In this document: one piece after another, positions 1 to 64,000 of the stretch
Layout of the letters: each line of letters begins with the position of its first letter
How positions within the stretch are numbered: position 1 is the stretch's first letter
Assembly: GCF_010894435.1 (NCBI RefSeq)
Contig: NZ_JAAIXZ010000009.1
Coordinates: 62,001-126,000, forward strand
Source: Pyxidicoccus trucidator
Lineage (GTDB): Bacteria > Myxococcota > Myxococcia > Myxococcales > Myxococcaceae
Direction: 5' to 3'
DNA: 64,000 bases
The notes under the pieces: model-generated
Databases searched by the model: none
What the model was told of the DNA's origin: nothing
What the model saw: only the letters and a program-made list of their open reading frames with translations
Program-made: the position numbers and the translations under genes

Positions 1-531
1 GTGCTCCGCGACGGAACAGTGGTTGGCCCGTGCCTCGCGGTGGGCGTGCTCGGCCAGTCCAACAAGACAGTGTTCGACGGCGTGTGCCGCAGCGCGGGGG
101 ACCGCGTGGTGACGAAGGGCGACATCGCCGCCTTCCGCATCTTCTATTCGAACAATGGTGTCTGGGGCGCCTTCGTCGAGCGGGCCTATGACGGCATCTC
201 CGACGACGTCACCCTGGACCTGCCGGGCGGCTACACGCCCTTCGTGGACCTGAGCTGGAGCGAGGAGGAGACCGCCGCCCAGTACTCCATCGACGTGCAG
301 CGGCGGGACAATGGCGCGTGGATTGGCCCCTGCATCGGCGTCAACTCCGTGAACAAGAGCCTCTCGTGGACCTACCTGGGGCGCTGCGACACGCCGGGCA
401 TCAACGTGCCGTACTCCAACATCCAGGCGTTCCGCATCTGCTCGGCCGTGAATGGAAACTGGGCCCAGGCCCGCTGCGGCGCCACGGCCTACGACGGGCG
501 GAGCCTGCACTCGCAGATTGTCATTCCCTGA
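1..531 (+). CDS. Hypothetical two-repeat protein, 5' end cut by window edge
   Basis: The frame is open from the first base, a GTG, and ends in TGA. No signal peptide or ribosome site is visible, so the true start probably lies outside the window. The visible 176 residues hold two similar units of about 85 residues. Each has GPC followed by a V-rich strand, a W/F-x-G-x-C segment, IxAFRI, W and a closing AYDG (units near residues 9-65 and 108-165). Paired cysteines in each unit suggest a secreted, disulfide-bonded beta domain. I do not recognise the family. It converges on exoI and is probably not part of the exo operon. Confidence 0.6.
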   Translation: MLRDGTVVGPCLAVGVLGQSNKTVFDGVCRSAGDRVVTKGDIAAFRIFYSNNGVWGAFVERAYDGISDDVTLDLPGGYTPFVDLSWSEEETAAQYSIDVQRRDNGAWIGPCIGVNSVNKSLSWTYLGRCDTPGINVPYSNIQAFRICSAVNGNWAQARCGATAYDGRSLHSQIVIP

Positions 532-572
532 GCGTACCGCCTGGGGCGCGGACCTCCCTGGCGCGAGCAGGC

Positions 573-594
573 GCGGAAGGAACAGTCATTCCGC
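573..594. terminator. Weak hairpin between convergent genes
   Basis: GCGGAA (573-578) pairs with TTCCGC (589-594) around a 10-base loop in the 143-bp gap between the first gene and the 3' end of exoI. There is no clear T-run on either side, so termination is only a guess from position. Confidence 0.25.
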
Positions 595-674
595 GGGCAA
601 GTCGCCGCCGGGGAGCCCCCTTGTACGGCAGGGAAAGAAAAGAACAGTGACAGGGATTGGTGCGGCGCCTTGGC

Positions 675-1877
675 TCACTCCACCGCGGCCTGGCGGCGGC
701 GGAAGCGCCGCACCTTCTCCACCAGGGTGTCGGGCATCACCGCCTTGGCGCCGTTGCGCAGCTCTCGCGCCAGCTCCTCGGAGCGGGTGAACCAGCGCCC
801 GGCCCAGGCGTCACCGTGCACGCGCACGGACACCGTGTGCCGCTGCTTCGTCACCCAGTCGGACTTGTACGTCTCCGTGCCCCGGAGGAAGTCGTACTCG
901 GTGAGACCGGACGCCAGCGCGTCGCGGAACGTCTCGCCCACCAGCACCAGGCCCACGCTGCGGTTGCGCCACTCCGGGTCATACCCGGACTGGAAGTACA
1001 CGAAGCTGTCGCGGTGGAGAATGCCGTACACCGACGCCACGGCCCGGCCGCCCACCTTCATCGTGTACATGCGCAGCCGGCCCCGCTCGGCCAGGAACTG
1101 CGTGGCATCCCGGTGGAACGCCTCCACGCCCGTGCCCTTGATTCCCTGCGAGCCGCCGTCCGCGGCCCACCGCGCCGAGTGCAGCCGGAAGAAGTCCGTC
1201 AGCGGCCCGGCCAGCTCGCCCGGCGCCTCCGTGCGCTCAATCCGGTAGCCCTCCTGCTTCTCCAGCCACTTGCGCCGCCGCAGGAAGTTGTCGCGCCGGC
1301 CCGTGCGCTTGAGGAACGCGTCGAACGGCTCCTTCGCGTCCAACGTGTCGTACGGGCACACGTAGCGCGCCGCCACGCGGACGTCTCCACCGGAGAACAC
1401 CTCGCGCAGCACGTCCACCGTGGGCGAGCCCTCACGCAGGTCCGTGAGGTCCAGCACGTCCCACTCGTCGCGCAGCGCGTACAGCATCCGCGCGAAGGCG
1501 TGGGCCACGTCCCGCTCGTGGCCGCGCTTCGCCACCACGTCCAGGTAGTCGCTGCCCACGTGCGTCTCGCCCAGGAAGCTCAGGCGCCGCACCGGCACGC
1601 CCGTCACGCCCCGGTACTCCACGGAGAGCGGCAGCAACCCCACCAGCGCGCCCGTCCTGTCCCGCGCGGTGAGCACCAGCGGACGCCGGTTCGTGGCGAT
1701 GCGCCGGCACCAGGGGTAGAGCCACTCCCAGGCGTTGAAGGGGCCCGCGTCGCTCGCGTCGAGCAGTGCGTCCCACTCCGCCCGCATGCCCGCCAGCGTG
1801 GAGGGGTTGCCCACGGCCCCCACCTCCAGCCACTGCGCCGCACGCGGCCCCTGCGTCAGCTCTTCCTCGCGAATCAC
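675..1877 (-). CDS. exoI: ExoI, FemAB/CelD-like acyltransferase (GNAT fold) for spore-coat polysaccharide
   Basis: This 400-residue protein is the last gene of the exo operon. The C-terminal half (about residues 185-360) looks like the Acetyltransf_6 (CelD/FemAB-like) fold, with an RLHSARW segment, a beta strand carrying AVASVYGI, then GYDPEWRN and EYDFLRG. In M. xanthus ExoI is annotated as a GNAT-family protein of the spore-coat locus and would act on a cytoplasmic sugar or lipid-linked repeat unit. The start is GTG with GGAGG seven bases upstream. It lies 52 bp after exoH and is a paralogue of exoG. Acetyl-CoA, an amino acid or aminoacyl-tRNA could be the donor; the sequence does not decide. 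Confidence 0.85.
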   Translation of the reverse strand: MIREEELTQGPRAAQWLEVGAVGNPSTLAGMRAEWDALLDASDAGPFNAWEWLYPWCRRIATNRRPLVLTARDRTGALVGLLPLSVEYRGVTGVPVRRLSFLGETHVGSDYLDVVAKRGHERDVAHAFARMLYALRDEWDVLDLTDLREGSPTVDVLREVFSGGDVRVAARYVCPYDTLDAKEPFDAFLKRTGRRDNFLRRRKWLEKQEGYRIERTEAPGELAGPLTDFFRLHSARWAADGGSQGIKGTGVEAFHRDATQFLAERGRLRMYTMKVGGRAVASVYGILHRDSFVYFQSGYDPEWRNRSVGLVLVGETFRDALASGLTEYDFLRGTETYKSDWVTKQRHTVSVRVHGDAWAGRWFTRSEELARELRNGAKAVMPDTLVEKVRRFRRRQAAVE

Positions 1878-1929
1878 CGCCCGTCCTCCCGGAGGGACGG
1901 ACGTCCCTCCCCTTTCCCCTGTGGCCTGC

Positions 1930-3108
1930 TCAACCCGCGCGCTTCTTCGTCCGACGGTCCGACTTCAGTGCCTCGCGCACCGCCGCCGCCACGTCCGCCA
2001 TGACTTCCGGCGACAAGTCCTGGTGGCACGGAATCTCCACAATCGACCGCCGCAATTGCGCCACCTCGGGGAACGCCGACGCGTCACACGCCGGGTGGAA
2101 GCGCTTCCAGAAGTCGATGGCGTCGATGCCCTGCGCCCGCAGTCGCGCCAGCACCTCCGCCTTGTCCTGCACCACCATCGGGTAGAACAGCGGGCAGGCC
2201 CCCGGCGGCAGCTGGTTGAACAGCGGCGGCGACACGTCGCGCAGCCGGCCCAGCAGGAAGAAGTAGTTGCGGCGGCGCTGCTCGACGATGGATTCCAAAT
2301 CCTGCGCCAGGGCGATCCGCTTCGTCAGCGGGCTCATGCCCAGGTCCACGTGCTTGCGGTCGAAGTGCTGCGTGCCCGTGGCGACGCGTTCAATGCTGGC
2401 CGCCTTCACCGTGCCGTGTCCCAGCGCGCGCACCGTGCTGCGCAGCGTGCGGCCGAAGGCCCCGCCCCGCAGCTCCAGGTTCTGCAAGAGCGCGGACACC
2501 GTGTGGCTGAAGGTGGACGCGGACGGCGGCGCCGGAGGCTCCGGCAGGCTGTACTGGCGCGGGCCATTGACGACGAGCGCGCCACCATTGGGCACCGGCA
2601 GCGTCTTGTAGAGGCAGAAGATGCCCACGTCGCCGGTGGTGCCCAGCGGCACCGCGCCGTCCGACGAGAGGAGCGACAGCGCACAGTCCTCGATGAGGAT
2701 GAGGCCATGCTGGTCCGCCAGCTTGCGCATCTCCTGCACGGGGCCCGGGAAGCCCGCGTAGTGCGTGAGGTACAGGGCCTTCGTCTTCGGGCCGATGCGG
2801 CGGGCCACGTCCTCCAGGTCCACGTCCCAGCGGCTGCCCACGCGGTAGAAGCGCGGCGTGGCGCCGGCGTCCACCAGTGCCTCCACCTCCACGCCGTGGT
2901 GGTAGGCGGGCATCAGCACCTCGCCCGCGTCCAGCCCCAGCATCTTCACCGTGAGCCAGATGGCGTTGCGGGCAAAGTAGAAGTAGCGGACGTTGGGCGA
3001 GGAGAACGGGGGCAGCGCCCCCGGCTTCGGCCGCGACATCAACATGTGCGGCCAGAGCGTCGGCAGGGAGGGGACGAACAGCTTCCCTGAGGGCTTCATC
3101 GCTTCCAT
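1930..3108 (-). CDS. exoH: ExoH, DegT/DnrJ-type PLP aminotransferase
   Basis: A 392-residue member of the sugar aminotransferase (DegT/DnrJ/EryC1) fold. Visible features are AYHHGVEVEALVDAGATPRF in the N-terminal half, LTHYAGFPG, LIEDCALSL, and the lysine expected to bind PLP in CLYKTLPVPNGGAL. It would make an amino sugar (or related amine) for the spore-coat polymer from a keto-sugar nucleotide. Start: ATG at 3108 with GAGGTGG ten bases upstream. A second ATG at 3099 overlaps the exoG stop as ATGA. Either way the two genes overlap and are probably translationally coupled. Confidence 0.85.
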   Translation of the reverse strand: MEAMKPSGKLFVPSLPTLWPHMLMSRPKPGALPPFSSPNVRYFYFARNAIWLTVKMLGLDAGEVLMPAYHHGVEVEALVDAGATPRFYRVGSRWDVDLEDVARRIGPKTKALYLTHYAGFPGPVQEMRKLADQHGLILIEDCALSLLSSDGAVPLGTTGDVGIFCLYKTLPVPNGGALVVNGPRQYSLPEPPAPPSASTFSHTVSALLQNLELRGGAFGRTLRSTVRALGHGTVKAASIERVATGTQHFDRKHVDLGMSPLTKRIALAQDLESIVEQRRRNYFFLLGRLRDVSPPLFNQLPPGACPLFYPMVVQDKAEVLARLRAQGIDAIDFWKRFHPACDASAFPEVAQLRRSIVEIPCHQDLSPEVMADVAAAVREALKSDRRTKKRAG

Positions 3109-4214
3109 CTCGCCACCACCTCTTTCATCGCGGGTCCCCACCGGAACTTGGCCGCGCAGAGCGCCCGGCCGAAGGCGGAGTCATTGAATACGTAGAGCCA
3201 GGTGTGGCGCCGGACCTGGTCCGTCCAGTCGCGCTTCCACACCATGTCCGGCCCCAGGAAGTCGAACTCGCCCAGGCCGCGGTCGATGCAGCTTCCGACG
3301 ACCTCCTCCACGAGGAGCTGCCCAGGGCTGCACTCACGCAGGCTCTCGTCGTAGCCGGGCTTCAGCAGGAAGTAGCGCCCGCCGTATTCCAGGCCGTAGT
3401 GGAAGGCCACCGGCTTGCCGTCCACGCGCAGGAAGTACAGCGCCAGGCGCTTGCGGTAGGCCGCATCCCGCGCCAGCTCCGTGTAGAAGCCGCGCGTGCG
3501 CGCGTCCTGCGCCATGGCCGTGCCGCGCTCGCCCTTCCAGCCGCTCTGTTCGAGGAGGAAGCCCTGCTCCAGCGTGCCCTCCAGGTCGAGCCCGCCGTCC
3601 ACCCGCTCGAAGGTGACGCGGCCCCTCTCCTCCAGCTTGCGCCGCCGCCGCCGGCAGTTGGCCTTGAACTTGGACTGGAGCTTCCCCTGGTACGCGTCCC
3701 GGGTGGACGGCAGGGGGATGTAGGGCGACTGGAGCGACTCCCACTCCCCCACCGGCATTCCCGCCTCGCGTGCCAGCGCGTGGAGCCGCCAGGCCGCCCC
3801 GCCGTCCGGCACGTCCGTCAGCCGCAGCACGTCCCACCCGCCCACCGAGCGCAGGTGCGCGAGGAAGGCCTCCGCGGCCACGTCCGGCTCGCGGGCCAGC
3901 AGGTCGAAACGGCACGAGTGCGCGTTGGCCATCGCGGACAGCTGCCGCGCCGGCACGCCGTACAGCGAGGTGCGCTCCTCCCACAGCGGCAGCGCCGCCG
4001 TCAGCTGGCCCTGCGCGTCCCGCAGCGTCAGCACGCGCGGGCGCGCACCGGGCGCGAAGTTGTCCAGCCAGATGCGGAGGAACTCGTGCCGGTAGAACAG
4101 CTCGTTGGAGGTGGCCTCCACGAGCGCGTTCCACTCCGCTTCCAGGGTCATGAAGGCCGCCCGGTCGGTGACTTCCACGACGGACGGCCGGGCGATGAGG
4201 TGTCTAGCTTCCAT
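3096..4214 (-). CDS. exoG: ExoG, FemAB/CelD-like acyltransferase (GNAT fold)
   Basis: 372 residues, with the same fold as ExoI: a basic RRRRRKLEERG stretch near residue 190, then FLLEQSGWKG, PVAFHYGLEYGGRYFLLKPGYDE and EFDFLGPDMVWKRDW. In M. xanthus it is one of the two GNAT-family proteins of the exo locus. The FemAB-like layout raises amino-acid transfer as an option, since M. xanthus spore coat is reported to contain glycine. It sits 35 bp after exoF and overlaps exoH. No strong ribosome site precedes the ATG at 4214, which fits reading by coupling within the operon. Confidence 0.85.
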   Translation of the reverse strand: MEARHLIARPSVVEVTDRAAFMTLEAEWNALVEATSNELFYRHEFLRIWLDNFAPGARPRVLTLRDAQGQLTAALPLWEERTSLYGVPARQLSAMANAHSCRFDLLAREPDVAAEAFLAHLRSVGGWDVLRLTDVPDGGAAWRLHALAREAGMPVGEWESLQSPYIPLPSTRDAYQGKLQSKFKANCRRRRRKLEERGRVTFERVDGGLDLEGTLEQGFLLEQSGWKGERGTAMAQDARTRGFYTELARDAAYRKRLALYFLRVDGKPVAFHYGLEYGGRYFLLKPGYDESLRECSPGQLLVEEVVGSCIDRGLGEFDFLGPDMVWKRDWTDQVRRHTWLYVFNDSAFGRALCAAKFRWGPAMKEVVARWKR

Positions 4215-4249
4215 TATCGGGCGCCAAAGGTGGTGACGAAGTCTTCCGG

Positions 4250-5329
4250 CTACAAGCCGCTGCGAGCCATCTTCAGCAGGCAGGAGGCAACCTTGCGGCT
4301 GTCATGTCGGATCCTCGACCCCTCCTTGAGGAGGTCGGCCTGGACCGGCACCACGCCCGCGGCAATCAAGTCCCGGCGGTCCACCGGGACGACGAAGGAG
4401 CCACGCCGGGCGTAGCGCTTCATGGACTCGTCCGAGGGCGGGGCGCCATTGACGAGCACCGCGTCCAGCACGGGGCCCACATGGTCGATGACCGCCTGCA
4501 CGTGGTCCAGGCACGTCATGCCGTCCGTCTCACCCGGCTGCGTCATGAGGTTGGACACCATGACCTTCAGCGCCCGCGTCTCCTTCAGCGCCTGGGCCAC
4601 GCCGTCCACCAGCAGGTTGGGCAGCAGGCTCGAGTAGAGCGAGCCGGGGCCAATGGCGATGAGGTCCGCGGTGTAGATGGCCTCCAGCAGCCCGTCCACC
4701 GGCGGCGGAGAGCGGGGGCTGAGCGACACCCGGCGCACCCGGCCGTGGGCGCGGCAGATGTTGCGCTCGCCCACGACTTCCGTGTCGTCATGCATCTGCG
4801 CCACCAGCTGCACCGAGGACAGCGTGGAGGGCAGCACCTGCCCCCGCGCGCCCAGCAGCTCGCCGGACATGCGCACCGCCTCGAGGAAGTCCCCCTTCAG
4901 CTCGGCGAGCGCGGAGATGAGCAGGTTGCCCACCGCGTGCCCCGCCAGGCCGCGCGCCCCGCCGAAGCGGAACTGGAAGACGTCCTTCAGCGCATTCTTG
5001 CCACCCGCGAGCGCCACGAGGCAGTTGCGGATGTCCCCCGGCGGCAGCGCCCCGTGCAGGCGGCGGAGGCGGCCGGAGCTGCCCCCGTCGTCGCTCATGG
5101 CCACCACCGCGGTGATGTCCACCCCCGGGTCGCCGGCCTTCGGCAGCGCCCGCCGGGCCAGGCCGCGGAGCACCATGGGCAGCCCCGTCCCGCCGCCGAT
5201 GGCGACGATGCGGGTCGGCCGCTCCACGTGAGGCTGCAGCAGCTCGTTGCGCTCCCGCTCCTGCTCCAACCGGCGCCGCGTGTCCTCCCAACCCTCCGGG
5301 AGCGGCGCTTCCATGTCCATTCCCACCAT
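4250..5329 (-). CDS. exoF: ExoF, YvcK/CofD-like (UPF0052) protein
   Basis: About 359 residues of the YvcK/GlmR family. The N-terminal nucleotide-binding motif is AIGGGTGLP, followed by VVAMSDDGGSSGRLR, LPPGDIRNCLVAL, GHAVGNLL, IGPGSLYSSLLPNLLV and SNLMTQPGETDG. YvcK homologues bind UDP-sugars and tune carbon flow to cell-wall precursors. Within the exo operon this copy may manage UDP-HexNAc supply for coat synthesis (inference). I chose ATG at 5329, preceded by GGGGGTAGG. GTG 5347 and ATG 5320 are alternatives. A 133-bp gap with a hairpin separates it from exoE. Confidence 0.85.
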   Translation of the reverse strand: MVGMDMEAPLPEGWEDTRRRLEQERERNELLQPHVERPTRIVAIGGGTGLPMVLRGLARRALPKAGDPGVDITAVVAMSDDGGSSGRLRRLHGALPPGDIRNCLVALAGGKNALKDVFQFRFGGARGLAGHAVGNLLISALAELKGDFLEAVRMSGELLGARGQVLPSTLSSVQLVAQMHDDTEVVGERNICRAHGRVRRVSLSPRSPPPVDGLLEAIYTADLIAIGPGSLYSSLLPNLLVDGVAQALKETRALKVMVSNLMTQPGETDGMTCLDHVQAVIDHVGPVLDAVLVNGAPPSDESMKRYARRGSFVVPVDRRDLIAAGVVPVQADLLKEGSRIRHDSRKVASCLLKMARSGL

Positions 5330-5394
5330 GACCCTACCCCCATCCACGACGCCCGAACCCGCCCTCCCAACTCCAGGCGGGGCCCGCTGCCCCA

Positions 5395-5414
5395 GCCCCT
5401 TCCAAGAAAGGGGC
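5395..5414. promoter_or_regulatory. Hairpin in the exoE-exoF gap
   Basis: GCCCCTT (5395-5401) and AAGGGGC (5408-5414) form a perfect 7-bp stem with a 6-base loop in the largest gap of the exo operon. It could be an attenuator or an mRNA-processing or stabilising element that sets the exoF-I level relative to exoA-E. No T-run follows on the minus strand. Confidence 0.35.
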
Positions 5415-5462
5415 CAGGGCCGCGGTCCATCTCACTGCCCAGCCAATACGCTATCGAATGTC

Positions 5463-6833
5463 CTACCGAGCCCCACGACCGAGAAGAACATGTCTCACGG
5501 TGTGGAAGATGATTCCCACATCCAGGAACAGCGAGCCGTTCTTCACGTAGTACAGGTCGAACTCCAGCTTGTTCCGCGCATCCTCCACCGAGGCGCCATA
5601 GGGGTAGCGAATCTGCGCCCACCCCGTCAGGCCCGGCTTCACCGCCTCGCGCAGCCCGAAGAAGGGAATCTGCGTCTTCAGCTGCTCCACGAAGATGGGC
5701 CGCTCCGGACGAGGACCCACGAAGCTCATCTCCCCCATCAGCACGTTGAAGACCTGGGGAATCTCGTCGATGCGCGTGCGGCGGATGAAGCGCCCCACCC
5801 GGGTGACGCGGTCATCATTCGCCTTGGCCCACACCGCGCCATCCTTCTCCGCGTCCGTCCGCATGCTGCGGAACTTCCAGAGGTGGAAGGTGCTGCCCGC
5901 CAGGCCCGTCCGCTCCTGCCGGTAGAAGAGGGGCCCCTTGGAGTCCAGCTTGATGGCCACCGCGACCAGCAAGAGGAAGGGCGCGGCGGCCAGCAGCAGC
6001 AGCGACGCCACCAGGATGTCGAAGCCGCGCTTGAGCGCCCGCCGCAGCGGCGACACCGTCAGCTCGTCCGCGAAGGCGAAGTCGCTCGCCCGGAGGAACT
6101 GCACCGGAATGCGGCGCAGTACCCGCTCACAGAAGCCCGCCGCCTCGTACACCCGCCGCCCCTGCAGCCGGCAGCTCAAGAGCGACTCCACCCAGTTGGC
6201 CCCGCGCATGTCGTCCGCGGCCTGGATGACGTAGGACGCGTTGAGCCGGGCCGCCATCTTCTCCAGCGGCTCGGAGGCGTTGTTCCGCGGGTCCACCATG
6301 CCCACCACGCGGTAGCTGCCCTCGCCGCCCGCGTCGATGGCGCTCGCCACCGCCCGGGCCTTGAGGCCGTCTCCCACGAGGAGGACCCTGTCGGGCGCTC
6401 CCACCAGGGCGCGGATGGACACCCGCACCATGAGGGTGCCGGCCAGGGCGCCCATCGCCCCGCCCAGCAGCGTGCCCGGAGGCAGCGCCACCGGCATCAC
6501 CAGCGGCACCACCAGCATCACCCCACCGGCAACCATCGCGGTGACGCCGGCGGCCTTGAGGAAGCGGTAGCCCCGCTCCCGGTCCTCCGCGGCCACGCGG
6601 AGGTCATACAAGTCCAGCAGGTACAGCGTGAATTGAAACGTGACGACGAATGCGGCGCCCAGTCCCAGCAACGTGGGCCACAACTCGAGAAGAGGGGGCC
6701 AGGTCCCCTCGGGCGCGAAGAGTGCCGCGCAGGCCGCCGCGCCCATCACGCAGGCCAACGCAATCGCCGAGCTCTCGGCGAGGAAGAAAGTCAGCTTCTT
6801 TGCAGAAAAGTAGTGGTGAAAAACGCGGAGCAC
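5463..6833 (-). CDS. exoE: ExoE, polyprenyl-phosphate hexose-1-phosphate transferase
   Basis: 456 residues. The N-terminal part has four to five hydrophobic segments, followed by a nucleotide-binding-like region (RVLLVGDGLKARAVASAI). The C-terminal bacterial sugar-transferase domain carries KRGFDILVASLLLL, GPLFYRQERTG, FRSMRTDAE, RTRIDEIPQVFNVLMGEMSFVGPRPE and PGLTGWAQ. This is the WbaP/EpsE-type enzyme that starts the coat repeat unit on undecaprenyl phosphate at the inner membrane. Start is GTG at 6833 with GGAGG close upstream. An upstream extension in the same frame has no membrane or transferase content and I reject it. Confidence 0.92.
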   Translation of the reverse strand: MLRVFHHYFSAKKLTFFLAESSAIALACVMGAAACAALFAPEGTWPPLLELWPTLLGLGAAFVVTFQFTLYLLDLYDLRVAAEDRERGYRFLKAAGVTAMVAGGVMLVVPLVMPVALPPGTLLGGAMGALAGTLMVRVSIRALVGAPDRVLLVGDGLKARAVASAIDAGGEGSYRVVGMVDPRNNASEPLEKMAARLNASYVIQAADDMRGANWVESLLSCRLQGRRVYEAAGFCERVLRRIPVQFLRASDFAFADELTVSPLRRALKRGFDILVASLLLLAAAPFLLLVAVAIKLDSKGPLFYRQERTGLAGSTFHLWKFRSMRTDAEKDGAVWAKANDDRVTRVGRFIRRTRIDEIPQVFNVLMGEMSFVGPRPERPIFVEQLKTQIPFFGLREAVKPGLTGWAQIRYPYGASVEDARNKLEFDLYYVKNGSLFLDVGIIFHTVRHVLLGRGAR

Positions 6834-6919
6834 GTGCCCCTCCAACCAACCCGCCCGACCCGCTTCCGCCTCCAGCCCCGCCCCCCGTTGCCAGGGAGCG
6901 AGGCAGAGGCCGCCCGTTG

Positions 6920-7657
6920 CTACTTCTTCTCGTAGTTTTTCAGGTACGGAGTCGCCTGCGTCTCCGCGCCGTTCAGCACGCACCCGACGATGGGCGCGCC
7001 GCCCAGGCTCTCCACCGCCTGGTGCACCGACTTGCCCGGCGTGACGTTGGCGCGGATGACCATCAGCACCCCGTCCACCTGGTGGCTGAGGATCGCCGCG
7101 TCCGCGAACGGCAGCGTCGGCGGCAGGTCCACGTACACCTCGTCGAAGCCCTCGCGCACGGCCTTGAGGAACTGCTTCATCCGCGCGCTGGCCAGCACCT
7201 GCGTGGGCTCCTCCGGCGTGGCGCCCGCGGGGATGACGGCCAGGCGCGTGGAGTTGAAGCGCCGCACCACGTCCCGCACCTCGCACTCCCCTCCCAGCAG
7301 CTCCGCCAGGCCCGTCTTGTTGCGCATGCCCAGCGTGGCCGCCACCCCGCCCCGGCGCAGGTCCGCATCCACCAGCAGGATGCGGCGCTCCGGGTTCGCC
7401 CGCGCCGCGGCGAGGGCCAGGTTGACGCTCGTCACCGTCTTGCCCTCACCGGGCATCGCCGAGGTGAGCGCCACCACCTTCATCGGCCGCAGGTCCCGCA
7501 TCCGCTCCAGCCGGTAATAAAGACTGCGGTACTGCTCCGCCGCCGCCGAAGCCGGGGCCGTCAGCGTCACCACCCGTCGGTCCACCACGTTCCCGCCCGA
7601 CGCGTTGTCATCCACTCGGGGGAGGAAGTTGCCCGCCCGCTCCATCGTCTGATCCAT
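6920..7657 (-). CDS. exoD: ExoD (BtkA), bacterial tyrosine kinase
   Basis: 245 residues, a stand-alone cytoplasmic BY-kinase. Walker A is SAMPGEGKT (66-74), Walker A' is LLVDADL (94-100), and VYVDLPP is the Walker B-like strand. The C-terminus has only one or two tyrosines (YLKNYEKK) rather than a long tyrosine cluster. In M. xanthus the equivalent kinase (ExoD/BtkA) is needed for mature spores and works with the ExoC membrane protein to control chain length and export. The ATG at 7657 follows GGAGG. It lies 30 bp after exoC. Confidence 0.92.
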   Translation of the reverse strand: MDQTMERAGNFLPRVDDNASGGNVVDRRVVTLTAPASAAAEQYRSLYYRLERMRDLRPMKVVALTSAMPGEGKTVTSVNLALAAARANPERRILLVDADLRRGGVAATLGMRNKTGLAELLGGECEVRDVVRRFNSTRLAVIPAGATPEEPTQVLASARMKQFLKAVREGFDEVYVDLPPTLPFADAAILSHQVDGVLMVIRANVTPGKSVHQAVESLGGAPIVGCVLNGAETQATPYLKNYEKK

Positions 7658-7687
7658 CTGTTGGTCCTCCGTCCTTTCTTCGGCGAC

Positions 7688-9097
7688 TCAGTTCAACGAC
7701 GTGGGGGAAGACACATTGTTTCGAGCCCCCGAAGCCGGCATCAACATCCGCCGCTCCGTCTTGCCATGCATATCCGGGACCACCGCGAGCACCGGCAGGG
7801 TGAGGCGCTCGCGCACCTCGGAGCCGTCTCGCAGGCTGTCGTCGCGCATCTCGAGCACCGCGCCGGTGAGGATGCCCAGGCCCAGGGCCACGAGGAGGGC
7901 GATGAGCATGCCCGTCACGCGGTCCGGCCGGGCCGGAATCGCCGGCACGCCCGCGGGGGAGATGACGTTGAAGAGGCTCTTGGCGCTCCGGGCCTCCAGC
8001 TCCTGCGCAATCTCCGCTTCCACCTTGCGGCTCACCACGCTCTGGTACTTGGTGCGGGTGATGTCGTAGTCGCGGTTCATCACCGACAGCTCGTGCGCCC
8101 AGCGGGGCGTGTTGGTGAGGCGGCCCTGATAGACTTCGGCCTGCTTCTGGAGGTCGACAATCTCGCCCTGGATGGACGTAATCAGCTGGGCCACCCGGGT
8201 GCGCTCGGCGCGCTCGGCCCACAGCCGGCCCTCGGCGTCCTTGCGCTTGCTCGTCATGCCGTCGAGCTCCGTCGACAGGCGCTTGATTTCAGGGTGGTCC
8301 TCCGTCCACTGGGTGCGGGCGTTGACCAGGGCGCGGGTGAGGCCATTCTCGGCGGCCTCGAGGCGACCGGCCTCGCTGTCCACGGCGTTGCGGGCCCGGG
8401 CCAGGTCGGAGCGGCGGGCCTCGGCCACGCGGAGCTCCTCGGACTTCGTCTGGAGCTGATGCGACACCCGCTCCAGCCCGCGCATGTTCATCTCCATCTG
8501 CTCGGGCAGCTCACCCAGGTGGTCCACCTTGAACTGGGCAATCTTGCGCTCCCAGGAGGTGACGGCGGTGCCGAGCTGGTTCATCTCCTCGTTGAAGAGG
8601 TCCGTGGCGCGAGCCGCCTGCGCCTGGCGGAGCTTCAGCGTCTCCGCGGAGAAGATGTCCGGCAGCCGGTTGGCCACCTGCGCGGCCACCTGCGGATCAC
8701 GGTTGGCATAGGTGAGCTCGAAGGCCGTCTCACCCTCCACGCGCACCGTCAAATCCCTGCGCATCTGGGCGACCGCGGACTCCATGCCCTTCTCGGACAC
8801 GATGTCCGGGTAGAGGTTCATCTCTTCGATGGCCTTCTGGAGCACGGGGCGGGCGAGCAGCTCCTGCCTCACCGTGAGCAGCCGCTGTTCGATGAGCTCG
8901 CTCACCGTGCGCTGCACCATCTCCTCGCCCGGCCGCTGCGGCTCCACGCGGACCACCACCGACGCCTCGTACATGCTCGGCCGGGTCATCACGATGGCCG
9001 CGCCCACCGCGAAGACCGCTGCTGCGATGGCTCCCACCAAGGCCTTGCGGCGCCACAGGGCAGCCAGCAGCTGGTCCGCCGTCATCCCTCGCTCCAT
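7688..9097 (-). CDS. exoC: ExoC, Wzz/Wzc-like polysaccharide co-polymerase
   Basis: 469 residues. A first transmembrane helix (about residues 19-40) leads to a Wzz domain with VVVRVEPQRPG. A long periplasmic coiled coil follows (about 190-340), and a second helix (VTGMLIALLVALGLGILTGA) lies near the C-terminus. The kinase half of a typical Wzc is missing and is supplied by ExoD. It spans the inner membrane and periplasm, linking polymerisation to the ExoA outlet. Start: ATG at 9097 directly after a GGAGGAGGAG ribosome site. An upstream ATG at 9115 overlaps that site and is unlikely. Confidence 0.92.
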   Translation of the reverse strand: MERGMTADQLLAALWRRKALVGAIAAAVFAVGAAIVMTRPSMYEASVVVRVEPQRPGEEMVQRTVSELIEQRLLTVRQELLARPVLQKAIEEMNLYPDIVSEKGMESAVAQMRRDLTVRVEGETAFELTYANRDPQVAAQVANRLPDIFSAETLKLRQAQAARATDLFNEEMNQLGTAVTSWERKIAQFKVDHLGELPEQMEMNMRGLERVSHQLQTKSEELRVAEARRSDLARARNAVDSEAGRLEAAENGLTRALVNARTQWTEDHPEIKRLSTELDGMTSKRKDAEGRLWAERAERTRVAQLITSIQGEIVDLQKQAEVYQGRLTNTPRWAHELSVMNRDYDITRTKYQSVVSRKVEAEIAQELEARSAKSLFNVISPAGVPAIPARPDRVTGMLIALLVALGLGILTGAVLEMRDDSLRDGSEVRERLTLPVLAVVPDMHGKTERRMLMPASGARNNVSSPTSLN

Positions 9098-9129
9098 GTT
9101 CCGCTCCTCCTCCATCCCTCTCGATGTTG

Positions 9130-10278
9130 CTACCAAGGCGTCACCACCAGTCGGACCGCGAAGACATTGCGCGTCAGGTCCGCCGCGCCCGCCGAATCCG
9201 CCACACCGACCTGAGCAATCCTGTCCACCGCACCCTGCGCGGAAATGCGCCGGTCAATGCGGTACTCCACACCACCACTCACTGCATAACCCTGCGACAC
9301 CGTCGGCGAGCCGCTGAAGACGCCCCAGTCCTGGGACGGGGCCCGCCCGTTGCGGAAGAAGCTCGCCGCGCCAAACACGTTGAGCTTCTGGGTGAAGCGG
9401 CGGGCCAGCACCACGCCCGCGTAGTCCGCCCACAGCGCGTTGGTGAAGCCGCTCGCGCCCACCAGGTCGTGGCCCACCACCACGCCCACGTCGAGCAGCT
9501 CTCCTTCCCGCTGCAGCTCCAGCCCCACCCGCGGCACCCAGCCGCCCGCCTGGCCATCCGGCGCCAGGTAGCGCACCGGCCCCGCGCGGGCGATGAACGT
9601 CGTGGGCCGCGTCAGCCGGTAGCGCAACCCCGCCGCCGCGCCATGCGCCTGCCCCATGGACCTTTCGTAGAGAAACGCCTGATACCGGTACTCCAGGCCC
9701 AGGCTGAGCCGCCGCGTGGAGCGGTACCACGCCTCCAGCGACGGCGTATGCGCGTAGCCCGGGGACTGGCCCGACTCGAGGATGCGCACCGCCTCGAACT
9801 TGTAGCCGGCGCGCACGTCCAGCCTGTCCGTGGCGCGCGTCGTGAAGCCCAGGCCCGCCTGCGTGAAGAACGTCGGCGCCGTCGAGCGGGCCAGGCCGTC
9901 ACGCGGCAGGGAGGACGGGTCCGTCACGCGGAACACGCGCACCGCCGAGTCCACCCGCAGCCGCCGCGTCAGCACGTGCCGGGCCTCCAGCCCCGCGCGG
10001 TGGTCCAGCGTCACCTTGCCGGAGCCGTGCCGCATCAGGAGGTCCGCCGCGTAGAAGCTGTTCAGCGTCAGCCGCCCGTCCTTCGCCTCCAGGCCCAGCC
10101 GCGGGGTCAGCTTCGTCATCAACTGCCCACCGGCCTCGCCGTCGCCCAGGCGCAGGTCGTCGTCGTAGCGCTCCTCCGCGGTCAGCCGCAGCCGAGGCTC
10201 GAAGACAGTGGCTCCCTGCGCGGCTGGCGCGGCGAGAATCAGACCCGCGAGCAGCCCCTTCTTCCAGTTGCCCTTCAC
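9130..10278 (-). CDS. exoB: ExoB, outer-membrane beta-barrel of the coat exporter
   Basis: 382 residues. A signal peptide (lysines, then GLLAGLILAAPAAQGA) precedes alternating hydrophobic strands rich in aromatic girdle residues, such as GLGFTTRATDRLDVRAGYKF and LSLGLEYRYQAF, typical of an outer-membrane barrel with about 16-18 strands. In M. xanthus ExoB is needed for spore-coat export and is proposed to be the outer-membrane pore partner of the short exporter lipoprotein ExoA. The GTG start at 10278 has GGAGGGCG seven bases upstream and puts the signal peptide first. A longer frame to 10347 would bury it. Confidence 0.88.
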   Translation of the reverse strand: MKGNWKKGLLAGLILAAPAAQGATVFEPRLRLTAEERYDDDLRLGDGEAGGQLMTKLTPRLGLEAKDGRLTLNSFYAADLLMRHGSGKVTLDHRAGLEARHVLTRRLRVDSAVRVFRVTDPSSLPRDGLARSTAPTFFTQAGLGFTTRATDRLDVRAGYKFEAVRILESGQSPGYAHTPSLEAWYRSTRRLSLGLEYRYQAFLYERSMGQAHGAAAGLRYRLTRPTTFIARAGPVRYLAPDGQAGGWVPRVGLELQREGELLDVGVVVGHDLVGASGFTNALWADYAGVVLARRFTQKLNVFGAASFFRNGRAPSQDWGVFSGSPTVSQGYAVSGGVEYRIDRRISAQGAVDRIAQVGVADSAGAADLTRNVFAVRLVVTPW

Positions 10279-10343
10279 CGTCGCCCTCCGTCCCACACGC
10301 CACCCACCGTCCCAGTCCACGACGCCCACGCCCCAAGAGCCCT

Positions 10344-10916
10344 TCACGGCACGACGATGGTGTCACCCGGCCGCAGGATGAGCTCCTGGCCCCCGTCGGG
10401 AGAAATCAGGTCGCTGTAGCGCACCGGAATCTGTCCGCCCTTGGAGTCGGTGCGGATGACGACGATGCCGTCCGAGTTGGCGAAGTCCGTGAAGCCGCCC
10501 GCCAGGGCGATGGCCTGGAGCAGTGACACACGGCCGCGCAGCGGGTAGGCGCCGGGGTTGGCCACCTCGCCGGTGACGAAGACGCGGCTGCTGTTGACCT
10601 CGCGGACAATCACCGTCACGCGGGGCTCCTGCACATACGACTGGAAGCTCTTCTTGAGGTCCTCGGCCAGCTCCGTGGGCGTCTTGCCCGCGGCCTGCAC
10701 CTCGCCCACCATCGGAATGGAGATGAAGCCGTCCGGCCGCACCGGCAGGGTGCGCGACAGCTCCGGATCACGCCACACCGCGATGTCCAGCACGTCCTCG
10801 CGGCCGATGCGGTACGGCTGCTCCGAGTTGTCCACCTTCACCTGCGGCTGGTGGGCACACCCCGACAGGAGCACCACGCCCAACACCGTCCAGAACCCCG
10901 CGCTCGTCTTGCCCAT
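10344..10916 (-). CDS. exoA: ExoA (FdgA), polysaccharide export (OPX) lipoprotein
   Basis: 190 residues, the first gene of the exo operon. A lipoprotein signal with lipobox LSGC precedes a Poly_export (Wza-like) domain (IGREDVLDIAVWRDPELS, FISIPMVGEVQAAGKTP, VTVIVREVNSSRVFVTGEV) and one SLBB-like domain (YPLRGRVSLLQAIALAGGF). It lacks the C-terminal membrane helix of E. coli Wza and so needs a separate barrel, which ExoB would provide. ATG at 10916 follows GGGAGAGCAGACG. A sigma-54-like promoter lies about 78 bases upstream. Confidence 0.93.
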   Translation of the reverse strand: MGKTSAGFWTVLGVVLLSGCAHQPQVKVDNSEQPYRIGREDVLDIAVWRDPELSRTLPVRPDGFISIPMVGEVQAAGKTPTELAEDLKKSFQSYVQEPRVTVIVREVNSSRVFVTGEVANPGAYPLRGRVSLLQAIALAGGFTDFANSDGIVVIRTDSKGGQIPVRYSDLISPDGGQELILRPGDTIVVP

Positions 10917-10993
10917 CGTCTGCTCTCCCTCGCTGCGGATGTCTTGCACGTGGCCTGAAGTCTGATGCGCCACGCTTCCGGCGGCAGTCCCAT

Positions 10994-11009
10994 AGCAGCG
11001 GGTGTGCCA
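10994..11009 (-). promoter_or_regulatory. Sigma-54-type promoter upstream of exoA
   Basis: The minus strand reads TGGCACACCCGCTGCT. GG and GC are separated by exactly 10 bases and the match to TGGCACG-N4-TTGCW is strong. It points at exoA, with the GC element about 78 bases before the ATG. M. xanthus exo expression is developmental and has been linked to NtrC-like activators, which fits a sigma-54 promoter. The transcription start is not known from sequence. Confidence 0.6.
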
Positions 11010-11205
11010 CGCGCCTCGGGGAGGGAAAGTCCATGGATCGTCGTGGGTTACGAAATGCCCTTTCGGGAGGGGTCGCCGGTTCCTGGAAATTTTTCCGGCA
11101 TCGTACCGGCGTCCCATCCAGTGCTTTCTGCAGCCTGGGGACAGATCGGAGAAGAGGTTTGCCCACCCCGGGCCACACACGTTCCCATTCCATACGCGCT
11201 GTGCG

Positions 11206-11221
11206 TGGCACGCGTCTTGAT
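11206..11221 (+). promoter_or_regulatory. Possible sigma-54-like promoter for the small membrane protein gene
   Basis: TGGCACGCGTCTTGAT matches the -24 half fully, but the -12 half reads TTGA rather than TTGC. It lies 63 bases before the ATG at 11284 and shares the 367-bp gap with the exoA promoter. Also in that gap (about 11075-11100) is a GC-GAAATTTTTCC-GC imperfect inverted repeat. Nothing else is evident there. Confidence 0.3.
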
Positions 11222-11283
11222 AACGAAGACGGGCGAGGCAACCAGGTACACACAGCGGGCCGGGGGGCCCGGGAGAGAGGCGG

Positions 11284-11484
11284 ATGAGGAAGGCGGCGGG
11301 GGCGGTGGCGGCGGCGTTCGCAATGGGCACTGGAGCCATGGCGGTGATGGGCGTGACGTTCGCCGCTCATATGGAGGCCGCGGTGCTGGGAGTCGTGGGG
11401 CTGGCCCTGTACGCGAGCAGCGCGCTGCTCAACGGCAAGGCAGTGGCCACGGCAACGCCCGGCGGCGTGGCGAAGCAGGCGTAG
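11284..11484 (+). CDS. Small hypothetical membrane protein
   Basis: 66 residues with two hydrophobic segments: KAAGAVAAAFAMGTGAMAVMG, then AAVLGVVGLALYASSALL. The C-terminal tail is short and polar. The first segment could be a signal peptide or a first helix. GGAGAGAGGCGG precedes the ATG, so translation is likely. It diverges from exoA across a 367-bp regulatory gap. I do not recognise the family. Confidence 0.6.
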   Translation: MRKAAGAVAAAFAMGTGAMAVMGVTFAAHMEAAVLGVVGLALYASSALLNGKAVATATPGGVAKQA

Positions 11485-11704
11485 AGGTTTCACGGAGGCG
11501 GGCCCGGCCTGTAGATGTTGCCGGGTTCCGCCTCCAGGGCCGTGGCTCTACGGGGCCTCCGGCGGGCAGGGACTGGCGCGTCCTGCCGTCCAGTGAACAT
11601 GCCCGCCAAGGCGGCATGGGGACTGCCCCCATTGATGGCGACGGCAGGGTACGCGTCCCCGGACAGACTGCTTGGGTGCTGACGCGCACCGAGGAGACGA
11701 CGGC

Positions 11705-13741
11705 GTGAACCCGGTCCATTCCTCCCCTGCCCTTCCCCGACTTGGCTTCGAGTGGCCCGAAGGCCCGGACTTCCGCAAGGAGCTCGGCCACGAGTGGCTC
11801 GTCACCAATGGCCGCGGCGGCTACGCATCCGGCACGGTGGTGGGCTGCAACACACGCCGCTACCACGGCCTGTTCATTCCCAACCTGGAGAAGCGCGGCC
11901 GCACGGTGCTGCTGGCACGCCTGCTGGAGCACGCGTACGTGGGCGGGAAGGCGTACCGGCTGGACTCCGAGGAGCGCGCGGACGGCGCCACGGACGAAGA
12001 CGGAGCGCTGCACCTGCGGGACTTCCACCTCGACGGGCTCATCCCCGTCTGGGAGTACCAGCTCGGCCCCGCACGGCTGCGACGCAAGCTGGTGATGGTG
12101 CACGGGGAGAACACCGTCTTCATCGCCTGGGAGCACGTGTCCGGGCCGGAGGTGGCCCTGCGGCTGCGCCCCTTCCCCGTGGACCGTCCGCACGACAGGC
12201 CCATCCCCGCCCGCCACCTCACTTCCACCGTCGTCCTCAAGGGCCCGCAGGTGGAGCTGCTGGTCGGTGACGAGGTGCCCCCCCTGCGCCTGCGCGTGTA
12301 CGGCGGCAGCCCGTCACCCTTCGTGGGCCTGGAGCAGACGTCCGCGACGCAGCTCTACCGCGTGGAGAAGGCACGGGGCTACGAGCACACGGAGGTGCAG
12401 CACTCCCCCGGCTACTTCGAGTGCAAGGTCGCTCCGGGCGAAATGCTCGCGCTGGGCGTCACCACGGACAGCGCGTCCTGCCTGGAGAGAGCGCCAGCCG
12501 AGGTCTTCGCGCTGGAGCTGGAGCGCGAGCGGCGGCTGCTGGGCCGGGCGCCCGAGGAGGCCCGCACCGGAGTGCCCGCGCGGCTGGTGCTGGCGGCGGA
12601 CCAGTTCATCATCGACCCGATGCGCGCCTCGGACGACGCCTGGGCACGCTCCATGGGACAGGACGCGCGCAGCGTCATCGCCGGCTACCACTGGTTCACC
12701 GACTGGGGCCGGGACACGATGATTTCGCTCGACGGCCTGACGCTGTGCACCGGCCGCTACCGCGAGGCGGCGGCCATCCTCCTCACCTTCCAGCACTACG
12801 TGCGCGACGGCCTCATCCCCAACTACTTCCCGGACGGCGAGAGCGAGGGCGTCTACCACACGGCCGACGCGACGCTGTGGTTCTTCCACGCGGTGGACCG
12901 GTATCTCGAAGCCACCAGGGACGAGGAGCTGCTGCGGACCATCTTCCCCACGCTGCGCTCCATCATCGAGCACCACCAGAAGGGCACGCGCTTCCACATC
13001 GGCGTGGACCCGGAGGACGGGCTGCTTCGGCAGGGCGCGGAGGGCTATCAGCTCACCTGGATGGACGCGAAGGTGGACGGCTGGGTGGTGACACCCCGGC
13101 GTGGCAAGGCGGTGGAAATCAATGCCCTGTGGTTCAACGCCCTGCGGCTGATGGCCACCTGGACGGAGCGGCTCGGGCACGACGCAAGGCCCTACCTGGC
13201 GGCGGCGGAGAAGGCCTACGGCAGCTTCAACCGGCGCTTCTGGAACGAGAAGCTCCAGTGCCTCTTCGACGTGGTGGATGGCGAGCACGCGAAGGAGGAC
13301 GCGGCCATCCGGCCCAACCAGATGTTCGCCATCTCCCTGAAGCACCCGGTGCTGAACCGGGAGCGCTGGGAGCCCGTGCTGGAGGTAGTGCGGCGCGAAC
13401 TCGTGACGCCGGTGGGCCTGCGCAGCCTGACGCCGGGGCACCCGGACTACAAGGAGAACTACGACGGCGACCTGCGCGCGCGGGACGCGGCGTACCACCA
13501 GGGCACCGTGTGGGGCTGGCTCATCGGCCACTACGTGGACGCGACGATGAAGGTGGACCCGGACGTGAAGGCGGCCCGCGCGCTGCTACGAGGGCTGGAG
13601 GAGCACCTGCTGCATACGGGCATCGGGCAGCTCAGCGAAATCTTCGACGCCACCGAGCCCTACCTGCCGCGAGGCTGCATCGCGCAGGCGTGGAGCGTGG
13701 CGGAGGCGCTGCGCGTCTTCCTGAAGACGCATGTGACGTGA
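11705..13741 (+). CDS. Amylo-alpha-1,6-glucosidase / glycogen debranching family protein
   Basis: 678 residues. The N-terminal GDE_N-type domain opens with HEWLVTNGRGGYASGTVVG and CNTRRYHGLFIP. The C-terminal (alpha/alpha)6 catalytic domain has DWGRDTMISLDGLTL, LIPNYFPDGESEGVYHTADA, YQLTWMDAKVDGWVVTPR, KAVEINALWFNAL and HQGTVWGWLIGHY, all typical of the bacterial GH133-like branch. It would hydrolyse alpha-1,6 branch points in glycogen-like glucans in the cytosol. GTG at 11705 is preceded by GAGGAG. The TTG at 11672 lacks a site. No other glycogen gene is adjacent. Confidence 0.88.
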   Translation: MNPVHSSPALPRLGFEWPEGPDFRKELGHEWLVTNGRGGYASGTVVGCNTRRYHGLFIPNLEKRGRTVLLARLLEHAYVGGKAYRLDSEERADGATDEDGALHLRDFHLDGLIPVWEYQLGPARLRRKLVMVHGENTVFIAWEHVSGPEVALRLRPFPVDRPHDRPIPARHLTSTVVLKGPQVELLVGDEVPPLRLRVYGGSPSPFVGLEQTSATQLYRVEKARGYEHTEVQHSPGYFECKVAPGEMLALGVTTDSASCLERAPAEVFALELERERRLLGRAPEEARTGVPARLVLAADQFIIDPMRASDDAWARSMGQDARSVIAGYHWFTDWGRDTMISLDGLTLCTGRYREAAAILLTFQHYVRDGLIPNYFPDGESEGVYHTADATLWFFHAVDRYLEATRDEELLRTIFPTLRSIIEHHQKGTRFHIGVDPEDGLLRQGAEGYQLTWMDAKVDGWVVTPRRGKAVEINALWFNALRLMATWTERLGHDARPYLAAAEKAYGSFNRRFWNEKLQCLFDVVDGEHAKEDAAIRPNQMFAISLKHPVLNRERWEPVLEVVRRELVTPVGLRSLTPGHPDYKENYDGDLRARDAAYHQGTVWGWLIGHYVDATMKVDPDVKAARALLRGLEEHLLHTGIGQLSEIFDATEPYLPRGCIAQAWSVAEALRVFLKTHVT

Positions 13742-13795
13742 ACTGACCTCACCTGCCCGAGGCTCCGCGAGCATTTCTGAGAACGCATGTGACGT
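13727..13795. repeat. 13-bp direct repeat at the end of the glucosidase gene
   Basis: ACGCATGTGACGT occurs at 13727-13739 (last codons and stop of the glucosidase) and again at 13783-13795, 56 bp downstream. The preceding bases are also similar (TTCCTGAAG against TTTCTGAGA). It looks like a decayed local duplication of the gene's last codons. Confidence 0.6.
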
Positions 13796-13836
13796 AGGCC
13801 CGTGCCCCCGGTGCCGGGGCGCGGAGCCCGCTGAAG

Positions 13837-13867
13837 CCGCGACGGCGACGTCAACCGGCCGTCGCGG
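13837..13867. terminator. Strong hairpin between convergent glucosidase and CPBP genes
   Basis: CCGCGACGGC (13837-13846) and GCCGTCGCGG (13858-13867) form a perfect 10-bp stem with an 11-base loop. It overlaps the stop codon of the CPBP gene and lies downstream of the glucosidase. No T-run is present. It is a plausible bidirectional terminator. Confidence 0.45.
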
Positions 13868-14801
13868 GGGCGCTCTCCCGCCGGGCGCGGCGCCGTGGAA
13901 GGAAGGGCACCCACTGCCCCTGGCGCGCCGCGTACACCAGCAGCAACACTCCGGCGGTGGTGCACAGCAGCAGCGCCACTCCGCCCGCCTCCGCGCCGAA
14001 TCCGCCTCCGGTCCACGCCTCGGGGCCTGACAGCCGACTCTCCAGCAGGCGGTCCACGTCCAGGCCCGAGACCGCGACGCCGAAGAGCGCGCCCTGCGTC
14101 CAGTTCCAGGCGATATGCACCCCGGTGGCGAACCAGAGCGAGCGGGTCAGCATGTACGCCGCGCCGAGCAGCACCCCGGCCTCCAGCGCGATGGCCAGCG
14201 TGGCGAACCACGTGGCATGCGGATTCGTCCCATGGACGAGCCCGAAGAAGGCACTGCTGACGAGCAGCGCCGCGGCCGAGCCCAGCCACTCCTCCAGCAG
14301 CCGGAAGGCGATGCCTCGGAAGGCCACCTCCTCGAAGAAGCCCGCCGCCGAGAAGATGGCTGCCCAGACGAGCGCGTCCCTCGCTTCCTCCTGGAAGGAC
14401 TCCGGGGGTCCTTCCACCAGTTGGTACCAACCGGCCAGGGCCATCACTCCAATCACCGCGCTCATCAGCCCCAGGCCCAGCAGCAGGCCCCACCCGACGT
14501 CCCGGAGAGCGCCCTGCCACCCCAGGCCCAACTGCGCGAGCGTGCGGCGACCGATGCCCCACTCCACCAGCCACAGCGCCAGCACGACGGTGACGGCGTT
14601 CTTCAGCGCGAAGACTCCCGTGCGAAGGTTGGCGGACGGGAGCCGGTCCAGCCGGAGCACGGCGCCGAGCCAGTGGAACAGCGCGGAGAGCACCACCGCG
14701 AGCACGAGGCAGAGCACCAGCCGGGTGAACGGGTGATGCAAGACGCGGCGAAAGGTGGATTGCGAGTCCATGGTCATGGGCGTCCAGCGCGCCTCGCTCA
14801 T
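13851..14801 (-). CDS. CPBP-family intramembrane metalloprotease
   Basis: About 316 residues and roughly eight hydrophobic segments. The CPBP (Abi) motifs are present in order: EEVAFRG in GFFEEVAFRGIAFRLLEEW (motif 1), FFGLVHG (motif 2) and HIAWNW (motif 3). The glutamates and histidines are the expected metal ligands of a Rce1-like intramembrane protease. Substrates are unknown. I took ATG 14801; ATG 14777 and 14771 are alternatives, and none has a strong ribosome site. The frame stays open upstream into the tandem repeats, giving a repetitive extension I consider non-coding. Confidence 0.82.
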   Translation of the reverse strand: MSEARWTPMTMDSQSTFRRVLHHPFTRLVLCLVLAVVLSALFHWLGAVLRLDRLPSANLRTGVFALKNAVTVVLALWLVEWGIGRRTLAQLGLGWQGALRDVGWGLLLGLGLMSAVIGVMALAGWYQLVEGPPESFQEEARDALVWAAIFSAAGFFEEVAFRGIAFRLLEEWLGSAAALLVSSAFFGLVHGTNPHATWFATLAIALEAGVLLGAAYMLTRSLWFATGVHIAWNWTQGALFGVAVSGLDVDRLLESRLSGPEAWTGGGFGAEAGGVALLLCTTAGVLLLVYAARQGQWVPFLPRRRARRESAPATAG

Positions 14802-14827
14802 GCTCGCACGCGGGCACCATGGCGTCA

Positions 14828-14960
14828 CCCAGGACGTACGCAAGAGCGCGTGGACGCGGCGCTGAACCAGGACGTACGCAGGTGCGCGTGGAGGCAGCGT
14901 TGAACCAGGACGTACGCAGGTGCGCGTAGACGCGGCGCTGAACCAGGACGTACGCAGATG
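14828..14960. repeat. 38-bp tandem repeat, three units plus a partial
   Basis: Units start at 14828, 14866, 14904 and 14942 (partial), each 38 bp, with shared core AGGACGTACGCAGG and end GCGGCGCTGA. Units differ at a few bases. There are no spacers, so it is not a CRISPR. It lies between the CPBP gene start and a second, unrelated minisatellite. Confidence 0.85.
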
Positions 14961-15038
14961 GGGAGAGGGTCGAGCCTGGCGACCTTGGCCTGGGCCGCGT
15001 GCTGACGCTCGCTCACTGCAAGGCCAGCAGCGAAGGAG

Positions 15039-15358
15039 CTCCGCTGCAAGACCGGCGGTGAAGGTTCTCCGCTGCAAGACCGGCGGTGAAGAATCTCCGC
15101 TGCAAGACCGGCGGTGAAGGCTCTCCGCTGCAAGGTCGGCGGTGAAGGCTCTCCGCCGCAAGGTCGGCGGTGACGACTCTCCGCTTCAAGGTCGGCAGTG
15201 AAGGCTCTCCGCCCCAAGGTCGGCGGTGACGACTCTCCGCTTCAAGGTCGGCAGTGAAGGCTCTCCGCCCCAAGGTCGGCGGTGACGACTCTCCGCTGCA
15301 AGGTCGGCGGTGACAACTCTCCGCTGCAAGGTCGGCGGTGAAGGCTCTCCGCCGCAAG
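15039..15358. repeat. 28-bp tandem repeat, eleven units plus a partial
   Basis: Eleven contiguous 28-bp units run from 15039 to 15346, with a partial unit to 15358 and a degraded one before 15039. The consensus begins CTCCGCTGCAAGGTCGGCGG and ends TGAAGGCT. Variation is patterned: GACC in the first three units and GGTC later, with alternating TTCAAG/CCCAAG units from 15179 to 15290 that imply duplication of a two-unit block. There are no spacers. The period is not a multiple of three, yet several frames stay open on both strands. Confidence 0.92.
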
Positions 15359-15522
15359 CCCATGTAGTGAGCCGCACCCGACGACTGCCCCGGTCGCGAG
15401 TTCTCACAACCCGATGCGTTGGCCACAGTGCATCCCCATGTCAGACCCACCCGGTAGACAGGTCCTGGCGGAAGGAACGTTCATTCCTGCCGACAGCCGC
15501 CCGGGGCGGGAGGGGGACGGGG

Positions 15523-16353
15523 ATGCGGATTCTGGAGATGATGCACGCCGAGGCCATGCGCGATGCGGCGGCCCTGCTGGCGCGGCGGGGATACGACAAC
15601 GTGCAGGCCTGCGAGCTGGCGCGGGCCCTGCGCATCTCGGTGGGTACGTTGTACCGGTACTACGGCAGCAAGCAGGGCCTGGCGCTGGCGGTGCGCGACT
15701 TCGCCGAGAAGGAGCTCAGCTACCAGGCCGACGTCGCCTTCTTCATGAAGCATGTGCAACCGGGCGTGGACTTCGGCCGGGCCTTCCACGCCTTCTGGTC
15801 CGAGCTGGCCTGGTGGGCGCTACAGAATCCGGACCTGTTCAACTTCACCTTCCTGCACTGGCACGCGAATGAGTACGGGCCGCACTCGCCCCTTGCCCCC
15901 GGGCCTCGGGTGCCAGGAGCCCTCCTCCAGCAGCAGTCGAACGGAGGCGCAACCCGGGCGCTGGTCCGCCAGGTGCTGGAGTCAGGCGCGCGCGAGGGAA
16001 TACTCATGCCCGGCTGCGTCCGGATGGGCGAGGGGCTCGTATGGGGGACGCTGGTGGAGCTTGCTCGCGCGGCGGTCCAGGCAGGCGCGCAGGTGGGCGA
16101 AGCCGACGTGCGTGCCTCGGCCCACGCTCTCTGGCGAGCCCTGGCGCGTGCAGAAGACTCCGGTCCCCGAGGCTCCGGCACTGCTCCCTCGGGCACGGAT
16201 GGGCCCTCACTCTCGACGCCCGGTGGCCTCGCGACAGCGCCTGCGCCCGCAGTGACAGAAGGACTGGTGGCCGACTCGCCACCCTCGGGCGACCTGCGCC
16301 CCCCGCAGCCGGAAGCGTGGGGGGCTGACTCATGCCCAGAGGGCGAAGCGCCC
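15523..16353 (+). CDS. TetR/AcrR-family regulator with no credible stop codon
   Basis: From ATG 15523 (preceded by GGGAGGGGG) the protein shows a TetR helix-turn-helix: AAALLARRGYDNVQACELAR, then ALRISVGTLYRYYGSKQGLA. A ligand-binding-like domain follows to about residue 215 (ending LWRALARAEDS). The frame does not stop there. It continues through a Pro/Ser/Gly-rich stretch and then antisense to the whole SDR gene until a TGA at 17506-17508. I end the feature just before the SDR gene. Stops in the other two frames at 16255 and 16328 suggest a frameshift near 16.15-16.25 kb that removed the original end. Confidence 0.6.
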
Positions 16354-16356
16354 CCG

Positions 16357-17151
16357 TCAGGCGATGGCGCGCACCACTCCGCCGTCCACTCGCAGCGCGG
16401 CGCCGTTGATGCCCGAGGACTTCGGGCTGCAGACGAAGGTCACCAGCGAGGCAATCTCGTCCGGCCGCTCGAAGCGCTGGAGCAGCGAGGAAGGACGTGC
16501 CGACTTGAAGAAGTCGCGCTCCACCGTGGCCACGTCCACGCCCTGCTGGTTCGACAGGTTCTTGAGGAACTCCTCCACTCCCTCGGAGCGCGTGGGGCCG
16601 GGGAGGATGGAGTTCACCGTGACGTTCGTCCCGACGGTGCTCTCCGCGATGCCTCGCGCCAGGGCAATCTGCGCCGTCTTGGTGACGCCGTAGTCGACCA
16701 TCTCCACCGGAATCTGGATGCCCGACTCGCTGGAGATGAAGAGGATGCGGCCCCAGTTCTTCTCGCGCATGCCCTTCAGGTAGTGGCGGCTCAGCCGGAC
16801 GCCGCTCATCACGTTCACCTCGAAGATGTTGAACCAGTCCTCGTCGGTGATTTCCTCGAACGGGTGCGGCTTGAACGCGCCCAGGTTGTTCACCAGGATG
16901 TCCACGCGCGGAACCGCCTGGAGCATCTTGCTCACGCCCTCGCGAGTCCCCAGGTCGCCCGCCACGCCCCGCAGCTTCGCGCCCGGCTGCTTCCCGCGAA
17001 GCTCCTTCAGCGCCGCGTCCACGCGCTCCTGCGTGCGTCCATTGACGATGACCTCTGCCCCCTCGCGCGCCAGCGCCTCCGCGATGGCCAGGCCGATGCC
17101 CGCCGTGGAGCCGCTCACCAGCGCAACCTTGTCCTTCAGTTCCAGGTCCAT
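16357..17151 (-). CDS. Short-chain dehydrogenase/reductase
   Basis: 264 residues, classical SDR. The cofactor motif is VSGSTAGIG, followed by NNLG, a catalytic serine in FISSESG and YGVTK as the catalytic Tyr-x3-Lys. The C-terminus GINGAALRVDGGVVRAIA is typical. RT in NGRTQER after the second beta strand suggests NADP(H). The substrate is unknown. ATG at 17151 has GGGAG eight bases upstream. It lies tail-to-tail with the TetR-like gene. Confidence 0.85.
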   Translation of the reverse strand: MDLELKDKVALVSGSTAGIGLAIAEALAREGAEVIVNGRTQERVDAALKELRGKQPGAKLRGVAGDLGTREGVSKMLQAVPRVDILVNNLGAFKPHPFEEITDEDWFNIFEVNVMSGVRLSRHYLKGMREKNWGRILFISSESGIQIPVEMVDYGVTKTAQIALARGIAESTVGTNVTVNSILPGPTRSEGVEEFLKNLSNQQGVDVATVERDFFKSARPSSLLQRFERPDEIASLVTFVCSPKSSGINGAALRVDGGVVRAIA

Positions 17152-17375
17152 CCGTTCCACTCCCGCAGTTGGTCGCACGCTTTAACGATGGGCGCGGCCG
17201 GGCGCACGCTTCCGTGCAGAGGGCGCAGCCTGTCCCGGAAGCTCCACGCGCGCACACCACTTTCACCGCGAGTGTCCGCTCCCGGGCCCGGGCCTGGAGT
17301 CCGGGGCTCCCGCACGCGGCGCGACACATTCACCACTGGCCCTCGGCGCCCCGCCCTGCTCTATGTTCCGCCGCC

Positions 17376-17804
17376 ATGGCGAAACCCCAGTACTGGCTCA
17401 TCAAGAGCGAGCCTTCGGTCTACCCGTACGCCCAACTGGAGAAGGACGGGAAGACGGCGTGGACCGGAGTACGCAACTACGAGGCACGCAACAACCTCCG
17501 GGCCATGAAGCCCGGCGACCTGTGCCTCTACTACCACTCCAACGAGGGCAAGGCCGTGGTCGCCGTCGCGAAGGCGCTCACCGCCGCCGGCCCCGACCCC
17601 ACCGCGCCCGGCGAGGACTGGGCCTCCGTGGACGTGGGCCCCGTCGTCCCGCTCGCCCAGCCGGTGGACCTGGCCACCTTCAAGGCCACGGCGGCGCTGA
17701 AGGACTGCCAGTTGCTCACGCGCAGCCGCATCAGCGTGGTGCCCATCACCGCGCCGCACTTCAAGCTCATCCTGAAGATGGGGAAGACCGCGCTTCCGAA
17801 ATAG
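17376..17804 (+). CDS. EVE domain protein (DUF55, PUA-like)
   Basis: 142 residues, a single EVE domain: YWLIKSEPSVYPYAQLEKDG at the start, then WTGVRNYEARNNLRAMKPGDLCLYYHS and a closing TAPHFKLILKMG. EVE proteins resemble YTH/PUA folds and bind modified bases in nucleic acids. Bacterial stand-alone copies have no settled function. The last 38 bp overlap the 3' end of the permease gene on the other strand. Confidence 0.88.
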   Translation: MAKPQYWLIKSEPSVYPYAQLEKDGKTAWTGVRNYEARNNLRAMKPGDLCLYYHSNEGKAVVAVAKALTAAGPDPTAPGEDWASVDVGPVVPLAQPVDLATFKATAALKDCQLLTRSRISVVPITAPHFKLILKMGKTALPK

Positions 17805-19245
17805 CCGGCGGTACCGGGGGCCGAAGCAGCGTCACCTTGGGCCCCGTGAAGGTGTGCCGCTGCACCAGTCCCCAGTAGAGCCCCAGCAGCACCAGCGCGC
17901 CGGCGAAGGTGTAGCCGGCGAGCTGGTTGGGCGGCAGCACGAAGAGCACCATGATGACCGCGCACCAGACGAGCGCCACCGCGTTGACCCAGGGAGATGC
18001 CCGGCCCAGGTCCCACGGCCCCTGGTGCGCCCACGTCCCGGAGCGGCGCGCCCTCCACCCCACCCAGATGGGCAGCGCATAGGACGCATAGAGGGCCAGC
18101 GTGCTCAGCGCCACCATGGCCGCGTACGCCTGCGCCCACAGCGCCACCACGAAGGCCGCCACCACGGACACCCACACCGCCACGGAGGGGCTCTTGAAGC
18201 GCGGCGACACGTGCTTCAGCCACCGCGAGCCGGGCAGGCCGTTGTCCCGCGCGAAGGCGAACAGCATGCGTGAGTTGGACGTCACCGACGATAGCCCGCA
18301 GAACCACATGGCGCCGATGGCCACCCACACCAGCGCGCCTCCAACAGACGGGCCCAGCGCGTTCGTCAGCACGAACAGGAAGGGGTTGGGCGCGGCGGCG
18401 GCCGTGGGGAGGTCTTGAATCGCGAGCGTCACCGCGCCCAGCAACACGTAGCCCACCACCGCGCTGACGGCCACGGACAGGAAGATGCCCCAGGGCGCGT
18501 TGCGCGTCGGGTCTCTCGTCTCCTCGGAGATGTGGGCGCTGGCGTCGTAGCCGGTGAAGGTCCACTGCGCCTGGAGCAGGCCGATGAGGAAGCCGTACAT
18601 GTACCAGGAGGGGCTCTCCGCGCTGAAGCGCGTGAGGAGGAAGGACACGTCCTGCCGGGGCGCCAGCGCCGCGAGCGCGCCGATGAGCACCGCCACTCCG
18701 GCCAGGTGGTACCAGGCGGAGAAGTCATTGAGCCACGCCACCACGCGCACGCCCACGTGGTTGAGCACCGCGTGGGACACGAGGATGGCGGCGTAGAGCG
18801 GCAGCACCGCCCCGCGCTCGCGAGGCAGGCCGAGCATGTCCGCGAGGAACTCCGCCAGCCCGTAGTCGATGCCCGCGGTAATCGCGAACTGCCCCACCGT
18901 GTTGAGCCACGCGGTGAAGAAGCCCACCCGGGGCCCGCCGAGCATGGCGGCCCAGTGGTAGAGCGCGCCCGCCGTGGGGAAGGACGAGGCGAGCTGCGCG
19001 AGGCTCGCGGCCACCGCCAGCGTCATCACCGCCACCAGTGGCCAGCCCACGCCCATGACGTAGGGCCCGCCGAAGCGCAGCCCGTGGCCGTACAGCGTCA
19101 CCGCGCCGGTGAGGATGGAGATGATGGAGAAGGAGACGGCGAAGTTGGAGAAGCCGCCCATGTCGCGCAGGAGCTGCTGCGCGTACCCCAGTCGCTGGAG
19201 CTGGGCGGCGTCCTCCTCGAGCTGACGCTCACGGTCTCTGGCCAT
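17767..19245 (-). CDS. APC-family amino-acid permease
   Basis: 492 residues with about 12 membrane helices. The N-terminus reads QQLLRDMGGFSNFAVSFSII, then TLYGHGLRFGGPYVMGVGWP and SSFPTAGALYHWAAMLGGP, matching the amino acid/choline transporter branch of the APC superfamily. SAHISEETRDPTRNAPWGI is the conserved loop between helices 6 and 7. It probably imports an amino acid or amine by proton symport. The substrate cannot be read from sequence. ATG at 19245, with a weak ribosome site. Confidence 0.85.
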   Translation of the reverse strand: MARDRERQLEEDAAQLQRLGYAQQLLRDMGGFSNFAVSFSIISILTGAVTLYGHGLRFGGPYVMGVGWPLVAVMTLAVAASLAQLASSFPTAGALYHWAAMLGGPRVGFFTAWLNTVGQFAITAGIDYGLAEFLADMLGLPRERGAVLPLYAAILVSHAVLNHVGVRVVAWLNDFSAWYHLAGVAVLIGALAALAPRQDVSFLLTRFSAESPSWYMYGFLIGLLQAQWTFTGYDASAHISEETRDPTRNAPWGIFLSVAVSAVVGYVLLGAVTLAIQDLPTAAAAPNPFLFVLTNALGPSVGGALVWVAIGAMWFCGLSSVTSNSRMLFAFARDNGLPGSRWLKHVSPRFKSPSVAVWVSVVAAFVVALWAQAYAAMVALSTLALYASYALPIWVGWRARRSGTWAHQGPWDLGRASPWVNAVALVWCAVIMVLFVLPPNQLAGYTFAGALVLLGLYWGLVQRHTFTGPKVTLLRPPVPPAISEARSSPSSG

Positions 19246-19320
19246 GGCGCCAGGATACGCGGGCCCGGAGCAGTAGGCCTTGGAGGGGCAGTCACCCCGG
19301 GCCCGCGTCTGTCCGGAACG

Positions 19321-19920
19321 CTACGGCTTGCGCGGCAGCGGCATGACGCCCGGGCGCGGCTCGGCCTCCTCGCCGGGCGGGCCCCGGAGAATCTTGAGGC
19401 GCTTCTCGACGCGCATCGGCCCCATCTCCGCCTCCAGCTTCTGCCAGAGGTCCGGCCCCAGCAGCTTCTTGATCTGCACCATCAGCGTCAGCCGGTTGCG
19501 ACGCACCGCCGTCTCGGCGCGGCCCACTTCCTCGGACTGCTTGAGGATGCCGCTCTCGTCCACCGTGATCGCACGCAGCAGCCGCTCCAGCCGGAGCTGG
19601 GCGCGCTTCAGGTCCGCTTCGAGCGGAATCAGCGCCTCGTTGGACTCGAAGGTGAGGTCCTGGATGCGCTGGGCCAGCTCGCGCGGCACGCCCAGCTTCT
19701 CCACCAGGTGCGGGGGGATGCCGTAGGCGGGCGCGGGCAGCGAGCCCAGCGGCATCGCCCCGGGCCCGCCCGAGAGCATCAGCGTCCGGGTGGGGCCGCC
19801 CGGCCCGGGGCCCTGGATGAGGACGTCCTCGTCCTCCGCCTGCTCCCGGGCCAGGGCGGGCGCCGCCAGCAGCAGGGCGGCCACGGTGGTGCTCAACAGC
19901 TTCGAAACGCGTGTCTTCAT
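19321..19920 (-). CDS. Spy/CpxP-like periplasmic protein of a sigma-factor operon
   Basis: 199 residues. A signal peptide (KLLSTTVAALLLAAPALA) is followed by a Gly/Pro-rich linker. An all-helical domain (about 70-170) contains LAQRIQDLTFESNEALIPLE and later IKKLLGPDLWQKLEAEMGP. The layout resembles periplasmic heavy-metal-sensor or Spy-type chaperone proteins. It is the third gene after an ECF sigma factor and its anti-sigma factor, so it is likely a stress-responsive periplasmic component. Four bases separate it from the anti-sigma gene. Confidence 0.7.
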   Translation of the reverse strand: MKTRVSKLLSTTVAALLLAAPALAREQAEDEDVLIQGPGPGGPTRTLMLSGGPGAMPLGSLPAPAYGIPPHLVEKLGVPRELAQRIQDLTFESNEALIPLEADLKRAQLRLERLLRAITVDESGILKQSEEVGRAETAVRRNRLTLMVQIKKLLGPDLWQKLEAEMGPMRVEKRLKILRGPPGEEAEPRPGVMPLPRKP

Positions 19921-19924
19921 CGCT

Positions 19925-20539
19925 TCACTCCTGAGGATAGAGAACAGGCAGCACCGCCGTTCGGAACGGCGGCGTTTCCAGCGCGCGGGAATCGGGAGGG
20001 CGCAGCCACACGGCGAGCGTCCCGTAGGGTCGGTACGTCTCGTCGTGGACCACCAGGTCGCGGCGCGTGTAGCCGCGCACCTCGCCCATCAGGTTCATCA
20101 GGGAGCCCCGCGCGGCAACCAGCGTCGGCGCGGAGTCCTCCTCGGACTCGGAGAACGCGTCCTCGCGAGGCTCTCGCGCCAGGCCCAGCTCGGCGCGGGG
20201 CGCGGGCTCGCCCTCTATATAATGATACGGGGACGGCGCCTCCCCTTCCGGCACCGGCTCGGGAGGGCGCGGCCACAGCAGCAGGGCCGCCAGGCACAGC
20301 GACGCCACGGCTCCGGCGGCGACGCGGCGGCGGACGACGCGGCGGCGAACCTCGCCCAGCACGGCGTCGCGGGAGATGGGCGCCAGTACCGGAGGTGACG
20401 GCAGGCGCAGCGCGGAGGCGGAGGCGTGCAGCGCGGCCAGGGCCCGGCACTCCTCGCAGCCCTCCAGGTGCGCGGACAGCTCCGGCGTCCGGGACGCCTG
20501 CCCGTCCATGAGGGCGGCGGCCGCGTCGTGGCAGCTCAT
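19925..20539 (-). CDS. Anti-sigma factor with zinc-finger (zf-HC2) domain
   Basis: 204 residues. The N-terminus has the zf-HC2 signature: C3, H4, then HLEGCEEC. A single membrane helix follows at about residues 75-93 (GAVASLCLAALLLW), then a periplasmic domain. It should hold the preceding ECF sigma factor at the membrane. The ATG at 20539 overlaps the sigma-factor stop as ATGA, implying matched production. Confidence 0.82.
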   Translation of the reverse strand: MSCHDAAAALMDGQASRTPELSAHLEGCEECRALAALHASASALRLPSPPVLAPISRDAVLGEVRRRVVRRRVAAGAVASLCLAALLLWPRPPEPVPEGEAPSPYHYIEGEPAPRAELGLAREPREDAFSESEEDSAPTLVAARGSLMNLMGEVRGYTRRDLVVHDETYRPYGTLAVWLRPPDSRALETPPFRTAVLPVLYPQE

Positions 20540-21090
20540 GGGGTGTCTCCTTCCAGTACGTCGGCGGCCTTCAGCTTCTTGAGGGCGCGGTAGAGGTGGA
20601 TGCGGACGGTGCCCCGGCCGATGCGCATGGCCCCGGCGATGGCGTCCAGGTCGAGCCCCTCCAGGTAGCGGAGGGTGAAGGCGGTGGCCTGCTGCGCGGG
20701 GAGCGTCCGCAGCGCGCGGCCGAAGGTGCGCCAGCGCTCGGCCCCGGCGAAGTGCTCCTCCGGGGAGGGCTCCAGGGAGGGCCCGAAGTCCAGCGCTTCA
20801 CGCACCAGCGTCCACACCCGGCGGCGGCGCAGGTGGCCCATGGCGCGGGACACCAGGATGCTCCGCAGCCAGGCGGGCCCGGCCTTCACGTCCCTCAGCG
20901 AGTGGCGCTTCTCGTAGGCGTCCGCGAGGGTGGCCTGCACCAGATCTCTCGCTTCCTCCCCATCCCAGACCAGCCGCCGGGCGAGGCGCAGCAGCCCGCC
21001 CTGCTCCGCCTCCAGGAGCGCGTCGAAGTCCACCGCGGCCGTGGCGCGCGGCGGGCTTGTCGGCTCTTCCAGGATGGCGGTGCCCTTCAC
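20536..21090 (-). CDS. ECF RNA polymerase sigma factor
   Basis: 184 residues. Region 2 is LLRLARRLVWDGEEARDLVQATLADAYEKRHSL. Region 4 is LRTLPAQQATAFTLRYLEGL, then AIAGAMRIGRGTVRIHLYRAL. With the anti-sigma gene directly coupled, it forms a typical extracytoplasmic stress unit. The GTG at 21090 has GGGAGGT nine bases upstream. The ATG at 21108 would overlap that site. It diverges from the GNAT gene across 72 bp. Confidence 0.9.
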   Translation of the reverse strand: MKGTAILEEPTSPPRATAAVDFDALLEAEQGGLLRLARRLVWDGEEARDLVQATLADAYEKRHSLRDVKAGPAWLRSILVSRAMGHLRRRRVWTLVREALDFGPSLEPSPEEHFAGAERWRTFGRALRTLPAQQATAFTLRYLEGLDLDAIAGAMRIGRGTVRIHLYRALKKLKAADVLEGDTP

Positions 21091-21162
21091 GGTGAAACGA
21101 CCTCCCATCGACTTCCACGCGAATGAGGACGCACGGGTGGGGAAACCGGCATACTCGAAGTC

Positions 21163-21621
21163 GTGAGTGCCCCAGAAATCCGCCGGATTCCCGCGGCCGA
21201 GACTCGCGGTCTCCGCCACACCGTGCTCCGCCCCAACCAGCCGCCCGAGATGGCCGTCTACCCGGGGGACGAGGACGGGGACACCCTCCACCTGGGCGTG
21301 TACACACAGGGCCGCCTCGTGGGCGTGGCCTCCCTCTACCGGGAGCCGCCCCCGGACTCCCTCCGGGCCACCACGGCCTGGCGCCTCCGGGGCATGGCGG
21401 TGGACAAGACGCTCCAGGGCCATGGCCACGGCGCCGCCCTCCTGCGGGCCTGCATGGAGCACGCCGCCCAGCAGGGGGGCTCCCAGGTGTGGTGCAACGC
21501 CCGCACGACGGCCTCGGGCTTCTACCGCTCGCTCGGCTTCTCCCAGAAGGGGGACGCCTTCGAGCTTCCCGGCATCGGCCCCCACCACTTCATGTGGCGC
21601 ACCCTGGAGTCCTCCCGATGA
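21163..21621 (+). CDS. GNAT-family N-acetyltransferase
   Basis: 152 residues. The acetyl-CoA loop is visible as RLRGMAVDKTLQGHGHGAAL, followed by a helix and ASGFYRSLGFSQKGDAFELP, typical of GNAT enzymes. The acceptor substrate is unknown. It starts with GTG and has a poor ribosome site. Its stop overlaps the pheA start as ATGA, so it may be read as the lead gene of the aromatic amino-acid operon. Confidence 0.85.
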   Translation: MSAPEIRRIPAAETRGLRHTVLRPNQPPEMAVYPGDEDGDTLHLGVYTQGRLVGVASLYREPPPDSLRATTAWRLRGMAVDKTLQGHGHGAALLRACMEHAAQQGGSQVWCNARTTASGFYRSLGFSQKGDAFELPGIGPHHFMWRTLESSR

Positions 21622-22757
21622 GCACGATTCCCGACCTGGAGGCGGTGCGCGTCGCAATCGAGAGCATCGACGAGGAAATCCTCGATGCGCTCCGGCGGCG
21701 CATGGGCCTGGCGGACGATGTGGCGCGGGCGAAGCTGGCCGCGGCGGCGCCCTTCCGAGATCAGCGCCGCGAGGACCTGCTCCTGCGCCGCATCCGCACC
21801 CGCGCGGCGGAGCACGGGTTGGATCCGCACGAGGTGGAGCGCATCTGGCGCCTCTTCATCGACATGTCGGTGGCGCGGCAGCAGGAGCTCGTCACGCGGT
21901 TGGACACCACGCCGCTGCGCGTGGGCTACCCGGGCGTCGAGGGCTCCTACAGCCACCTGGCCGCGCGCCAGCGCTACGCGAATCGGCCGGGCGGCGTGCT
22001 GCTCACCGGCTTCGACCTGCCCCGCGAGGCCGTGGACGCCCTGCGCAAGGGTGAGCAGGACCTGGTGCTGCTGCCGATTGAGAACACCACCGCCGGCAGC
22101 ATGAACGAGACGTATGACCTGCTCGCCGATGGGGGCGTGGTCATCACCGCCGAGCTGGTGAGCCAGGTGGCCCACCGGCTGTTGGGCCTGCCGGGCGCGA
22201 AGCTGGAGGGGCTGCGCGAGGTGCTCTCCCACCCGCAGGCGCTGGCCCAGTGCGAGGCGTTCCTCCGGACCACGGTGCCCTGGGCGCGCGCGGTGCCCGA
22301 CCTGGACACCGGCGGCGCGGCGCAGAAGGTGCGCGAGCGGAATGACCCGGCGGTGGCCGCCATCGCCAGCGAGACGGCGGCGCAGCGCTTCGGATTGGAA
22401 GTGCTCGCCAGGGACTTGCAGCCCGCGTCGGACTACACGCGCTTCGTGGAGGTGGGCCGCGAGGCGACGCCGCTGGCGCCGGGCGTGCCGTGCAAGACGT
22501 CGCTCCTGATGGTGCTGGAGCACAAGCCGGGAACGCTGGGGGAGATGCTGCAGCGGCTCACCCTGCGCGGCGTCAACCTGAGCAAGATTGAGTCACGGCC
22601 GATTCCAGGCCGGCCATGGCAGTACCGCTTCTACCTGGACGTGGAGGGCCACGCCGCCTCCGCGCCGCTGATGGCGGCCCTGGAGGACATCCGTCCGCTG
22701 ACGTCGTTCCTGCGCGTGCTGGGCACCTATGCGCGCGCCGAGGGTCCTCATGGCTGA
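21618..22757 (+). CDS. pheA: Chorismate mutase/prephenate dehydratase (P-protein)
   Basis: 379 residues with three domains. Residues about 5-90 form an AroQ-type chorismate mutase (IESIDEEILDALRRRMGLAD). Residues about 95-275 are prephenate dehydratase (VGYPGVEGSYSHLAA, LPIENTTAGSMNETYDLL, catalytic YTRFVEVG). Residues about 290-375 form an ACT domain (KPGTLGEML, ESRPIPG) for phenylalanine feedback. It converts chorismate to phenylpyruvate. It overlaps the GNAT gene by 4 bp and the second dehydratase gene by 8 bp. Confidence 0.92.
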   Translation: MSTIPDLEAVRVAIESIDEEILDALRRRMGLADDVARAKLAAAAPFRDQRREDLLLRRIRTRAAEHGLDPHEVERIWRLFIDMSVARQQELVTRLDTTPLRVGYPGVEGSYSHLAARQRYANRPGGVLLTGFDLPREAVDALRKGEQDLVLLPIENTTAGSMNETYDLLADGGVVITAELVSQVAHRLLGLPGAKLEGLREVLSHPQALAQCEAFLRTTVPWARAVPDLDTGGAAQKVRERNDPAVAAIASETAAQRFGLEVLARDLQPASDYTRFVEVGREATPLAPGVPCKTSLLMVLEHKPGTLGEMLQRLTLRGVNLSKIESRPIPGRPWQYRFYLDVEGHAASAPLMAALEDIRPLTSFLRVLGTYARAEGPHG

Positions 22758-23571
22758 GCCGAAGCGCCGCATCGCCTTCCAGGGAGAGCACGGCGCCTAC
22801 GGAGAGGAAGCCGTGCGCGCGCTGCACGGCCCGCAGGTGGAGTCCGTGCCCTTCCCCACCTTCCGTGCCGTCTTCGAGGCCGTGGCGGAAGGGAGCGTGC
22901 AAGGCGGCGTGGTGCCGGTGGAGAGCACCCTCGGTGGCCCGGTGGCGGAGAACGTGGACCTGCTGCTGGAGCACGACCTCCAGATTACCGGCGAGCTGTC
23001 CCTGCGCATCCGCCACTGCCTGCTGGCCCCGCCGGGACGGACGCTGGACGGAATCGACCGCGCCATGTCCCATCCGCAGGCGCTGGCGCAGTGCGCGGGC
23101 TACCTGCGCAGGCGCGGCATCACCCCCGTGCCGGAGGCGAACACCGCCATCGCCGCGCGCCGGGTGGCCGAGGAGACGCCGCCCCGCACGGCCGCCATCG
23201 CCAGCCGCGTGGCGGGGGAGCTGTACGGGCTGGCGGTGCTGGACGTGGGCGTGGAGGACTCGCCGGACAACCACACGCGCTTCGTCACCCTGGGCCCCGC
23301 GCCCGAGCGTGCGTGGACGCGGAGGAAGACGGCGCTGGCCTTCACGGTGGAGAACACGTCCGGCGCGCTGTACCGGGTGCTGAGCGCCTTCTCGTCACGC
23401 GGCCTCAACGTGGCGCGGCTGGAGTCCCGGCCGCAGCGCCGCGCGTGGGAGTACGTGTGGTGCATGGACGTGGACGGCGCGCTGGAGGACCCACGCGTGC
23501 GCGAGGCGGTGGACGCCGCCCAGAGCGCCTGCATCACCCTGCGGGTGCTCGGCAGCTACGGCGTGGCGTGA
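22750..23571 (+). CDS. Second prephenate dehydratase with ACT domain
   Basis: 273 residues, a paralogue of the downstream two domains of the preceding PheA without chorismate mutase. The motifs are IAFQGEHGAYGEEA, VPVESTLGGPVAENVDLLLE, SHPQALAQC, the catalytic NHTRFVTLG, and an ACT domain with TSGALYRVL and ESRPQ. Both copies keep the Thr-Arg-Phe catalytic motif. It may give an isoenzyme with different feedback, or a cyclohexadienyl (arogenate) dehydratase. ATG 22750 has GAGG upstream inside pheA. Confidence 0.88.
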   Translation: MAEPKRRIAFQGEHGAYGEEAVRALHGPQVESVPFPTFRAVFEAVAEGSVQGGVVPVESTLGGPVAENVDLLLEHDLQITGELSLRIRHCLLAPPGRTLDGIDRAMSHPQALAQCAGYLRRRGITPVPEANTAIAARRVAEETPPRTAAIASRVAGELYGLAVLDVGVEDSPDNHTRFVTLGPAPERAWTRRKTALAFTVENTSGALYRVLSAFSSRGLNVARLESRPQRRAWEYVWCMDVDGALEDPRVREAVDAAQSACITLRVLGSYGVA

Positions 23572-23633
23572 GCCCCGTTGCCGGGCCCGCGCCTCAGGCG
23601 GCGGGGCAACCGCCCCTTGCTTGCCGGGAAACG

Positions 23634-23653
23634 AGCCCCGGTCTCCCGGGGCT
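23634..23653. terminator. Terminator hairpin between convergent aromatic genes
   Basis: AGCCCCGG (23634-23641) and CCGGGGCT (23646-23653) form a perfect 8-bp stem with a 4-base loop, lying 62 bp after the second dehydratase and 67 bp after the end of the facing DAHP synthase gene. There is no strong T-run. It probably serves both directions. Confidence 0.5.
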
Positions 23654-23720
23654 TCAGTCACCCGCCGGGCCTGTGCGTCTCAGGGCCCGACGGGCGTGCT
23701 GCTGTCACCTGCCGTGAGCC

Positions 23721-24839
23721 TCAGGCCCCGGCGGGCTGCAGGCCGTCGCCGTTCTTCACGCCCGCGACGTACGCCTCGCGGATGATGCGCGTGTAGTTCT
23801 GGAGCGCCGGGAGCTGCGCCATGCGCAGGGCCTGCGGGCCGTCGCACAGGGCGGCATCCGGCTGCGGGTGGAAGTCCACCAGCACCATGGACGCGCCGGC
23901 GATGAGCCCCTGGCCGATGGCGTGGAAGATGTCCGGCAGCCCGTCCGGCGGGGGCGGGGCCTGGCCAATCGCGTGCGACGGGTCCACGCACACCGGCATG
24001 CGCGTCAGCCGCCGCACCACCGGCACGTGGGCGAAGTCCACCATGTTGCGGTGCGGGTCGCCCAGGTGCGTCTTCACGCCGCGGAGGCAGAAGACAATCT
24101 TCGGGTTGCCCTCGCTCGCCACGTACTCGCAGGCGTTGAGCGACTCCTCCAACGTAATCCCCATTCCGCGCTTGAAGAGCACGGGGAAGGTGCGCTGCTG
24201 GCCGATGCTCTTGAGCAGCTCGAAGTTCTGCGCGTTGCGCGTGCCCACCTGCAGCATGACGCCGGTGGCGTTGCCCGACTTCTCCAGCGCGTCGCGAATC
24301 TCGTCGATGTGGCGCGGGTGCGTCACCTCCATCGCGATGACCTTGATGCCGTGCTTGCCGGCGGACTCGAACACCCACGGGAGGCACGCGGCGCCCAGGC
24401 CCTGGAACTCGTAGGGGTTGGTGCGCGGCTTGTACGCGCCCATGCGCGTCGTCTTGATGCCGCACTGAGCGAGCGCGGCCATCATCGTGTCCACGTTCTC
24501 GCGGTTGTCCACGGCGCACAGGCCCGCGAACAGCTGCACCGACTTCTCATCGAAGGTGATGCCGTTGTACTCGAAGCCCGAGGACGCCCGCTGCCCCTTG
24601 TGCCGGCCGATGACCCGGTACTTCTGGGACACGCGGACGACCTGGCGCACGCCCGGTATCGCCTCGAAGGGCTCGGTGGGGACCTGCGCGGTGGGGCCGA
24701 GCAGGTACACCTCGGTGACCGTGTACTCGGCGCCCTCCATGACATGCGCCCGAGGAGTCACCCCCTTGAACTGCGAGGCAACCTTGAGGACGGTGGACAC
24801 CACGGACTCAGGCGAGTCCGGCTCGAGCATGACGATCAT
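23721..24839 (-). CDS. aroF: 3-deoxy-7-phosphoheptulonate (DAHP) synthase, class I beta type
   Basis: 372 residues. An N-terminal ferredoxin-like regulatory domain (about 1-75, starting MIVMLEPDSPESVVSTVLKV) precedes the TIM barrel with KPRTNPYEFQGLG, LQVGTRNAQNFELL, VLFKRGMG, CLRGVKTH and DPSHAIGQ. It condenses PEP and erythrose-4-phosphate, the entry step to chorismate. One oddity: the usual AGPC motif near the metal-binding cysteine reads AGLC here, and GARN reads GTRN. ATG at 24839 follows GGGAG. It faces the pheA operon tail-to-tail. Confidence 0.85.
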   Translation of the reverse strand: MIVMLEPDSPESVVSTVLKVASQFKGVTPRAHVMEGAEYTVTEVYLLGPTAQVPTEPFEAIPGVRQVVRVSQKYRVIGRHKGQRASSGFEYNGITFDEKSVQLFAGLCAVDNRENVDTMMAALAQCGIKTTRMGAYKPRTNPYEFQGLGAACLPWVFESAGKHGIKVIAMEVTHPRHIDEIRDALEKSGNATGVMLQVGTRNAQNFELLKSIGQQRTFPVLFKRGMGITLEESLNACEYVASEGNPKIVFCLRGVKTHLGDPHRNMVDFAHVPVVRRLTRMPVCVDPSHAIGQAPPPPDGLPDIFHAIGQGLIAGASMVLVDFHPQPDAALCDGPQALRMAQLPALQNYTRIIREAYVAGVKNGDGLQPAGA

Positions 24840-24902
24840 TTTAGGGTTCTCCCGGGCGGCGTTGTCGTACCTACCGTGAAGAATAACGGATAAGGCCGCG
24901 CC

Positions 24903-24915
24903 GGGTGTAACACCC
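24903..24915. promoter_or_regulatory. Palindrome upstream of the DAHP synthase gene
   Basis: GGGTGT-A-ACACCC is a perfect 13-bp inverted repeat 64 bases before the ATG. On the minus strand it sits near where the -35 region of a TATTCT-type -10 (about 24880) would fall. This is a plausible repressor operator, with no factor identified. Confidence 0.4.
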
Positions 24916-25014
24916 CATGGAGCCCCGAGCGTCCACCCCCCGGGTCAGCGGTGACGGGCCTCCTTCGCGAGTCACCGTCGAGCGTGTGGGGCGCTTGCAC
25001 CCCTGCCCGCCCGC

Positions 25015-25581
25015 TCAGCCCGCGACGGGCCGGAGCCGGATGGCCAGCTGTGCGTAGTGGTCTCTCTGGGCGGTGTCCCCCAGGTGCTCCCAGACGTCCG
25101 CCAGGGCCTTGGCGGCCTCGACGTACGCGGGGGACAGCTCCAGGGCCAGCTCGAAGACGTGGCGGGCCTGCCGGAAGCGGGCCTTGTCGGGCCGGCGGGA
25201 GCCGCGCGTGAGCAGCGCGTTGCCCAGGGTGTAGACCTCCACGGCGGCGGCCTCGCGGTAACCGGGCTCCGGGTTGAGCTGGACGGCGCGCTGCATGAGC
25301 TGGGAGGCGGCCTCGGGCTCGCCCAGCTCGAGCTGGCAGAGGGCCGCGTCGCGGTGCGGGTCGGCCGCGGTGGGGTCCACGTCGATGGCCCGCTCGAAGC
25401 AGCCCAGGGCCTCCTTCCCACGGCCCAGCGCCACCAGGGCGGAGCCCTTCGCGGTGAGAGCCGGGGCGTGTTTCGGGTCCACGGCGAGCACCTTGTCGAA
25501 CGCGAGGAGCGCGGCCTCATGGTTGCCGGACATGGAGAGCTTGACGCCCTCATTGAATGCCGCGAACAGCAGCTTGGACAT
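25015..25581 (-). CDS. TPR-repeat protein
   Basis: 188 residues made of about four tetratricopeptide-like repeats: NEGVKLSMSGNHEAALLAFD, ALTAKGSALVALGRGKEALG, PHRDAALCQLELGEPEAASQ, and VFELALELSPAYVEAAKALA. There is no signal peptide, so it is probably a cytosolic scaffold or adaptor. ATG at 25581 has GGGGGAACG upstream. It lies 160 bp downstream of the caspase-like gene on the same strand and might be the last gene of that operon. Confidence 0.75.
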   Translation of the reverse strand: MSKLLFAAFNEGVKLSMSGNHEAALLAFDKVLAVDPKHAPALTAKGSALVALGRGKEALGCFERAIDVDPTAADPHRDAALCQLELGEPEAASQLMQRAVQLNPEPGYREAAAVEVYTLGNALLTRGSRRPDKARFRQARHVFELALELSPAYVEAAKALADVWEHLGDTAQRDHYAQLAIRLRPVAG

Positions 25582-25740
25582 CGTTCCCCCAGGCATGGTG
25601 ACTGGGGCCGCGCGCCGCGGCCCGGGGGAAGCCTGTCACCGCGAGGGAGGGGCTGAAAAGGCGTCCGTCACGGTGGCTTGCGTCCTGCTGATGGGAACCA
25701 TCGGTCCATCAGGCACGGCCGCGCAGTCACCGCGACGGCG

Positions 25741-28026
25741 TCACAGCCGGATACCGGCCTGCACGCCGGGCCACCAGATGAAGTGCTTGGGCCCCTGGCG
25801 GGAGAAGCTGCTCAGCGCGGTGGTGGCCTCGCCGTCCACGGAGTGCAGCAGGTTCATCGTGGGCCCGGCGATGATGGAGAAGTGCTTCGCCACCTGGAAC
25901 CCGCCAATGACCCGGACCTGGTGCAGGAAGCGTTCGGTCGTGAAGCTCGCATCCCAGCCGTAGACGGAGTGGGTCATCCCATCCACGTCGACGAAGAACC
26001 GGTCCGTCACCGGGATGTGCCCACCAATGCCCGCGCCCAGCGTCCAGTGGCTCGGCCCCTGGGAGCCCGTGACGCGGCCCATGCCCACCGCCACCGTCGT
26101 GTAGAAGTGGCGGCTGCCCACCTTGATGGCGGTGTTGGCGAAGGTGATGTCGCTGCCGTACGCCTCGACGTGGAACTGGCCGTTCTTCACGATGCTCAGG
26201 ATGCCCACCGGCACGCCGGACTCCACCTCCTTCGCCACGTTGATGATGCCGAGCTGCAGGCCGTTCATCTTCTCCGCGACGTTGATGAGGCCCAGCTGCA
26301 TGCCCGCGACGTCCCCGCCCACGTTGAGGAGCGACACCTGCGCCCCGTGCGCCGTGGCCGCATAGTTCATGCCCACGGACATCTGCACGCCTGACATGCG
26401 CCCACGGACCATGTTGAGGCCCACGGTGCCCTGGTAGCCACCGAAGTCTCCCTGCACCCAGTTGGAGCCCACCGACAGCTGCGCGCCGTCCAGCGAGGTG
26501 CTCGACAGGTTGCCGCCCACGGCGAACTGCCCCGCGAGGCCGCCCTGGCGCGCGATGTTGAGGCCCACCGCGGCCTGCACGCCGCCCAGCGGGCCGGTGG
26601 CGTGATTCCCACCCACGGCGAGCTGCGCACCCGTCACGTCCGCGCGCGCCACGTTGCCGCCAATGGCCATCTGGATGCCACTCACGGCCTGCGAGGCCCA
26701 GTTCGCGCCCAGCGCCATCGCCAGGCCGTCCAGCCGCCCCGTGCGGCCCGCCCCCAGCGAGAACGAGAAGTGGTTGTCCACGGCGCCACCGAACAGCGCA
26801 TTGGTGTCCACGCCCGGGAACAGTCCCACGTTGGCGAAGACGCGCCTGCGCGGCGGGCCCTCGTCCAGGGACAGGGCCGGGGCCGACAGCCCGCCACCGG
26901 CCACCGGGGCCAGGCCGTCCAGCCGGGGCGTGCCCCCGCCGCGCATGGCCGTCATCTCCACGCCCACCGGGCGGAAGGCGCTCTCCGCCAGCACGACGCG
27001 CCCGCCCTGGTCCAGCACCAGCTCCGCCTGCGAGCCCTCTCCGAGCGACTCGCGCATCACCGTGTAGCGGCCCGGCTGCAGGCCCAGCTCGGTGGCGCGG
27101 CCGGCGAACTTCTTCAGCTCGACGACGAGCCGCCCCGGCGCGTCGCGCACGTAGAGGCGCCCGTCGAGCATCTCCCCCAGCACCAGCACGGCGGCGGTGG
27201 AGCGCAGGTCCGTCATCACCAGCTCGCCCGTGCCTGCCAGCTCGATGTCGTAGGCGGGGTGCTGCGCGCCGGCCCGCGTCTTCTCCGTGCGCGCCAGCGT
27301 CTCGTGGAAGGCGAACTGGTACGCCTCGTGGAGCGTCACCCGGCCGTCGCCGGTGGCGTCCGCCGCGCCGCGCATGCCGGACACCAGGTTGTGGGTGAAG
27401 AACGAGCCGCCGATGCGGTCGGACTCCTGGGACACCTCGTCCTCGGAGGACGACGTGAGGATGGCGTGCCCGCGCACCGCGGTGGACGCGTCCACCAGGA
27501 AGGCCGGCCGCCGCACTCCGCCCTTCTGCCGCGCCAGCGTGCCCGACGCGCACGAGTCGAGGATGGCGATGCGCACGTCCGCGGGCAGCGACTCCAGCGC
27601 CTGCCGCAGCTCGCGGTAGCCGAAGCGGTCCTTCTGGAGCAGCAGCCCCTCCTCGTCCGAGTGGCCCGAGTAGTAGACGAGGGCCTCCGTCCGGCCGCCC
27701 GCGCCCTTCGCCGCGGCAATCATCGCCTTGAAGCGGGTCAGCGCGTTCTCCAGCTCCGCGCGGCCGCCCTCCATCAGCATCAGCCGGTCCTGGGGCTGGA
27801 CGCCGCCCAGCTCCTCCAGCACGTCGCCGAAGGAGCGCGCGTCGGTGACGGCATAGCGGAGCCTGGCGCGGCCGGGGCCGCCGTCATTGACGCCCACCAG
27901 CAGCGCGAAGCGGCGCACCGACTGGGACGGAGCGGCGCCGGGCGCGGAGGCCGCACGGGGGGCGGAAGCCGCCAGGGCCAGCGTGGGAAGGAGCAGGAGC
28001 GAGAACAGGAGCGACCGCGTCATCAC
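25741..28026 (-). CDS. Secreted caspase-family (peptidase C14) protein with C-terminal surface repeats
   Basis: 761 residues. A signal peptide (about 1-20) is followed by a caspase-like domain (about 38-260) with the catalytic histidine in YYSGHSDEEG and cysteine in ILDSCASG. A linker has a PEGA-like strand region (GRYTVMRESLGEG). The C-terminal half (about 430-650) has many imperfect repeats of the form G-x-Q-x-A-x-G-x-N, ending in GMQLGLINVAEKMNGLQLGI, typical of LA_2272-type surface repeats, then a beta-strand tail. By position it could correspond to actE of M. xanthus (inference). The start overlaps the previous stop. Confidence 0.82.
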   Translation of the reverse strand: MMTRSLLFSLLLLPTLALAASAPRAASAPGAAPSQSVRRFALLVGVNDGGPGRARLRYAVTDARSFGDVLEELGGVQPQDRLMLMEGGRAELENALTRFKAMIAAAKGAGGRTEALVYYSGHSDEEGLLLQKDRFGYRELRQALESLPADVRIAILDSCASGTLARQKGGVRRPAFLVDASTAVRGHAILTSSSEDEVSQESDRIGGSFFTHNLVSGMRGAADATGDGRVTLHEAYQFAFHETLARTEKTRAGAQHPAYDIELAGTGELVMTDLRSTAAVLVLGEMLDGRLYVRDAPGRLVVELKKFAGRATELGLQPGRYTVMRESLGEGSQAELVLDQGGRVVLAESAFRPVGVEMTAMRGGGTPRLDGLAPVAGGGLSAPALSLDEGPPRRRVFANVGLFPGVDTNALFGGAVDNHFSFSLGAGRTGRLDGLAMALGANWASQAVSGIQMAIGGNVARADVTGAQLAVGGNHATGPLGGVQAAVGLNIARQGGLAGQFAVGGNLSSTSLDGAQLSVGSNWVQGDFGGYQGTVGLNMVRGRMSGVQMSVGMNYAATAHGAQVSLLNVGGDVAGMQLGLINVAEKMNGLQLGIINVAKEVESGVPVGILSIVKNGQFHVEAYGSDITFANTAIKVGSRHFYTTVAVGMGRVTGSQGPSHWTLGAGIGGHIPVTDRFFVDVDGMTHSVYGWDASFTTERFLHQVRVIGGFQVAKHFSIIAGPTMNLLHSVDGEATTALSSFSRQGPKHFIWWPGVQAGIRL

Positions 28027-28829
28027 GGCACCTTCTCCAACGTGAAGGATGTCTGGGCCAGCGTAGCCGGCAGCGGGAGCGGCCGGGTGCGTGCTTCGGA
28101 GGGCTGGCGGGCAAGCGCGCGCGCCGCCTCCAGCACCGAGGCCACGTCCAGCGGCTGCTCGGAGGTAACGAAGAGGAAGCGCTCGAAGCCGGGGGCATCG
28201 TCCAGCTCGTAGGCGTGGCCCAGGGGCGCGGCCTCGCCCGGCGTCAGGGCCGTGGGGCTGGAGAGGGTCGCCGGGTGGTGCAGCGTCACCGCGCCGCGCC
28301 CATCCACCGACACCAGCACGCCATGAGGGCGGCCTCCAGACACGTAGCTGAGCTGGAGCACGTCGCCCCGGCGCGCGCGGGCATGGTCCTCGAGCTGCTC
28401 CGGCTCACCGGCGCCCTGCTGCCGGTGGACTCGCAGCATCGGGGTGCCCTTGATGCGCTCCCCTCCTGTCCAGACGATGGGAGACCGCACCGGGGCGGGC
28501 GCGGGCAGCTCCGGCTGGGTGGACAGGAAGAGCAGCGCGAGCGAGGCCGCCACCGGAATGCCGAGCGACAGGCCATGCCAACCACCGCGCTCGGGCTCCC
28601 CGGCGGCGGCAACGCGAGCGCGGGCGGCGCGGCGGCGCTCCACCTCGGCGGCCACGGCCTCGGGCGGGTGGCGCTCCAGGATGCGGCGCGAGTCCTCCTC
28701 CAGCCGGGCCAGACGGCCATCCCCCTCAGGCTCGCGAGCCAGCCGCGCGCGGGCGTCGGCCAGCGCGTCCGGGGACAGCTCGCCCAGGGCGACACGCTCC
28801 AGCAACCAGTGGGGGATACACAGGGCCAT
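28023..28829 (-). CDS. Membrane-anchored protein of unknown function upstream of the caspase gene
   Basis: 268 residues. The N-terminal cytosolic helical region opens CIPHWLLERVALGELSPDAL and resembles anti-sigma-like proteins but lacks a zinc finger. One helix follows at about residues 96-110 (PVAASLALLFLS). The outer domain is beta-rich (LSYVSGGRPHGVLVSVDGRGA, DAPGFERFLFVTSEQPLD), of the DUF4384-like kind often paired with caspases. ATG at 28829 has GGAGG upstream. The stop overlaps the caspase start as ATGA, so the two proteins probably act together. By synteny it may be actD (inference). Confidence 0.72.
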   Translation of the reverse strand: MALCIPHWLLERVALGELSPDALADARARLAREPEGDGRLARLEEDSRRILERHPPEAVAAEVERRRAARARVAAAGEPERGGWHGLSLGIPVAASLALLFLSTQPELPAPAPVRSPIVWTGGERIKGTPMLRVHRQQGAGEPEQLEDHARARRGDVLQLSYVSGGRPHGVLVSVDGRGAVTLHHPATLSSPTALTPGEAAPLGHAYELDDAPGFERFLFVTSEQPLDVASVLEAARALARQPSEARTRPLPLPATLAQTSFTLEKVP

Positions 28830-28998
28830 GCTCAGGGAGCCTCCAGCGCGGCACGACGCGCCGTCCATCGAACACCGGCGCCTGGAGGAACTGTCACCCG
28901 AGCACGACACTTCCACACGACGATTGTGTCCGCCCCACCCCGGCCCTCGCTGACAGGGGGGTGGAGCCAGGGTGCGACACTGTGCGCACGGCTTCGGC

Positions 28999-30312
28999 TC
29001 ACAGGGGCATGCACATCAGCTCGTTGTCCACGGAGGCGCCGTCGAACCGCAGCGCGTTCGGCTCCACGCCGTAGGTCCGGAACCCGAGGGCCCGGTAGAG
29101 CTTCTGCGCCGACGCATTGCCCACCGCCACCGTCAGCAGCAGGCGCTCGACGCCGGGCATCCGCCGGGCCTCGTCGAGGAGCGCCGACATCAGCCGCCGG
29201 CCGATGCCGCGCGAGCGAACCTCCGGCAGCACGTACATGCCCCACACGTGGGCCTTGTGGGACTGCTTCCGCCCCGTGTCACGGTACAGGCCCGCCACGC
29301 CCACCAGCCGCTCCCCGTCAAAGGCGCCCAGCACCCACTGCGAGGGGCCCTCGAGCCGCGAGCGCACCCGCTCCATGGGAAGGACGGCATCCTCCTCGTA
29401 CGACGCCCCGAAGGCCTCGGGGTGCTCCTTCAGCCCCCGCAGCCGCAGCGTCCAGAAGGTCTCCGCCTCGTCCGGACGCAGCTTCCGGACGGTGCGGGCT
29501 CCGGGCCCTCCGGCGCGGCCCTCGGACTCCAGCAGCGACGTGTAGCCGGCCACGTAGTCCGGGTAGCGCGGCCGCCACCCCAGGGTCTTCAGGCGTGCGT
29601 TGGACACCGCGCGGTCGCCCCGCACGGACTCGTGGAGTCTGTCCAGGGGAAGGCGGGGCGGCAGCGGCATGCCGAGCCGCTCGCACAGCCATGCGACTGG
29701 CTCCGCCTGGGGCGCGGGCCGGTCATCCGCGACGCAGTAGAAGGCCCCGGGCTCGCCCCACTGGAGCGCCACGCGGATGGCCTCCACCAGGTCGTCCACG
29801 TGGATGCGGGAGATGCGCCCTCCGCCGCTCTCCGGCAGCCGGACGGCGCCCGCCAGCAGCCGCGCGACCGGGCTCCGCTCCGGGCCATAGATTCCGGCGA
29901 TGCGCAGCACCACCGCGCCCAGCGGAAGGAAGCAGGACTCCGCTTCGATTCGCGCGCGGGCCGAGGGCGACGCGGGCTCCACCGGGGTGTCCTCGTCCAC
30001 GTGCCCGCGAGCGCCACCGTAGACGCCGGTGGAGGACAGGTAGACGAGCCGCGAGGGACGGTTCCGCGCGAGCGCCTCGGCGATGCGCGTGTCCAGCCCC
30101 GCGTCCGGCGGGACGGAGCTGACGACCCGCGCTCCCTCCGTCTGGGTCAGCGCGTCCTCCAGCGAGGTGACGCGGGCCCCGGCGCGCTCCAGCTCGGCGC
30201 GGCGCGCGGCGTCTCTCGTGGCCGCCAGCACGTCGCGGCCCGCCCGGGCCTCGGCCACGGCGAGCCGCGTGAGCGTGTAGCCACAGCCCAGGAGGACGAG
30301 AGGAGCAGTCAT
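28999..30312 (-). CDS. actC: Fusion of NAD-epimerase-like domain and GNAT acetyltransferase (ActC-like)
   Basis: 437 residues in two halves. Residues about 1-265 are an atypical extended SDR/epimerase (YeeZ-like): VLLGCGYTLTRLAVAEARA, LVYLSSTGVYGG, RIAGIYGPERSP. Residues about 270-437 are a GNAT domain: VWGMYVLPEVRSRGIGRRLM and NASAQKLYRALGF. M. xanthus ActC is described as GNAT-like and affects the timing of C-signal production. The position after the ActB-like activator supports orthology. The fusion may couple two steps on one substrate. ATG 30312; the ribosome site is weak. Confidence 0.75.
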   Translation of the reverse strand: MTAPLVLLGCGYTLTRLAVAEARAGRDVLAATRDAARRAELERAGARVTSLEDALTQTEGARVVSSVPPDAGLDTRIAEALARNRPSRLVYLSSTGVYGGARGHVDEDTPVEPASPSARARIEAESCFLPLGAVVLRIAGIYGPERSPVARLLAGAVRLPESGGGRISRIHVDDLVEAIRVALQWGEPGAFYCVADDRPAPQAEPVAWLCERLGMPLPPRLPLDRLHESVRGDRAVSNARLKTLGWRPRYPDYVAGYTSLLESEGRAGGPGARTVRKLRPDEAETFWTLRLRGLKEHPEAFGASYEEDAVLPMERVRSRLEGPSQWVLGAFDGERLVGVAGLYRDTGRKQSHKAHVWGMYVLPEVRSRGIGRRLMSALLDEARRMPGVERLLLTVAVGNASAQKLYRALGFRTYGVEPNALRFDGASVDNELMCMPL

Positions 30313-30366
30313 CCCCCCGCGATAGCGGGACCGCGGGGGGGAAAGCAAGCTGCTGCTACAGACGGA

Positions 30367-32022
<1,656 letters not shown>

Positions 32023-32066
32023 CCCCACGCCTCCGCTCGCCCTGTGCATCGAACCTCCACCCATCC

Positions 32067-33020
32067 TCACACCGACAGTCGGGTTGGTCCCCCGACCATT
32101 CGACGAAATTCTCGCGTCCGTCTCAGCTCCTGGAGTGCCGCCGCCAGCAGCTGCGTGGGCGTGCCCACCGAGTCCGGGAAGCTCACCGCCCCCAGCTCCA
32201 GCGCCGTGCGCACCACCCGGCCCTCCACCTGGAAGCGCGCCGATTCGAAGCGGGCGCTCACCCGGGCCATCACCTCCGGAACCGACTCCGCGGGAGTGCC
32301 CGGCAGCAGCAGCGCGAACTCGCTGTCGGCCACCCGGGCCACCGCGTCCGCCTCGCGCACCGTCTGCCCCAGCACCACCGCGCTGTACACCAGCAGGCGC
32401 TCGGCCATGCCGCGCCCGAACTCCTTGCGGAAGGCGCCGTAGCCGCTCACCTCGGCCGCCACCAGGGAGAACGTCCCGCCGTACCGCTCCGCCCTGCGCA
32501 CCTCCAGCCCGATGAGCGCCAGCAGGAAGGGTCGGTTGTAGAGCCCCGTCACCGGGTCATGCAGCGCCAGCGCCGTGCCGGACTCCTCGCCCGCCGCCGC
32601 CCGCAGCACCGCCGCCTTCAGCTTCAGCTGCGCGTGGAGCTTCATGGCCAGCTCCGCCCCGCTGATCCCGCGCGAGACGATGTCCACGCACTGCCCCTTC
32701 TCCAGGCAGTACCGGTACGCCTCCATGTCATGCGGGTCCACGAGGTAGAGCACCGGCACCGTGCCCCGGCTGACCTGCCGCAGCCGCCGCGCCACCTGCA
32801 CCGCGCCGTAGTCCGGCGGCTGGGCGGCCATCAGCACCGCGTCCGGACGGATGACCTCGAACAGTGGCATCGCCGCGTCGAAGCGCGTCAGCGGCACCAC
32901 CCGAAAGCCGGCCTCCCCCAGGAGCGTCCGGGTCCGCTCCAGGTCTTCCGCTCGCGGCTCCACCACGAGCACGGTGGGCGGCTGACCGGCCTTGCCCACC
33001 CGCTTTCGTCTCACGCCCAC
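32067..33020 (-). CDS. actA: Receiver-GGDEF response regulator, both domains degenerate (ActA-like)
   Basis: 317 residues. The receiver-like domain (about 15-130) keeps the fold (TVLVVEPRAEDLERTRTLL) but the phospho-acceptor strand reads AVLMAAQPP, with no aspartate. The GGDEF-like domain (about 150-310) starts DPVTGLYNRPFLLALIGLE and has RVADSEFALLLPG where an active enzyme has GG(D/E)EF. It is therefore unlikely to make c-di-GMP and may bind a ligand or partner. In M. xanthus ActA heads the act operon and affects C-signal level. It overlaps the start region of the activator gene. Confidence 0.8.
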   Translation of the reverse strand: MGVRRKRVGKAGQPPTVLVVEPRAEDLERTRTLLGEAGFRVVPLTRFDAAMPLFEVIRPDAVLMAAQPPDYGAVQVARRLRQVSRGTVPVLYLVDPHDMEAYRYCLEKGQCVDIVSRGISGAELAMKLHAQLKLKAAVLRAAAGEESGTALALHDPVTGLYNRPFLLALIGLEVRRAERYGGTFSLVAAEVSGYGAFRKEFGRGMAERLLVYSAVVLGQTVREADAVARVADSEFALLLPGTPAESVPEVMARVSARFESARFQVEGRVVRTALELGAVSFPDSVGTPTQLLAAALQELRRTREFRRMVGGPTRLSV

Positions 33021-33143
33021 CGCGCCACCCTCCCCGCCAGAATTTTCTTCTTCACCGCGCCTCCGGCTCGCACCCTGATTTACAGTCCCGAGCCCTTCAC
33101 CGACCGCTACAACTCCCTGGATTTACTTGAGATGGGCACTGGA

Positions 33144-33422
33144 CTACCCATCCTGGGCAGCGGTTTTAGCAATGGCTGTGCCACCCTGGGCCTCGCGCAG
33201 GCGGGCTTCCAGCTCGGCCGGGTCCACGCGGTGCTTGAAGGCGGGAACGCCGTCGATGACGACCACGGGGATGTCGTAGCGCCAGGCGTCGAAGGCCGCC
33301 GCGTCCTCCAGGATGGAGATGATCCGCAGCTCGAAGGGGATGCGAGCTCGCACGGACTCCACGACGCTGGCTGCCTTGTCGCAGAGCGAGCAGTTGGGTT
33401 TCGAGTAGATATCGACTCTCAT
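33144..33422 (-). CDS. Glutaredoxin-like thioredoxin-fold protein
   Basis: 92 residues, DUF836/glutaredoxin-2-like: an RVDIYSKPNCSLCDKAASVV start with a CSLC redox pair, then YDIPVVVIDGVPAFKHRVD with the cis-proline. It is probably a small thiol-disulfide exchange protein. ATG at 33422. Its start lies 21 bp from the divergently read DUF4388 gene, so its promoter must lie within that gene's 5' part. It may lead the act-like operon, 123 bp upstream of actA. Confidence 0.82.
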   Translation of the reverse strand: MRVDIYSKPNCSLCDKAASVVESVRARIPFELRIISILEDAAAFDAWRYDIPVVVIDGVPAFKHRVDPAELEARLREAQGGTAIAKTAAQDG

Positions 33423-33443
33423 GCGGTGCAGGATGGTCGGTCC

Positions 33444-34598
33444 ATGCGTGGCTTGTCTGGTGACTTTTCGACGATGCCCCTCAAGGACCTCGTCGTCTAC
33501 CTCGGGAACCGAAGGGTCACCGGTGCGCTGAAGGTGGAGCGGGGGGACGTGCGCAAGCAACTGGAGCTGCGCGACGGCCACGTGGTGACCGCCAGCTCCA
33601 ACCAGCCGCGCGAGTTCTTCGGTCAATTCCTCATCAACATGGGGCACCTGACGGAGGACCAGCTCGAGAAGGCCTTCGCCACCCAGGCCCAGACGCGCGT
33701 CTTCCTCGGGAAGATCCTGGTGATGACGGGCCTGGTGCCCGAGGCCACCGTCCGTAGCACGCTGAGTCATAAGTTCCGGGAGATGCTGCTGGACGCCTTC
33801 CACTGGGACGACGGCGGCTTCGCCTTCGACCCCTCTGACTCGGCGCCGGACATCCCCGGCCTGGACGTCAGCGTGGACCTGCTGGACATCCACCGCGAGG
33901 GCGAGTTCCGCGAGACGGCCTGGCAGGCCATCCGCGCCGTATTCCCCTCCGGAGGGGTGCGGCTGGCGGTGGACGAGCGCAAGCTGCCCGAGCGCAAGCC
34001 CGGCAGCATGGACGAGCGCATCGTCCAGCTCATCAAGGAAGGGCTCACCATCGACGGGCTGGCCCTGGCGCTGCACGCCACGGACTTCTTCCTCTACCAG
34101 CGGCTGTACGCCCTCTACCGGCTGGACGCGGTGAAGGTGTCCGAGCTGGAGCCCGAGCCGGAGACGGCCGTGGTGGTGGAGGAGGAAGAGGACGCGGGCG
34201 TCATCGGCTCGGAGTCCTCGTCGGACGAGGTGCTCCAGGCGGCGCAGCTCTTCCTGGACGCCGGCAACGTGCGGGACGCCGAGGCCCTGGCGCGCCGCGC
34301 GCACGAGATGTCGTCCTCCCCCCGCACCGCCGAGTTGCTGAAGGCGGCGCAGGAGCGGCTGGTGGTGGAGCTGCGCCGGGAGCTGGTGGAGCCGCCCCGC
34401 GTGCCCGCGCTGCAGGTGGCGCCCGCGCACCTGAAGACGCTCCAGCTCTCCGCGCCCGAGCGATATCTCCTGTCGCGCATCGACGGCCGGCGCGACGTGG
34501 CCGCCATCGTCCACGTGTCCCCGCTCCAGGAGCTGGACGCCCTGAAGTTCTTCCAGGGCTTCGTGGACCGGGGGCTGGTGAAGCTCACGGCCCGCTGA
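33444..34598 (+). CDS. DUF4388 (PATAN-like) domain protein
   Basis: 384 residues. An N-terminal DUF4388/PATAN-like domain is visible: GDFSTMPLKDLVVYLGNRRVTGALKV, then LRDGHVVTASSNQP, GEFLINMGHLTE-like text and ILVMTGLVPEATVRSTL. An acidic linker (VVVEEEEDAG) and a short helical-repeat region (about 250-300) follow, and the C-terminal domain has a YLLSRIDGRRDVAAIVHVSP motif. Such proteins are expanded in myxobacteria and often link to two-component, gliding or c-di-GMP systems. No enzyme motif is seen. ATG 33444. Confidence 0.8.
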   Translation: MRGLSGDFSTMPLKDLVVYLGNRRVTGALKVERGDVRKQLELRDGHVVTASSNQPREFFGQFLINMGHLTEDQLEKAFATQAQTRVFLGKILVMTGLVPEATVRSTLSHKFREMLLDAFHWDDGGFAFDPSDSAPDIPGLDVSVDLLDIHREGEFRETAWQAIRAVFPSGGVRLAVDERKLPERKPGSMDERIVQLIKEGLTIDGLALALHATDFFLYQRLYALYRLDAVKVSELEPEPETAVVVEEEEDAGVIGSESSSDEVLQAAQLFLDAGNVRDAEALARRAHEMSSSPRTAELLKAAQERLVVELRRELVEPPRVPALQVAPAHLKTLQLSAPERYLLSRIDGRRDVAAIVHVSPLQELDALKFFQGFVDRGLVKLTAR

Positions 34599-34622
34599 GG
34601 GCGGAGAGCCTCCCCCGCGCGT

Positions 34623-36095
34623 TCAGTGCTTGCCCGCTGCGGACGCCGGGGCCGTCAGCTCCACCGGCGCGGGCACCCGCTCCAGGCCCAGGCGGAGGGC
34701 CTCGCGGCCCAGCCAGGTGCCCCGGATGCGCCACTTCGGGTCATTCACGATGACGGCGGCCACGGCCACGCGCGGGTTGTCCTTGGGCGCGAAGCCCACG
34801 AACCACGAGTAGTCGCGGAACGGGTTGCGGTCCGCCAGCGTGCCCGTCTTGCCCACGGCGCCGTCCACGCGGAAGTTGCGCTCGCGGAAGATGCCGCGCG
34901 CGGTGCCGTGGGTGACAGTCTCCTCCAGCATGGCGGTGAGGTCCTTCGCCGCCTCGGGGGTGAGGACGGGCTCGCCCTCGGGGGGCAGCAGCGGACCGGA
35001 GTCCGGCTCCACCAGCACCGGGTCCACCCAGCGGCCATCATTGGCGGCCACGGACGCCACCAGCGCGCCATGCAGCGGGGACAGGTACACGTCGCCGAAG
35101 CCCGCGCCGGTGTTGGCCAGGCCGAAGGACTCCTCTGGAATCGACGCGAGCGACACGTCCACGGGGACGGGGAAGGTTATCTCGCGGTTGAAGCGGAAGC
35201 GGGCCGCCATGCGGCGCAGCGAGTCCGCGGTGAGGTGCTTGTGCGTCAGCTTGGCGAAGATGACGTTGGCACTCTTGCCCATCGCCAGCGCCAGCGAGTA
35301 GCAGGCCCCATCGCGCTCGCTGTCCTCCAGGTGCTTCTCGGACAGCCGCCGCTTGCCGCCGTGGAAGCACTCCTCCATGGACGGGGGGACGCCCGCCTCC
35401 AGCAGCGCGCTGCCGGTGACAATCTTGAAGATGCTCGCCGCGGGGAACACCGCGCGCACGGGCAGGCCACGCATCTCCGGCCGCGCCACCGAGTGCTCCG
35501 CCATCGCCAGCACCCGCCCCGTGGACGGCTCCAGCACCACGACGGCGCCATAAGGCACCTCGTAGTCGCGCATGATGTTGGTGAGCGAGGCCTGGAGCCC
35601 CGGGTCCACCGTGAGCACCTGCTTGCGGCCGTCCTTCCCTTTCACCACCAGCCGGTCGCCCTCCAGCTTCGCCCGGGCCAGCAGGTCCGCGGCACGCGGC
35701 AGCGGCTGCAGCTTCGCGATGGGCGGCGCCGACTGCCGCGAGGGCACCGGCACGGGCGGCACCAGCCCCGGTTCTGCTGCGAGCGCGGCGAGCCCGCCAT
35801 CCGGTGGCGCCCCCCCGAGCACCGCGGCGTTGGCCGTGGCATGGGACTCGGGGCTGCCCGCGTCGACGGAGGCCTCGGCGGTGGCCTGGCCCATGCCTCC
35901 GGTGCCGGTGGCCGCGGCGACAGCCAGGCCCGCGCCGCCGGTGCCAGAGTCCACGGCGACAGCCAGGCCCGCGCTTCCGGTGCCGGAGTCCACGGCCACG
36001 GCCAGCGTGGCCTCCGGCTGTGGCTCATTGGCCCCGAGCAACAGGGTGAGGGGGAACAGCGCTGCGGCGGACAGGAGACGGCGGCGGATCGTCAT
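34623..36095 (-). CDS. Penicillin-binding protein transpeptidase
   Basis: 490 residues. A signal or anchor segment (RRRLLSAAALFPLTLLLGA) is followed by a Gly/Ala/Thr-rich low-complexity stretch (about 25-75) with near-perfect short repeats (AVAVDSGTG twice). The transpeptidase domain has all three motifs: SIFK (serine nucleophile), SAN and KTGT. There is no glycosyltransferase domain, so it resembles class B PBP or a PBP-like D,D-transpeptidase acting in the periplasm. The proline-rich spacer before the enzyme may span the envelope. It converges on the DUF4388 gene with only 24 bp between them. Confidence 0.85.
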   Translation of the reverse strand: MTIRRRLLSAAALFPLTLLLGANEPQPEATLAVAVDSGTGSAGLAVAVDSGTGGAGLAVAAATGTGGMGQATAEASVDAGSPESHATANAAVLGGAPPDGGLAALAAEPGLVPPVPVPSRQSAPPIAKLQPLPRAADLLARAKLEGDRLVVKGKDGRKQVLTVDPGLQASLTNIMRDYEVPYGAVVVLEPSTGRVLAMAEHSVARPEMRGLPVRAVFPAASIFKIVTGSALLEAGVPPSMEECFHGGKRRLSEKHLEDSERDGACYSLALAMGKSANVIFAKLTHKHLTADSLRRMAARFRFNREITFPVPVDVSLASIPEESFGLANTGAGFGDVYLSPLHGALVASVAANDGRWVDPVLVEPDSGPLLPPEGEPVLTPEAAKDLTAMLEETVTHGTARGIFRERNFRVDGAVGKTGTLADRNPFRDYSWFVGFAPKDNPRVAVAAVIVNDPKWRIRGTWLGREALRLGLERVPAPVELTAPASAAGKH

Positions 36096-36248
36096 TGCTG
36101 CGCAGGGGCTCCAGGGGGGCTCCGAGACTCGGTGACGAGCGCCCGGAGATGAGCTGAGCGCGAATCCTACCGGCTGGTGGCGCGCTGTCCACGTACGCTT
36201 CCCTGGCTGCTTCCCGCCGACCGCTGGCGTTAGAAACTTGGCGGACGG

Positions 36249-37166
36249 GTGCGCAACTCCGCTAGGTTCCCCCACACCTTGGACGGACTGAAAGAAACCC
36301 TGGTCATCTGGAGCGCCGAGCTGCGCCGGGCCGTGCGCAGTGGGCGCGCGGTGGTGCTGCTCGGCCTCTACAGCATGTTCTCCGCGCTGGTGTTGATGGT
36401 GGTGGGCTGGCTCGCGGCCCAGGTACGCGCGGAGGTGAACAAGCAACTGGAGTCCGCCGGCGCGGGCGCGGATGCCTCGGCGCAGGTCGGCGAGGAGATG
36501 CGGAAGGGCATGCTGGGCTTCCTCACCAGCAATGACTCCGCGATGATGGAGGCGCTCGCGCAGGTGCCGATGGAGGTGCTGGTGGTCTTCAAGATCACCC
36601 TCTTCTTCCTCCCGGCCTACGTCGCGCTGATGGGCTTCGACCAGATCAGCGGCGAGGTGGGCCCGCGCTCCATGCGCTACCTCACCGTGCGCGCGCGCCG
36701 CTCGTCGGTGCTGCTGGGCAAGTTCCTGTCGCAGGCGACGCTGCTGCTCGGGCTGGTGCTCATCATCGACCTGGCCATCTTCGTGTACGCCCGCATCGCC
36801 AACCCCACCTTCGGCTTCGCGGACGTGGCGCTCAACCTGCTCAAGTTCTGGCTGGCGGCCATCGTCTTCTCGCTGTCCTACGTGTCGCTCACCACGCTGT
36901 GCTCCAGCCTCTTCCGCGCCCCGGCGGTGAGCCTCGTCTTCAACTTCATCCTGCTGTTCGTCTTCTGGCTGATGGACACCATCGGCCGGTGGGCCGGAGA
37001 GGAGAGCGCGCTGCGCTTCCTGCGTTACCTGTCGCCCTCGTACTACGCGGGGAACCTGCTGCACCCCCGACTGGCCGAGTTCGGCGCCAGCGGAGCCGCA
37101 TACGCGGGCTTCGCCACCATCTTCCTGCTGGGCGCCTACGCCGTCCTGCGCGCGAGGGACCTGTGA
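36249..37166 (+). CDS. ABC-2 type transporter permease
   Basis: 305 residues with about six membrane helices: VVLLGLYSMFSALVLMVVGW first, then KITLFFLPAYVALMGFDQIS and the ABC-2 signature region GEVGPRSMRYLTVRARRSSV, where the permease meets the ATPase. It starts at GTG 36249; TTG 36280 is an alternative. The stop overlaps the ATPase start as GTGA. The substrate is unknown. Confidence 0.82.
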   Translation: MRNSARFPHTLDGLKETLVIWSAELRRAVRSGRAVVLLGLYSMFSALVLMVVGWLAAQVRAEVNKQLESAGAGADASAQVGEEMRKGMLGFLTSNDSAMMEALAQVPMEVLVVFKITLFFLPAYVALMGFDQISGEVGPRSMRYLTVRARRSSVLLGKFLSQATLLLGLVLIIDLAIFVYARIANPTFGFADVALNLLKFWLAAIVFSLSYVSLTTLCSSLFRAPAVSLVFNFILLFVFWLMDTIGRWAGEESALRFLRYLSPSYYAGNLLHPRLAEFGASGAAYAGFATIFLLGAYAVLRARDL

Positions 37167-38074
37167 GCGACCTGGCGATTGAGCTGTTCGGAGTCTCCAA
37201 GCGCTTCGGCCCCAAGGTGGCCGTCAACGCCGTCAGCTTCGCCGTGCCCCGGGGCTCGGTGTTCGGTCTCATCGGCCCCAACGGCGCCGGGAAGACGACC
37301 ACCTTCTCCATGATGTGCGGCTACCTCTACCCCACCGACGGCACGCTCAAGGTCATGGACGTGGACCCCGCGCAGCCCGGCGCCCTCAAGGGGAAGCTCG
37401 GCGCGCTGCCCCAGGACGCGGTGCTGCCCCCCGGCTGGGAGACGGGCGCGCTGCTCACCTACTGGGCCCGCCTGTCCGCGCTGGCCGACCCGGAGCGCGA
37501 GGCCCGCGACGCCCTGGAGCAGGTGGGGCTGATGGAGGCGTGGAACGTCCAGACGCAGGCGCTCAGCCACGGCATGGCCAAGCGCGCCGCCATGGCCCAG
37601 GCCCTCATGGGGCGCCCGCCGCTGGTGCTCCTGGACGAGCCCACCGCCGGACTGGATCCGCGCATCGCCGCCCAGGTGCGCCAGGTCATCCGGACCATGA
37701 GGGAGCACCAGCAGACGGTGGTCGTCTCCAGCCACAACCTCCAGGAGCTGGAGGAGCTGTGCGACGCCGCCGCCATCCTCGACAAGGGCTCGCTCGCGAA
37801 GGCCGGCACCATGTCCGAGCTCACCGGCCAGGGCTCCGAGTTCCGCGTGCAGATTGCCCGGGGCGACGTGCTGATTCCGGAGATTGCCGCCCTGGCCGAC
37901 GTCACCGACGCGCGCATGGAGAGCGAGTCCGTGCTGCGTGTGCGCATCCGTGGCGGCGTGAAGCCCGAGGAGGTCATCAGCCGCGTGGTGGGGCACCTCC
38001 TCCAGCACGGCGTGCTCATCCTCGGCGTCAGCAGGGGCCAGCGCCTGGAAGACCGCGTCCTCCAGCTGCTCTGA
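37163..38074 (+). CDS. ABC transporter ATP-binding protein
   Basis: 303 residues. Walker A is GPNGAGKTT, the Q-loop is LPQDA, the signature is a degenerate LSHGMAKRA, Walker B is LVLLDEPTAGLD, and the switch histidine is SSHNL. The C-terminal extension (about 220-303) is beta-rich, as in NatA-type exporters. It works with the preceding permease. It is read by translational coupling from a GTG. Confidence 0.9.
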   Translation: MSDLAIELFGVSKRFGPKVAVNAVSFAVPRGSVFGLIGPNGAGKTTTFSMMCGYLYPTDGTLKVMDVDPAQPGALKGKLGALPQDAVLPPGWETGALLTYWARLSALADPEREARDALEQVGLMEAWNVQTQALSHGMAKRAAMAQALMGRPPLVLLDEPTAGLDPRIAAQVRQVIRTMREHQQTVVVSSHNLQELEELCDAAAILDKGSLAKAGTMSELTGQGSEFRVQIARGDVLIPEIAALADVTDARMESESVLRVRIRGGVKPEEVISRVVGHLLQHGVLILGVSRGQRLEDRVLQLL

Positions 38075-38104
38075 CGGGCCCGGGCTGGCCGGCCGGGGGG
38101 CCGC

Positions 38105-38335
38105 TCAGCCCGCCTTGCGCACCCACCCCACGTAGCTCTCCCCCCGGCGCTCCAGGCGCAGGAGCGGATTTCCGGTGGCCTCGCACCAGGCCGGGAGGTC
38201 TGCTTCCAGGCCCCGGTCCGTGGAGATGAGCTCCACCACCGTGCCCGGCGGAAGCCGCCGCATGGCCTTGGCGATTTCGAGGATGGGCATGGGGCACAGC
38301 GCCCCCGAGGTGTCCAGGCGGACCGCTTCGTCCAT
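38105..38335 (-). CDS. TusA/SirA-family sulfur carrier-like protein
   Basis: 76 residues with the family's CPMP motif (GALCPMPILEIAKAM) at about residues 13-26, then VVELISTDRGLEADLPAWCEATG. TusA proteins carry persulfide sulfur for tRNA thiolation or molybdopterin. No other sulfur-relay gene is adjacent, so the partner is unknown. I chose ATG 38335 (AGGA upstream). A GTG at 38344 adds three residues. Confidence 0.85.
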   Translation of the reverse strand: MDEAVRLDTSGALCPMPILEIAKAMRRLPPGTVVELISTDRGLEADLPAWCEATGNPLLRLERRGESYVGWVRKAG

Positions 38336-38509
38336 GATCCTCACTCTGACGGAATTTTTCCAAAAACTCCCATGTTTCCGGGCCCCTGAGGGGCCTGTAC
38401 CCCCCGCAAAGGGCAGACCGGCTTGCTTGCGTGTCTGGAATTCCCTCTGTTAAGTACCCCGCCCTCTGCCCTCGTAAAAACCCCCACGCTCGGGCCCGGA
38501 GTCGGACCT

Positions 38510-40507
38510 ATGGCGAAGGAGCATGACCAACCCATGAAGCCCAATGTCATCGTGGCCCTCATCGTGGGCCTGGTGCTCGGTTTCTTTGGTGGCCGCGTCG
38601 TTAGCGGCCCCTCGAAGACCGATGACGCCAAGCCCGCCGCGACCGCGCCCTCCGCACAGGCGCAGAACCGCCGCCCGGTGGACCCCACCGTCTTCAAGGT
38701 GCCCATCGACGGCGCGCCGGTGAAGGGCAGCCCCGAGGCGCTCGTCACCCTGGTGGAGTTCTCGGACTACGAGTGCCCCTTCTGCAGCCGCGCGGACGTC
38801 ACCGTTCGCAAGCTCCAGGAGCAGTACGGCAGCAAGCTCCGCGTGGTCATGAAGCAGAACCCGCTCTCCTTCCACCCCCGCGCGAAGCCCGCCGCCATCG
38901 CCGCCATGGCGGCCGGTGAGCAGGGCAAGTACTGGGAGTACCACGAGAAGCTCTTCGCCAATCAGAAGGCGCTCGATGACGCGTCCCTGGAGAAGTACGC
39001 GCAGGAGCTGAAGCTGGACATCGCGAAGTGGAAGGCCGACCTGGCCAACCCGAAGTTCCAGGACACCATCCAGAAGGACCAGGCCCAGGCCAGCCAGCTG
39101 GGCGCCAGCGGCACCCCGGCCTTCTTCATCAACGGCCGCTTCCTCTCCGGCGCGCAGCCCATCGACAACTTCAAGGCCCTCATCGACGAGGAGCTGGGCA
39201 AGGCCGAGGCCCTGGTGAAGGGTGGCGTCTCCGCTTCCCAGGTCTACGCGAAGATCATCGAGAAGGGCACCGAGAAGGCCGCCCCGAAGCAGAACCCCGC
39301 GCAGCAGGCCGCCGCCGCCGTCCGCAAGGTGGACGTCCCGTCCGACTCGCCCTCCTTCGGCCCGACCAACGCCAAGGTCACCATCATCGAGTTCTCCGAC
39401 TTCGAGTGCCCCTTCTGCAGCCGCGTGGGCCCCACGCTGACGCAGATCAAGGAGAACTACGCCAAGGACGTGCGCGTGGTGTTCCGCCACCAGCCGCTGT
39501 CCTTCCACAAGAACGCGAAGCTCGCCGCCGAGGCCTCCATGGCCGCGCACGAGCAGGGCAAGTTCTGGGAGTTCCACGACAAGCTCTTCGCCAATCAGAA
39601 GGCCCTGGAGCGCGCCTCCCTGGAGCAGTACGCGAAGGAGCTCGGCCTGAATGTCGGCGCCTTCAAGGCCGCCCTCGACAGCGGCAAGTACAAGGCGAAG
39701 GTCGAGGCGGACATGGCCGCCGGCAGCGCGGTGGGCGCCAACGGCACCCCCACGTTCTTCATCAACGGCCGTGAGTTCGTCGGCGCCCAGCCCTTCGACA
39801 ACTTCAAGAAGCTCATCGACGAGGAGATCGCCAAGGCCGACAAGCTCATCGCCAGCGGCACCAAGGCGGAAGAGCTGTACGGCAAGCTGATCGCCCAGAA
39901 CATCGCCGCCGCTCCCGCCGCTCCCGCGGGTGGCCCCCCGGGTGCCCCGGCCGAGCCGCCGGTGCAGAAGGTGGACGTCGGCAACGCCCCGGTGAAGGGC
40001 CCGAAGAACGCCCCCATCACCATCGTCGCCTTCTCTGACTTCGAGTGCCCGTTCTGCAGCCGCGTGCTGCCCACGATGAAGCAGATCGAGGACCAGTACG
40101 GCAACAAGGTGAAGGTGGCCTTCAAGAACCAGCCGCTGCCCTTCCACGCCAACGCCAAGCCGGCCGCCGCCGCCGCGCTGGCCGCCAACGAGCAGGGCAA
40201 GTTCTGGGAGATGCACGACAAGCTGTTCGCCAACCAGCGTGCCCTGGACCGCGCCTCCCTGGAGAAGTACGCCCAGGAGCTCGGCCTCAACATGGGCAAG
40301 TTCAAGGCGGCCCTGGACAGCGGCAAGTACACCGCGCAGATCGAGGCGGACGCCGCCGAGGGCTCGCGCCTGGGCGCCAGCGGCACCCCGACGTTCTTCA
40401 TCAACGGCCGCACCCTCGTCGGCGCGCAGCCCTTCGAGGCCTTCAAGCGCGTCATCGACGAGGAGCTGAAGAAGGCCGGCGGCGCGGTGGCGGCGGACGC
40501 GAAGTAG
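38510..40507 (+). CDS. Triple-domain DsbA-like thioredoxin protein
   Basis: 665 residues. An N-terminal membrane anchor (VIVALIVGLVLGFFGG) is followed by three tandem DsbA/DsbG-like domains. Their CPFC redox centres are at residues 89-92, 300-303 and 513-516, each preceded by a hydrophobic strand and acidic SD[FY]E and followed by a helical insert and a cis-proline GTPTFFINGR (GTPAFFINGR in the first). Linkers are Ala/Pro-rich. All three centres look intact, so it is probably a periplasmic multi-site disulfide oxidase, reductase or isomerase. A strong terminator follows. Confidence 0.9.
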   Translation: MAKEHDQPMKPNVIVALIVGLVLGFFGGRVVSGPSKTDDAKPAATAPSAQAQNRRPVDPTVFKVPIDGAPVKGSPEALVTLVEFSDYECPFCSRADVTVRKLQEQYGSKLRVVMKQNPLSFHPRAKPAAIAAMAAGEQGKYWEYHEKLFANQKALDDASLEKYAQELKLDIAKWKADLANPKFQDTIQKDQAQASQLGASGTPAFFINGRFLSGAQPIDNFKALIDEELGKAEALVKGGVSASQVYAKIIEKGTEKAAPKQNPAQQAAAAVRKVDVPSDSPSFGPTNAKVTIIEFSDFECPFCSRVGPTLTQIKENYAKDVRVVFRHQPLSFHKNAKLAAEASMAAHEQGKFWEFHDKLFANQKALERASLEQYAKELGLNVGAFKAALDSGKYKAKVEADMAAGSAVGANGTPTFFINGREFVGAQPFDNFKKLIDEEIAKADKLIASGTKAEELYGKLIAQNIAAAPAAPAGGPPGAPAEPPVQKVDVGNAPVKGPKNAPITIVAFSDFECPFCSRVLPTMKQIEDQYGNKVKVAFKNQPLPFHANAKPAAAAALAANEQGKFWEMHDKLFANQRALDRASLEKYAQELGLNMGKFKAALDSGKYTAQIEADAAEGSRLGASGTPTFFINGRTLVGAQPFEAFKRVIDEELKKAGGAVAADAK

Positions 40508-40540
40508 TCCCCGCTCCAGCCCCCCGGGCTTGAAGCACGA

Positions 40541-40583
40541 GAGGCCGTCGGACCGTTCAAGGTCCGGCGGCCTCTGTGTTTTT
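40541..40583 (+). terminator. Rho-independent terminator after the triple-DsbA gene
   Basis: GAGGCCGTCGGACC (40541-40554) pairs with GGTCCGGCGGCCTC (40561-40574) around loop GTTCAA, with one G-T wobble, followed by TGTGTTTTT. This is the clearest intrinsic terminator in the window. It may also serve ridA on the other strand. Confidence 0.85.
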
Positions 40584-40632
40584 CGGACGTCTACCAGGGC
40601 CCGCCGTGACGCGGGCCCCGGCGGGCGTCACC

Positions 40633-41019
40633 TCAGGACACGGCGATGGCGTCGATCTCCACCTTGGAGCCGCGCGGCAGCGCGGAGACCTGCACGGTGG
40701 CGCGGGCAGGGGGCGCGCCGGTGAAGTAGCGGCCGTAGACTTCGTTCACCCGGGCGAAGTCGCCCAGGTCGGTGAGGAAGATGGTGCAGCGCACCACGTG
40801 GGAGAAGTCCAGCCCGCCCGCGGTGAGCACGGCCTTCAGGTTCTCCATCACCCGCTCGGCCTGCGCGACGACGTCGCCCTGCACCATCTCCATGGTGGAG
40901 GGGTCCAGCGGAATCTGGCCGGAGAGGAAGGTCATCTTCCCCGCGTCCACCTGCACCGCCTGCGAGTAGGGGCCAATGGCCTTGGGGGCCTGGTCTGAGT
41001 GGATTGCCTTGCGAGCCAT
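40633..41019 (-). CDS. ridA: RidA-family enamine/imine deaminase
   Basis: 128 residues, full-length Rid/YjgF: IGPYSQAVQVDAGKMTFLSG, QIPLDP, RVMENLKAVL, then the signature PARATVQVSALPRGSKVEID with the conserved Arg. It removes reactive 2-aminoacrylate-type intermediates made by PLP enzymes. ATG 41019 follows GAGGTG. It lies 78 bp downstream of relA in the same direction and is probably co-transcribed. Confidence 0.92.
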   Translation of the reverse strand: MARKAIHSDQAPKAIGPYSQAVQVDAGKMTFLSGQIPLDPSTMEMVQGDVVAQAERVMENLKAVLTAGGLDFSHVVRCTIFLTDLGDFARVNEVYGRYFTGAPPARATVQVSALPRGSKVEIDAIAVS

Positions 41020-41097
41020 GAGGCGCACCTCGGAAGTAGAGGCGGCCGGAAGGGCCGCCCTGGGTTTCCGGGGCGCTCTAGCACGAAACGGCGGCCG

Positions 41098-43314
41098 TCA
41101 GATTCGCTCGACGGAGTAGACGCCGTTGAGACGCTCGATGGTGCGCATCAGGTCGGTGAGCTGCTTGAGGTCGGAGATGGTGACCTCGAAGGTATTCACC
41201 GCCCGGTCATCCCCCGTGGCGCGGCAGTTGGCCTGGGAGATGTTGACGCCCTTCTTCGAGAAGGTGTTGGAGATGTCCGCCAGCAGGCCCGGCCGGTCCG
41301 CCGTCAGCACGCGCAGGGTGACGGGGCGCTTGAAGTCCCCGCGTACGTCCCATGTCACGTCCACGCGCCGCTCGGGGTCCGTGGCCAGCGCCTTCTCACA
41401 GCCGACCGTGTGCACCGTCACTCCCCGTCCCCGGGTGATGAAGCCGGCGATGGGGTCGCCGGGGACGGGGTTGCAACACCGTCCGAAGCGCACGAGCACG
41501 TCGTCCACGCCGCCAATCTGCACGCCGCTGCGGTTGCTGCGGCCCACCAGCCGCTTGGCCAGGTCCGTGACGCGGGACAGGCCGGGCAGCATGGAGCTGC
41601 TGACGGAGTTGCCCCCGGGCACGCCGTTGCCGTCGCCGCGCGCCGCGGTCTCCGCCGCGGAGAGCTTCTCCTGCGGCACCAGCCGCTGCACCAACTGCTG
41701 CGGCGTCACCTTGCCGTAGCCGATGGCCACCAGCAGGTCGTCCTCGACGCGGAAGCCCAGCTCCTCGGCGACCTTCTTCATCTCCCCGGACTTGAGCAGC
41801 CGGTTGAAGTTGAGCTGGAAGCGCTTCAGCTCGCGGTCCGTCAGCTCGCGGCCCAGCTGGAGGCTCTTGTCGCGCTGCTGCTGCTTGATGAAGCCGCGGA
41901 TGCGCTGCTGCGCGCGGCTCGTCTTGACGAAGGTGAGCCAGTCCTTGGACGGGTGCTGCTGCGGGCTGGTCAGCACTTCCACCGTGTCGCCGTTCTTCAG
42001 CTTGTAGCGCAGCGGGACAATCTTCCCGTTCACCTTCGCGCCCACGCACCGGTTGCCCACGTCCGAGTGGATGGCGTACGCGAAGTCCACCGGCGTGGCC
42101 CCGCGCGGCAGCGAGCGCACGTCGCCCTTGGGCGTGAAGACGAAGACCTCATCGGTGAAGAGGTCCACCTTCACCGTCTCGAGGAACTCCTTCGGGTCCT
42201 TCAAGTCTTGCTGCCACTCCATCAGCTGGCGCAGCCAGGCGAACTTCTCGTCATCCTTGGAGATGACCGCCTTGCCCTCCTTGTACTTCCAGTGGGCGGC
42301 GATGCCCTCCTCGGCGATCTTGTGCATCTCCGCGGTGCGGATCTGCACCTCGACGCGCTCGCTCAAGGGGCCAATCACCGTGGTGTGCAGTGACTGGTAC
42401 ATGTTGGGCTTCGGAATCGCGATGAAGTCCTTGAAGCGCCCCGGCACCGGCTTCCACATCTCGTGCACCAGCCCGAGCGCCTCGTAGCAGGCGGGCGCCG
42501 CGGGGGCGATGATGCGGAAGGCGATGATGTCGTGGATCTGGTCGAAGTCGATGCCCTGCGCCTTGATCTTCTTGTAGATGCTGTAGACGTGCTTGAAGCG
42601 GCCGCTCACCTCGCCCTTCAGCCCGCGCTCCGCCAGCTTCGAGCGGATGAGGTCGCACGTGTCCTCGATGTACTTCTCGCGCTCCTTCTTGCGCTTGTTC
42701 AGCTTCTCCTGGAGCGCGAAGAACTCCTGCGGCTTCACGTAGCGGAAGCTCAGGTCCTCCAGCTCCGTCTTGATCCACGAGATGCCGAGCCGGTTCGCGA
42801 GCGGCGCGTAGATGTCCAGGGTCTCCTGGGCGATGCGCGCCTGCTTCTCCTCGGACATGTGGTCCAGCGTCCGCATGTTGTGCGTGCGGTCCGCCAGCTT
42901 CACGAGGATGACGCGGATGTCCTGCGCCATCGCGATGATCATCTTCCGGAAGTTCTCCGCCTGCTTCTCCTCCTGGGAGAGCGTCGCGGACGCGGAGAAC
43001 TTGGACAGCTTCGTGACGCCGTCCACCAGCTGGGCGACTTCCGCGCCGAACAGCTCCGTGAGCTCCTCGGCGGTGGCGAGTGTGTCCTCAATGGTGTCGT
43101 GGAGGAGGCCGGTGACGATGGATGCCTCGTCGAGCTTCAGCTCTCCGAGGATGCCCGCCACCTCGAGCGGGTGGACGAGGTAGGGCTCGCCAGACTTCCT
43201 CAGCTGGCCCTGGTGGACCTTGGCCGAGTAGACGTAAGCCTTCTTGATGATGTCCAGGTCAGGGTCCGGGTGATACGAGGAGACCCGTTGGAGGATGTCG
43301 TTCAGGCGAATCAT
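41098..43314 (-). CDS. relA: RelA/SpoT bifunctional (p)ppGpp synthetase/hydrolase
   Basis: 738 residues. An HD hydrolase domain keeps the metal site (HPLEVAGIL, LLHDTIEDT). The synthetase domain has RFKHVYSIYKKIK and YQSLHTTV. TGS domain with VFTPKGDVRSLPRGATPVDFAYAIHS. Zinc-finger-like region with RCCNPVPGD, then a C-terminal ACT domain (PVTLRVLTADRPGLLADISN). With the HD site intact it should both make and degrade ppGpp. In M. xanthus RelA-dependent ppGpp starts development. I chose ATG 43314; its ribosome site is weak. A 16-bp palindrome lies 36 bp upstream. Confidence 0.93.
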   Translation of the reverse strand: MIRLNDILQRVSSYHPDPDLDIIKKAYVYSAKVHQGQLRKSGEPYLVHPLEVAGILGELKLDEASIVTGLLHDTIEDTLATAEELTELFGAEVAQLVDGVTKLSKFSASATLSQEEKQAENFRKMIIAMAQDIRVILVKLADRTHNMRTLDHMSEEKQARIAQETLDIYAPLANRLGISWIKTELEDLSFRYVKPQEFFALQEKLNKRKKEREKYIEDTCDLIRSKLAERGLKGEVSGRFKHVYSIYKKIKAQGIDFDQIHDIIAFRIIAPAAPACYEALGLVHEMWKPVPGRFKDFIAIPKPNMYQSLHTTVIGPLSERVEVQIRTAEMHKIAEEGIAAHWKYKEGKAVISKDDEKFAWLRQLMEWQQDLKDPKEFLETVKVDLFTDEVFVFTPKGDVRSLPRGATPVDFAYAIHSDVGNRCVGAKVNGKIVPLRYKLKNGDTVEVLTSPQQHPSKDWLTFVKTSRAQQRIRGFIKQQQRDKSLQLGRELTDRELKRFQLNFNRLLKSGEMKKVAEELGFRVEDDLLVAIGYGKVTPQQLVQRLVPQEKLSAAETAARGDGNGVPGGNSVSSSMLPGLSRVTDLAKRLVGRSNRSGVQIGGVDDVLVRFGRCCNPVPGDPIAGFITRGRGVTVHTVGCEKALATDPERRVDVTWDVRGDFKRPVTLRVLTADRPGLLADISNTFSKKGVNISQANCRATGDDRAVNTFEVTISDLKQLTDLMRTIERLNGVYSVERI

Positions 43315-43349
43315 CGAGGGAGCGGTAATCGTAACTTTGACCCCATGGG

Positions 43350-43365
43350 GGGGCAACGTTGCCCC
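43350..43365. promoter_or_regulatory. Perfect 16-bp palindrome upstream of relA
   Basis: GGGGCAACGTTGCCCC is a perfect inverted repeat lying 36 bp before the relA ATG and about 107 bp before the divergent FHA gene. Its symmetry and position between divergent genes suggest an operator for a dimeric regulator. No factor is identified. Confidence 0.5.
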
Positions 43366-43471
43366 ACACTGAGGTGTTCCAATTCACGTCCGGGGCTGTC
43401 CGAGTATCCCACCCGGCGCGTTCGCTTTCGTTGACCCGACGTTTTACGGGCCCCTAGATTCGGCTTCTCCC

Positions 43472-44680
43472 ATGTCACAGCTCCTGCTGTCCGCCCTTGC
43501 CGTGGTCTGCCCGAACTGTGACGGGTATAATCCGCCTCGCTCGGCCGCCTGTGTCCTCTGTGGGCAGGCCCTGGGGGAGGCCCCCTCCGCCCGCCCGCCT
43601 GCCCTGAAGCCGGCCGGAGGCACACCCCGTCCCGTCGCGCCGCCTCCCGGGCGTCCCGTGCCGGTGTCCACCTTCCCCGGCCCCAAGGGGGAGTCGGGCA
43701 CTCCCCCCACCACTCCGCTGCCCCCGAGCGCCATCCCCCCGGGGCTGCGCCCCTCGGCGAGGACGCCTCCGCCCACCGCGGCGGCGGGACTGCAGGTGGA
43801 GCGGCCGGTTCCCGTGGGGATGCGCGCCACGGCCCCGGCCGGCGGGCCCGCGGCGCCTCCCGTGGCCGCGCGGGTGTCGGGAAGCCCGGCGCCGGTGCCT
43901 CCGGGCCCTGCCGTCACCCGGCCTCCGCCCCCGGTTCCGGACAGTGCGATGCCCTCCCGGTCGGGGATTCCCTCCGTGGGGGGGACGCCCCCCGTGGCGG
44001 CGCCTGGAGCCGCGCGCCCGGCGCCCCCGGCCGCCTCCCGCTTCGGACTGGCCGTCATCTCCGGCTCCACGCGGGGCCAGCGCTACAAGCTGCCCGTCAC
44101 CGGCTGCGTCGTCGGCCGCCAGCGCGGCGCCATCCTGTTCCCGGACGACGCGTACGTGTCGCCCCTGCACGCCACCTTCCTGGTGAAGGACGGGGCCCTC
44201 TTCGTGCGCGACGAGTCGAGCGCCTCGGGCGTCTTCGTCGCCGTCGCCGGGACGGAGGCCCTCGCTCCCAAGACGCTCTTCAGCGCGGGCCAGCGGCTGT
44301 TCCGCTTCACCGGCCGGCTGGAAGTGGCGCCGCCGGTGGCGGGCCGCCCCCACGTCTACGGCGCACCCGTGCCGCTCGGGCAGGCCGTCTATGGCGTGGA
44401 GGAGGTCCTCGTGGGTGGCCGCGCGGGCCGCGCGGTGGTGACGGCGGCGCCACTGCTCACCATCGGACAGGCGAACTGTGACTTGAGCTTCCCGGGCGAC
44501 GAGGGACTGGCCGGACGCCACTGCGAGCTCTCCCCCACTCCGACGGGCGCCCTGCTGAGGGACTTGTCGGGCGGGCTGGGCACGTACATCCGGCTTGCGT
44601 CGGGCGTGGAGCGCCCGCTGCGTCCGGGAGACCGCGTCCGCCTGGGCCAGCACGTGCTGCAGGTGGAGAACCTGGGCTGA
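43472..44680 (+). CDS. Zinc-ribbon protein with two FHA domains (first of two)
   Basis: 402 residues. An N-terminal zinc ribbon (CPNC near residue 13, CVLC near 28) leads to a long Pro/Ala/Gly-rich linker (about 35-190). Two FHA-like domains follow: GCVVGRQRGAILFPDDAYVS with SPLH, and LLTIGQANCDLSFPGDEG with AGRH. The second lacks the usual Arg and the Asn after it (GGLGT), so phospho-threonine binding may be weak. It is divergent from relA and converges on a Ser/Thr kinase gene, its likely partner. Confidence 0.82.
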   Translation: MSQLLLSALAVVCPNCDGYNPPRSAACVLCGQALGEAPSARPPALKPAGGTPRPVAPPPGRPVPVSTFPGPKGESGTPPTTPLPPSAIPPGLRPSARTPPPTAAAGLQVERPVPVGMRATAPAGGPAAPPVAARVSGSPAPVPPGPAVTRPPPPVPDSAMPSRSGIPSVGGTPPVAAPGAARPAPPAASRFGLAVISGSTRGQRYKLPVTGCVVGRQRGAILFPDDAYVSPLHATFLVKDGALFVRDESSASGVFVAVAGTEALAPKTLFSAGQRLFRFTGRLEVAPPVAGRPHVYGAPVPLGQAVYGVEEVLVGGRAGRAVVTAAPLLTIGQANCDLSFPGDEGLAGRHCELSPTPTGALLRDLSGGLGTYIRLASGVERPLRPGDRVRLGQHVLQVENLG

Positions 44681-44693
44681 GCGGCTGTCGCGC

Positions 44694-44712
44694 GCCGCCT
44701 CCCCGAGGCGGC
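44694..44712. terminator. Hairpin between the first FHA gene and the kinase gene
   Basis: GCCGCCTC (44694-44701) and GAGGCGGC (44705-44712) make a perfect 8-bp stem with a CCC loop just after the FHA stop, between convergent genes. No T-run. Confidence 0.45.
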
Positions 44713-44791
44713 GTGGGCCCGAGGTGACGGCGCCGGGCCGCGCGACGGACTTCATCCGCTGCCCGGCTTCAGGGCGAGAAGCGCGTCCTCT

Positions 44792-46507
44792 TCAGGGAGT
44801 GCCGGGCCGCGCGAGGGCCTCGCCGAGGCGCTGCTTGATGAGGTCGCGGGCCTTGGAGTCGGGCACCTCATTCAGGTGCCGCTCCCACCAGCCGCGGGCC
44901 TCGGCCATGTCCGGGTTGGGGCGGTTCCAGTAGGCGTCGCCCAGCTTCAGCGCCAGCTCCGGGTCCCCGCTCACGCCGAACGCATCCAGGTACTTCGTGG
45001 TCGCGAGGCCGATATCCAGCCGCTGCAGGGCCTGGTCCCCCTCCCGCGTGAGCTTCCGGGCGCGCTCCACGTTGCGGTCGTTCGAGGAAATCTGCCGCGA
45101 GTAGAGCGGCACATAGCCGCCGCTCTGGACGGAGCCCGAGCCGCCGCCGGGCACCGGCGCGTTCTTCGGCACGGAGTACGGCTGCAGGTCCTGCGCCCCG
45201 CTGCCGGGGCCCACCGTGAAGTAGTAGGCGAAGAAGCCCACGGCGGCGACCACCAGCAGGATGGTCAGCGACTTGAAGAAGAACGCAACGCCGCTCCCAC
45301 CGCCCGAGCCCGGGTTGGTGGGCACCAGCGAGTCCGTCTGCTCGATGGCGACGGTGGGCATGTCGTGCGCGTTCGCCGGCAGGGGCGCGAGCACGCCCGG
45401 CAGCGCGCGCACCGTGGCCTCCACCGTCACCTCGTTGCTGTCCCAGCCCGGCACGGTGGCGTCCCGGCCTTCGTTCATCGGGCCGCCGGTGGACTTGCGC
45501 GGCAGCGGCGCCAGCACCGCGGAGGGCTGCGCGCGGCGGGGCGAGGCCTCGGCGCGGCGGCGCTCCTTCTCCGCGGCCTGCAGCTCCGCCTTGAAGGCCT
45601 CGGCGTTGGCCGGGCGGTCATCCGGGCTCTTCGAGAGCGCCCGGAGGATGAGCCGCTCCAGCCCCGGGGAGATGCGCGCATCCGGCCGGCGCCGCGTGGG
45701 CGGCGGAGGCTCCTCGGTGAGGTGCTTGGTGGCGAAGCCCACCGCCGAGTCGGACTCGAAGGGCAGCAGGCCCGTCATCAACTGGTAGAGGATGACGCCC
45801 ACCGCGTACAGGTCCGAGCGGTGGTCCAGCTGCGCGCCCCGGGCCTGCTCCGGGGACATGTACTCGGGGGTGCCGCAGACGAAGCCCGCGCGGGTGAGCG
45901 CCGGCCCGTCGTCGGTGGAGTCCGTAATCTTGGCGATGCCGAAGTCCAGCACCTTCACGAAGTCACCTTCGTTGCGGCGCTGCTCCACCATGATGTTCTC
46001 GGGCTTGAGGTCCCGGTGGATGACGCCGGCGCCGTGCGCGTCCGACAGCGCGCTCAGCACCTGGCTGACGAGCTTCACCACCCGCGCCTCGCTCAGCGGC
46101 CACTCGCGGCTGAGAATCTGGTGCAGGTCCTGCCCCGCCACGTACTCCATGGCGATGAAGAGCGCGCCGTCCTCGGCCTGGCCGAAGTCCAGCACGCTGA
46201 TGGAGTTGACGTGGTTGAGGCGGCTGGCGGCCTTCGCCTCGCGCTGGAAGCGCGCCACGGTGCGCTCGTCGGACAGCAGCGTGCGACGCAGCACCTTGAG
46301 CACCACCACCTTGTCCAGCGCGAGCTGGCGGGCGCGGTACACCTTGCCCATGCCGCCCTCGCCGATGAGGGCTTCCACCCGGTACTTCTGGGCGATGGTC
46401 ATGCCGACGTACTCGTCGGCGTCGGCCGCGCGCACGATCGTCGCCCCGCATGCGGGACAGAAACGGGAGGATTCTTGGGCGTCAGCGCCGCAGGAGGGGC
46501 AGAACAA
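44792..46507 (-). CDS. Ser/Thr protein kinase with N-terminal zinc ribbon
   Basis: 571 residues. Zinc ribbon first (CPSC, CPAC within the first 25 residues), then a Hanks-type kinase: GEGGMGKVYRA, VVVLKVL with the catalytic Lys, HRDLKPEN, DFG, and GTPEYMSPEQ. A Pro/Ala-rich linker follows, one membrane helix (SLTILLVVAAVGFFAYYF, about 395-415) and a short helical C-terminal domain outside. All catalytic residues are present. It begins with TTG directly at the zinc ribbon. FHA protein genes on both sides suggest they are its targets or readers. Confidence 0.9.
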   Translation of the reverse strand: MFCPSCGADAQESSRFCPACGATIVRAADADEYVGMTIAQKYRVEALIGEGGMGKVYRARQLALDKVVVLKVLRRTLLSDERTVARFQREAKAASRLNHVNSISVLDFGQAEDGALFIAMEYVAGQDLHQILSREWPLSEARVVKLVSQVLSALSDAHGAGVIHRDLKPENIMVEQRRNEGDFVKVLDFGIAKITDSTDDGPALTRAGFVCGTPEYMSPEQARGAQLDHRSDLYAVGVILYQLMTGLLPFESDSAVGFATKHLTEEPPPPTRRRPDARISPGLERLILRALSKSPDDRPANAEAFKAELQAAEKERRRAEASPRRAQPSAVLAPLPRKSTGGPMNEGRDATVPGWDSNEVTVEATVRALPGVLAPLPANAHDMPTVAIEQTDSLVPTNPGSGGGSGVAFFFKSLTILLVVAAVGFFAYYFTVGPGSGAQDLQPYSVPKNAPVPGGGSGSVQSGGYVPLYSRQISSNDRNVERARKLTREGDQALQRLDIGLATTKYLDAFGVSGDPELALKLGDAYWNRPNPDMAEARGWWERHLNEVPDSKARDLIKQRLGEALARPGTP

Positions 46508-46622
46508 GTCAGCGTTCCACAGTCGGGTGGGGTCCGGACTTCATCACGTCGCTCGGGTGAGGGGCAAGCCGCGCACAAGGCGAGCAACCAGGCTCGGCCC
46601 CTGGTAGAACGCGGAGATCGCC

Positions 46623-47390
46623 ATGGACGCCGTGGAATATTGCCCCCGCTGTGATACCGAGAATGCCCGGGACGCCACCGTCTGCCGGGCCTGTGGCTCG
46701 CCCCTGCGCTCCGGGACGATGGTGATGGCCGTCGCCAGCATCACCTCGCGCCCGCAGGTCTCCATCCGGGTGGTGCGCGCGGACGGAGGCCCCGAGTCCG
46801 TCGTCCGGATGCAGCGCGACACCCTCACCTGCGGCCAGCAGGGAGAAATCGCGCTGCCGGACGACCCCTTCATCATGCCCGTCCAGCTGCGCTTCTTCTT
46901 CTCCGGAGCCCGGCTGGCCGTGGAGGACGTGGGCGGCGCCAACGGCGTCTTCGTCCGCCTGCGCCAGGAGCGCGAGGTGTCCCCCGGCGGAGAGCTCCGC
47001 CTGGGACGTCAGCGCCTCGTGCTGGAGCCCATCCCCGCCGCGGCCACCGGCCCGGGCGGCACCCAGGTGTGGGGCTCGCCGGATCCCGGCTACCGCCTGC
47101 GCCTGGTGCAACTGTTGGAGGGTGGACTGAGGGGCGGGGCCTACCCCCTGCGCGAGGGAGACAACCTGCTGGGCCGCGAGCAGGGCGACCTCACCTTCCC
47201 CACGGATGGCTTCGTGTCCGGCCGTCACGCCGTTCTGCAGGTGCGTCAGGACCGGCTCCAGGTCCGCGACGTGGGCTCGTCCAACGGCACCTTCATCCGC
47301 CTGGCGGGCCCCACCTTCGTGGACAACGGGGACCACTTCCTCATCGGCCGCCAGCTGCTGCGCGTCGAAATCCAGGCGCCCGCGGCCTGA
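46623..47390 (+). CDS. Zinc-ribbon protein with two FHA domains (second of two)
   Basis: 255 residues. Zinc ribbon (CPRC, CRAC within the first 25 residues), then a degenerate FHA-like domain lacking the SxxH motif (PFIMPVQLRFFF), and a canonical C-terminal FHA domain: LLGREQGDLTFPTDGFVSGR, with SGRH and SSNGTFI. The second domain should bind phosphothreonine. It starts 115 bp from the kinase on the opposite strand, so the two may share control. GGAG lies upstream of the ATG. Confidence 0.85.
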   Translation: MDAVEYCPRCDTENARDATVCRACGSPLRSGTMVMAVASITSRPQVSIRVVRADGGPESVVRMQRDTLTCGQQGEIALPDDPFIMPVQLRFFFSGARLAVEDVGGANGVFVRLRQEREVSPGGELRLGRQRLVLEPIPAAATGPGGTQVWGSPDPGYRLRLVQLLEGGLRGGAYPLREGDNLLGREQGDLTFPTDGFVSGRHAVLQVRQDRLQVRDVGSSNGTFIRLAGPTFVDNGDHFLIGRQLLRVEIQAPAA

Positions 47391-47406
47391 GGGGCGCCTG
47401 GCAGCC

Positions 47407-47434
47407 CGCGCCTGTCAGCTCGCGCCTGTCAGCT
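47407..47434. repeat. 14-bp exact tandem duplication
   Basis: CGCGCCTGTCAGCT is repeated twice head-to-tail just after the FHA gene stop, ahead of the terminator hairpin. Probably replication slippage. Confidence 0.85.
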
Positions 47435-47447
47435 CAGGAGTCCGTGA

Positions 47448-47477
47448 GGGCCGCACGGGAGCTTCCCCGCGCGGCCC
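47448..47477. terminator. Strong hairpin between the second FHA gene and dksA
   Basis: GGGCCGCaCGGG (47448-47459) pairs with CCCGcGCGGCCC (47466-47477), 11 pairs with one A-C mismatch and a 6-base loop. It lies between convergent genes and can serve both. Confidence 0.55.
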
Positions 47478-47492
47478 CTGGCGCCCCGGCGC

Positions 47493-47855
47493 TCAGCCGT
47501 AGGACTTCTCCTTCTTCTCCTGCTCCTCCTTGCAGCGGATGCAGAGGGTCGTCACCGGACGCGCCTCCAGCCGCTTGGGGGAGATGTCCTCCTCGCACCG
47601 CTCGCAGATGCCGAACGTCCCATCTTCGATGCGGGCGAGCGCCTTCTCGATCTTCTGCAGCAGGAACTTCTCCCGATCGCGCAGGCGGAACACCATCGAC
47701 TGCGCATACTCGGAAGAGGCCAGGTCGATCTCGTCGGGGAGGTCGTCCGTGTCGAAGTTGGACTCCTCCACCAGGGTCTTCTTGGCGCTCTCGAGCAGGC
47801 TCGTCTTGCTGTCCTCGAGCATCTTCTTGTAACGCTTGAGATCTTTCTGGTTCAC
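47493..47855 (-). CDS. dksA: DksA/TraR-family transcription factor
   Basis: 120 residues. An N-terminal coiled coil (KDLKRYKKMLEDSKTSLLES) has acidic DTDDLPDEIDLAS near its tip, and the C-terminal zinc finger is CERC then CIRC, spaced about 17 residues. DksA enters the RNA polymerase secondary channel and works with ppGpp, so closeness to relA is functionally apt. GTG at 47855 has GGAG eight bases upstream. A longer frame to 47900 adds an unconserved tail. Confidence 0.9.
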   Translation of the reverse strand: MNQKDLKRYKKMLEDSKTSLLESAKKTLVEESNFDTDDLPDEIDLASSEYAQSMVFRLRDREKFLLQKIEKALARIEDGTFGICERCEEDISPKRLEARPVTTLCIRCKEEQEKKEKSYG

Positions 47856-47916
47856 AGCCTTCGCTCCAGTCCAGCGAGGGTTTGGGGCCCTGTCCCCCAA
47901 AAAAAGGGCCCGAAAG

Positions 47917-47943
47917 CTTTATTCATGTAACCTTCGGTGTCAA
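47917..47943 (-). promoter_or_regulatory. Sigma-70-like promoter for dksA
   Basis: On the minus strand, TTGACA (47943-47938) is followed after 15 bases by ATAAAG (47922-47917), about 60 bases before the GTG. The -35 is perfect, the -10 partial and the spacing short. On the plus strand, TATACA (47955-47960) may be the -10 of the divergent cyclase-domain gene. Confidence 0.4.
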
Positions 47944-47982
47944 GCTGACCTGGGTATACACTGTGGGTGTAGGGAGGGGTTC

Positions 47983-48864
47983 TTGTCCGAGAACACGAAG
48001 TTCGATCGGGAGTTCTTGCGCTCGGCCCTCTCGCTGGCGGGCAAGAGCGAAGTGGATCACTTCCTCTACATCTGTGACACACCCATTCCTTCCGAAGAGT
48101 TCCGGGGCCGGCCTGCTCGCAAGAAGCTCGTGTACGCGGTGACGATGCCGAAGCTGGCACAGGAACACCTCGCCAAGAAGGTACGCGCTCTTGTCATCCC
48201 CGCCTACGATTACTCGCGCACGGAGCGCGTGAAGGTGGCGCTCGTGTCCGCGCTGTCCCAGGGAGCGTTCAAGGAAGGCGACCTGGTGCTCTGCATGACG
48301 GGAAAGGTGGGCCGGGCGCCGGACACGCTGATGCAGATGCGCATCGGAGGCTCGCTGGACGACCGGCTGGCCATTGAAGGCGTGAAGCTGGGCGAGGAGT
48401 TCAACTCCCAGGTGGTGGACGCGCTCATCCAGCTCGCGCTGCAGATTGGCCAGGAGGGCTTCGAGGGCCACCCCATCGGCACCATCATCACCATCGGTGA
48501 CCACACCACGGTGCTGGAGAAGAGCCGGCAGATGACCATCAACCCGTTCCAGGGCATCTCCGAGTCGGAGCGGAACGTGCTGGACCCGAAGATTCGGGAG
48601 GCCATCAAGAACTTCTCCGTGCTGGACGGGGCCTTCGTCATCCGCGAGGACGGCGTGGTGCTGGCCGCGGGCCGCTACCTCTCCGCCACGGACGACGCGG
48701 TGAAGATTCCGCTCGGCCTGGGCGCCCGTCACGCGGCCGCCGCCGGGATTACCTCCACCACGCAGTGCATCGCGCTGGTGGTGAGCCAGACGTCGGGCGC
48801 GGTGCGCCTCTTCAAGGGCGGCAACATCGTCCTGGAGCTGCACCAGACGGCGCGCCGCACCTGA
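47983..48864 (+). CDS. DisA_N (diadenylate cyclase) domain protein with pyruvate-kinase-C-like N-terminus (CdaZ-type)
   Basis: 293 residues. The C-terminal half (about 150-290) looks like a DAC domain: AIKNFSVLDGAFVIREDGVV with the DGA motif and GLGARHAAAAGI with the RH motif in shortened form. The N-terminal half (KKLVYAVTMPKLAQEHLAKK, DLVLCMTGKVGRAPDTLMQM) resembles the C-terminal domain of pyruvate kinase, as in the CdaZ class of c-di-AMP synthases. The canonical RHR(T/A) is RHAAA here, so activity needs testing. It starts at TTG 47983, five bases after AGGGAGG. Divergent from dksA. Confidence 0.82.
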   Translation: MSENTKFDREFLRSALSLAGKSEVDHFLYICDTPIPSEEFRGRPARKKLVYAVTMPKLAQEHLAKKVRALVIPAYDYSRTERVKVALVSALSQGAFKEGDLVLCMTGKVGRAPDTLMQMRIGGSLDDRLAIEGVKLGEEFNSQVVDALIQLALQIGQEGFEGHPIGTIITIGDHTTVLEKSRQMTINPFQGISESERNVLDPKIREAIKNFSVLDGAFVIREDGVVLAAGRYLSATDDAVKIPLGLGARHAAAAGITSTTQCIALVVSQTSGAVRLFKGGNIVLELHQTARRT

Positions 48865-48868
48865 AGCT

Positions 48869-49429
48869 TCAGCGCTCCTGCTCCTTCAGCTCCTCGCGGT
48901 AGATGTCCGCCAGGGCATGCGCGCGCTCCACCTCGTCGCGCGCGGCGTCCACCACCAGGGCCTGCTCGAAGCGGGCCACGCGCTCGCGCATGGCCTCGGT
49001 GACGATGCCGCCCACGGTGATACGGGCGGAGGCGCTCTCCCGCTCGCGGCGCAGCTCCAGCACCCGGTCTCCCAGCTCCGCCGCGGCCTCCAGCAGCAGC
49101 TTCCCGTCCGCGTCCGCGCGCTCCAGCGAGTCCCGCGTGGAGGCGAGCAGCGACTCCGCCTGCTCGCTGTCCTTGCGCAGCACGGCCATGGCCCGGGTGT
49201 CGCCGCGGCCTTCCGCGGTGGTGTGGCGCGAGGCGATGTCCTCCAGCCGGCGCGTGTACCGCTCCACGGCGCGGGTGAGGTCTCCCTTGAGGGCCAGCAG
49301 CGTGGCCGCGGACTTGCGGACCTGGGCCCCCTGGCGCTCCAGGTTCTCGATGAGCTGGTCCAGCGCGGCGAGCGGGTCCGCCGGCCGGGAGGGCTCCTTC
49401 TTCTTGCGATTCCACAGGCCGAAGAACAT
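48869..49429 (-). CDS. Coiled-coil protein of the MoxR/VWA operon
   Basis: 186 residues, almost entirely helical with heptad-like spacing (ALDQLIENLERQGAQVRKSA, ALKGDLTRAVERYTRRLEDI, LLLEAAAELGDRVLELRRER) and no cysteine or enzyme motif. It resembles PspA/Vps24-like or other accessory coiled-coil proteins only in general composition. It is the last gene of the MoxR AAA-VWA operon, 15 bp after the VWA gene, and is probably its accessory subunit. Confidence 0.65.
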   Translation of the reverse strand: MFFGLWNRKKKEPSRPADPLAALDQLIENLERQGAQVRKSAATLLALKGDLTRAVERYTRRLEDIASRHTTAEGRGDTRAMAVLRKDSEQAESLLASTRDSLERADADGKLLLEAAAELGDRVLELRRERESASARITVGGIVTEAMRERVARFEQALVVDAARDEVERAHALADIYREELKEQER

Positions 49430-49444
49430 GGCGTGGCCGCAAGC

Positions 49445-51721
49445 CTAGCCGAACGGCCGGCACAACAGCCGTACCCGTTCCAGGGCCTCGCGCACCGGAA
49501 GCCCACCGGCGGACAGGGCGGACAGGTAGCGCGCCGGGGTGAGTCCGTACACGGACAGCAGGTGCTGCAACAGCACCACGCTCTCCGAGGCCCGCCGGTC
49601 CGCCGGGGCCAGCGAGGCCGCCTCCACCAGCGCGGCGAGGATGTCCACCACCCGGTTCACCACGTCCGGGCCCGGCGCCTCGCGGCTGGCCGGCGCGGAG
49701 GGCTCCTCCGGGAAGAGCGCGTCGAACGACGCGTCCACCGCCACCTGCGTCGGCGTGCCCCGCCCGGCCGCCACTGCCTCCAGCGCTTCCAGGTGGGGGG
49801 CCAGTTGCTCCAGGGCGTCCCCCGTGGCGGGCACGTCCCGGGGCAGCAGCGTGCGCCAGGGGGTGTCGAACTCGGTGCGCGCCCACAGAATCTCCTCGTC
49901 GGAGAGGTGGTGGTAGAAGGCGCGGCCTCCGGCGGCGCGCTGCTCCTTCACCAGCATGCGCAGGTCGGGGTTCTCCTCGCCCAGGGAGATGAAGCTCAGG
50001 GCGATGTCCAGCGCCCCCATGGGCGCGCGGGTGCGGCGGATGAGCTCCAGGTCCACCCGGTCCTCGCCGTCGGTGATGATGACCACGGTGGCGCGGGCGA
50101 GGTACGGGTCCCTCCCCTGCGCGGCGCGGATGGAGTCGAAGGCGGACATCAGCGCGAGGGTGATGTCCGTCTGCCCCTCGGCGGGTGACTCCCGGAAGAG
50201 CTTCTCAATCTGCCGGGTGGCCTCGACGGCGGTGTCCACGCGGGCCAGCTCGGTGGGCACGTCGTTGAAGAAGCTGAAGTAGAGCGGGTCGAACTGCTCG
50301 CCCCGGCGCGCCTTGACGCGCAGGTTGTTCAGCTCGGCGATGACGATGGCGTCACGGAAGCGGGCGCGGCCGCCGTGCATGGAGCCCGAGGCGTCACACA
50401 CGTAGACGCGCACCGCGGTGCGCTTCACCTTCCGGGGGCGCGGCGGCGGCTCCTCCTCCAGGTACGTGCGCACCAGCTGGCGGCTGGAGGCCAGGTCCCG
50501 CAGCAGCATGCGCGGGTCGGTCAGCACGAAGTTGTGGACCTCGTGCAGGCTGCCCGTCGTCTCGTAGGTCATCGTCTGGGTGGGGTACGGCACGCGCCGG
50601 GGCACGGGCCGCGTGGCGCGGGTGTCCGCCAGGACGATTTCCTCGGACAGCGCGTCCTCCACGTCGAAGTACCGCGCACAGCCGGCCGCCAGCTCGAAGG
50701 TGGAGAGCTGCTCGGGCTTGAGGGAGAAGGCCAGGTCCGCCAGCAGCTCATCCGGCTTGGGCGGCGCGGCCTCGGGCTTCCCTTCCTCCTGCACCTCTCC
50801 GAACCAGTGCGCCAGCGAGTCCTGCTCCGCGCCCTCCAGCAGGGACGACAGGCGCGGCCGCGCGGGCAGCAGGGGCTCCAGGGCCGTGCGCGCGGCGTCC
50901 GCCAGCTGCTTGTCTCCTGCCTCCAGCGCCCGCTCGTACAGGGCACGCAGCGAGCGGTAGGCCACCTGGGGCTCGCGCCGCGCCGCATGCCTCACGTGCC
51001 GCACCAGCTCCTCCAACGAGCGCACCGCTGGCACCGAGCGCACGCGCTCGCGGGCCTCCACCACCTGCCGGCGCAGCGCGAGGCCCCGCTCCCGGTCATG
51101 GTCCGCGCCCAGGCGCAGCAGCAGCTCGTGCGCCAGGTCCAGGTCCCTGCGCTTCTGCACCACGTCCGCCACGTTCTCCCGGGCCCGCTCGGCGAAGTAC
51201 TCGGCCGCGGCCATGCGGGCGCTGGTGGGCGGGCGGTCCTTCCGCGTCACGTCCGGCCGCACGTAGATTTCGAAGTCCGCGTCCGCGTCCACGTCGGCGG
51301 CGGGAGGCCGGGCGAACAGCTCCGCCACCTTCACCGCCCGCGCCAGCTGCACGAAGGCCCGCTCCAGCAGGGTGAGCGCTCCCGGCGGAGGCTCGCCCGC
51401 CCGCCATGCGCGCTCCACGCGCAGCACGCACTCCTCCACCTCCTCCAGCGCCTGCTGGGCCCGCGTCTGGAGCCCCTGGGCCAGTGTGCCCGCCCTTCCC
51501 TTGCGCACGCCCAGCTCGCGCAGCAGCTGCGCGTCCGCCGCGGTGTGGACGCCCACCCGGTCCAGCTCGCGGTCCAGCGCCGTGAGCACCGGCAGGGCCA
51601 GGTCCTCCGGGCCCCGGGCACGGCGGCCCAGCGACCACCCCCGCCAGCCGCCAGGGGTTGGCGCGGGCTGGTGCAGGGCGTCCAGGCGCCGTCGCAGTTC
51701 CGTGAGCCGCCGGGCCAGCAC
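49445..51721 (-). CDS. VWA domain protein partnering a MoxR ATPase
   Basis: 758 residues. Helical N-terminal half without known motifs, then a von Willebrand A domain (about 435-620) with the MIDAS triad DASGSM near residue 443, a T in the EGQTDITLAL loop and ITDGED. C-terminal helical region. This is the CoxE/ViaA-like partner of the AAA ATPase encoded just upstream; such pairs act as metal-insertion or membrane-protein chaperones. It starts at GTG with GGAGAGG upstream. Confidence 0.85.
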   Translation of the reverse strand: MLARRLTELRRRLDALHQPAPTPGGWRGWSLGRRARGPEDLALPVLTALDRELDRVGVHTAADAQLLRELGVRKGRAGTLAQGLQTRAQQALEEVEECVLRVERAWRAGEPPPGALTLLERAFVQLARAVKVAELFARPPAADVDADADFEIYVRPDVTRKDRPPTSARMAAAEYFAERARENVADVVQKRRDLDLAHELLLRLGADHDRERGLALRRQVVEARERVRSVPAVRSLEELVRHVRHAARREPQVAYRSLRALYERALEAGDKQLADAARTALEPLLPARPRLSSLLEGAEQDSLAHWFGEVQEEGKPEAAPPKPDELLADLAFSLKPEQLSTFELAAGCARYFDVEDALSEEIVLADTRATRPVPRRVPYPTQTMTYETTGSLHEVHNFVLTDPRMLLRDLASSRQLVRTYLEEEPPPRPRKVKRTAVRVYVCDASGSMHGGRARFRDAIVIAELNNLRVKARRGEQFDPLYFSFFNDVPTELARVDTAVEATRQIEKLFRESPAEGQTDITLALMSAFDSIRAAQGRDPYLARATVVIITDGEDRVDLELIRRTRAPMGALDIALSFISLGEENPDLRMLVKEQRAAGGRAFYHHLSDEEILWARTEFDTPWRTLLPRDVPATGDALEQLAPHLEALEAVAAGRGTPTQVAVDASFDALFPEEPSAPASREAPGPDVVNRVVDILAALVEAASLAPADRRASESVVLLQHLLSVYGLTPARYLSALSAGGLPVREALERVRLLCRPFG

Positions 51722-51788
51722 GCTCAGCGTCCCCTCTCCGCCCCGCCCGGGAAGGCGGGCTCACGCCAGGGGCCCGGGAGTGGCCGCC

Positions 51789-54356
51789 TCATGACGCCGA
51801 CCGCCGCTCCAGCACCTGCCGGCTGAAGCGCCCGAAGTCGTCGTCGATGCCCCGGAGCTGGCCCTCCAGCCGGCGCGCGCTCTCGCCCAGGTCTCCGGGC
51901 ATGGAACCCAGCAGGGACAGCACGCCCCGCAGGCGCACCAGCTCCCCTTCCTTCAGCGCCAGCAGCGGGAAGCGGCTGCGCACCAGCCGGTCCACCGTGC
52001 GCTCCGCCTCCGCCCGCTCCGAGATGGAGTCCGGCGCCGGCAGGGACGTGAGCAGCTGCGTCAGCCAGCTGCGCAGGTACTTCACCCGCGAGTGGAGGAA
52101 GGCCAGCTCCGCCTGCGCCACCGCCGAGCGGACGTTCTCCGACAGGAAGCCCGGCCCGGAGCCGTTGCGTGCGACGGAGAGCTGTCCGTCCAGCCCGAGC
52201 AGCGCGGCCAGCTCGCCATCCGGCGCCCGGGCGGAGAACTCGCCACGGTAGAAGACGTACGCGTCGCCATTGATGACGGCGGTGGCCTGGAGCGGAGGGC
52301 TGGCCACCTCACGCGTGAGGAGTCGGGCGTGCTCCTTCAGCCGGGCCTCGAGGATGTCGCGGCACTCGCCCATGACTCCCTCCACGGACAGGCCCTCACG
52401 CCGCAGGTTCTCCGCCACCGACTGCACCGCGCGGCCGTACTGCTCGATTCGCTCGAAGGGCGTGGTGCCCAGCACGTCGCGCGCGTAGGCCAGGCCCAGC
52501 GGCAGCAGCAGCTCCTGCTTGAGCCCCTGCTGCGACGGGTCCAGCACGGCCAGGGAGTGCTCCAGCTGCGTGAGGCGCCGCGAGTCGGCGGAGAGCGCAT
52601 CCAGCGGCTCCCTCCGGGCCCGCCCCGTGGAGCCCTGGAAGGCCAGCGTCGCGCGGCGCCGGAGGGCGGACACCACGCGCCGCCGCACGGCGACCTCGGC
52701 CACGCGCAGGCGCTCCAGCGCCGCCGGCGCGCCCTCGGACAGCTGTCCGGCCAGCTCCGTCGTCTGGGACAGCTCCTCCTCCAGGTTGTCGGCCAGCCCC
52801 ACCAGCCCTTCCAGCTTGAGCCCGTCCTCGAAGTCCACGCTCTCCGCGGACAGGGCAATCATCTCCAGCGCCCCCTCCAGGAAGCGCGCGGTGGCCTCGC
52901 ACAGCGGCGCGAAGTTGCCACGCAGCTCGGGGAGGGTGCGGCACAGCTCCAGGGCGTCCCGGAAGGACGTCAGGAGCGCCAGCCCGCCCCGGCCCTCGCC
53001 CTGCCCCGCCATGCCGCGCGCCAGCCGCTGCTCCAGCGCCGCCACCAGCGCCCTCGCCGCCACCAGCAGGGGCGCCCGGTTCTGCGCGTGGCGCGGCCCT
53101 GGCACCAGCTTGGCCAGCAGGCCCTTCGCGGTGGTGGAGACCAGGGCCGGCTGCCAGTTGCGCCCCAGCGCCTCGGCCGCCGTCACCTCTTCACTGGAGT
53201 TGAGCGCCGCGGCCTCGCGCTCCACCCCGCCGCCCAGCTCCTGCCGCACCTTGGCCAGGGCCTCGTCGAAGGCCCGCTGCTCCAGCCGGACGATTTCGAG
53301 CTGCGCCCGCTCGCGGGGGTCCACCACCGACTTGAGCAGCGCCTCCGTCTCCGCCGCGGGCGGGCCGCCCAGCAGGAAGAACCAGCGCAGCGAGTCCAGG
53401 TCCTCCACCGTCGCCTCCAGCGGCCGGTCCGGTCGCCGGTAGAGCTGATCTCTCACCACCGCCGCCTTCAGCGCCCACAGCGCCTTCACCGCCGAGCGCT
53501 GGGAGAAGTACTTCGTGGGCACGTAGTCCGGCAGCTTGGACACCTGCGCCGCCAGCGCCCGCTCCAGCGCGTCCGCCAGCAACTCCACGCCCTCCAGCAC
53601 GTCGCTGGGCACCTTCACTTTCGTCACCGCGTCCTGGAGCAGGTCCACCTGCTGGAGCGTGAGCTGGGCGCGCAAATCCGGCCGCGCCCCGGTGGAGTAA
53701 CGCTGGAGCATGGCCGCCCGGCTCTCCCGCCGGGCGAAGGACTTGGGCACGAAGCAGATGAAGCTCAGCCGGTCCGCGAAGGCCAGCAGCAGCTCCGGCG
53801 AGCGTGCCAGCACCTCGGAGAGGTACCGGTTGCTCGTCATGATGACGCACTCGGTGCGCCCCGCCGTCACCCGCTTGCCGTGCTTCAGCTCGCGCTCGTA
53901 CAGCACGTTGAGGATGGAGCGCAGCAGCATGTCCCGGCCGTCGAACACCTCGTCCAGGAAGGCATGCTCGGAGCCCAGCATGCCCTCGTCGGTGAGGTAC
54001 TCCGTGCGCCCCGTCTCCGTGAGCACCTTGAAGTCCACCGGGCCGATGAGGTCCGTCTGCACGGTGGACTCGGTGAACTGCTTGGAGAACAGCGACGGCA
54101 GGCCCGTGCGCTCGTCGATGATGCGCCCCAGCACCGCGCTGGCGATGGCGCTCTTCGCCGTGCCCGGAGGCCCCACCACCAGCACGTGCTCCCGGCCCAG
54201 CAGGGCCAGCTCCAGCTGGGTGAAGAGCGTCTCTCGCTCCAGGTAGGCGTCCCGGAGCTCGCCGAAGAAGTGCCGGAAGGCCCGGGCGGCCTGGAGGTAG
54301 GGGGGCTGCTGAGGAGCGTGCACGGACGACCCAGGGGTAGCGGGGATGGCACCCAT
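51789..54356 (-). CDS. MoxR/RavA-type AAA+ ATPase
   Basis: 855 residues. A MoxR AAA+ module (about 25-330): Walker A GPPGTAKS (62-69), AFLDEVFDG (Walker B), VIMTSNRYLSEV (sensor 1) and an arginine-finger region. The C-terminal 500 residues are helical with several coiled-coil segments and no second ATPase, as in RavA-type proteins. With the downstream VWA protein it forms a RavA-ViaA-like chaperone pair. ATG at 54356. Longer starts exist but add only low-complexity text. Confidence 0.82.
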   Translation of the reverse strand: MGAIPATPGSSVHAPQQPPYLQAARAFRHFFGELRDAYLERETLFTQLELALLGREHVLVVGPPGTAKSAIASAVLGRIIDERTGLPSLFSKQFTESTVQTDLIGPVDFKVLTETGRTEYLTDEGMLGSEHAFLDEVFDGRDMLLRSILNVLYERELKHGKRVTAGRTECVIMTSNRYLSEVLARSPELLLAFADRLSFICFVPKSFARRESRAAMLQRYSTGARPDLRAQLTLQQVDLLQDAVTKVKVPSDVLEGVELLADALERALAAQVSKLPDYVPTKYFSQRSAVKALWALKAAVVRDQLYRRPDRPLEATVEDLDSLRWFFLLGGPPAAETEALLKSVVDPRERAQLEIVRLEQRAFDEALAKVRQELGGGVEREAAALNSSEEVTAAEALGRNWQPALVSTTAKGLLAKLVPGPRHAQNRAPLLVAARALVAALEQRLARGMAGQGEGRGGLALLTSFRDALELCRTLPELRGNFAPLCEATARFLEGALEMIALSAESVDFEDGLKLEGLVGLADNLEEELSQTTELAGQLSEGAPAALERLRVAEVAVRRRVVSALRRRATLAFQGSTGRARREPLDALSADSRRLTQLEHSLAVLDPSQQGLKQELLLPLGLAYARDVLGTTPFERIEQYGRAVQSVAENLRREGLSVEGVMGECRDILEARLKEHARLLTREVASPPLQATAVINGDAYVFYRGEFSARAPDGELAALLGLDGQLSVARNGSGPGFLSENVRSAVAQAELAFLHSRVKYLRSWLTQLLTSLPAPDSISERAEAERTVDRLVRSRFPLLALKEGELVRLRGVLSLLGSMPGDLGESARRLEGQLRGIDDDFGRFSRQVLERRSAS

Positions 54357-54408
54357 GCTATCCGCCGCCGTCGCCTCAATAGAAGTGCGCCGACGCCCGC
54401 CGTGACGC

Positions 54409-55284
54409 TCAGTGCTCCCGCAGGGTGTCATGCAGGTGCGCATGCACGCTGCGCCAGATGCCGTGCTGCCGCTCAATCGGGTCCATGACCGCCATCCCCA
54501 CCGCGGTGGCGGGAGAGCTGCCCTGGAAGGCGGAGTACTGACGCACCCGGGTGCCCCCCTCTCCGTCGCCCTCGAAGACGAAGCGGTTCGTCCCCCGCAG
54601 CGGGTGGCCGTCCAGGGTGGTGATGTGCAGCGTGTTCGACTCCGGCTCCAGCCGGACGGTGATGGGTGCCCACACCGGCGGCATGCCCTTCTCCTCCAGG
54701 AACAGCTTCGCCCCGTCCGTCAGCGTGGCCACGGCGGGCCGCACCTGGATGCCCGCCGCCTCGAACACCGCCCCTGGGTTGCGCACGAAGTAGGCGTAGA
54801 CCGACTCCGGGGCGACGCCCGGGATGGCGCTGGTGTAGTCCGTCAGCGACGTGGGGGCGCCCTGGATGGGCGGGCTCGCGTCCAGCATCCGCAGGTGCTG
54901 GCGGGCGTACGCGTCCACGATGGCGCCGCCCCCCATCACCAGGCTGGCCGCCGCGGCGTTGGACTGCGCGGCCGTGAGCCCCGCCTGCTTCACCTGCTCG
55001 GCCAGGTTGCCCATGGGCTGCGGAGGAAAAGCGCCGCCGATGGCGAAGTCGAAGCGGTTGTCCGCCCCCGTCTTCGGGCCGGAGCGGGGCCCCGTCACCG
55101 GGGTGCCCTCCCGCGTCCCACCCTCGAAGCCCCGGTACACCTCCACGGAGATGGCCGGAGCGGAGGCCGGGGCACGGGAAGGCGCCGGCCGTGTCGAGGA
55201 CAGGGCGTGTGCGGCGTTGGCCCCCTCGGTGTCGACGAGGCCGGGGGTGGAGACAGGAGACGTCGGGGAAGGGATGCGGGACAT
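54409..55284 (-). CDS. Hypothetical protein
   Basis: 291 residues. A Ser/Pro/Ala-rich N-terminus (about 1-70) lacks a classical signal peptide. A folded middle (about 85-185) has AYARQHLRMLDASPPIQGAP. The C-terminal beta-rich domain has NTLHITTLDGHPLRGTNRFV, a GxRVRQYSAFQGSSP strand and a final ERQHGIWRSVHAHLH helix, reminiscent of a SRPBCC/polyketide-cyclase layout. That is a guess. It lies 53 bp upstream of the MoxR gene end-to-start and may precede that operon. Confidence 0.6.
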   Translation of the reverse strand: MSRIPSPTSPVSTPGLVDTEGANAAHALSSTRPAPSRAPASAPAISVEVYRGFEGGTREGTPVTGPRSGPKTGADNRFDFAIGGAFPPQPMGNLAEQVKQAGLTAAQSNAAAASLVMGGGAIVDAYARQHLRMLDASPPIQGAPTSLTDYTSAIPGVAPESVYAYFVRNPGAVFEAAGIQVRPAVATLTDGAKLFLEEKGMPPVWAPITVRLEPESNTLHITTLDGHPLRGTNRFVFEGDGEGGTRVRQYSAFQGSSPATAVGMAVMDPIERQHGIWRSVHAHLHDTLREH

Positions 55285-55322
55285 GCGGGCGCCCTTTCGC
55301 AGGCACGAGAAGCCCCGCCCGG

Positions 55323-55340
55323 TTGCAGCCCCTCCGCCAA
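55323..55340 (-). promoter_or_regulatory. Possible sigma-54-like promoter for the hypothetical gene
   Basis: The minus strand reads TTGGCGGAGGGGCTGCAA, with GG and GC ten bases apart, about 40 bases before the ATG at 55284. The -24 half matches TGGC only. The rest of the 335-bp gap to 55619 holds two AAGTCTG direct repeats (55502-55508 and 55528-55534) that could be operators for the peptide cassette. No clear sigma-70 promoter was seen. Confidence 0.25.
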
Positions 55341-55619
55341 CTCCCATCCCAGTCCCGTCAAACACTTGCAGCCCACGCCCATCCCACTTCTCGTACGGCC
55401 ATCCACGCTTCCGGATGGCCCCCTGCTCGCGGCAGGTCGGCACGCGAGGAAGCTTGTCGCTCGGTCCGAACGCGAACGCGCCCGGTGCATCCCCAAATGA
55501 AAAGTCTGAGACAAATGCCCATGCGACAAGTCTGGGGGCGTCCCGTTTGAAAGATGAGGCTCCCCGCCACTCTCCCTGCGGAACCTCACGTTCATCCAAG
55601 GGAGAATCACGAGAACGCC

Positions 55620-55733
55620 ATGCAGATTGATGCCCGCCTCGCGGCGCTGCGCGCCGAGCTGGACAACACCGTCCTCTTCACGAAGCAGCTCCTGATGGAG
55701 TGGAACCACGGCGGTCCGGGCGGCGGCAACTAG
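55620..55733 (+). CDS. Small 37-codon peptide gene, possible secreted or modified peptide precursor
   Basis: ATG at 55620, stop TAG at 55731. The peptide is 37 residues. The N-terminal 28 form an amphipathic helix (QIDARLAALRAELDNTVLFT, then KQLLMEW). The C-terminus is a flexible NHGGPGGGN tail. It has no cysteine, one Trp and no signal peptide. It lies alone just ahead (94 bp) of a repeat protein and a three-gene ABC-2 exporter in the same direction, which is why I consider it a real gene and a candidate exported peptide. GAGAA lies near the start; the ribosome site is modest. No modification enzyme is nearby. It could also be spurious. Confidence 0.45.
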   Translation: MQIDARLAALRAELDNTVLFTKQLLMEWNHGGPGGGN

Positions 55734-55827
55734 CAGCAGCCAGCGGTTCGTCACGCTCCGGGCGCCTGTCTGTATTTGGGCGCGCGCCCGGAGTGCAGCC
55801 CCCTGCTCTCTCTCCCTGGAGCACTCC

Positions 55828-57096
55828 GTGAGCCCTGGTATCAATCCCCACAGCCTGCCCGCCATCCACCTCGCCGGACTCCTCTCAGAACAGGCGTCTC
55901 GCGCGCATGGGAGCACCCCTGGGCCCTTTCTTCGGGCGCTCTCCCGGGTGAATGCGATTGGAAGAGACTTCAACTGCATCACCGCTGGCGATCCCAACTG
56001 GCTCACGGACCTCGGGCTGCGTCGCTCACCGGAGCCCCGCGAGTACTTCCACGCGCACGCGAGTGCGTTGCTTGATGAGCGCATGCCTCGCGACGTCCTT
56101 GGCTCGCTTGGCGGGGTCGACCACTGCCTCCATGCCCTGTCGGTGCGTCGCGGCGGGCCCGCGCTCTCGCCCTCCTTCGACTTCGGGCCGTTCGTGCGAG
56201 ACGCGGCCGCGAACGACGTGTCGGTACTTAGCCAGGTCTTGCACTGCTATGTGAATGTGCTGGGGAGCTGGGAGGACGCGGAGAGCCTGGTGCGCCCGCT
56301 GGTCCCCGTCGCTCGGGATTTGAAGTCGGGCGACATTCCCGCCTTCGTGCTCACGTGCGCCGCCAACGTCCTGGCAACCAGCGCGGACCCGGCCTGTCGT
56401 GAGCTCTACCAACTGGCCAGCGTACGCTGGCAGGATCCGCAACAGCGGCTGTTCACCCAGCTCCGCCTCGCGGCGGCGGAGCTCAAGCGGCTGCTGGACG
56501 CCGGGCGCACCGAGGCAGCGCTCGACGAGGCAGCCCGTCTGGCCGCGGCACTTCCTCACGCACCGGACGCCACGTTCTGCGGTGCGCTGGTGAAGAACCT
56601 CCGGGCGCTCGCGCGAGTGCGTGCGAAGCGGCTGGACGAAGCGGAGGTGCTCATCTGCGAGGCGTGGCGGGAGCTGGAGGCCAGCCCCGCCGCGAGCCTG
56701 ACCCTGGAGCCGCGCGTCGGCGACCGCTACCGCGTCCAGGTACTGGAGAACATGGCCCTGCTGGCGAGCATGAAGGAGGACTGGGCACGGGCGGTGGAGG
56801 TGTTCGAGCGGGCCGCTGCACTGGCGGGCCAGCACCATCCCGAGTCGCTCGATGAGGCACTCTCCCTCCTGGGCTTCGCGCTCATCCGCGCGGGGCAACC
56901 CTCGCGAGCCCTGGAGCTGCTGCTCCCCGCCGAGTCCCGTGTCGCCCAGCACGTCGCGCCGCTGCGACTGCGGCAGATCTGGAAGCTGATCGCCGTGGCG
57001 TTCGACGGCGCGGGTGACCGCGTGTCGGCAGGCACCTGGCTGGGCAGGCTCGAGCAGTCCGAGGCCGGGGAACGCCTGACGTTCGCGGGGGCCTGA
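55828..57096 (+). CDS. Helical-repeat (TPR-like) protein of the peptide-ABC cassette
   Basis: 422 residues. The N-terminal 120 residues have no motif I recognise (HSLPAIHLAGLLSE, then a GGVDHCLHALSVRR segment). From about residue 130 it is alpha-helical with TPR-like pairs: AGRTEAALDEAARLAAALPH, KRLDEAEVLICEAWRELEAS, DWARAVEVFERAAALAGQHH and RAGQPSRALELLLPAESRV. There is no signal peptide or membrane helix. GTG at 55828 has GGAG close upstream. Its stop overlaps the ATPase ATG by one base (TGATG), so it belongs to the exporter operon and may recognise the peptide. Confidence 0.65.
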   Translation: MSPGINPHSLPAIHLAGLLSEQASRAHGSTPGPFLRALSRVNAIGRDFNCITAGDPNWLTDLGLRRSPEPREYFHAHASALLDERMPRDVLGSLGGVDHCLHALSVRRGGPALSPSFDFGPFVRDAAANDVSVLSQVLHCYVNVLGSWEDAESLVRPLVPVARDLKSGDIPAFVLTCAANVLATSADPACRELYQLASVRWQDPQQRLFTQLRLAAAELKRLLDAGRTEAALDEAARLAAALPHAPDATFCGALVKNLRALARVRAKRLDEAEVLICEAWRELEASPAASLTLEPRVGDRYRVQVLENMALLASMKEDWARAVEVFERAAALAGQHHPESLDEALSLLGFALIRAGQPSRALELLLPAESRVAQHVAPLRLRQIWKLIAVAFDGAGDRVSAGTWLGRLEQSEAGERLTFAGA

Positions 57097-58091
57097 TGGA
57101 TGCCATCGAGGCGCTCTCGCTGCGCCGGACCTACCGCGTGCGGGAAGGCTTCCTGCGGCGGAGGGGCCGAGAGGTCGAGGCCGTCCGAGGGGTGAGCTTC
57201 TCGGTCCGCCCGGGAGAGCTGTTCGGGCTGCTCGGGCCCAACGGCGCGGGGAAGACCACCACCCTGAAGATGCTGGCCACGCTGCTGCTGCCCACCTCGG
57301 GAACAGCCCGTGTGCAGGGCTTCGATGTGGCGACGCAGACGCGGCAGGTCCGCGAGCGCATCGGGTTTGTCTTCGGCGGCGACCTGGGCTTCTACCTGCG
57401 GCTGTCCGCGCGGGACAACCTCCGCTACTTCGCCGAGCTGGCGGGCGTCCCCCCACGCGAGCAGTCCCGGCGCATCGCCCGGATGCTGGACGTCGTGGGG
57501 CTGAGCGGCCGTGAGCACGCGCGCGTCGAGACCTACTCCCGGGGCATGCGCCAGCGCCTGCACATTGCCCGGGGACTGCTGCATGACCCTCCGGTGGTGT
57601 TCCTCGACGAGCCCTCCATCGGCGTGGACCCTGTGGCGGCCCGGGAGCTGCGGGCGACCATCGCCGCGCTCAAGGCCGAGGGCAAGGCGGTGCTCCTGAC
57701 GACGCACTACATGCTGGAGGTGGATGCGCTGTGTGATCGGCTGGCCATCATCGCCCAGGGCGTGCTGGTCGCCGAGGGGACGCCGGATGCGCTGAAGTCG
57801 ACCCTCGCGGACCGCAAGGTGGTGGAGCTCGAGGTGGGAGGCGCGAGCCCCGCGGAGGTGGAGCGACTGCGGCACGTCCCGACTGTCACCGGCGTCTACG
57901 TGGAGGAGCGAGACGCACGGCAGACCCTGCACGTGCAGACCCGTGAGGGAGAGCAGCTCATCCCCGAGCTGTTGCGGGTCCTGTCCGGCACTCGGGTGGT
58001 GCGGGTGTCCTCGCGGGAGCCCACGCTCGAGGACGCCTACATCGCGCTGGTGACGAAGTCCGCGGTGCCTGCTCCAGGGGGCTCAGCATGA
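57096..58091 (+). CDS. ABC-2 exporter ATP-binding protein
   Basis: 331 residues. Walker A GPNGAGKTT, Q-loop FVFGGDL, signature YSRGMRQRLHIARGL, Walker B VVFLDEPSIGVD and switch TTHYM are all present. The C-terminal 100 residues form the regulatory domain typical of DrrA/NatA-type exporters (EVGGASPAEVERLRHVPTVT). It should drive the two following permeases. It overlaps both neighbours. Confidence 0.9.
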   Translation: MDAIEALSLRRTYRVREGFLRRRGREVEAVRGVSFSVRPGELFGLLGPNGAGKTTTLKMLATLLLPTSGTARVQGFDVATQTRQVRERIGFVFGGDLGFYLRLSARDNLRYFAELAGVPPREQSRRIARMLDVVGLSGREHARVETYSRGMRQRLHIARGLLHDPPVVFLDEPSIGVDPVAARELRATIAALKAEGKAVLLTTHYMLEVDALCDRLAIIAQGVLVAEGTPDALKSTLADRKVVELEVGGASPAEVERLRHVPTVTGVYVEERDARQTLHVQTREGEQLIPELLRVLSGTRVVRVSSREPTLEDAYIALVTKSAVPAPGGSA

Positions 58092-58876
58092 TGCGACCGG
58101 GAAGGCCGTGGCGCGCGGTCCGCTTGCTCGCGGTGGGCTGGTGGTTCCACCTGGGCATCCTCTCGCGCTCGGGCTTCTTCCTGCTGCGCGCCATCTTCGA
58201 GCCGCTCATCTTCGCCACGCTCGCCCTCCTCCTGTTCCGTACGGGAGGCCACAGGGGCTCGCTCCTCGATGCGGCCCTGGGGGCTGGGATGATGGGCGCC
58301 TGGGCCTCCGCGCTGACCTCCATGGGCATGCTGCACTGGCAGCGCGCCCAGGGGACGCTGGAGCTGCTCATGAGCGCGCCCGCGTCGCCAGTCCTCGTGG
58401 TGCTTCCCCTGACGCTCGCCCCCGCGACGCTCGGCGCGTACTCGCTGGCGGCGACGCTGCTGTGGGGGCGGCTCCTGTTCGGAGTCTCACTGGATTTCGC
58501 GCACCCCGGCCTCTTCTGCCTCGCGGCGGTGGTGACGCTGGGCAGCCTGGGAACGATGGGGCTCTCCCTCGCGGCGGTCTTCCTCCGCTACCGGCAGGCG
58601 TTCCTCGCCGAGCGGTTCCTCACCTATCCGCTGTGGCTGCTGTGCGGCCTGCTGGTGCCGGTGTCCCTGTTGCCGGCGTGGACCGCTCCGGTGTCCTGGC
58701 TGCTGGCCCCGACCTGGGGACTCCGCGCCCTGTCCGCCGCCGCCGCCGGCGGCCCCGTGCTCCCCGCCCTGGGAATGTGTCTGGGGTTGGGGCTGGCCTC
58801 CCTCGCCGTGGGCGCCGGGCTCTTGCGGCAGCTCGAACGCAAGGCCCGCGAGGCCGCCACCCTCTCCCTGTCATGA
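58088..58876 (+). CDS. ABC-2 exporter permease, first
   Basis: 262 residues with six membrane helices. ABC-2 features are LHWQRAQGTLELLMSAPASP (coupling helix and signature) and AFLAERFLTYPLWLLCGLLV. The first helix follows a basic RPGRPWRAVRLLAVGWW. Start overlaps the ATPase stop as ATGA. It pairs with the second permease as an exporter heterodimer. Confidence 0.85.
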   Translation: MMRPGRPWRAVRLLAVGWWFHLGILSRSGFFLLRAIFEPLIFATLALLLFRTGGHRGSLLDAALGAGMMGAWASALTSMGMLHWQRAQGTLELLMSAPASPVLVVLPLTLAPATLGAYSLAATLLWGRLLFGVSLDFAHPGLFCLAAVVTLGSLGTMGLSLAAVFLRYRQAFLAERFLTYPLWLLCGLLVPVSLLPAWTAPVSWLLAPTWGLRALSAAAAGGPVLPALGMCLGLGLASLAVGAGLLRQLERKAREAATLSLS

Positions 58877-59670
58877 TGAATCCCCGCTCCTGGTTTCGCC
58901 TCTTCTTCCTCGGGGGACTCCTCTCCTATCGGGCCTTCTTCGGGGTAGCGACGCCGTGGCTGTACCTGCCCACCTTGATGGCCGTCCCGCTGGTGCAGGT
59001 CCTCTTCTTCGCCTACCTGGGGCGCCACTCGGGTGTGGCGGATGACGCGTTCTTCGTGGTGGGCAGCGCGCTCCAGTCGTGCTCGGTGTCCAGCCTCGTC
59101 GGCATGACCGCCGCCGTGGCGGGTGAGCGACACCTGCGGACCCTGCCGCTGCTGCTCATCTCCCCCGCGCCGCGCCTCCCCATGTTCCTGGGCCGGGCGC
59201 TGCCGGTGACGCTGGACGGGTGCTTCGTGGCGCTCTTTGGCCTGCTCGCGGGGACGGTGCTCCTGGACTTCTCACCGCCATGGGGCTCGCTTCCCCTGTT
59301 GGCGCTCACGGTGCTCGTCGCGGTGGCCTCCTGCACCGGGCTGGGGTTGGTCCTGGGCGCGCTCGGCCTCTGGGTGCGGGACATGTATCTCTTCACCAAC
59401 CTGGCCGGGCCCGTGCTCCTGCTGCTGTGCGGCGCTGTCGTCCCGGTGGAGCTGCTACCCGAGGGACTCGGACACCTGAGCCGCCTGCTCCCGCTGACGA
59501 ACGGCATCGCCGCGGCGCGTGCGGTGGTGGCGGGCGCCGACCTGTCGCAGGTCTCCGGCGCGCTGCTTCGGGAGGCAGGCCTCGCCGCGGCCTTCTCGGG
59601 CCTGGGCTACCTCCTGTTCCGCACCTTCGAGCTCCGCGCCCGGCGGGACGCGACCCTGGAGGAGGTGTGA
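58873..59670 (+). CDS. ABC-2 exporter permease, second
   Basis: 265 residues, six helices, weakly similar to the first permease: VAGERHLRTLPLLLISPAPR is the coupling-helix region, followed by LWVRDMYLFTNLAGPVLLLL. Start overlaps the previous stop as ATGA. It is the last gene of the cassette and is followed by a hairpin terminator facing dnaK. Confidence 0.85.
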   Translation: MMNPRSWFRLFFLGGLLSYRAFFGVATPWLYLPTLMAVPLVQVLFFAYLGRHSGVADDAFFVVGSALQSCSVSSLVGMTAAVAGERHLRTLPLLLISPAPRLPMFLGRALPVTLDGCFVALFGLLAGTVLLDFSPPWGSLPLLALTVLVAVASCTGLGLVLGALGLWVRDMYLFTNLAGPVLLLLCGAVVPVELLPEGLGHLSRLLPLTNGIAAARAVVAGADLSQVSGALLREAGLAAAFSGLGYLLFRTFELRARRDATLEEV

Positions 59671-59709
59671 GGCACCTGAGGGGCCCTGCCACTGGGCCCG
59701 CAAAAGCAG

Positions 59710-59748
59710 GAGGGCCGGCCCCCCACCTTCGCGGGAGTACCGGCCCTC
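59710..59748. terminator. Hairpin between the exporter operon and dnaK
   Basis: GAGGGCCGG (59710-59718) and CCGGCCCTC (59740-59748) form a perfect 9-bp stem with a 21-base loop between convergent genes. The loop is large and no T-run follows, so confidence is moderate. Confidence 0.4.
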
Positions 59749-59788
59749 ATGACTCACTCAGCGGAAGCGGCTTGTTGCCGCCCCGGCA

Positions 59789-61699
<1,911 letters not shown>

Positions 61700-61755
61700 G
61701 GTTCGTATCCTCCGGAAAAGACTGCGTTTTTCTCAAAAGCTCCTGATGTACGCCC

Positions 61756-61783
61756 AACGTAACCACCCACCCCCTGCTGTCAA
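61756..61783 (-). promoter_or_regulatory. Sigma-70-like promoter for dnaK
   Basis: The minus strand has TTGACA (61783-61778) and, 16 bases later, TACGTT (61761-61756), 57 bases before the GTG start. The -35 is perfect and the -10 weak. No CIRCE-type (HrcA) inverted repeat is seen. Confidence 0.45.
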
Positions 61784-61872
61784 ACCGGGGAAGGCACTCG
61801 GGGCCCGTCTGGAGGAAGGTGTGACTTCCGGGTGCGTAGCGCAGTGCGCAGGCAGGCATGCGCCGCGTCACG

Positions 61873-61896
61873 CCCGTGCCACCAACACGGCACGGG
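61873..61896. promoter_or_regulatory. Inverted repeat in the dnaK-lipid kinase gap
   Basis: CCCGTGCC (61873-61880) and GGCACGGG (61889-61896) form a perfect 8-bp inverted repeat with an 8-base spacer in the 398-bp divergent gap. It could be an operator or a hairpin in the 5' region of either transcript. Two GTGCGTA/GTGCGTAA boxes flank it. Nothing coding is evident in the gap. Confidence 0.35.
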
Positions 61897-62001
61897 TGCG
61901 TAACGCGCTCTACACCGCTGTCACCCCGCGGTAGCAACCGGGCGGGCTCACGATCAGCAGCCAACGCTGCAACCCCTTGGAATCTCATGCCTGCCCGCCT
62001 G

Positions 62002-62037
62002 CTGACGCCCCGCGTCAGGGCTTGGCGAGAAAAGTGC
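62002..62037 (+). promoter_or_regulatory. Palindrome and sigma-54-like promoter for the lipid kinase gene
   Basis: CTGACGC-CCC-GCGTCAG (62002-62018) is a perfect 7-bp inverted repeat. It is followed at once by TTGGCGAGAAAAGTGCA, in which GG and GC lie exactly ten bases apart (62024-62025 and 62036-62037). The start codon is 61 bases further on. The -24 half matches TGGC only. Confidence 0.3.
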
Positions 62038-62097
62038 ACACTCCGGCCGGCGTCGCCATCGGGTCCCCCCAGCCCAAGCAACCCAGGAGCCTGCCGC

Positions 62098-63189
62098 ATG
62101 CTCGTCCAGCCCCTCCGCTCCCCTGATTTCCGCCGTCAGAGTGCGACGGACGTCACCGCCGAGCCGAAGGTCGCGGTGCTGCTCAACGCCAACGCCCGCA
62201 AGGTGGACGCACGGGTGGTGAAGTCGCTGTCGCACGTGGTGCCGGAGCAGGACCTGTTCCTCTCCCGCTCGCCGCTGGACGCCCGGCGCATCACCCAGAC
62301 GGTGCTGGAGCGGGGCTACCCCATGGCCTTCACGGGCGGCGGCGACGGCACCTTCATGGGCTTCGTGAATGAGGTGCTGCACCAGGTGGGGCCGCGCGGC
62401 CGCTTCGCGGGCCAGGCCGCGCCCCGCTTCGGCATCCTCAAGCTGGGCACGGGCAACGGCATCGCCAATCACGTCAACGCCTCCAGCACGCGCGGGGACG
62501 GCATCCTCAACGACGTGCTGCGCGCCCGCACCGGCGAGGTGCCCGGCTACCGCCCCATGGATTTGCTGATGGTGGACGGCCAGCGCGCGCCGTTCGCCGG
62601 CCTGGGCGTGGATGGCAAGGTGCTCAACGACTACATCTGGGTGAAGGAGAACCTGGGCAAGGGGCTCTTCAAGAACGTCCTCAGCGGCAGCGGCGGCTAC
62701 TTCTCCGCGGTGGCCTGCAAGACGGTGCCCCACTACCTCACGAACTCCACCTGGGTGGAGTGCGAGGTCATCAACGGCCAGTCCGAGGCGTACCGGCTGG
62801 GCGCGGATGGCCGCCCGGTGGGTGACTCGCTGGCCCCCGGCGCCACGCTGTTCCGCGGCCGGCTGATGATGGCGGCGGCGGGCACCATGCCCTTCTACGG
62901 CTACGGCTTCCGCATGTTCCCCTTCGCTGGTGAGCGTCGCGGCTTCATGCAGCTGCGCCTGAGCCAGGTGAAGCCGGCGAACGTGCTCGCGAACCTGCCG
63001 AAGCTGTGGAACGGCCGCTGGTTCCCCGAGGGCCTGCACGACTTCCACGCCCGCGAGGTCACCATCCGCTTCGCCCGCCCCATGCCCTTCCAGGTGGGTG
63101 GCGACGCGGCCGGCTACCGCGAAGAGGTGTCCCTGTCCGTTGCGCCCGAGTCCATCGAGCTGGTGGACTTCAACGGCTCGATGAACTGA
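62098..63189 (+). CDS. Diacylglycerol/lipid kinase-family protein
   Basis: 363 residues. The DAGK catalytic motif GGGDGT is at residues 80-85 (AFTGGGDGTFMGFVNEVL), with LKLGTGNGIANHV, then FAGLGVDGKVLNDYIW. The N-terminus (KVAVLLNANARKVDARVVKS) matches the YegS/DgkB-like family, which phosphorylates diacylglycerol or related lipids on the cytosolic face. The C-terminal part is longer than in YegS. ATG 62098 has AGGAG eight bases upstream. Confidence 0.85.
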   Translation: MLVQPLRSPDFRRQSATDVTAEPKVAVLLNANARKVDARVVKSLSHVVPEQDLFLSRSPLDARRITQTVLERGYPMAFTGGGDGTFMGFVNEVLHQVGPRGRFAGQAAPRFGILKLGTGNGIANHVNASSTRGDGILNDVLRARTGEVPGYRPMDLLMVDGQRAPFAGLGVDGKVLNDYIWVKENLGKGLFKNVLSGSGGYFSAVACKTVPHYLTNSTWVECEVINGQSEAYRLGADGRPVGDSLAPGATLFRGRLMMAAAGTMPFYGYGFRMFPFAGERRGFMQLRLSQVKPANVLANLPKLWNGRWFPEGLHDFHAREVTIRFARPMPFQVGGDAAGYREEVSLSVAPESIELVDFNGSMN

Positions 63190-63208
63190 AGCAGGCCGTA
63201 GGCAGTCG

Positions 63209-63240
63209 GGCCCCGGCGCCACTTGGAGGGACGCCGGGCC
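63209..63240. terminator. Hairpin after the lipid kinase gene
   Basis: GGCCCCGGCG (63209-63218) pairs with CGCCGGGCC (63232-63240), with one bulged base, between convergent genes. No T-run. Confidence 0.45.
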
Positions 63241-63266
63241 TGACAGCCGCCTCGCATGCTGACTGA

Positions 63267-64000
63267 TTAGCCGCGATCTCTCGACGCCGGAGGCTTCTCG
63301 CCCGGCTCCTTGCGGCGGCCCACGACGAAGGCATAGCTGACGCTCGCCTTGCCGTTGCTCTCGCGGTGCAGGGCCAGCTCCTGGCGCAGCCCCGCCGCCT
63401 GCGGGCCCGCGGGCGCGGCCGCCAGACTCGCCTCGATGTCGCGGTAGAGCATGTCCAGCTCCGTGTCGTGGAGCGTCTCCGCGGACTCCGGCTCGTAGCC
63501 GGCGCCCTCCAGCGTCTGCAACAGCTCGCGCGGCAGCAGCAGCGGTGCGCCCACGCGGCGCTCCCAGAAGTCGAGCGTGGCCTTGGGCGCGAAGCGCCCC
63601 ACCCTCGCGGGGAACGTCAGGCCCAGGCGGCCGCGCTTCGCCAGGAGGGCGCGCATGCCCGCCAGCGTGGGCCGCAGCGGGTACAGCACCTGGCCCTGGA
63701 TGAGGATGCCGTTGAAGGCGCCCTCGGGCAGGCCGAGCGCGTCCAGCGACACGCGCCGCACCTCGAGCCTGTCGGCGAGCCCCTGGGTCCGCACGCGCTC
63801 GCGCAGCGGGGCCAGCAGCGCCTCGTCCGTGTCCGCGGCCACCACCGAGCAGCCCAGCTCCCGGGCCAGCAGCAGCGCGGCCTGCCCGTCCGGGCCGCAG
63901 CCGAGCACCAGCACCCGTGAGCCCGGCTCCAGCTGCGCCACCTTGGCGAAGCGTCGCGTCGAGTCGTCCGAGGCGAACGCGCGACGGACGCCTGCGGGGT
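63267..64000 (-). CDS. SAM-dependent methyltransferase, 5' end beyond the window
   Basis: The visible 244 residues hold a class I Rossmann methyltransferase: SRVLVLGCGPDGQAALLLAR as motif I, VVAADTD as the acidic residue after strand 2, GAFNGILIQGQVLYPL in the motif IV region, and ALLAKRGRLGLTFP. The frame is open to the last base (upstream residues include RRFAKVAQLEPG), so the start lies outside. The substrate is unknown. Confidence 0.8.
   Translation of the reverse strand, partial: PAGVRRAFASDDSTRRFAKVAQLEPGSRVLVLGCGPDGQAALLLARELGCSVVAADTDEALLAPLRERVRTQGLADRLEVRRVSLDALGLPEGAFNGILIQGQVLYPLRPTLAGMRALLAKRGRLGLTFPARVGRFAPKATLDFWERRVGAPLLLPRELLQTLEGAGYEPESAETLHDTELDMLYRDIEASLAAAPAGPQAAGLRQELALHRESNGKASVSYAFVVGRRKEPGEKPPASRDRG

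Follow-up and report, generated by a model that had tools for sequence, protein, structure and literature searches.

Gene organization of the locus

The window analysed here, a stretch of 64,000 nucleotides from Pyxidicoccus trucidator, contains two overlapping prephenate dehydratase (PDT) genes, referred to as copy 1 and copy 2, and no other gene of the 12.67 Mb genome matches PF00800. The features of the locus are the following, with positions counted from the first letter of the window.

21163..21621, + strand: GNAT acetyltransferase gene (Pfam GNAT domains), sharing 4 bases (ATGA) with the start of copy 1
21618..22757, + strand: copy 1, chorismate mutase-PDT-ACT gene, 379 aa (Pfam)
21645..21884, + strand: chorismate mutase domain, copy 1 residues 10-89 (PF01817, 72 bits)
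22083..22085, + strand: Asn156 in copy 1, conserved PxEN Asn retained (comparison with 99 references)
22431..22433, + strand: Asp272 of copy 1 (GAC), replacing the Asn of NxTRF (N in 98/99 references)
22497..22691, + strand: ACT domain, copy 1 residues 294-358, ESRP present (PF01842, 32.6 bits)
22750..22757, + strand: overlap of the copy 1 stop and the copy 2 start, 8 bases, ATGGCTGA; a start for an equal overlap exists in 53/53 pairs
22750..23571, + strand: copy 2, PDT-ACT gene, 273 aa (Pfam; PRK11898)
22801..22803, + strand: Gly18 of copy 2, replacing Ser (S in 94/99 references)
22924..22926, + strand: Ser59 of copy 2 (AGC), replacing the Asn of PxEN (N in 98/99 references)
23269..23271, + strand: Asn174 in copy 2, NxTRF Asn retained (comparison with 99 references)
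23335..23511, + strand: ACT domain, copy 2 residues 196-254, ESRP retained in the window's genus (PF01842, 30.9 bits)
23721..24839, - strand: DAHP synthase gene, convergent with the pair (PF00793, 143 bits)

Copy 1 starts with an ATG at 21618 and stops with a TGA at 22755-22757. Its product has three Pfam domains, all above their cut-offs: CM_2, PDT (residues 102-282), and ACT. The N-terminal domain is a chorismate mutase of the AroQ type, a feature of bifunctional P-proteins, and this part (residues 6-92) aligns with 1ecm (E 3.4e-12). The match to NCBIfam PRK10622 spans residues 6-372 and, at 242.5 bits, lies far under the 577-bit cut-off, and the score against PRK11898 (prephenate dehydratase) is 210.5 bits, just under the cut-off of 219 bits. 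The solved structure nearest to copy 1 is 2qmx (E 1.5e-44), and its AlphaFold model has a mean pLDDT of 81.5, with low values in the mutase part. Copy 2 runs from an ATG at 22750 to a TGA ending at 23571 and encodes PDT (residues 8-183) and ACT domains, each above its cut-off. It scores 224.4 bits against PRK11898, above the same cut-off. The AlphaFold model of copy 2 has a mean pLDDT of 93.5; its top fold matches are the PDTs 6vh5 and 2qmx (TM 0.91) together with the PDT relative 7am0, and 2qmx is also its top sequence match (E 3.6e-49).

An earlier note on this DNA had described tandem prephenate dehydratase genes overlapping by 8 bases, a mutase-dehydratase-ACT fusion being followed by a second dehydratase-ACT gene, and both the overlap at 22750-22757 and the Pfam domains agree with it. 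An in-frame ATG at 22729 is an alternative start for copy 2, from which the protein would have 280 aa and the overlap 29 bases. The ATG at 22750 is preferred because all 53 orthologous CM-to-PDT pairs (in g1, g5, g6, g8, and g9; genera are numbered, and g1 is that of the window) offer a start with an overlap of exactly 8 bases. A second candidate start is also present in some of these pairs. The retention of the overlap could reflect only that indels there are harmful.

The GNAT gene was matched in one of 13 relatives' loci compared, the other g1 locus (L163), and probably did not belong to the ancestral system. The DAHP synthase gene adjoins the pair in all seven compared loci of g1, g5, g6, g8, and g9, and no match to it was found in the compared g3, g7, and g21 loci; it is thus syntenic with the pair and only a candidate member of the system. 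No RNA leader or riboswitch was matched by Rfam above gathering scores within 18000-26000.

Genomes and reference proteins

The 99 references comprise 79 loci of a GTDB scan and 20 proteins of the same phylum chosen among the matches listed. The scan loci were chosen by the SHPQALAQ and FQGExGA patterns and by similarity to copy 2, as the best 80 of at least 577, and L002, a duplicate of L001, was dropped. Reference columns inside these two patterns are therefore biased, while PxEN, NxTRF, and ESRP played no part in the selection. Identity figures come from 32 genomes (including 16 of 27 of g1 and 5 of 16 of g6 plus L074), dN/dS from the same genomes minus L074 and g9, plus g7 and g21, and residue and overlap counts from all genomes. 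L074 is the same record as G027 of g6 and was counted once in the totals of 53, 55, and 61. Proteins were assigned to copy 1 by their place on a tree in 38 of 61 genomes and by genus, mutase domain, and motifs in the other 23.

Distribution and phylogeny of the pair

An adjacent dehydratase pair was observed in 59 of 96 family genomes, and in 55 the pair is orthologous to that of the window, so the proposed check for conservation among relatives shows that the arrangement is conserved in the family. Copy 1 was found without a second PDT in none of 61 genomes, and nine of the ten remaining PDT-bearing genomes of the family have a single PDT. The association of copy 1 with a second PDT has a Fisher p of 1e-10, a value that ignores kinship. 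In g3 and g7, copy 1 is partnered by a PDT that is not orthologous to copy 2, and in g3 the two are unlinked; therefore, copy 1 does not depend on copy 2 in particular.

Within a genome, the two copies are 34% identical. The IQ-TREE phylogeny gave a copy 1 clade with support of 100/99 and a copy 2 clade with 100/98 without g21 and 81/80 with it. The phylogeny of the second copy that the earlier note had asked for thus yields separate clades of old and diverged copies. A recent tandem duplication is ruled out by the low identity and the separate, well-supported clades. An older common origin, with both copies as one clade, was not rejected (p-AU 0.09). IQ-TREE groups the genera equally inside both clades, g8 with g9, g5 with g6, and these two with g1, although the g5 and g6 grouping of copy 1 (91/93) was not recovered by FastTree. 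These trees and counts indicate a long shared inheritance, in the Myxococcaceae, a family of soil bacteria, of two dehydratase genes that serve one step of phenylalanine synthesis.

Conserved motifs and the two altered asparagines

Both copies keep TRF and ESRP, as had been claimed from the sequence, and the SHPQALAQC stretch and the conserved Glu of PxEN are also intact in both window copies. The copies had further been called intact, but each lacks one near-invariant Asn. Copy 1 reads SDYTRF, with D272 at the position two residues ahead of Thr at which 98/99 references have Asn, and copy 2 reads PVES, with S59, where PxEN is found in 98/99 references. Among the PDT-domain columns conserved in at least 98/99 references, these are the only deviations in the window copies. 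Copy 1 deviates at five and copy 2 at eight of the 53 columns on which 85% or more of the references agree. Where 22 PDT columns with a conservation of at least 90% are considered, the references have lost a mean of 0.47 and a maximum of six, and each g1 copy has lost two; by this measure, one or two lost conserved columns are not in themselves unusual. In the ACT domain of copy 2, Trp237 occupies a position with Phe in 96/97 references. The position of D272, on the same strand as the Thr of TRF or at the strand start, should point into the cleft, where both asparagines would presumably be placed.

The residue changes follow the genera. Every one of the 43 g1 and g6 genomes lacks the NxTRF Asn in copy 1 and the PxEN Asn in copy 2. 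The NxTRF Asn is absent from 57/61 copy 1 proteins (55 D, 2 H). The PxEN position of copy 2 is S in the 43 genomes of g1 and g6 and N in 12 others. Both asparagines are present in both copies in four of seven g8 genomes; in g5, g9, g21, and the other three g8 genomes, copy 2 has both and copy 1 is altered or truncated. Copy 2 also has Gly for Ser at position 18 in g9, in some g8 genomes, and in a single g5 genome. The tree sets g5 (N) beside g6 (S), which implies two N>S changes in copy 2, and a single origin, with g1 and g6 as one copy 2 clade, was not rejected (p-AU 0.40). ESRP is retained in 60/61 copy 1 and 46/55 copy 2 proteins, for copy 2 in 27/27 of g1 and 42/43 of g1 and g6 together; in some lineages, copy 2 lacks ESRP or the entire ACT domain.

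One reference protein, L056 of genome G128, has both Asn changes. Seven ORFs neighbouring its gene gave no clue to function by Pfam (one sigma factor, one beta-helix, five with no match).

In g21 (2/2 genomes), a split architecture was observed. Copy 1 lacks approximately residues 182-265 in window numbering, which is one lobe of the cleft, and retains the mutase and ACT domains. Copy 2, at 178 aa, retains both lobes but has no ACT domain. The catalytic and sensing parts thus appear to lie on separate chains in g21, whereas both chains carry both parts in the window's genus. The activity of g21 copy 2 is uncertain because two conserved Glu residues are replaced by His and Arg.

Selection and divergence of the ACT domains

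Both copies are under purifying selection, with a median dN/dS in g1 (16 of 27 genomes) of 0.152 for copy 1 and 0.245 for copy 2. These values, well below 1, rule out a pseudogene for either copy. Between genera, the mean identity of copy 1 is 0.746 in the PDT and 0.783 in the ACT domain; that of copy 2 is 0.680 and 0.541, respectively. As a control, reference pairs with a PDT identity of 0.62-0.72 have a mean ACT identity of 0.699, with a 5th percentile of 0.568. The ACT domain of copy 2 thus diverges unusually fast between genera, and faster than its PDT domain. Within g1, it is no more relaxed than the PDT domain (median dN/dS 0.206 vs 0.244), and between g1 and g8 the ACT domain of copy 1 (0.725) is not better conserved than its PDT domain (0.758). 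The earlier suggestion of different feedback for the two copies is therefore plausible, in view of the ACT domain of copy 2, relaxed between genera, and of the lineages in which ESRP or ACT was lost.

A proposed division of labour

We hypothesize, at a probability of roughly 0.4, that the paired paralogs now share between them the tasks of a single feedback-controlled enzyme, with copy 1 as mutase and Phe sensor and copy 2 as main dehydratase, probably in a hetero-oligomer. Copy 1 would give the chorismate mutase and a conserved Phe-sensing ACT domain, its own dehydratase site being altered, and copy 2 would give most of the dehydratase activity, its own ACT domain probably being less important. 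The pair is old and co-inherited, and it is probably co-translated. In homodimeric dehydratases, Phe sits between two ACT domains. The products of the pair probably join via the dimer interface that such enzymes use, and Phe on copy 1 would control the whole pair. Which copy is active, and that the two products associate physically, we infer from the observations above. In favour of a division of labour are the adjacent PDT genes in 59/96 family genomes and the 8-base overlap in 53/53 pairs, the matching order of genera in the two clades, the second PDT that accompanies copy 1 in 61/61 genomes, the retention of ESRP in 60/61 copy 1 proteins (46/55 for copy 2) despite the loss of the NxTRF Asn in 57/61, the low ACT identity of copy 2 between genera, the PRK11898 score of copy 2, the g21 architecture, and the Phe binding of proteolysed GqqA described below. 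Against it, copy 2 of the window's genus itself lacks the PxEN Asn and keeps ESRP (27/27), its ACT domain is no more relaxed than its PDT domain within g1, the ACT domain of copy 1 is not the better conserved one between g1 and g8, one or two lost columns are not unusual, both copies have both asparagines in four of the seven g8 genomes, copy 1 has a different PDT partner in g3 and g7, and g21 copy 2 lacks two conserved Glu residues.

In a more specific and more tentative form of the proposal, Myxococcaceae may possess a hetero-oligomeric PDT of two ancient paralogs, a mutase-bearing, Phe-sensing near-pseudoenzyme and a catalytic partner, the split being apparently complete in g21. In PDTs as they are known, the sensor is fused to the catalytic part and the chains form homo-oligomers. 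No description of a paired or heteromeric PDT was found in a search of titles and abstract openings that covered few subscription journals. If the proposal is true, the pairs, which range from near-complete copies to a full separation of sensor and catalyst, would show how a regulatory subunit arises from a duplicated enzyme. Moreover, the N>D, N>S, lobe-loss, and ACT-loss forms would be natural variants with which to study residue roles and Phe action across the dimer, and the series would caution against scoring each PF00800 match as an independent dehydratase.

It is rather unlikely that the copies are two ordinary, independently active PDTs, kept for dosage or for differing sensitivity to feedback, with tolerated Asn changes and no complex. 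Purifying selection on both, TRF, SHPQALAQC, the PxEN Glu, and ESRP intact in both window copies, the confidently predicted complete PDT of copy 2 above the NCBIfam PDT cut-off, and the four g8 genomes with all asparagines would fit this reading, and references occasionally lose conserved columns too (mean 0.47 of 22, maximum six). However, the altered residues are each N in 98/99 references and their replacement is fixed in 43/43 genomes of g1 and g6, copy 1 was alone in 0/61, and one cleft lobe is missing from g21 copy 1. Less probable again is a reading for the window's genus in which copy 1 is still the main dehydratase and copy 2, with its N>S change, has little or no activity and serves to tune or activate it. 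The loss of the PxEN Asn throughout g1 and g6 (43 genomes) would agree with this, as would the loss of the conserved Ser in the same 43, a Ser also missing from some copy 2 proteins of g5, g8, and g9, and the faster evolution of copy 2 in g1 (0.245 vs 0.152) with ESRP still in 42/43. On the other hand, copy 2 keeps both asparagines and copy 1 is altered or truncated in g5, g9, g21, and 3/7 g8 genomes, the change to Ser is mild and takes one base, copy 1 is itself changed at D272, and the PRK11898 cut-off is passed by copy 2 and missed by copy 1.

The earlier note had suggested a different substrate, such as arogenate, for one of the copies. For copy 2 this gains no specific support, copy 2 even being above the PRK11898 cut-off (224.4 vs 219 bits). 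By analogy, a move to arogenate, if either copy made one, would be likelier for copy 1: it carries the N>D change, and in TyrA, another enzyme of the pathway, an acidic residue close to the side chain of the substrate gives arogenate specificity, Asn or Gln there going with prephenate use (PMC5681985). That copy 1 is now an arogenate dehydratase, with Asp272 beside TRF contacting the arogenate amino group, is nevertheless the least probable of these readings. N>D is found in 55/61 copy 1 proteins at a position that should face the cleft, but the TyrA parallel is an analogy to an unrelated enzyme, and nothing found among the genes examined points to an arogenate pathway in this genome. Furthermore, plant arogenate dehydratases probably keep Asn at the NxTRF position.

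Comparison with known systems

Copy 1 resembles the bifunctional P-protein PheA of the E. coli type in its three domains and their order, in its PRK10622 match, and in a mutase that aligns with 1ecm. It differs in its low PRK10622 score, in the Asp for the NxTRF Asn, and in the second PDT present in 61/61 genomes. Copy 2 shares its domains with the monofunctional PDT-ACT of Chlorobium tepidum (2qmx), its top sequence match and among its top fold matches (TM 0.91), but it has Ser59 for the PxEN Asn and Gly18 for Ser, and its gene overlaps a mutase-PDT gene. Prephenate decarboxylase of the BacA type, an enzyme named alongside PDT in the literature, carries out a non-aromatising decarboxylation and is not known to carry an ACT domain. 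In the large and small subunits of AHAS and in the ATP-PRT HisG-HisZ, the catalytic and effector-sensing roles are on separate chains. These are parallels in the manner of working only; in the present pair, one paralog would partner the other and bear chorismate mutase as well, and the association is hypothetical.

Plant arogenate dehydratases have the PDT-ACT domains and the TRF and ESRP motifs, as here (PMC10845154). They use arogenate, for which the PAC region and Ala314 are named as determinants (PMC10845154), whereas no sign of arogenate use was found for the copies here. GqqA of Komagataeibacter europaeus (7am0, 7alz) has the PDT fold and forms a dimer with Phe between the ACT domains (PMC8192741). 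Its proteolysed form, without residues 86-170, keeps the fold of the other two domains and still binds Phe (PMC8192741), and the missing part resembles the deletion in g21 copy 1. GqqA is, however, a single protein with a reported N-acyl-homoserine lactone acylase activity, whereas in g21 the gene itself carries the deletion, and its partner is a PDT that has no ACT domain.

The prephenate dehydratase pair

In this work, two neighbouring prephenate dehydratase (PDT) genes were re-read together with their domain matches. The earlier note was right in their coordinates, domain reading and overlap, and in the presence of the TRF and ESRP motifs.

21618-22757, copy 1, chorismate mutase-PDT-ACT, 379 aa
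22750-23571, copy 2, PDT-ACT, 273 aa

The overlap is ATGGCTGA. The two genes are the only PF00800 matches in the 12.67 Mb window genome and are 34% identical to each other. Copy 2 clears NCBIfam's cut-off for prephenate dehydratase, which copy 1 narrowly misses; the predicted structure of copy 2 (pLDDT 93.5) has a TM of 0.91 to the Chlorobium PDT 2qmx. The only TyrA match of this genome lies away from the pair, within an ORF (L033, 1162-2400) whose C-terminal end resembles chorismate mutase by eye; in that case both branch enzymes of the window genome would carry a fused mutase domain.

Distribution and age of the pair

A PDT was found in 71 of 96 genomes of the family (Myxococcaceae; genera are coded, g1 being that of the window), and match coordinates place two PDT genes side by side in 59/96: g1 (27/27), g5 (2/2), g6 (16/16), g7 (4/4), g8 (7/7), g9 (1/1), and g21 (2/2). 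In three g3 genomes two PDTs are present but unlinked, and nine family genomes have a single one. The gene order of the g7 pair is reversed and its partner gene is not orthologous to copy 2, so the orthologous pair occurs in 55 genomes. One g7 genome also has a third, weak and partial match (L048, G034:C1:1237941-1238414; 34.7 bits, 232 aa frame). No second PDT was found beside the reference PDT in the 79 GTDB loci used for comparison (flanks of up to 3 kb), which come from the best 80 of at least 577. The remaining 25 of the 96 genomes have no PF00800 match (g2, g4, g10, g11, g13-g15, g17-g19, g22, g24-g26), some of them rated 98-100% complete, and only G047 among them has TyrA over the cut-off, at threshold. 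The phenylalanine and tyrosine branches thus appear to have been lost together, in which case these genomes would be auxotrophic or use other enzymes. Both g5 genomes (G014 and G015) keep the PDT pair with no TyrA match over the cut-off.

A start codon yielding exactly the 8-base overlap is available in 53/53 pairs of g1, g5, g6, g8, and g9, whether the start is ATG or GTG and the stop TGA or TAG. Convergent with the pair is a gene for DAHP synthase (23721-24839, minus strand), in the window and in all seven loci compared (L163 of g1, L155 of g5, L154 and L074 of g6, L156 and L164 of g8, L157 of g9; L074 is the same record as genome G027). Its Asp322 (VDFHP), at what is presumably a metal-ligand position, stands against Glu (VEVHP) in the Thermotoga enzyme and is kept in 7/7 of these relatives. 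A further ORF (25741-28026, minus strand), which by eye is caspase-like in its N-terminal half and long and repetitive in its C-terminal half, was matched close to the pair in a g1 locus other than the window and in one g5 locus.

In the IQ-TREE phylogeny (82 rows, two trait columns removed), copy 1 forms one clade (100/99; 22 rows, including g21) and copy 2 another (100/98; 16 rows, without g21), which the second gene of g21 joins weakly (81/80). Both clades group g8 with g9, g5 with g6, and these two with g1, although the last two forks of the copy 1 clade are unstarred (91/93 and 84/99) and FastTree does not group g5 and g6 for copy 1. The separate clades, the matching genus grouping and the 34% identity indicate that the pair is older than these genera and was inherited together. 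A topology with both copies constrained to one clade was not rejected (p-AU 0.09), and a very old tandem duplication is a possible origin.

Possible division of labour

The domain membership, divergence and co-inheritance of the pair are observed. We hypothesize, at a probability of roughly 0.42, that copy 1 would serve as chorismate mutase and phenylalanine sensor and copy 2 as the main dehydratase, the two being joined via a shared dimer interface. Their physical association, taken by itself, is somewhat more doubtful.

In the E. coli enzyme, the Asn of PxEN plays an important part in catalysis. It is present in 98/99 reference PDTs (the 79 GTDB loci and 20 of the same phylum), as is the Asn of NxTRF, and a single protein, L056, departs at both columns; it is its genome's second PDT. 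L056, with L190 (G128:C1:6090150-6090683), is a second chorismate mutase-PDT-ACT in a related family and combines PVES with a D before xTRF; the same genome encodes L057, a PDT keeping both Asn. In the window, copy 1 keeps the PxEN Asn and has Asp272 at NxTRF, whereas copy 2 has Ser59 at PxEN and keeps the NxTRF Asn. At the NxTRF position, 55 of the 61 copy 1 proteins have D; the 2 of g21 have H, and 4 from part of g8 have N. The reading that copy 1 uses arogenate, a substrate that the earlier note had raised for one of the genes, is the least probable of those considered. The PxEN position of copy 2 (n=55) is S in 43 (27/27 g1, 16/16 g6) and N in 12, and the tree requires N>S to have arisen at least twice; a single change is enough when g1 and g6 are constrained to one group, which was not rejected. 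Four E. coli PDT residues are described as mattering for catalysis, with E159 and E232 apparently important for substrate binding (PMC8192741). The two Asn changes call for some caution, since references lose conserved PDT columns as well, 0.47 of 22 on average (maximum 6), compared with 2 for each g1 copy. A reading in which copy 2 weakly tunes copy 1 could be reconciled with the Ser of copy 2, but copy 2 is the one above the NCBIfam cut-off, and we consider this reading improbable.

Copy 1 is accompanied by another PDT in every one of its 61 genomes, and 9/10 of the other PDT-bearing family genomes have one only (Fisher p 1e-10, inflated by kinship). Together with the Asp and the truncation in g21 (G081 and G082, rated 100% and 82% complete), this points to a copy 1 that is insufficient as a dehydratase by itself. 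In both g21 genomes (91% identity between first genes, 84% between second genes), copy 1 is made up of mutase, first PDT lobe, TRY strand and intact ACT, without the stretch matching roughly window residues 182-265. We interpret these residues as the cleft's second substrate-binding lobe, because of predicted secondary structures and the domain description of GqqA, a solved PDT relative. Copy 2 of g21 (178 aa) is a PDT with both lobes but no ACT, and the family-wide search found no further PDT in G081 or in the 82% complete G082. Judged from sequence, sensor and catalyst parts thus lie on different chains in g21, although in its copy 2 His and Arg replace two Glu of the references (99/99 and 97/99).

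The ESRP motif is retained in 60/61 of copy 1 and 46/55 of copy 2, where it is lost in g5 (FPRP), altered in g9, in three genomes of g8 and in one of g6, and absent in g21. Mean between-genus identities (32 genomes) are 0.746 for PDT and 0.783 for ACT in copy 1, and 0.680 and 0.541 in copy 2. Reference pairs at PDT identity 0.62-0.72 (n=98) have a mean ACT identity of 0.699 (5th percentile 0.568), and those at 0.7-0.8 (n=35) of 0.773, so between genera the ACT of copy 2 appears unusually diverged and that of copy 1 normal. However, the copy 2 ACT is conserved within g1 (identity 0.905; dN/dS 0.206 vs 0.244 for its PDT domain), and in comparisons of g1 with g8, copy 1 shows no stronger conservation of ACT (0.725) than of PDT (0.758). 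Two independent active enzymes, against which stand the constant second PDT and the g21 truncation, are a less likely reading in our estimate.

Every part of the pair belongs to known families, and no description of a paired or heteromeric PDT was found in the titles and abstract openings covered, which include a minority of the subscription journals and make this weak evidence. In GqqA crystals, residues 86-170 were lost by proteolysis, while the other two domains stayed folded and still held Phe (PMC8192741). Copy 1 of g21 resembles this proteolysed form, which makes its truncation physically reasonable.

Follow-up and report, generated by a model that had tools for sequence, protein, structure and literature searches.

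The window, a stretch of 64,000 nucleotides from Pyxidicoccus trucidator, carries at 38510-40507 on the forward strand a single open frame whose translation comprises 665 residues. Pfam finds three stretches of Thioredoxin_4 (301.5 bits against a cut-off of 23.2, E 2.4e-90) and three of DSBA (262 bits, cut-off 25.6, E 4.1e-78), in agreement with the earlier note, which had described three complete DsbA-like domains. The CPFC centres lie, as it had claimed, at residues 89, 300 and 513 of one chain, and each is accompanied by a cis-proline loop. The features are as follows.

38510..40507, +, three-domain DsbA-like protein, 665 residues plus stop (translation, Pfam; orthologues begin at the same MAKE/MKPN region)
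38543..38611, +, N-terminal hydrophobic anchor, residues 12-34 (sequence; AlphaFold2 helix 11-24, low confidence)
38690..39208, +, DsbA domain 1, residues 61-233 (domain-derived profile; well folded in the model)
38774..38785, +, CPFC active site of domain 1, residues 89-92 (C89, P90 and C92 invariant in 40 orthologues)
39110..39118, +, GTcP loop of domain 1, residues 201-203 (invariant in 40 orthologues)
39209..39319, +, linker 1, residues 234-270 (helix, then disordered at 261-268; AlphaFold2)
39320..39841, +, DsbA domain 2, residues 271-444 (domain-derived profile; AlphaFold2)
39407..39418, +, CPFC active site of domain 2, residues 300-303 (C300, P301 and C303 invariant in 40 orthologues)
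39743..39751, +, GTcP loop of domain 2, residues 412-414 (invariant in 40 orthologues)
39842..39961, +, linker 2, residues 445-484 (helix, then disordered at 471-481; AlphaFold2)
39962..40477, +, DsbA domain 3, residues 485-656 (domain-derived profile; AlphaFold2)
40046..40057, +, CPFC active site of domain 3, residues 513-516 (C513, P514 and C516 invariant in 40 orthologues)
40382..40390, +, GTcP loop of domain 3, residues 625-627 (T626 and P627 invariant, G625 nearly so, in 40 orthologues)
40540..40575, +, terminator-like hairpin of 15 pairs with a T-rich tail, directly past the stop codon (consensus match only)

The spacing from CPFC to the GTP cis-Pro loop is approximately 112 residues in all three domains. 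Over approximately 177 aligned residues, domains 1 and 2 are 54.8% identical, domains 1 and 3 59.6%, and domains 2 and 3 66.7%; these identities are far above chance and bear out the internal duplication that had been proposed. The hydrophobic segment near residues 12-34 lacks a lipobox, which supports its assignment as a membrane anchor and is consistent with the membrane-anchored chain described previously. In 8 of 73 related chains a lipobox-like cysteine replaces the hydrophobic anchor, and membrane anchoring therefore appears to be general among these chains, although its form is variable.

In the AlphaFold2 model, which was built from a 40-sequence input, the three domains mostly have pLDDT values above 90, and disordered breaks occur at residues 261-268 and 471-481. 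The pTM is 0.43, which indicates that the heads have no defined arrangement, and the model thus predicts rigid heads on floppy linkers. Foldseek matches to the structure comprise Corynebacterium diphtheriae DsbA/TsdA, BdbD, Wolbachia α-DsbA1 and α-DsbA2, and ScsC, and the relatives in sequence and fold include PmScsC, CcScsC and α-DsbA2. The best NCBIfam match is the NF041057 Rcas_1661 family (333 bits against a cut-off of 190, summed over the three domain copies). Selenocysteine was considered because of the family name and a flagged TGA in one locus (L005), and was rejected, as L005 reads as an ordinary CPFC gene.

Conservation, distribution and history of the domains

The active sites are conserved throughout the multi-domain proteins. 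CPFC or CPYC is present in 277 of the 277 scorable domains from 81 proteins with three or more domains, and GTP occupies the cis-Pro loop in 276 of them, so that a decay of the extra domains in such chains can be dismissed. The six catalytic cysteines and the three cis-prolines show no variation across an alignment of 40 three-domain orthologues. Loss of an active-site cysteine is seen only in separate, adjacent two-domain genes (L040 at 2535-4148 and L057 at 7790-9268). The redox inactivity of two of the three domains, an objection anticipated in the earlier note, is therefore not apparent at the level of the motifs. Relaxed selection on one domain was also considered; dN/dS is below 1 in all 27 domain comparisons, but the values range from 0.08 to 0.92 at low dS and do not rank the domains.

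A match at E 1e-60 or better is present in 158 of 195 Myxococcota genomes (domain number was checked for part of these matches); for the better genomes alone, the figure is 124 of 149. The three-domain chain is found at full length across the whole genus and family, with identities of up to 90%, and several of these orthologues sit in genomes assembled on one contig. Outside Myxococcota the survey covered plasmids, which yielded a single protein, a two-domain chain from Granulicella in which one site is degraded. Complete genes in the fetched loci encode three (47 genes), four (24) or seven (2) domains, and a few single- and two-domain neighbours are present in these loci as well. One seven-domain protein (L063) is resolved by Pfam into seven stretches, and the window's own genome contains a two-domain paralogue (L002/L098).

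Several features accompany these chains. The two-domain paralogue in L098 (6167-9049, reverse strand) follows genes that by eye resemble an ECF-type sigma factor and a zinc-finger anti-sigma factor. The seven-domain chain of L078 (gene end at 5884) has a cysteine-rich tail in which CSSAGSEA is repeated, after Pro/Ala/Lys-rich repeats. A small cysteine-rich segment of the CGCG or CYCGCP type precedes the DsbA domains in L069 (4568-5860), at the N-terminus of L074 and in L006.

Internal repeats commonly cause misjoins, and in one congener (G122) the chain is split by a frame shift in the linker between domains 1 and 2 (L092), apparently through an isolated event or a sequencing mistake. However, the same three-domain chain recurs in many independent assemblies, single-contig genomes included, and its domains group by position rather than by genome, which leaves practically no room for a misassembly that joined repeated domains; orthologues in so many assemblies rule out an assembly join. 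Separate genes in relatives, which had been named beforehand as the sign of such a join, are not the pattern observed, because the relatives carry the domains as one gene. Since relatives across the phylum carry two to seven domains per chain, the protein looks like a built-in multi-headed folding helper and not an error. The three-domain form that had been singled out as unusual is thus real, but it is no isolated oddity, as it is family-wide and longer versions exist elsewhere in Myxococcota.

A tree built from 294 domains sorts those of Myxococcaceae by their position in the chain rather than by genome (support 0.99 for domain 1, 0.88 for domain 3 and 0.55 for domain 2) and places the paralogue's two domains with domains 1 and 3. 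Because the domains cluster by position, the duplications are old and predate the family. Domains five to seven of L078 fall with preceding domains of their own chain, a pattern suggestive of a block duplication. Exact runs much longer than shuffling predicts are shared by neighbouring domains in Corallococcus loci, reaching 98 bases in L019 and 88 in L044 (0 of 2000 shuffles), a test that is indicative, as the shuffle permutes codon columns and does not keep the clustering of conserved residues. In L019, L044 and other Corallococcus loci, such runs lie between domains 2 and 3 or between domains 1 and 2. The runs suggest gene conversion between domains.

Redox partners and gene neighbourhood

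The window's genome encodes one VKOR fused to a thioredoxin-type domain and two DsbD/CcdA-type proteins, and DsbB was not found in it. Among the 195 Myxococcota genomes, VKOR is detected in 143, DsbB in 3 and DsbD_TM in 182, and DsbC_N is detected in none, with a positive E. coli control. Neither VKOR nor DsbB is detected in 35 of the 158 carriers of the multi-domain protein, although draft genomes may miss genes, which bears on such absence counts; 29 of these 35 have DsbD_TM, and some of the VKOR- and DsbB-negative carriers are nearly complete genomes. DsbD_TM is present in 149 of 158 carriers and 33 of 37 non-carriers and thus does not track with the protein, whereas VKOR co-occurs weakly with it (Fisher p 0.02, uncorrected for kinship). 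Co-occurrence of VKOR or DsbD is accordingly a weak discriminator between the explanations considered below.

The neighbours of the gene in the window are an ABC transporter, a divergent TusA gene and RidA/RelA genes. They are conserved almost only within the family, which renders operon logic in the window uninformative. The TusA sulfurtransferase gene (38105-38335, reverse strand) is kept in 26 Myxococcaceae loci. A small glutaredoxin-like protein (DUF836, PF05768) is encoded at about 33130-33440 on the reverse strand, and DUF836-like genes also occur near the multi-domain gene in L049, L050, L082 and L086. In 12 distant Myxococcota loci, a gene for a membrane-anchored TlpA/Redoxin-type thioredoxin (WATWCPPC; family assignment checked by Pfam in two loci) lies directly downstream on the same strand, and in 5 further distant loci it lies within about 3 kb. 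These loci are related and therefore not independent, and in the family to which the window belongs, the multi-domain gene has no TlpA gene beside it.

Proposed function and competing explanations

The reading that we favour, at a probability close to even, is that the chain acts as a one-chain disulfide isomerase, the counterpart by analogy of the oligomeric ScsC and α-DsbA2. The protein would be a thiol-disulfide foldase anchored in the inner membrane and facing the periplasm, with three DsbA-type catalytic domains tethered by flexible linkers. Held side by side on one non-native substrate, one head could attack a wrong disulfide while its neighbour holds or resolves another, and the net result would be disulfide shuffling, as with dimeric DsbC, trimeric ScsC and α-DsbA2, and eukaryotic PDI. 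All of these enzymes shuffle disulfides by bringing at least two catalytic domains together. A DsbD/CcdA-type membrane transporter would deliver the reducing power, perhaps via a TlpA-like thioredoxin, and the wider system would be oxidised by VKOR. The idea that one chain might act at several disulfides, put forward in the earlier note, is supported at the sequence level.

Removal of the trimerisation region of PmScsC abolishes its isomerase activity and creates oxidase activity (PMC5524982), and truncated α-DsbA2 behaves likewise (PMC6450060). According to the authors of the latter study, two catalytic domains are the minimum for strong isomerase activity, and GTcP is common to isomerases (PMC6450060). 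The isomerase reading draws on the conserved sites in all heads, this published rule of head joining, the lack of detected DsbC_N and the presence of DsbD_TM in 182 of 195 genomes, as well as on the relatives in sequence and fold, the rigid heads and floppy linkers of the model, the 29 carriers that have DsbD_TM but neither VKOR nor DsbB detected, and the TlpA/Redoxin-type genes downstream in distant loci. It is weakened by the top structural matches, which include the single-domain DsbA/TsdA and BdbD, and by the motifs, which are not discriminating: the single-domain relatives in Myxococcota genomes and C. diphtheriae DsbA have the same CPFC and GTP motifs, so that these cannot separate an isomerase from an oxidase, and GTcP was discarded as proof of an isomerase. 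It also counts against this reading that DsbD does not track with the protein while VKOR does so weakly, and that a neighbouring TlpA gene is missing in the window's own family. For Myxococcota as a whole we propose, more tentatively and at somewhat below even probability, that a one-chain array of two to seven redox-active DsbA heads is a periplasmic isomerase that replaces DsbC, a separately arisen counterpart of PDI whose domain number changes through tandem duplication and gene conversion.

A serious rival, though one that we consider doubtful overall, is a multi-site oxidase, in which a DsbA-type oxidant is re-oxidised by VKOR and the repeats simply provide more oxidising capacity at the membrane or concentrate the oxidising sites there. 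VKOR is encoded in the window's genome and in most Myxococcota genomes and shows the weak co-occurrence described above; the closest solved single-domain relatives include DsbA/TsdA and BdbD, and CPFC and GTP are shared with C. diphtheriae DsbA. However, the carriers in which neither VKOR nor DsbB is detected, nearly complete genomes among them, do not fit a dependence on such a partner, the VKOR protein here has a thioredoxin-type domain of its own, and a need for capacity alone could be met by more expression.

That the chain might pass electrons along itself had also been suggested; in such an ordered relay, each CPFC would hand them on to the following one and so connect a membrane partner with the substrate. 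Several redox sites do lie on one membrane-anchored chain, and their positions are distinguishable in the domain tree, but every domain has the same CPFC/GTP motif, which suggests similar redox potentials, the model contains no fixed contacts between domains, and the occurrence of chains with 2, 3, 4 and 7 domains suits independent heads better than an ordered relay; we regard this relay as very improbable. Scarcely more probable is a role linked to copper or to cytochrome assembly, by which the protein would keep the cysteines of metalloproteins reduced, as in the case of ScsC and TlpA partners. The fold relative ScsC is linked to copper (PMC5524982, PMC8900818) and TlpA-like neighbours occur in the distant loci, yet neither the surroundings of the gene in the window nor its recurrent neighbours include a recognisable copper or cytochrome gene cluster.

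Comparison with known systems

In the open-access literature, no paper was found on tandem redox-active or multidomain DsbA arrays, and nothing relevant was found on DsbA or oxidative folding in myxobacteria; genome annotations may already list such proteins as DsbA family or thioredoxin domain proteins. The single-domain DsbA, BdbD and TsdA oxidases have the same domain fold and the same layout of CxxC and cis-Pro, which is present in every domain here, but possess one catalytic domain per chain. The NF041057 Rcas_1661 thioredoxin-like (seleno)lipoprotein model spans 247 positions and matches each domain separately, whereas the present protein has three copies and no selenocysteine. UGGT also contains tandem thioredoxin-like domains that are near ScsC in fold (PMC4255179; long Foldseek alignments), but these are without CXXC and are not redox-active. 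PDI resembles the protein in having tandem thioredoxin-fold domains on one chain, more than one of them catalytic; however, PDI combines active a/a' with inactive b/b' thioredoxin-type domains (PMC4255179), whereas here all domains are of the DsbA type and all sites are kept, so that the a-b-b'-a' layout with inactive b domains is absent. The DsbC_N dimerisation domain (PF10411) that marks DsbC/DsbG is absent from the Pfam matches of the protein.

The closest parallels are oligomeric. Wolbachia α-DsbA2 is a DsbA-like homotrimer with GTcP, the isomerase activity of which needs joined domains (PMC6450060), but it is a non-covalent trimer with a CGHC active site and one domain per chain. ScsC (PmScsC, CcScsC) shares the DsbA-like catalytic domain and the Thr-cisPro loop, and its functional particle likewise has three catalytic domains with a mobile head connection (PMC5524982, PMC8900818). 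In ScsC, three chains of one domain each are joined by an N-terminal helix that forms a trimerisation stalk, whereas the present protein is one membrane-anchored chain, with 2 to 7 domains among its relatives, and its N-terminus consists of the hydrophobic anchor and a low-confidence stretch. The protein is a likely candidate for the disulfide-repair enzyme of myxobacteria. The work on ScsC and α-DsbA2 has argued that a DsbA-like oxidase becomes an isomerase once at least two catalytic domains are joined, and the natural series of 2, 3, 4 and 7 domains, in a phylum without detectable DsbC, makes this rule testable by counting heads.
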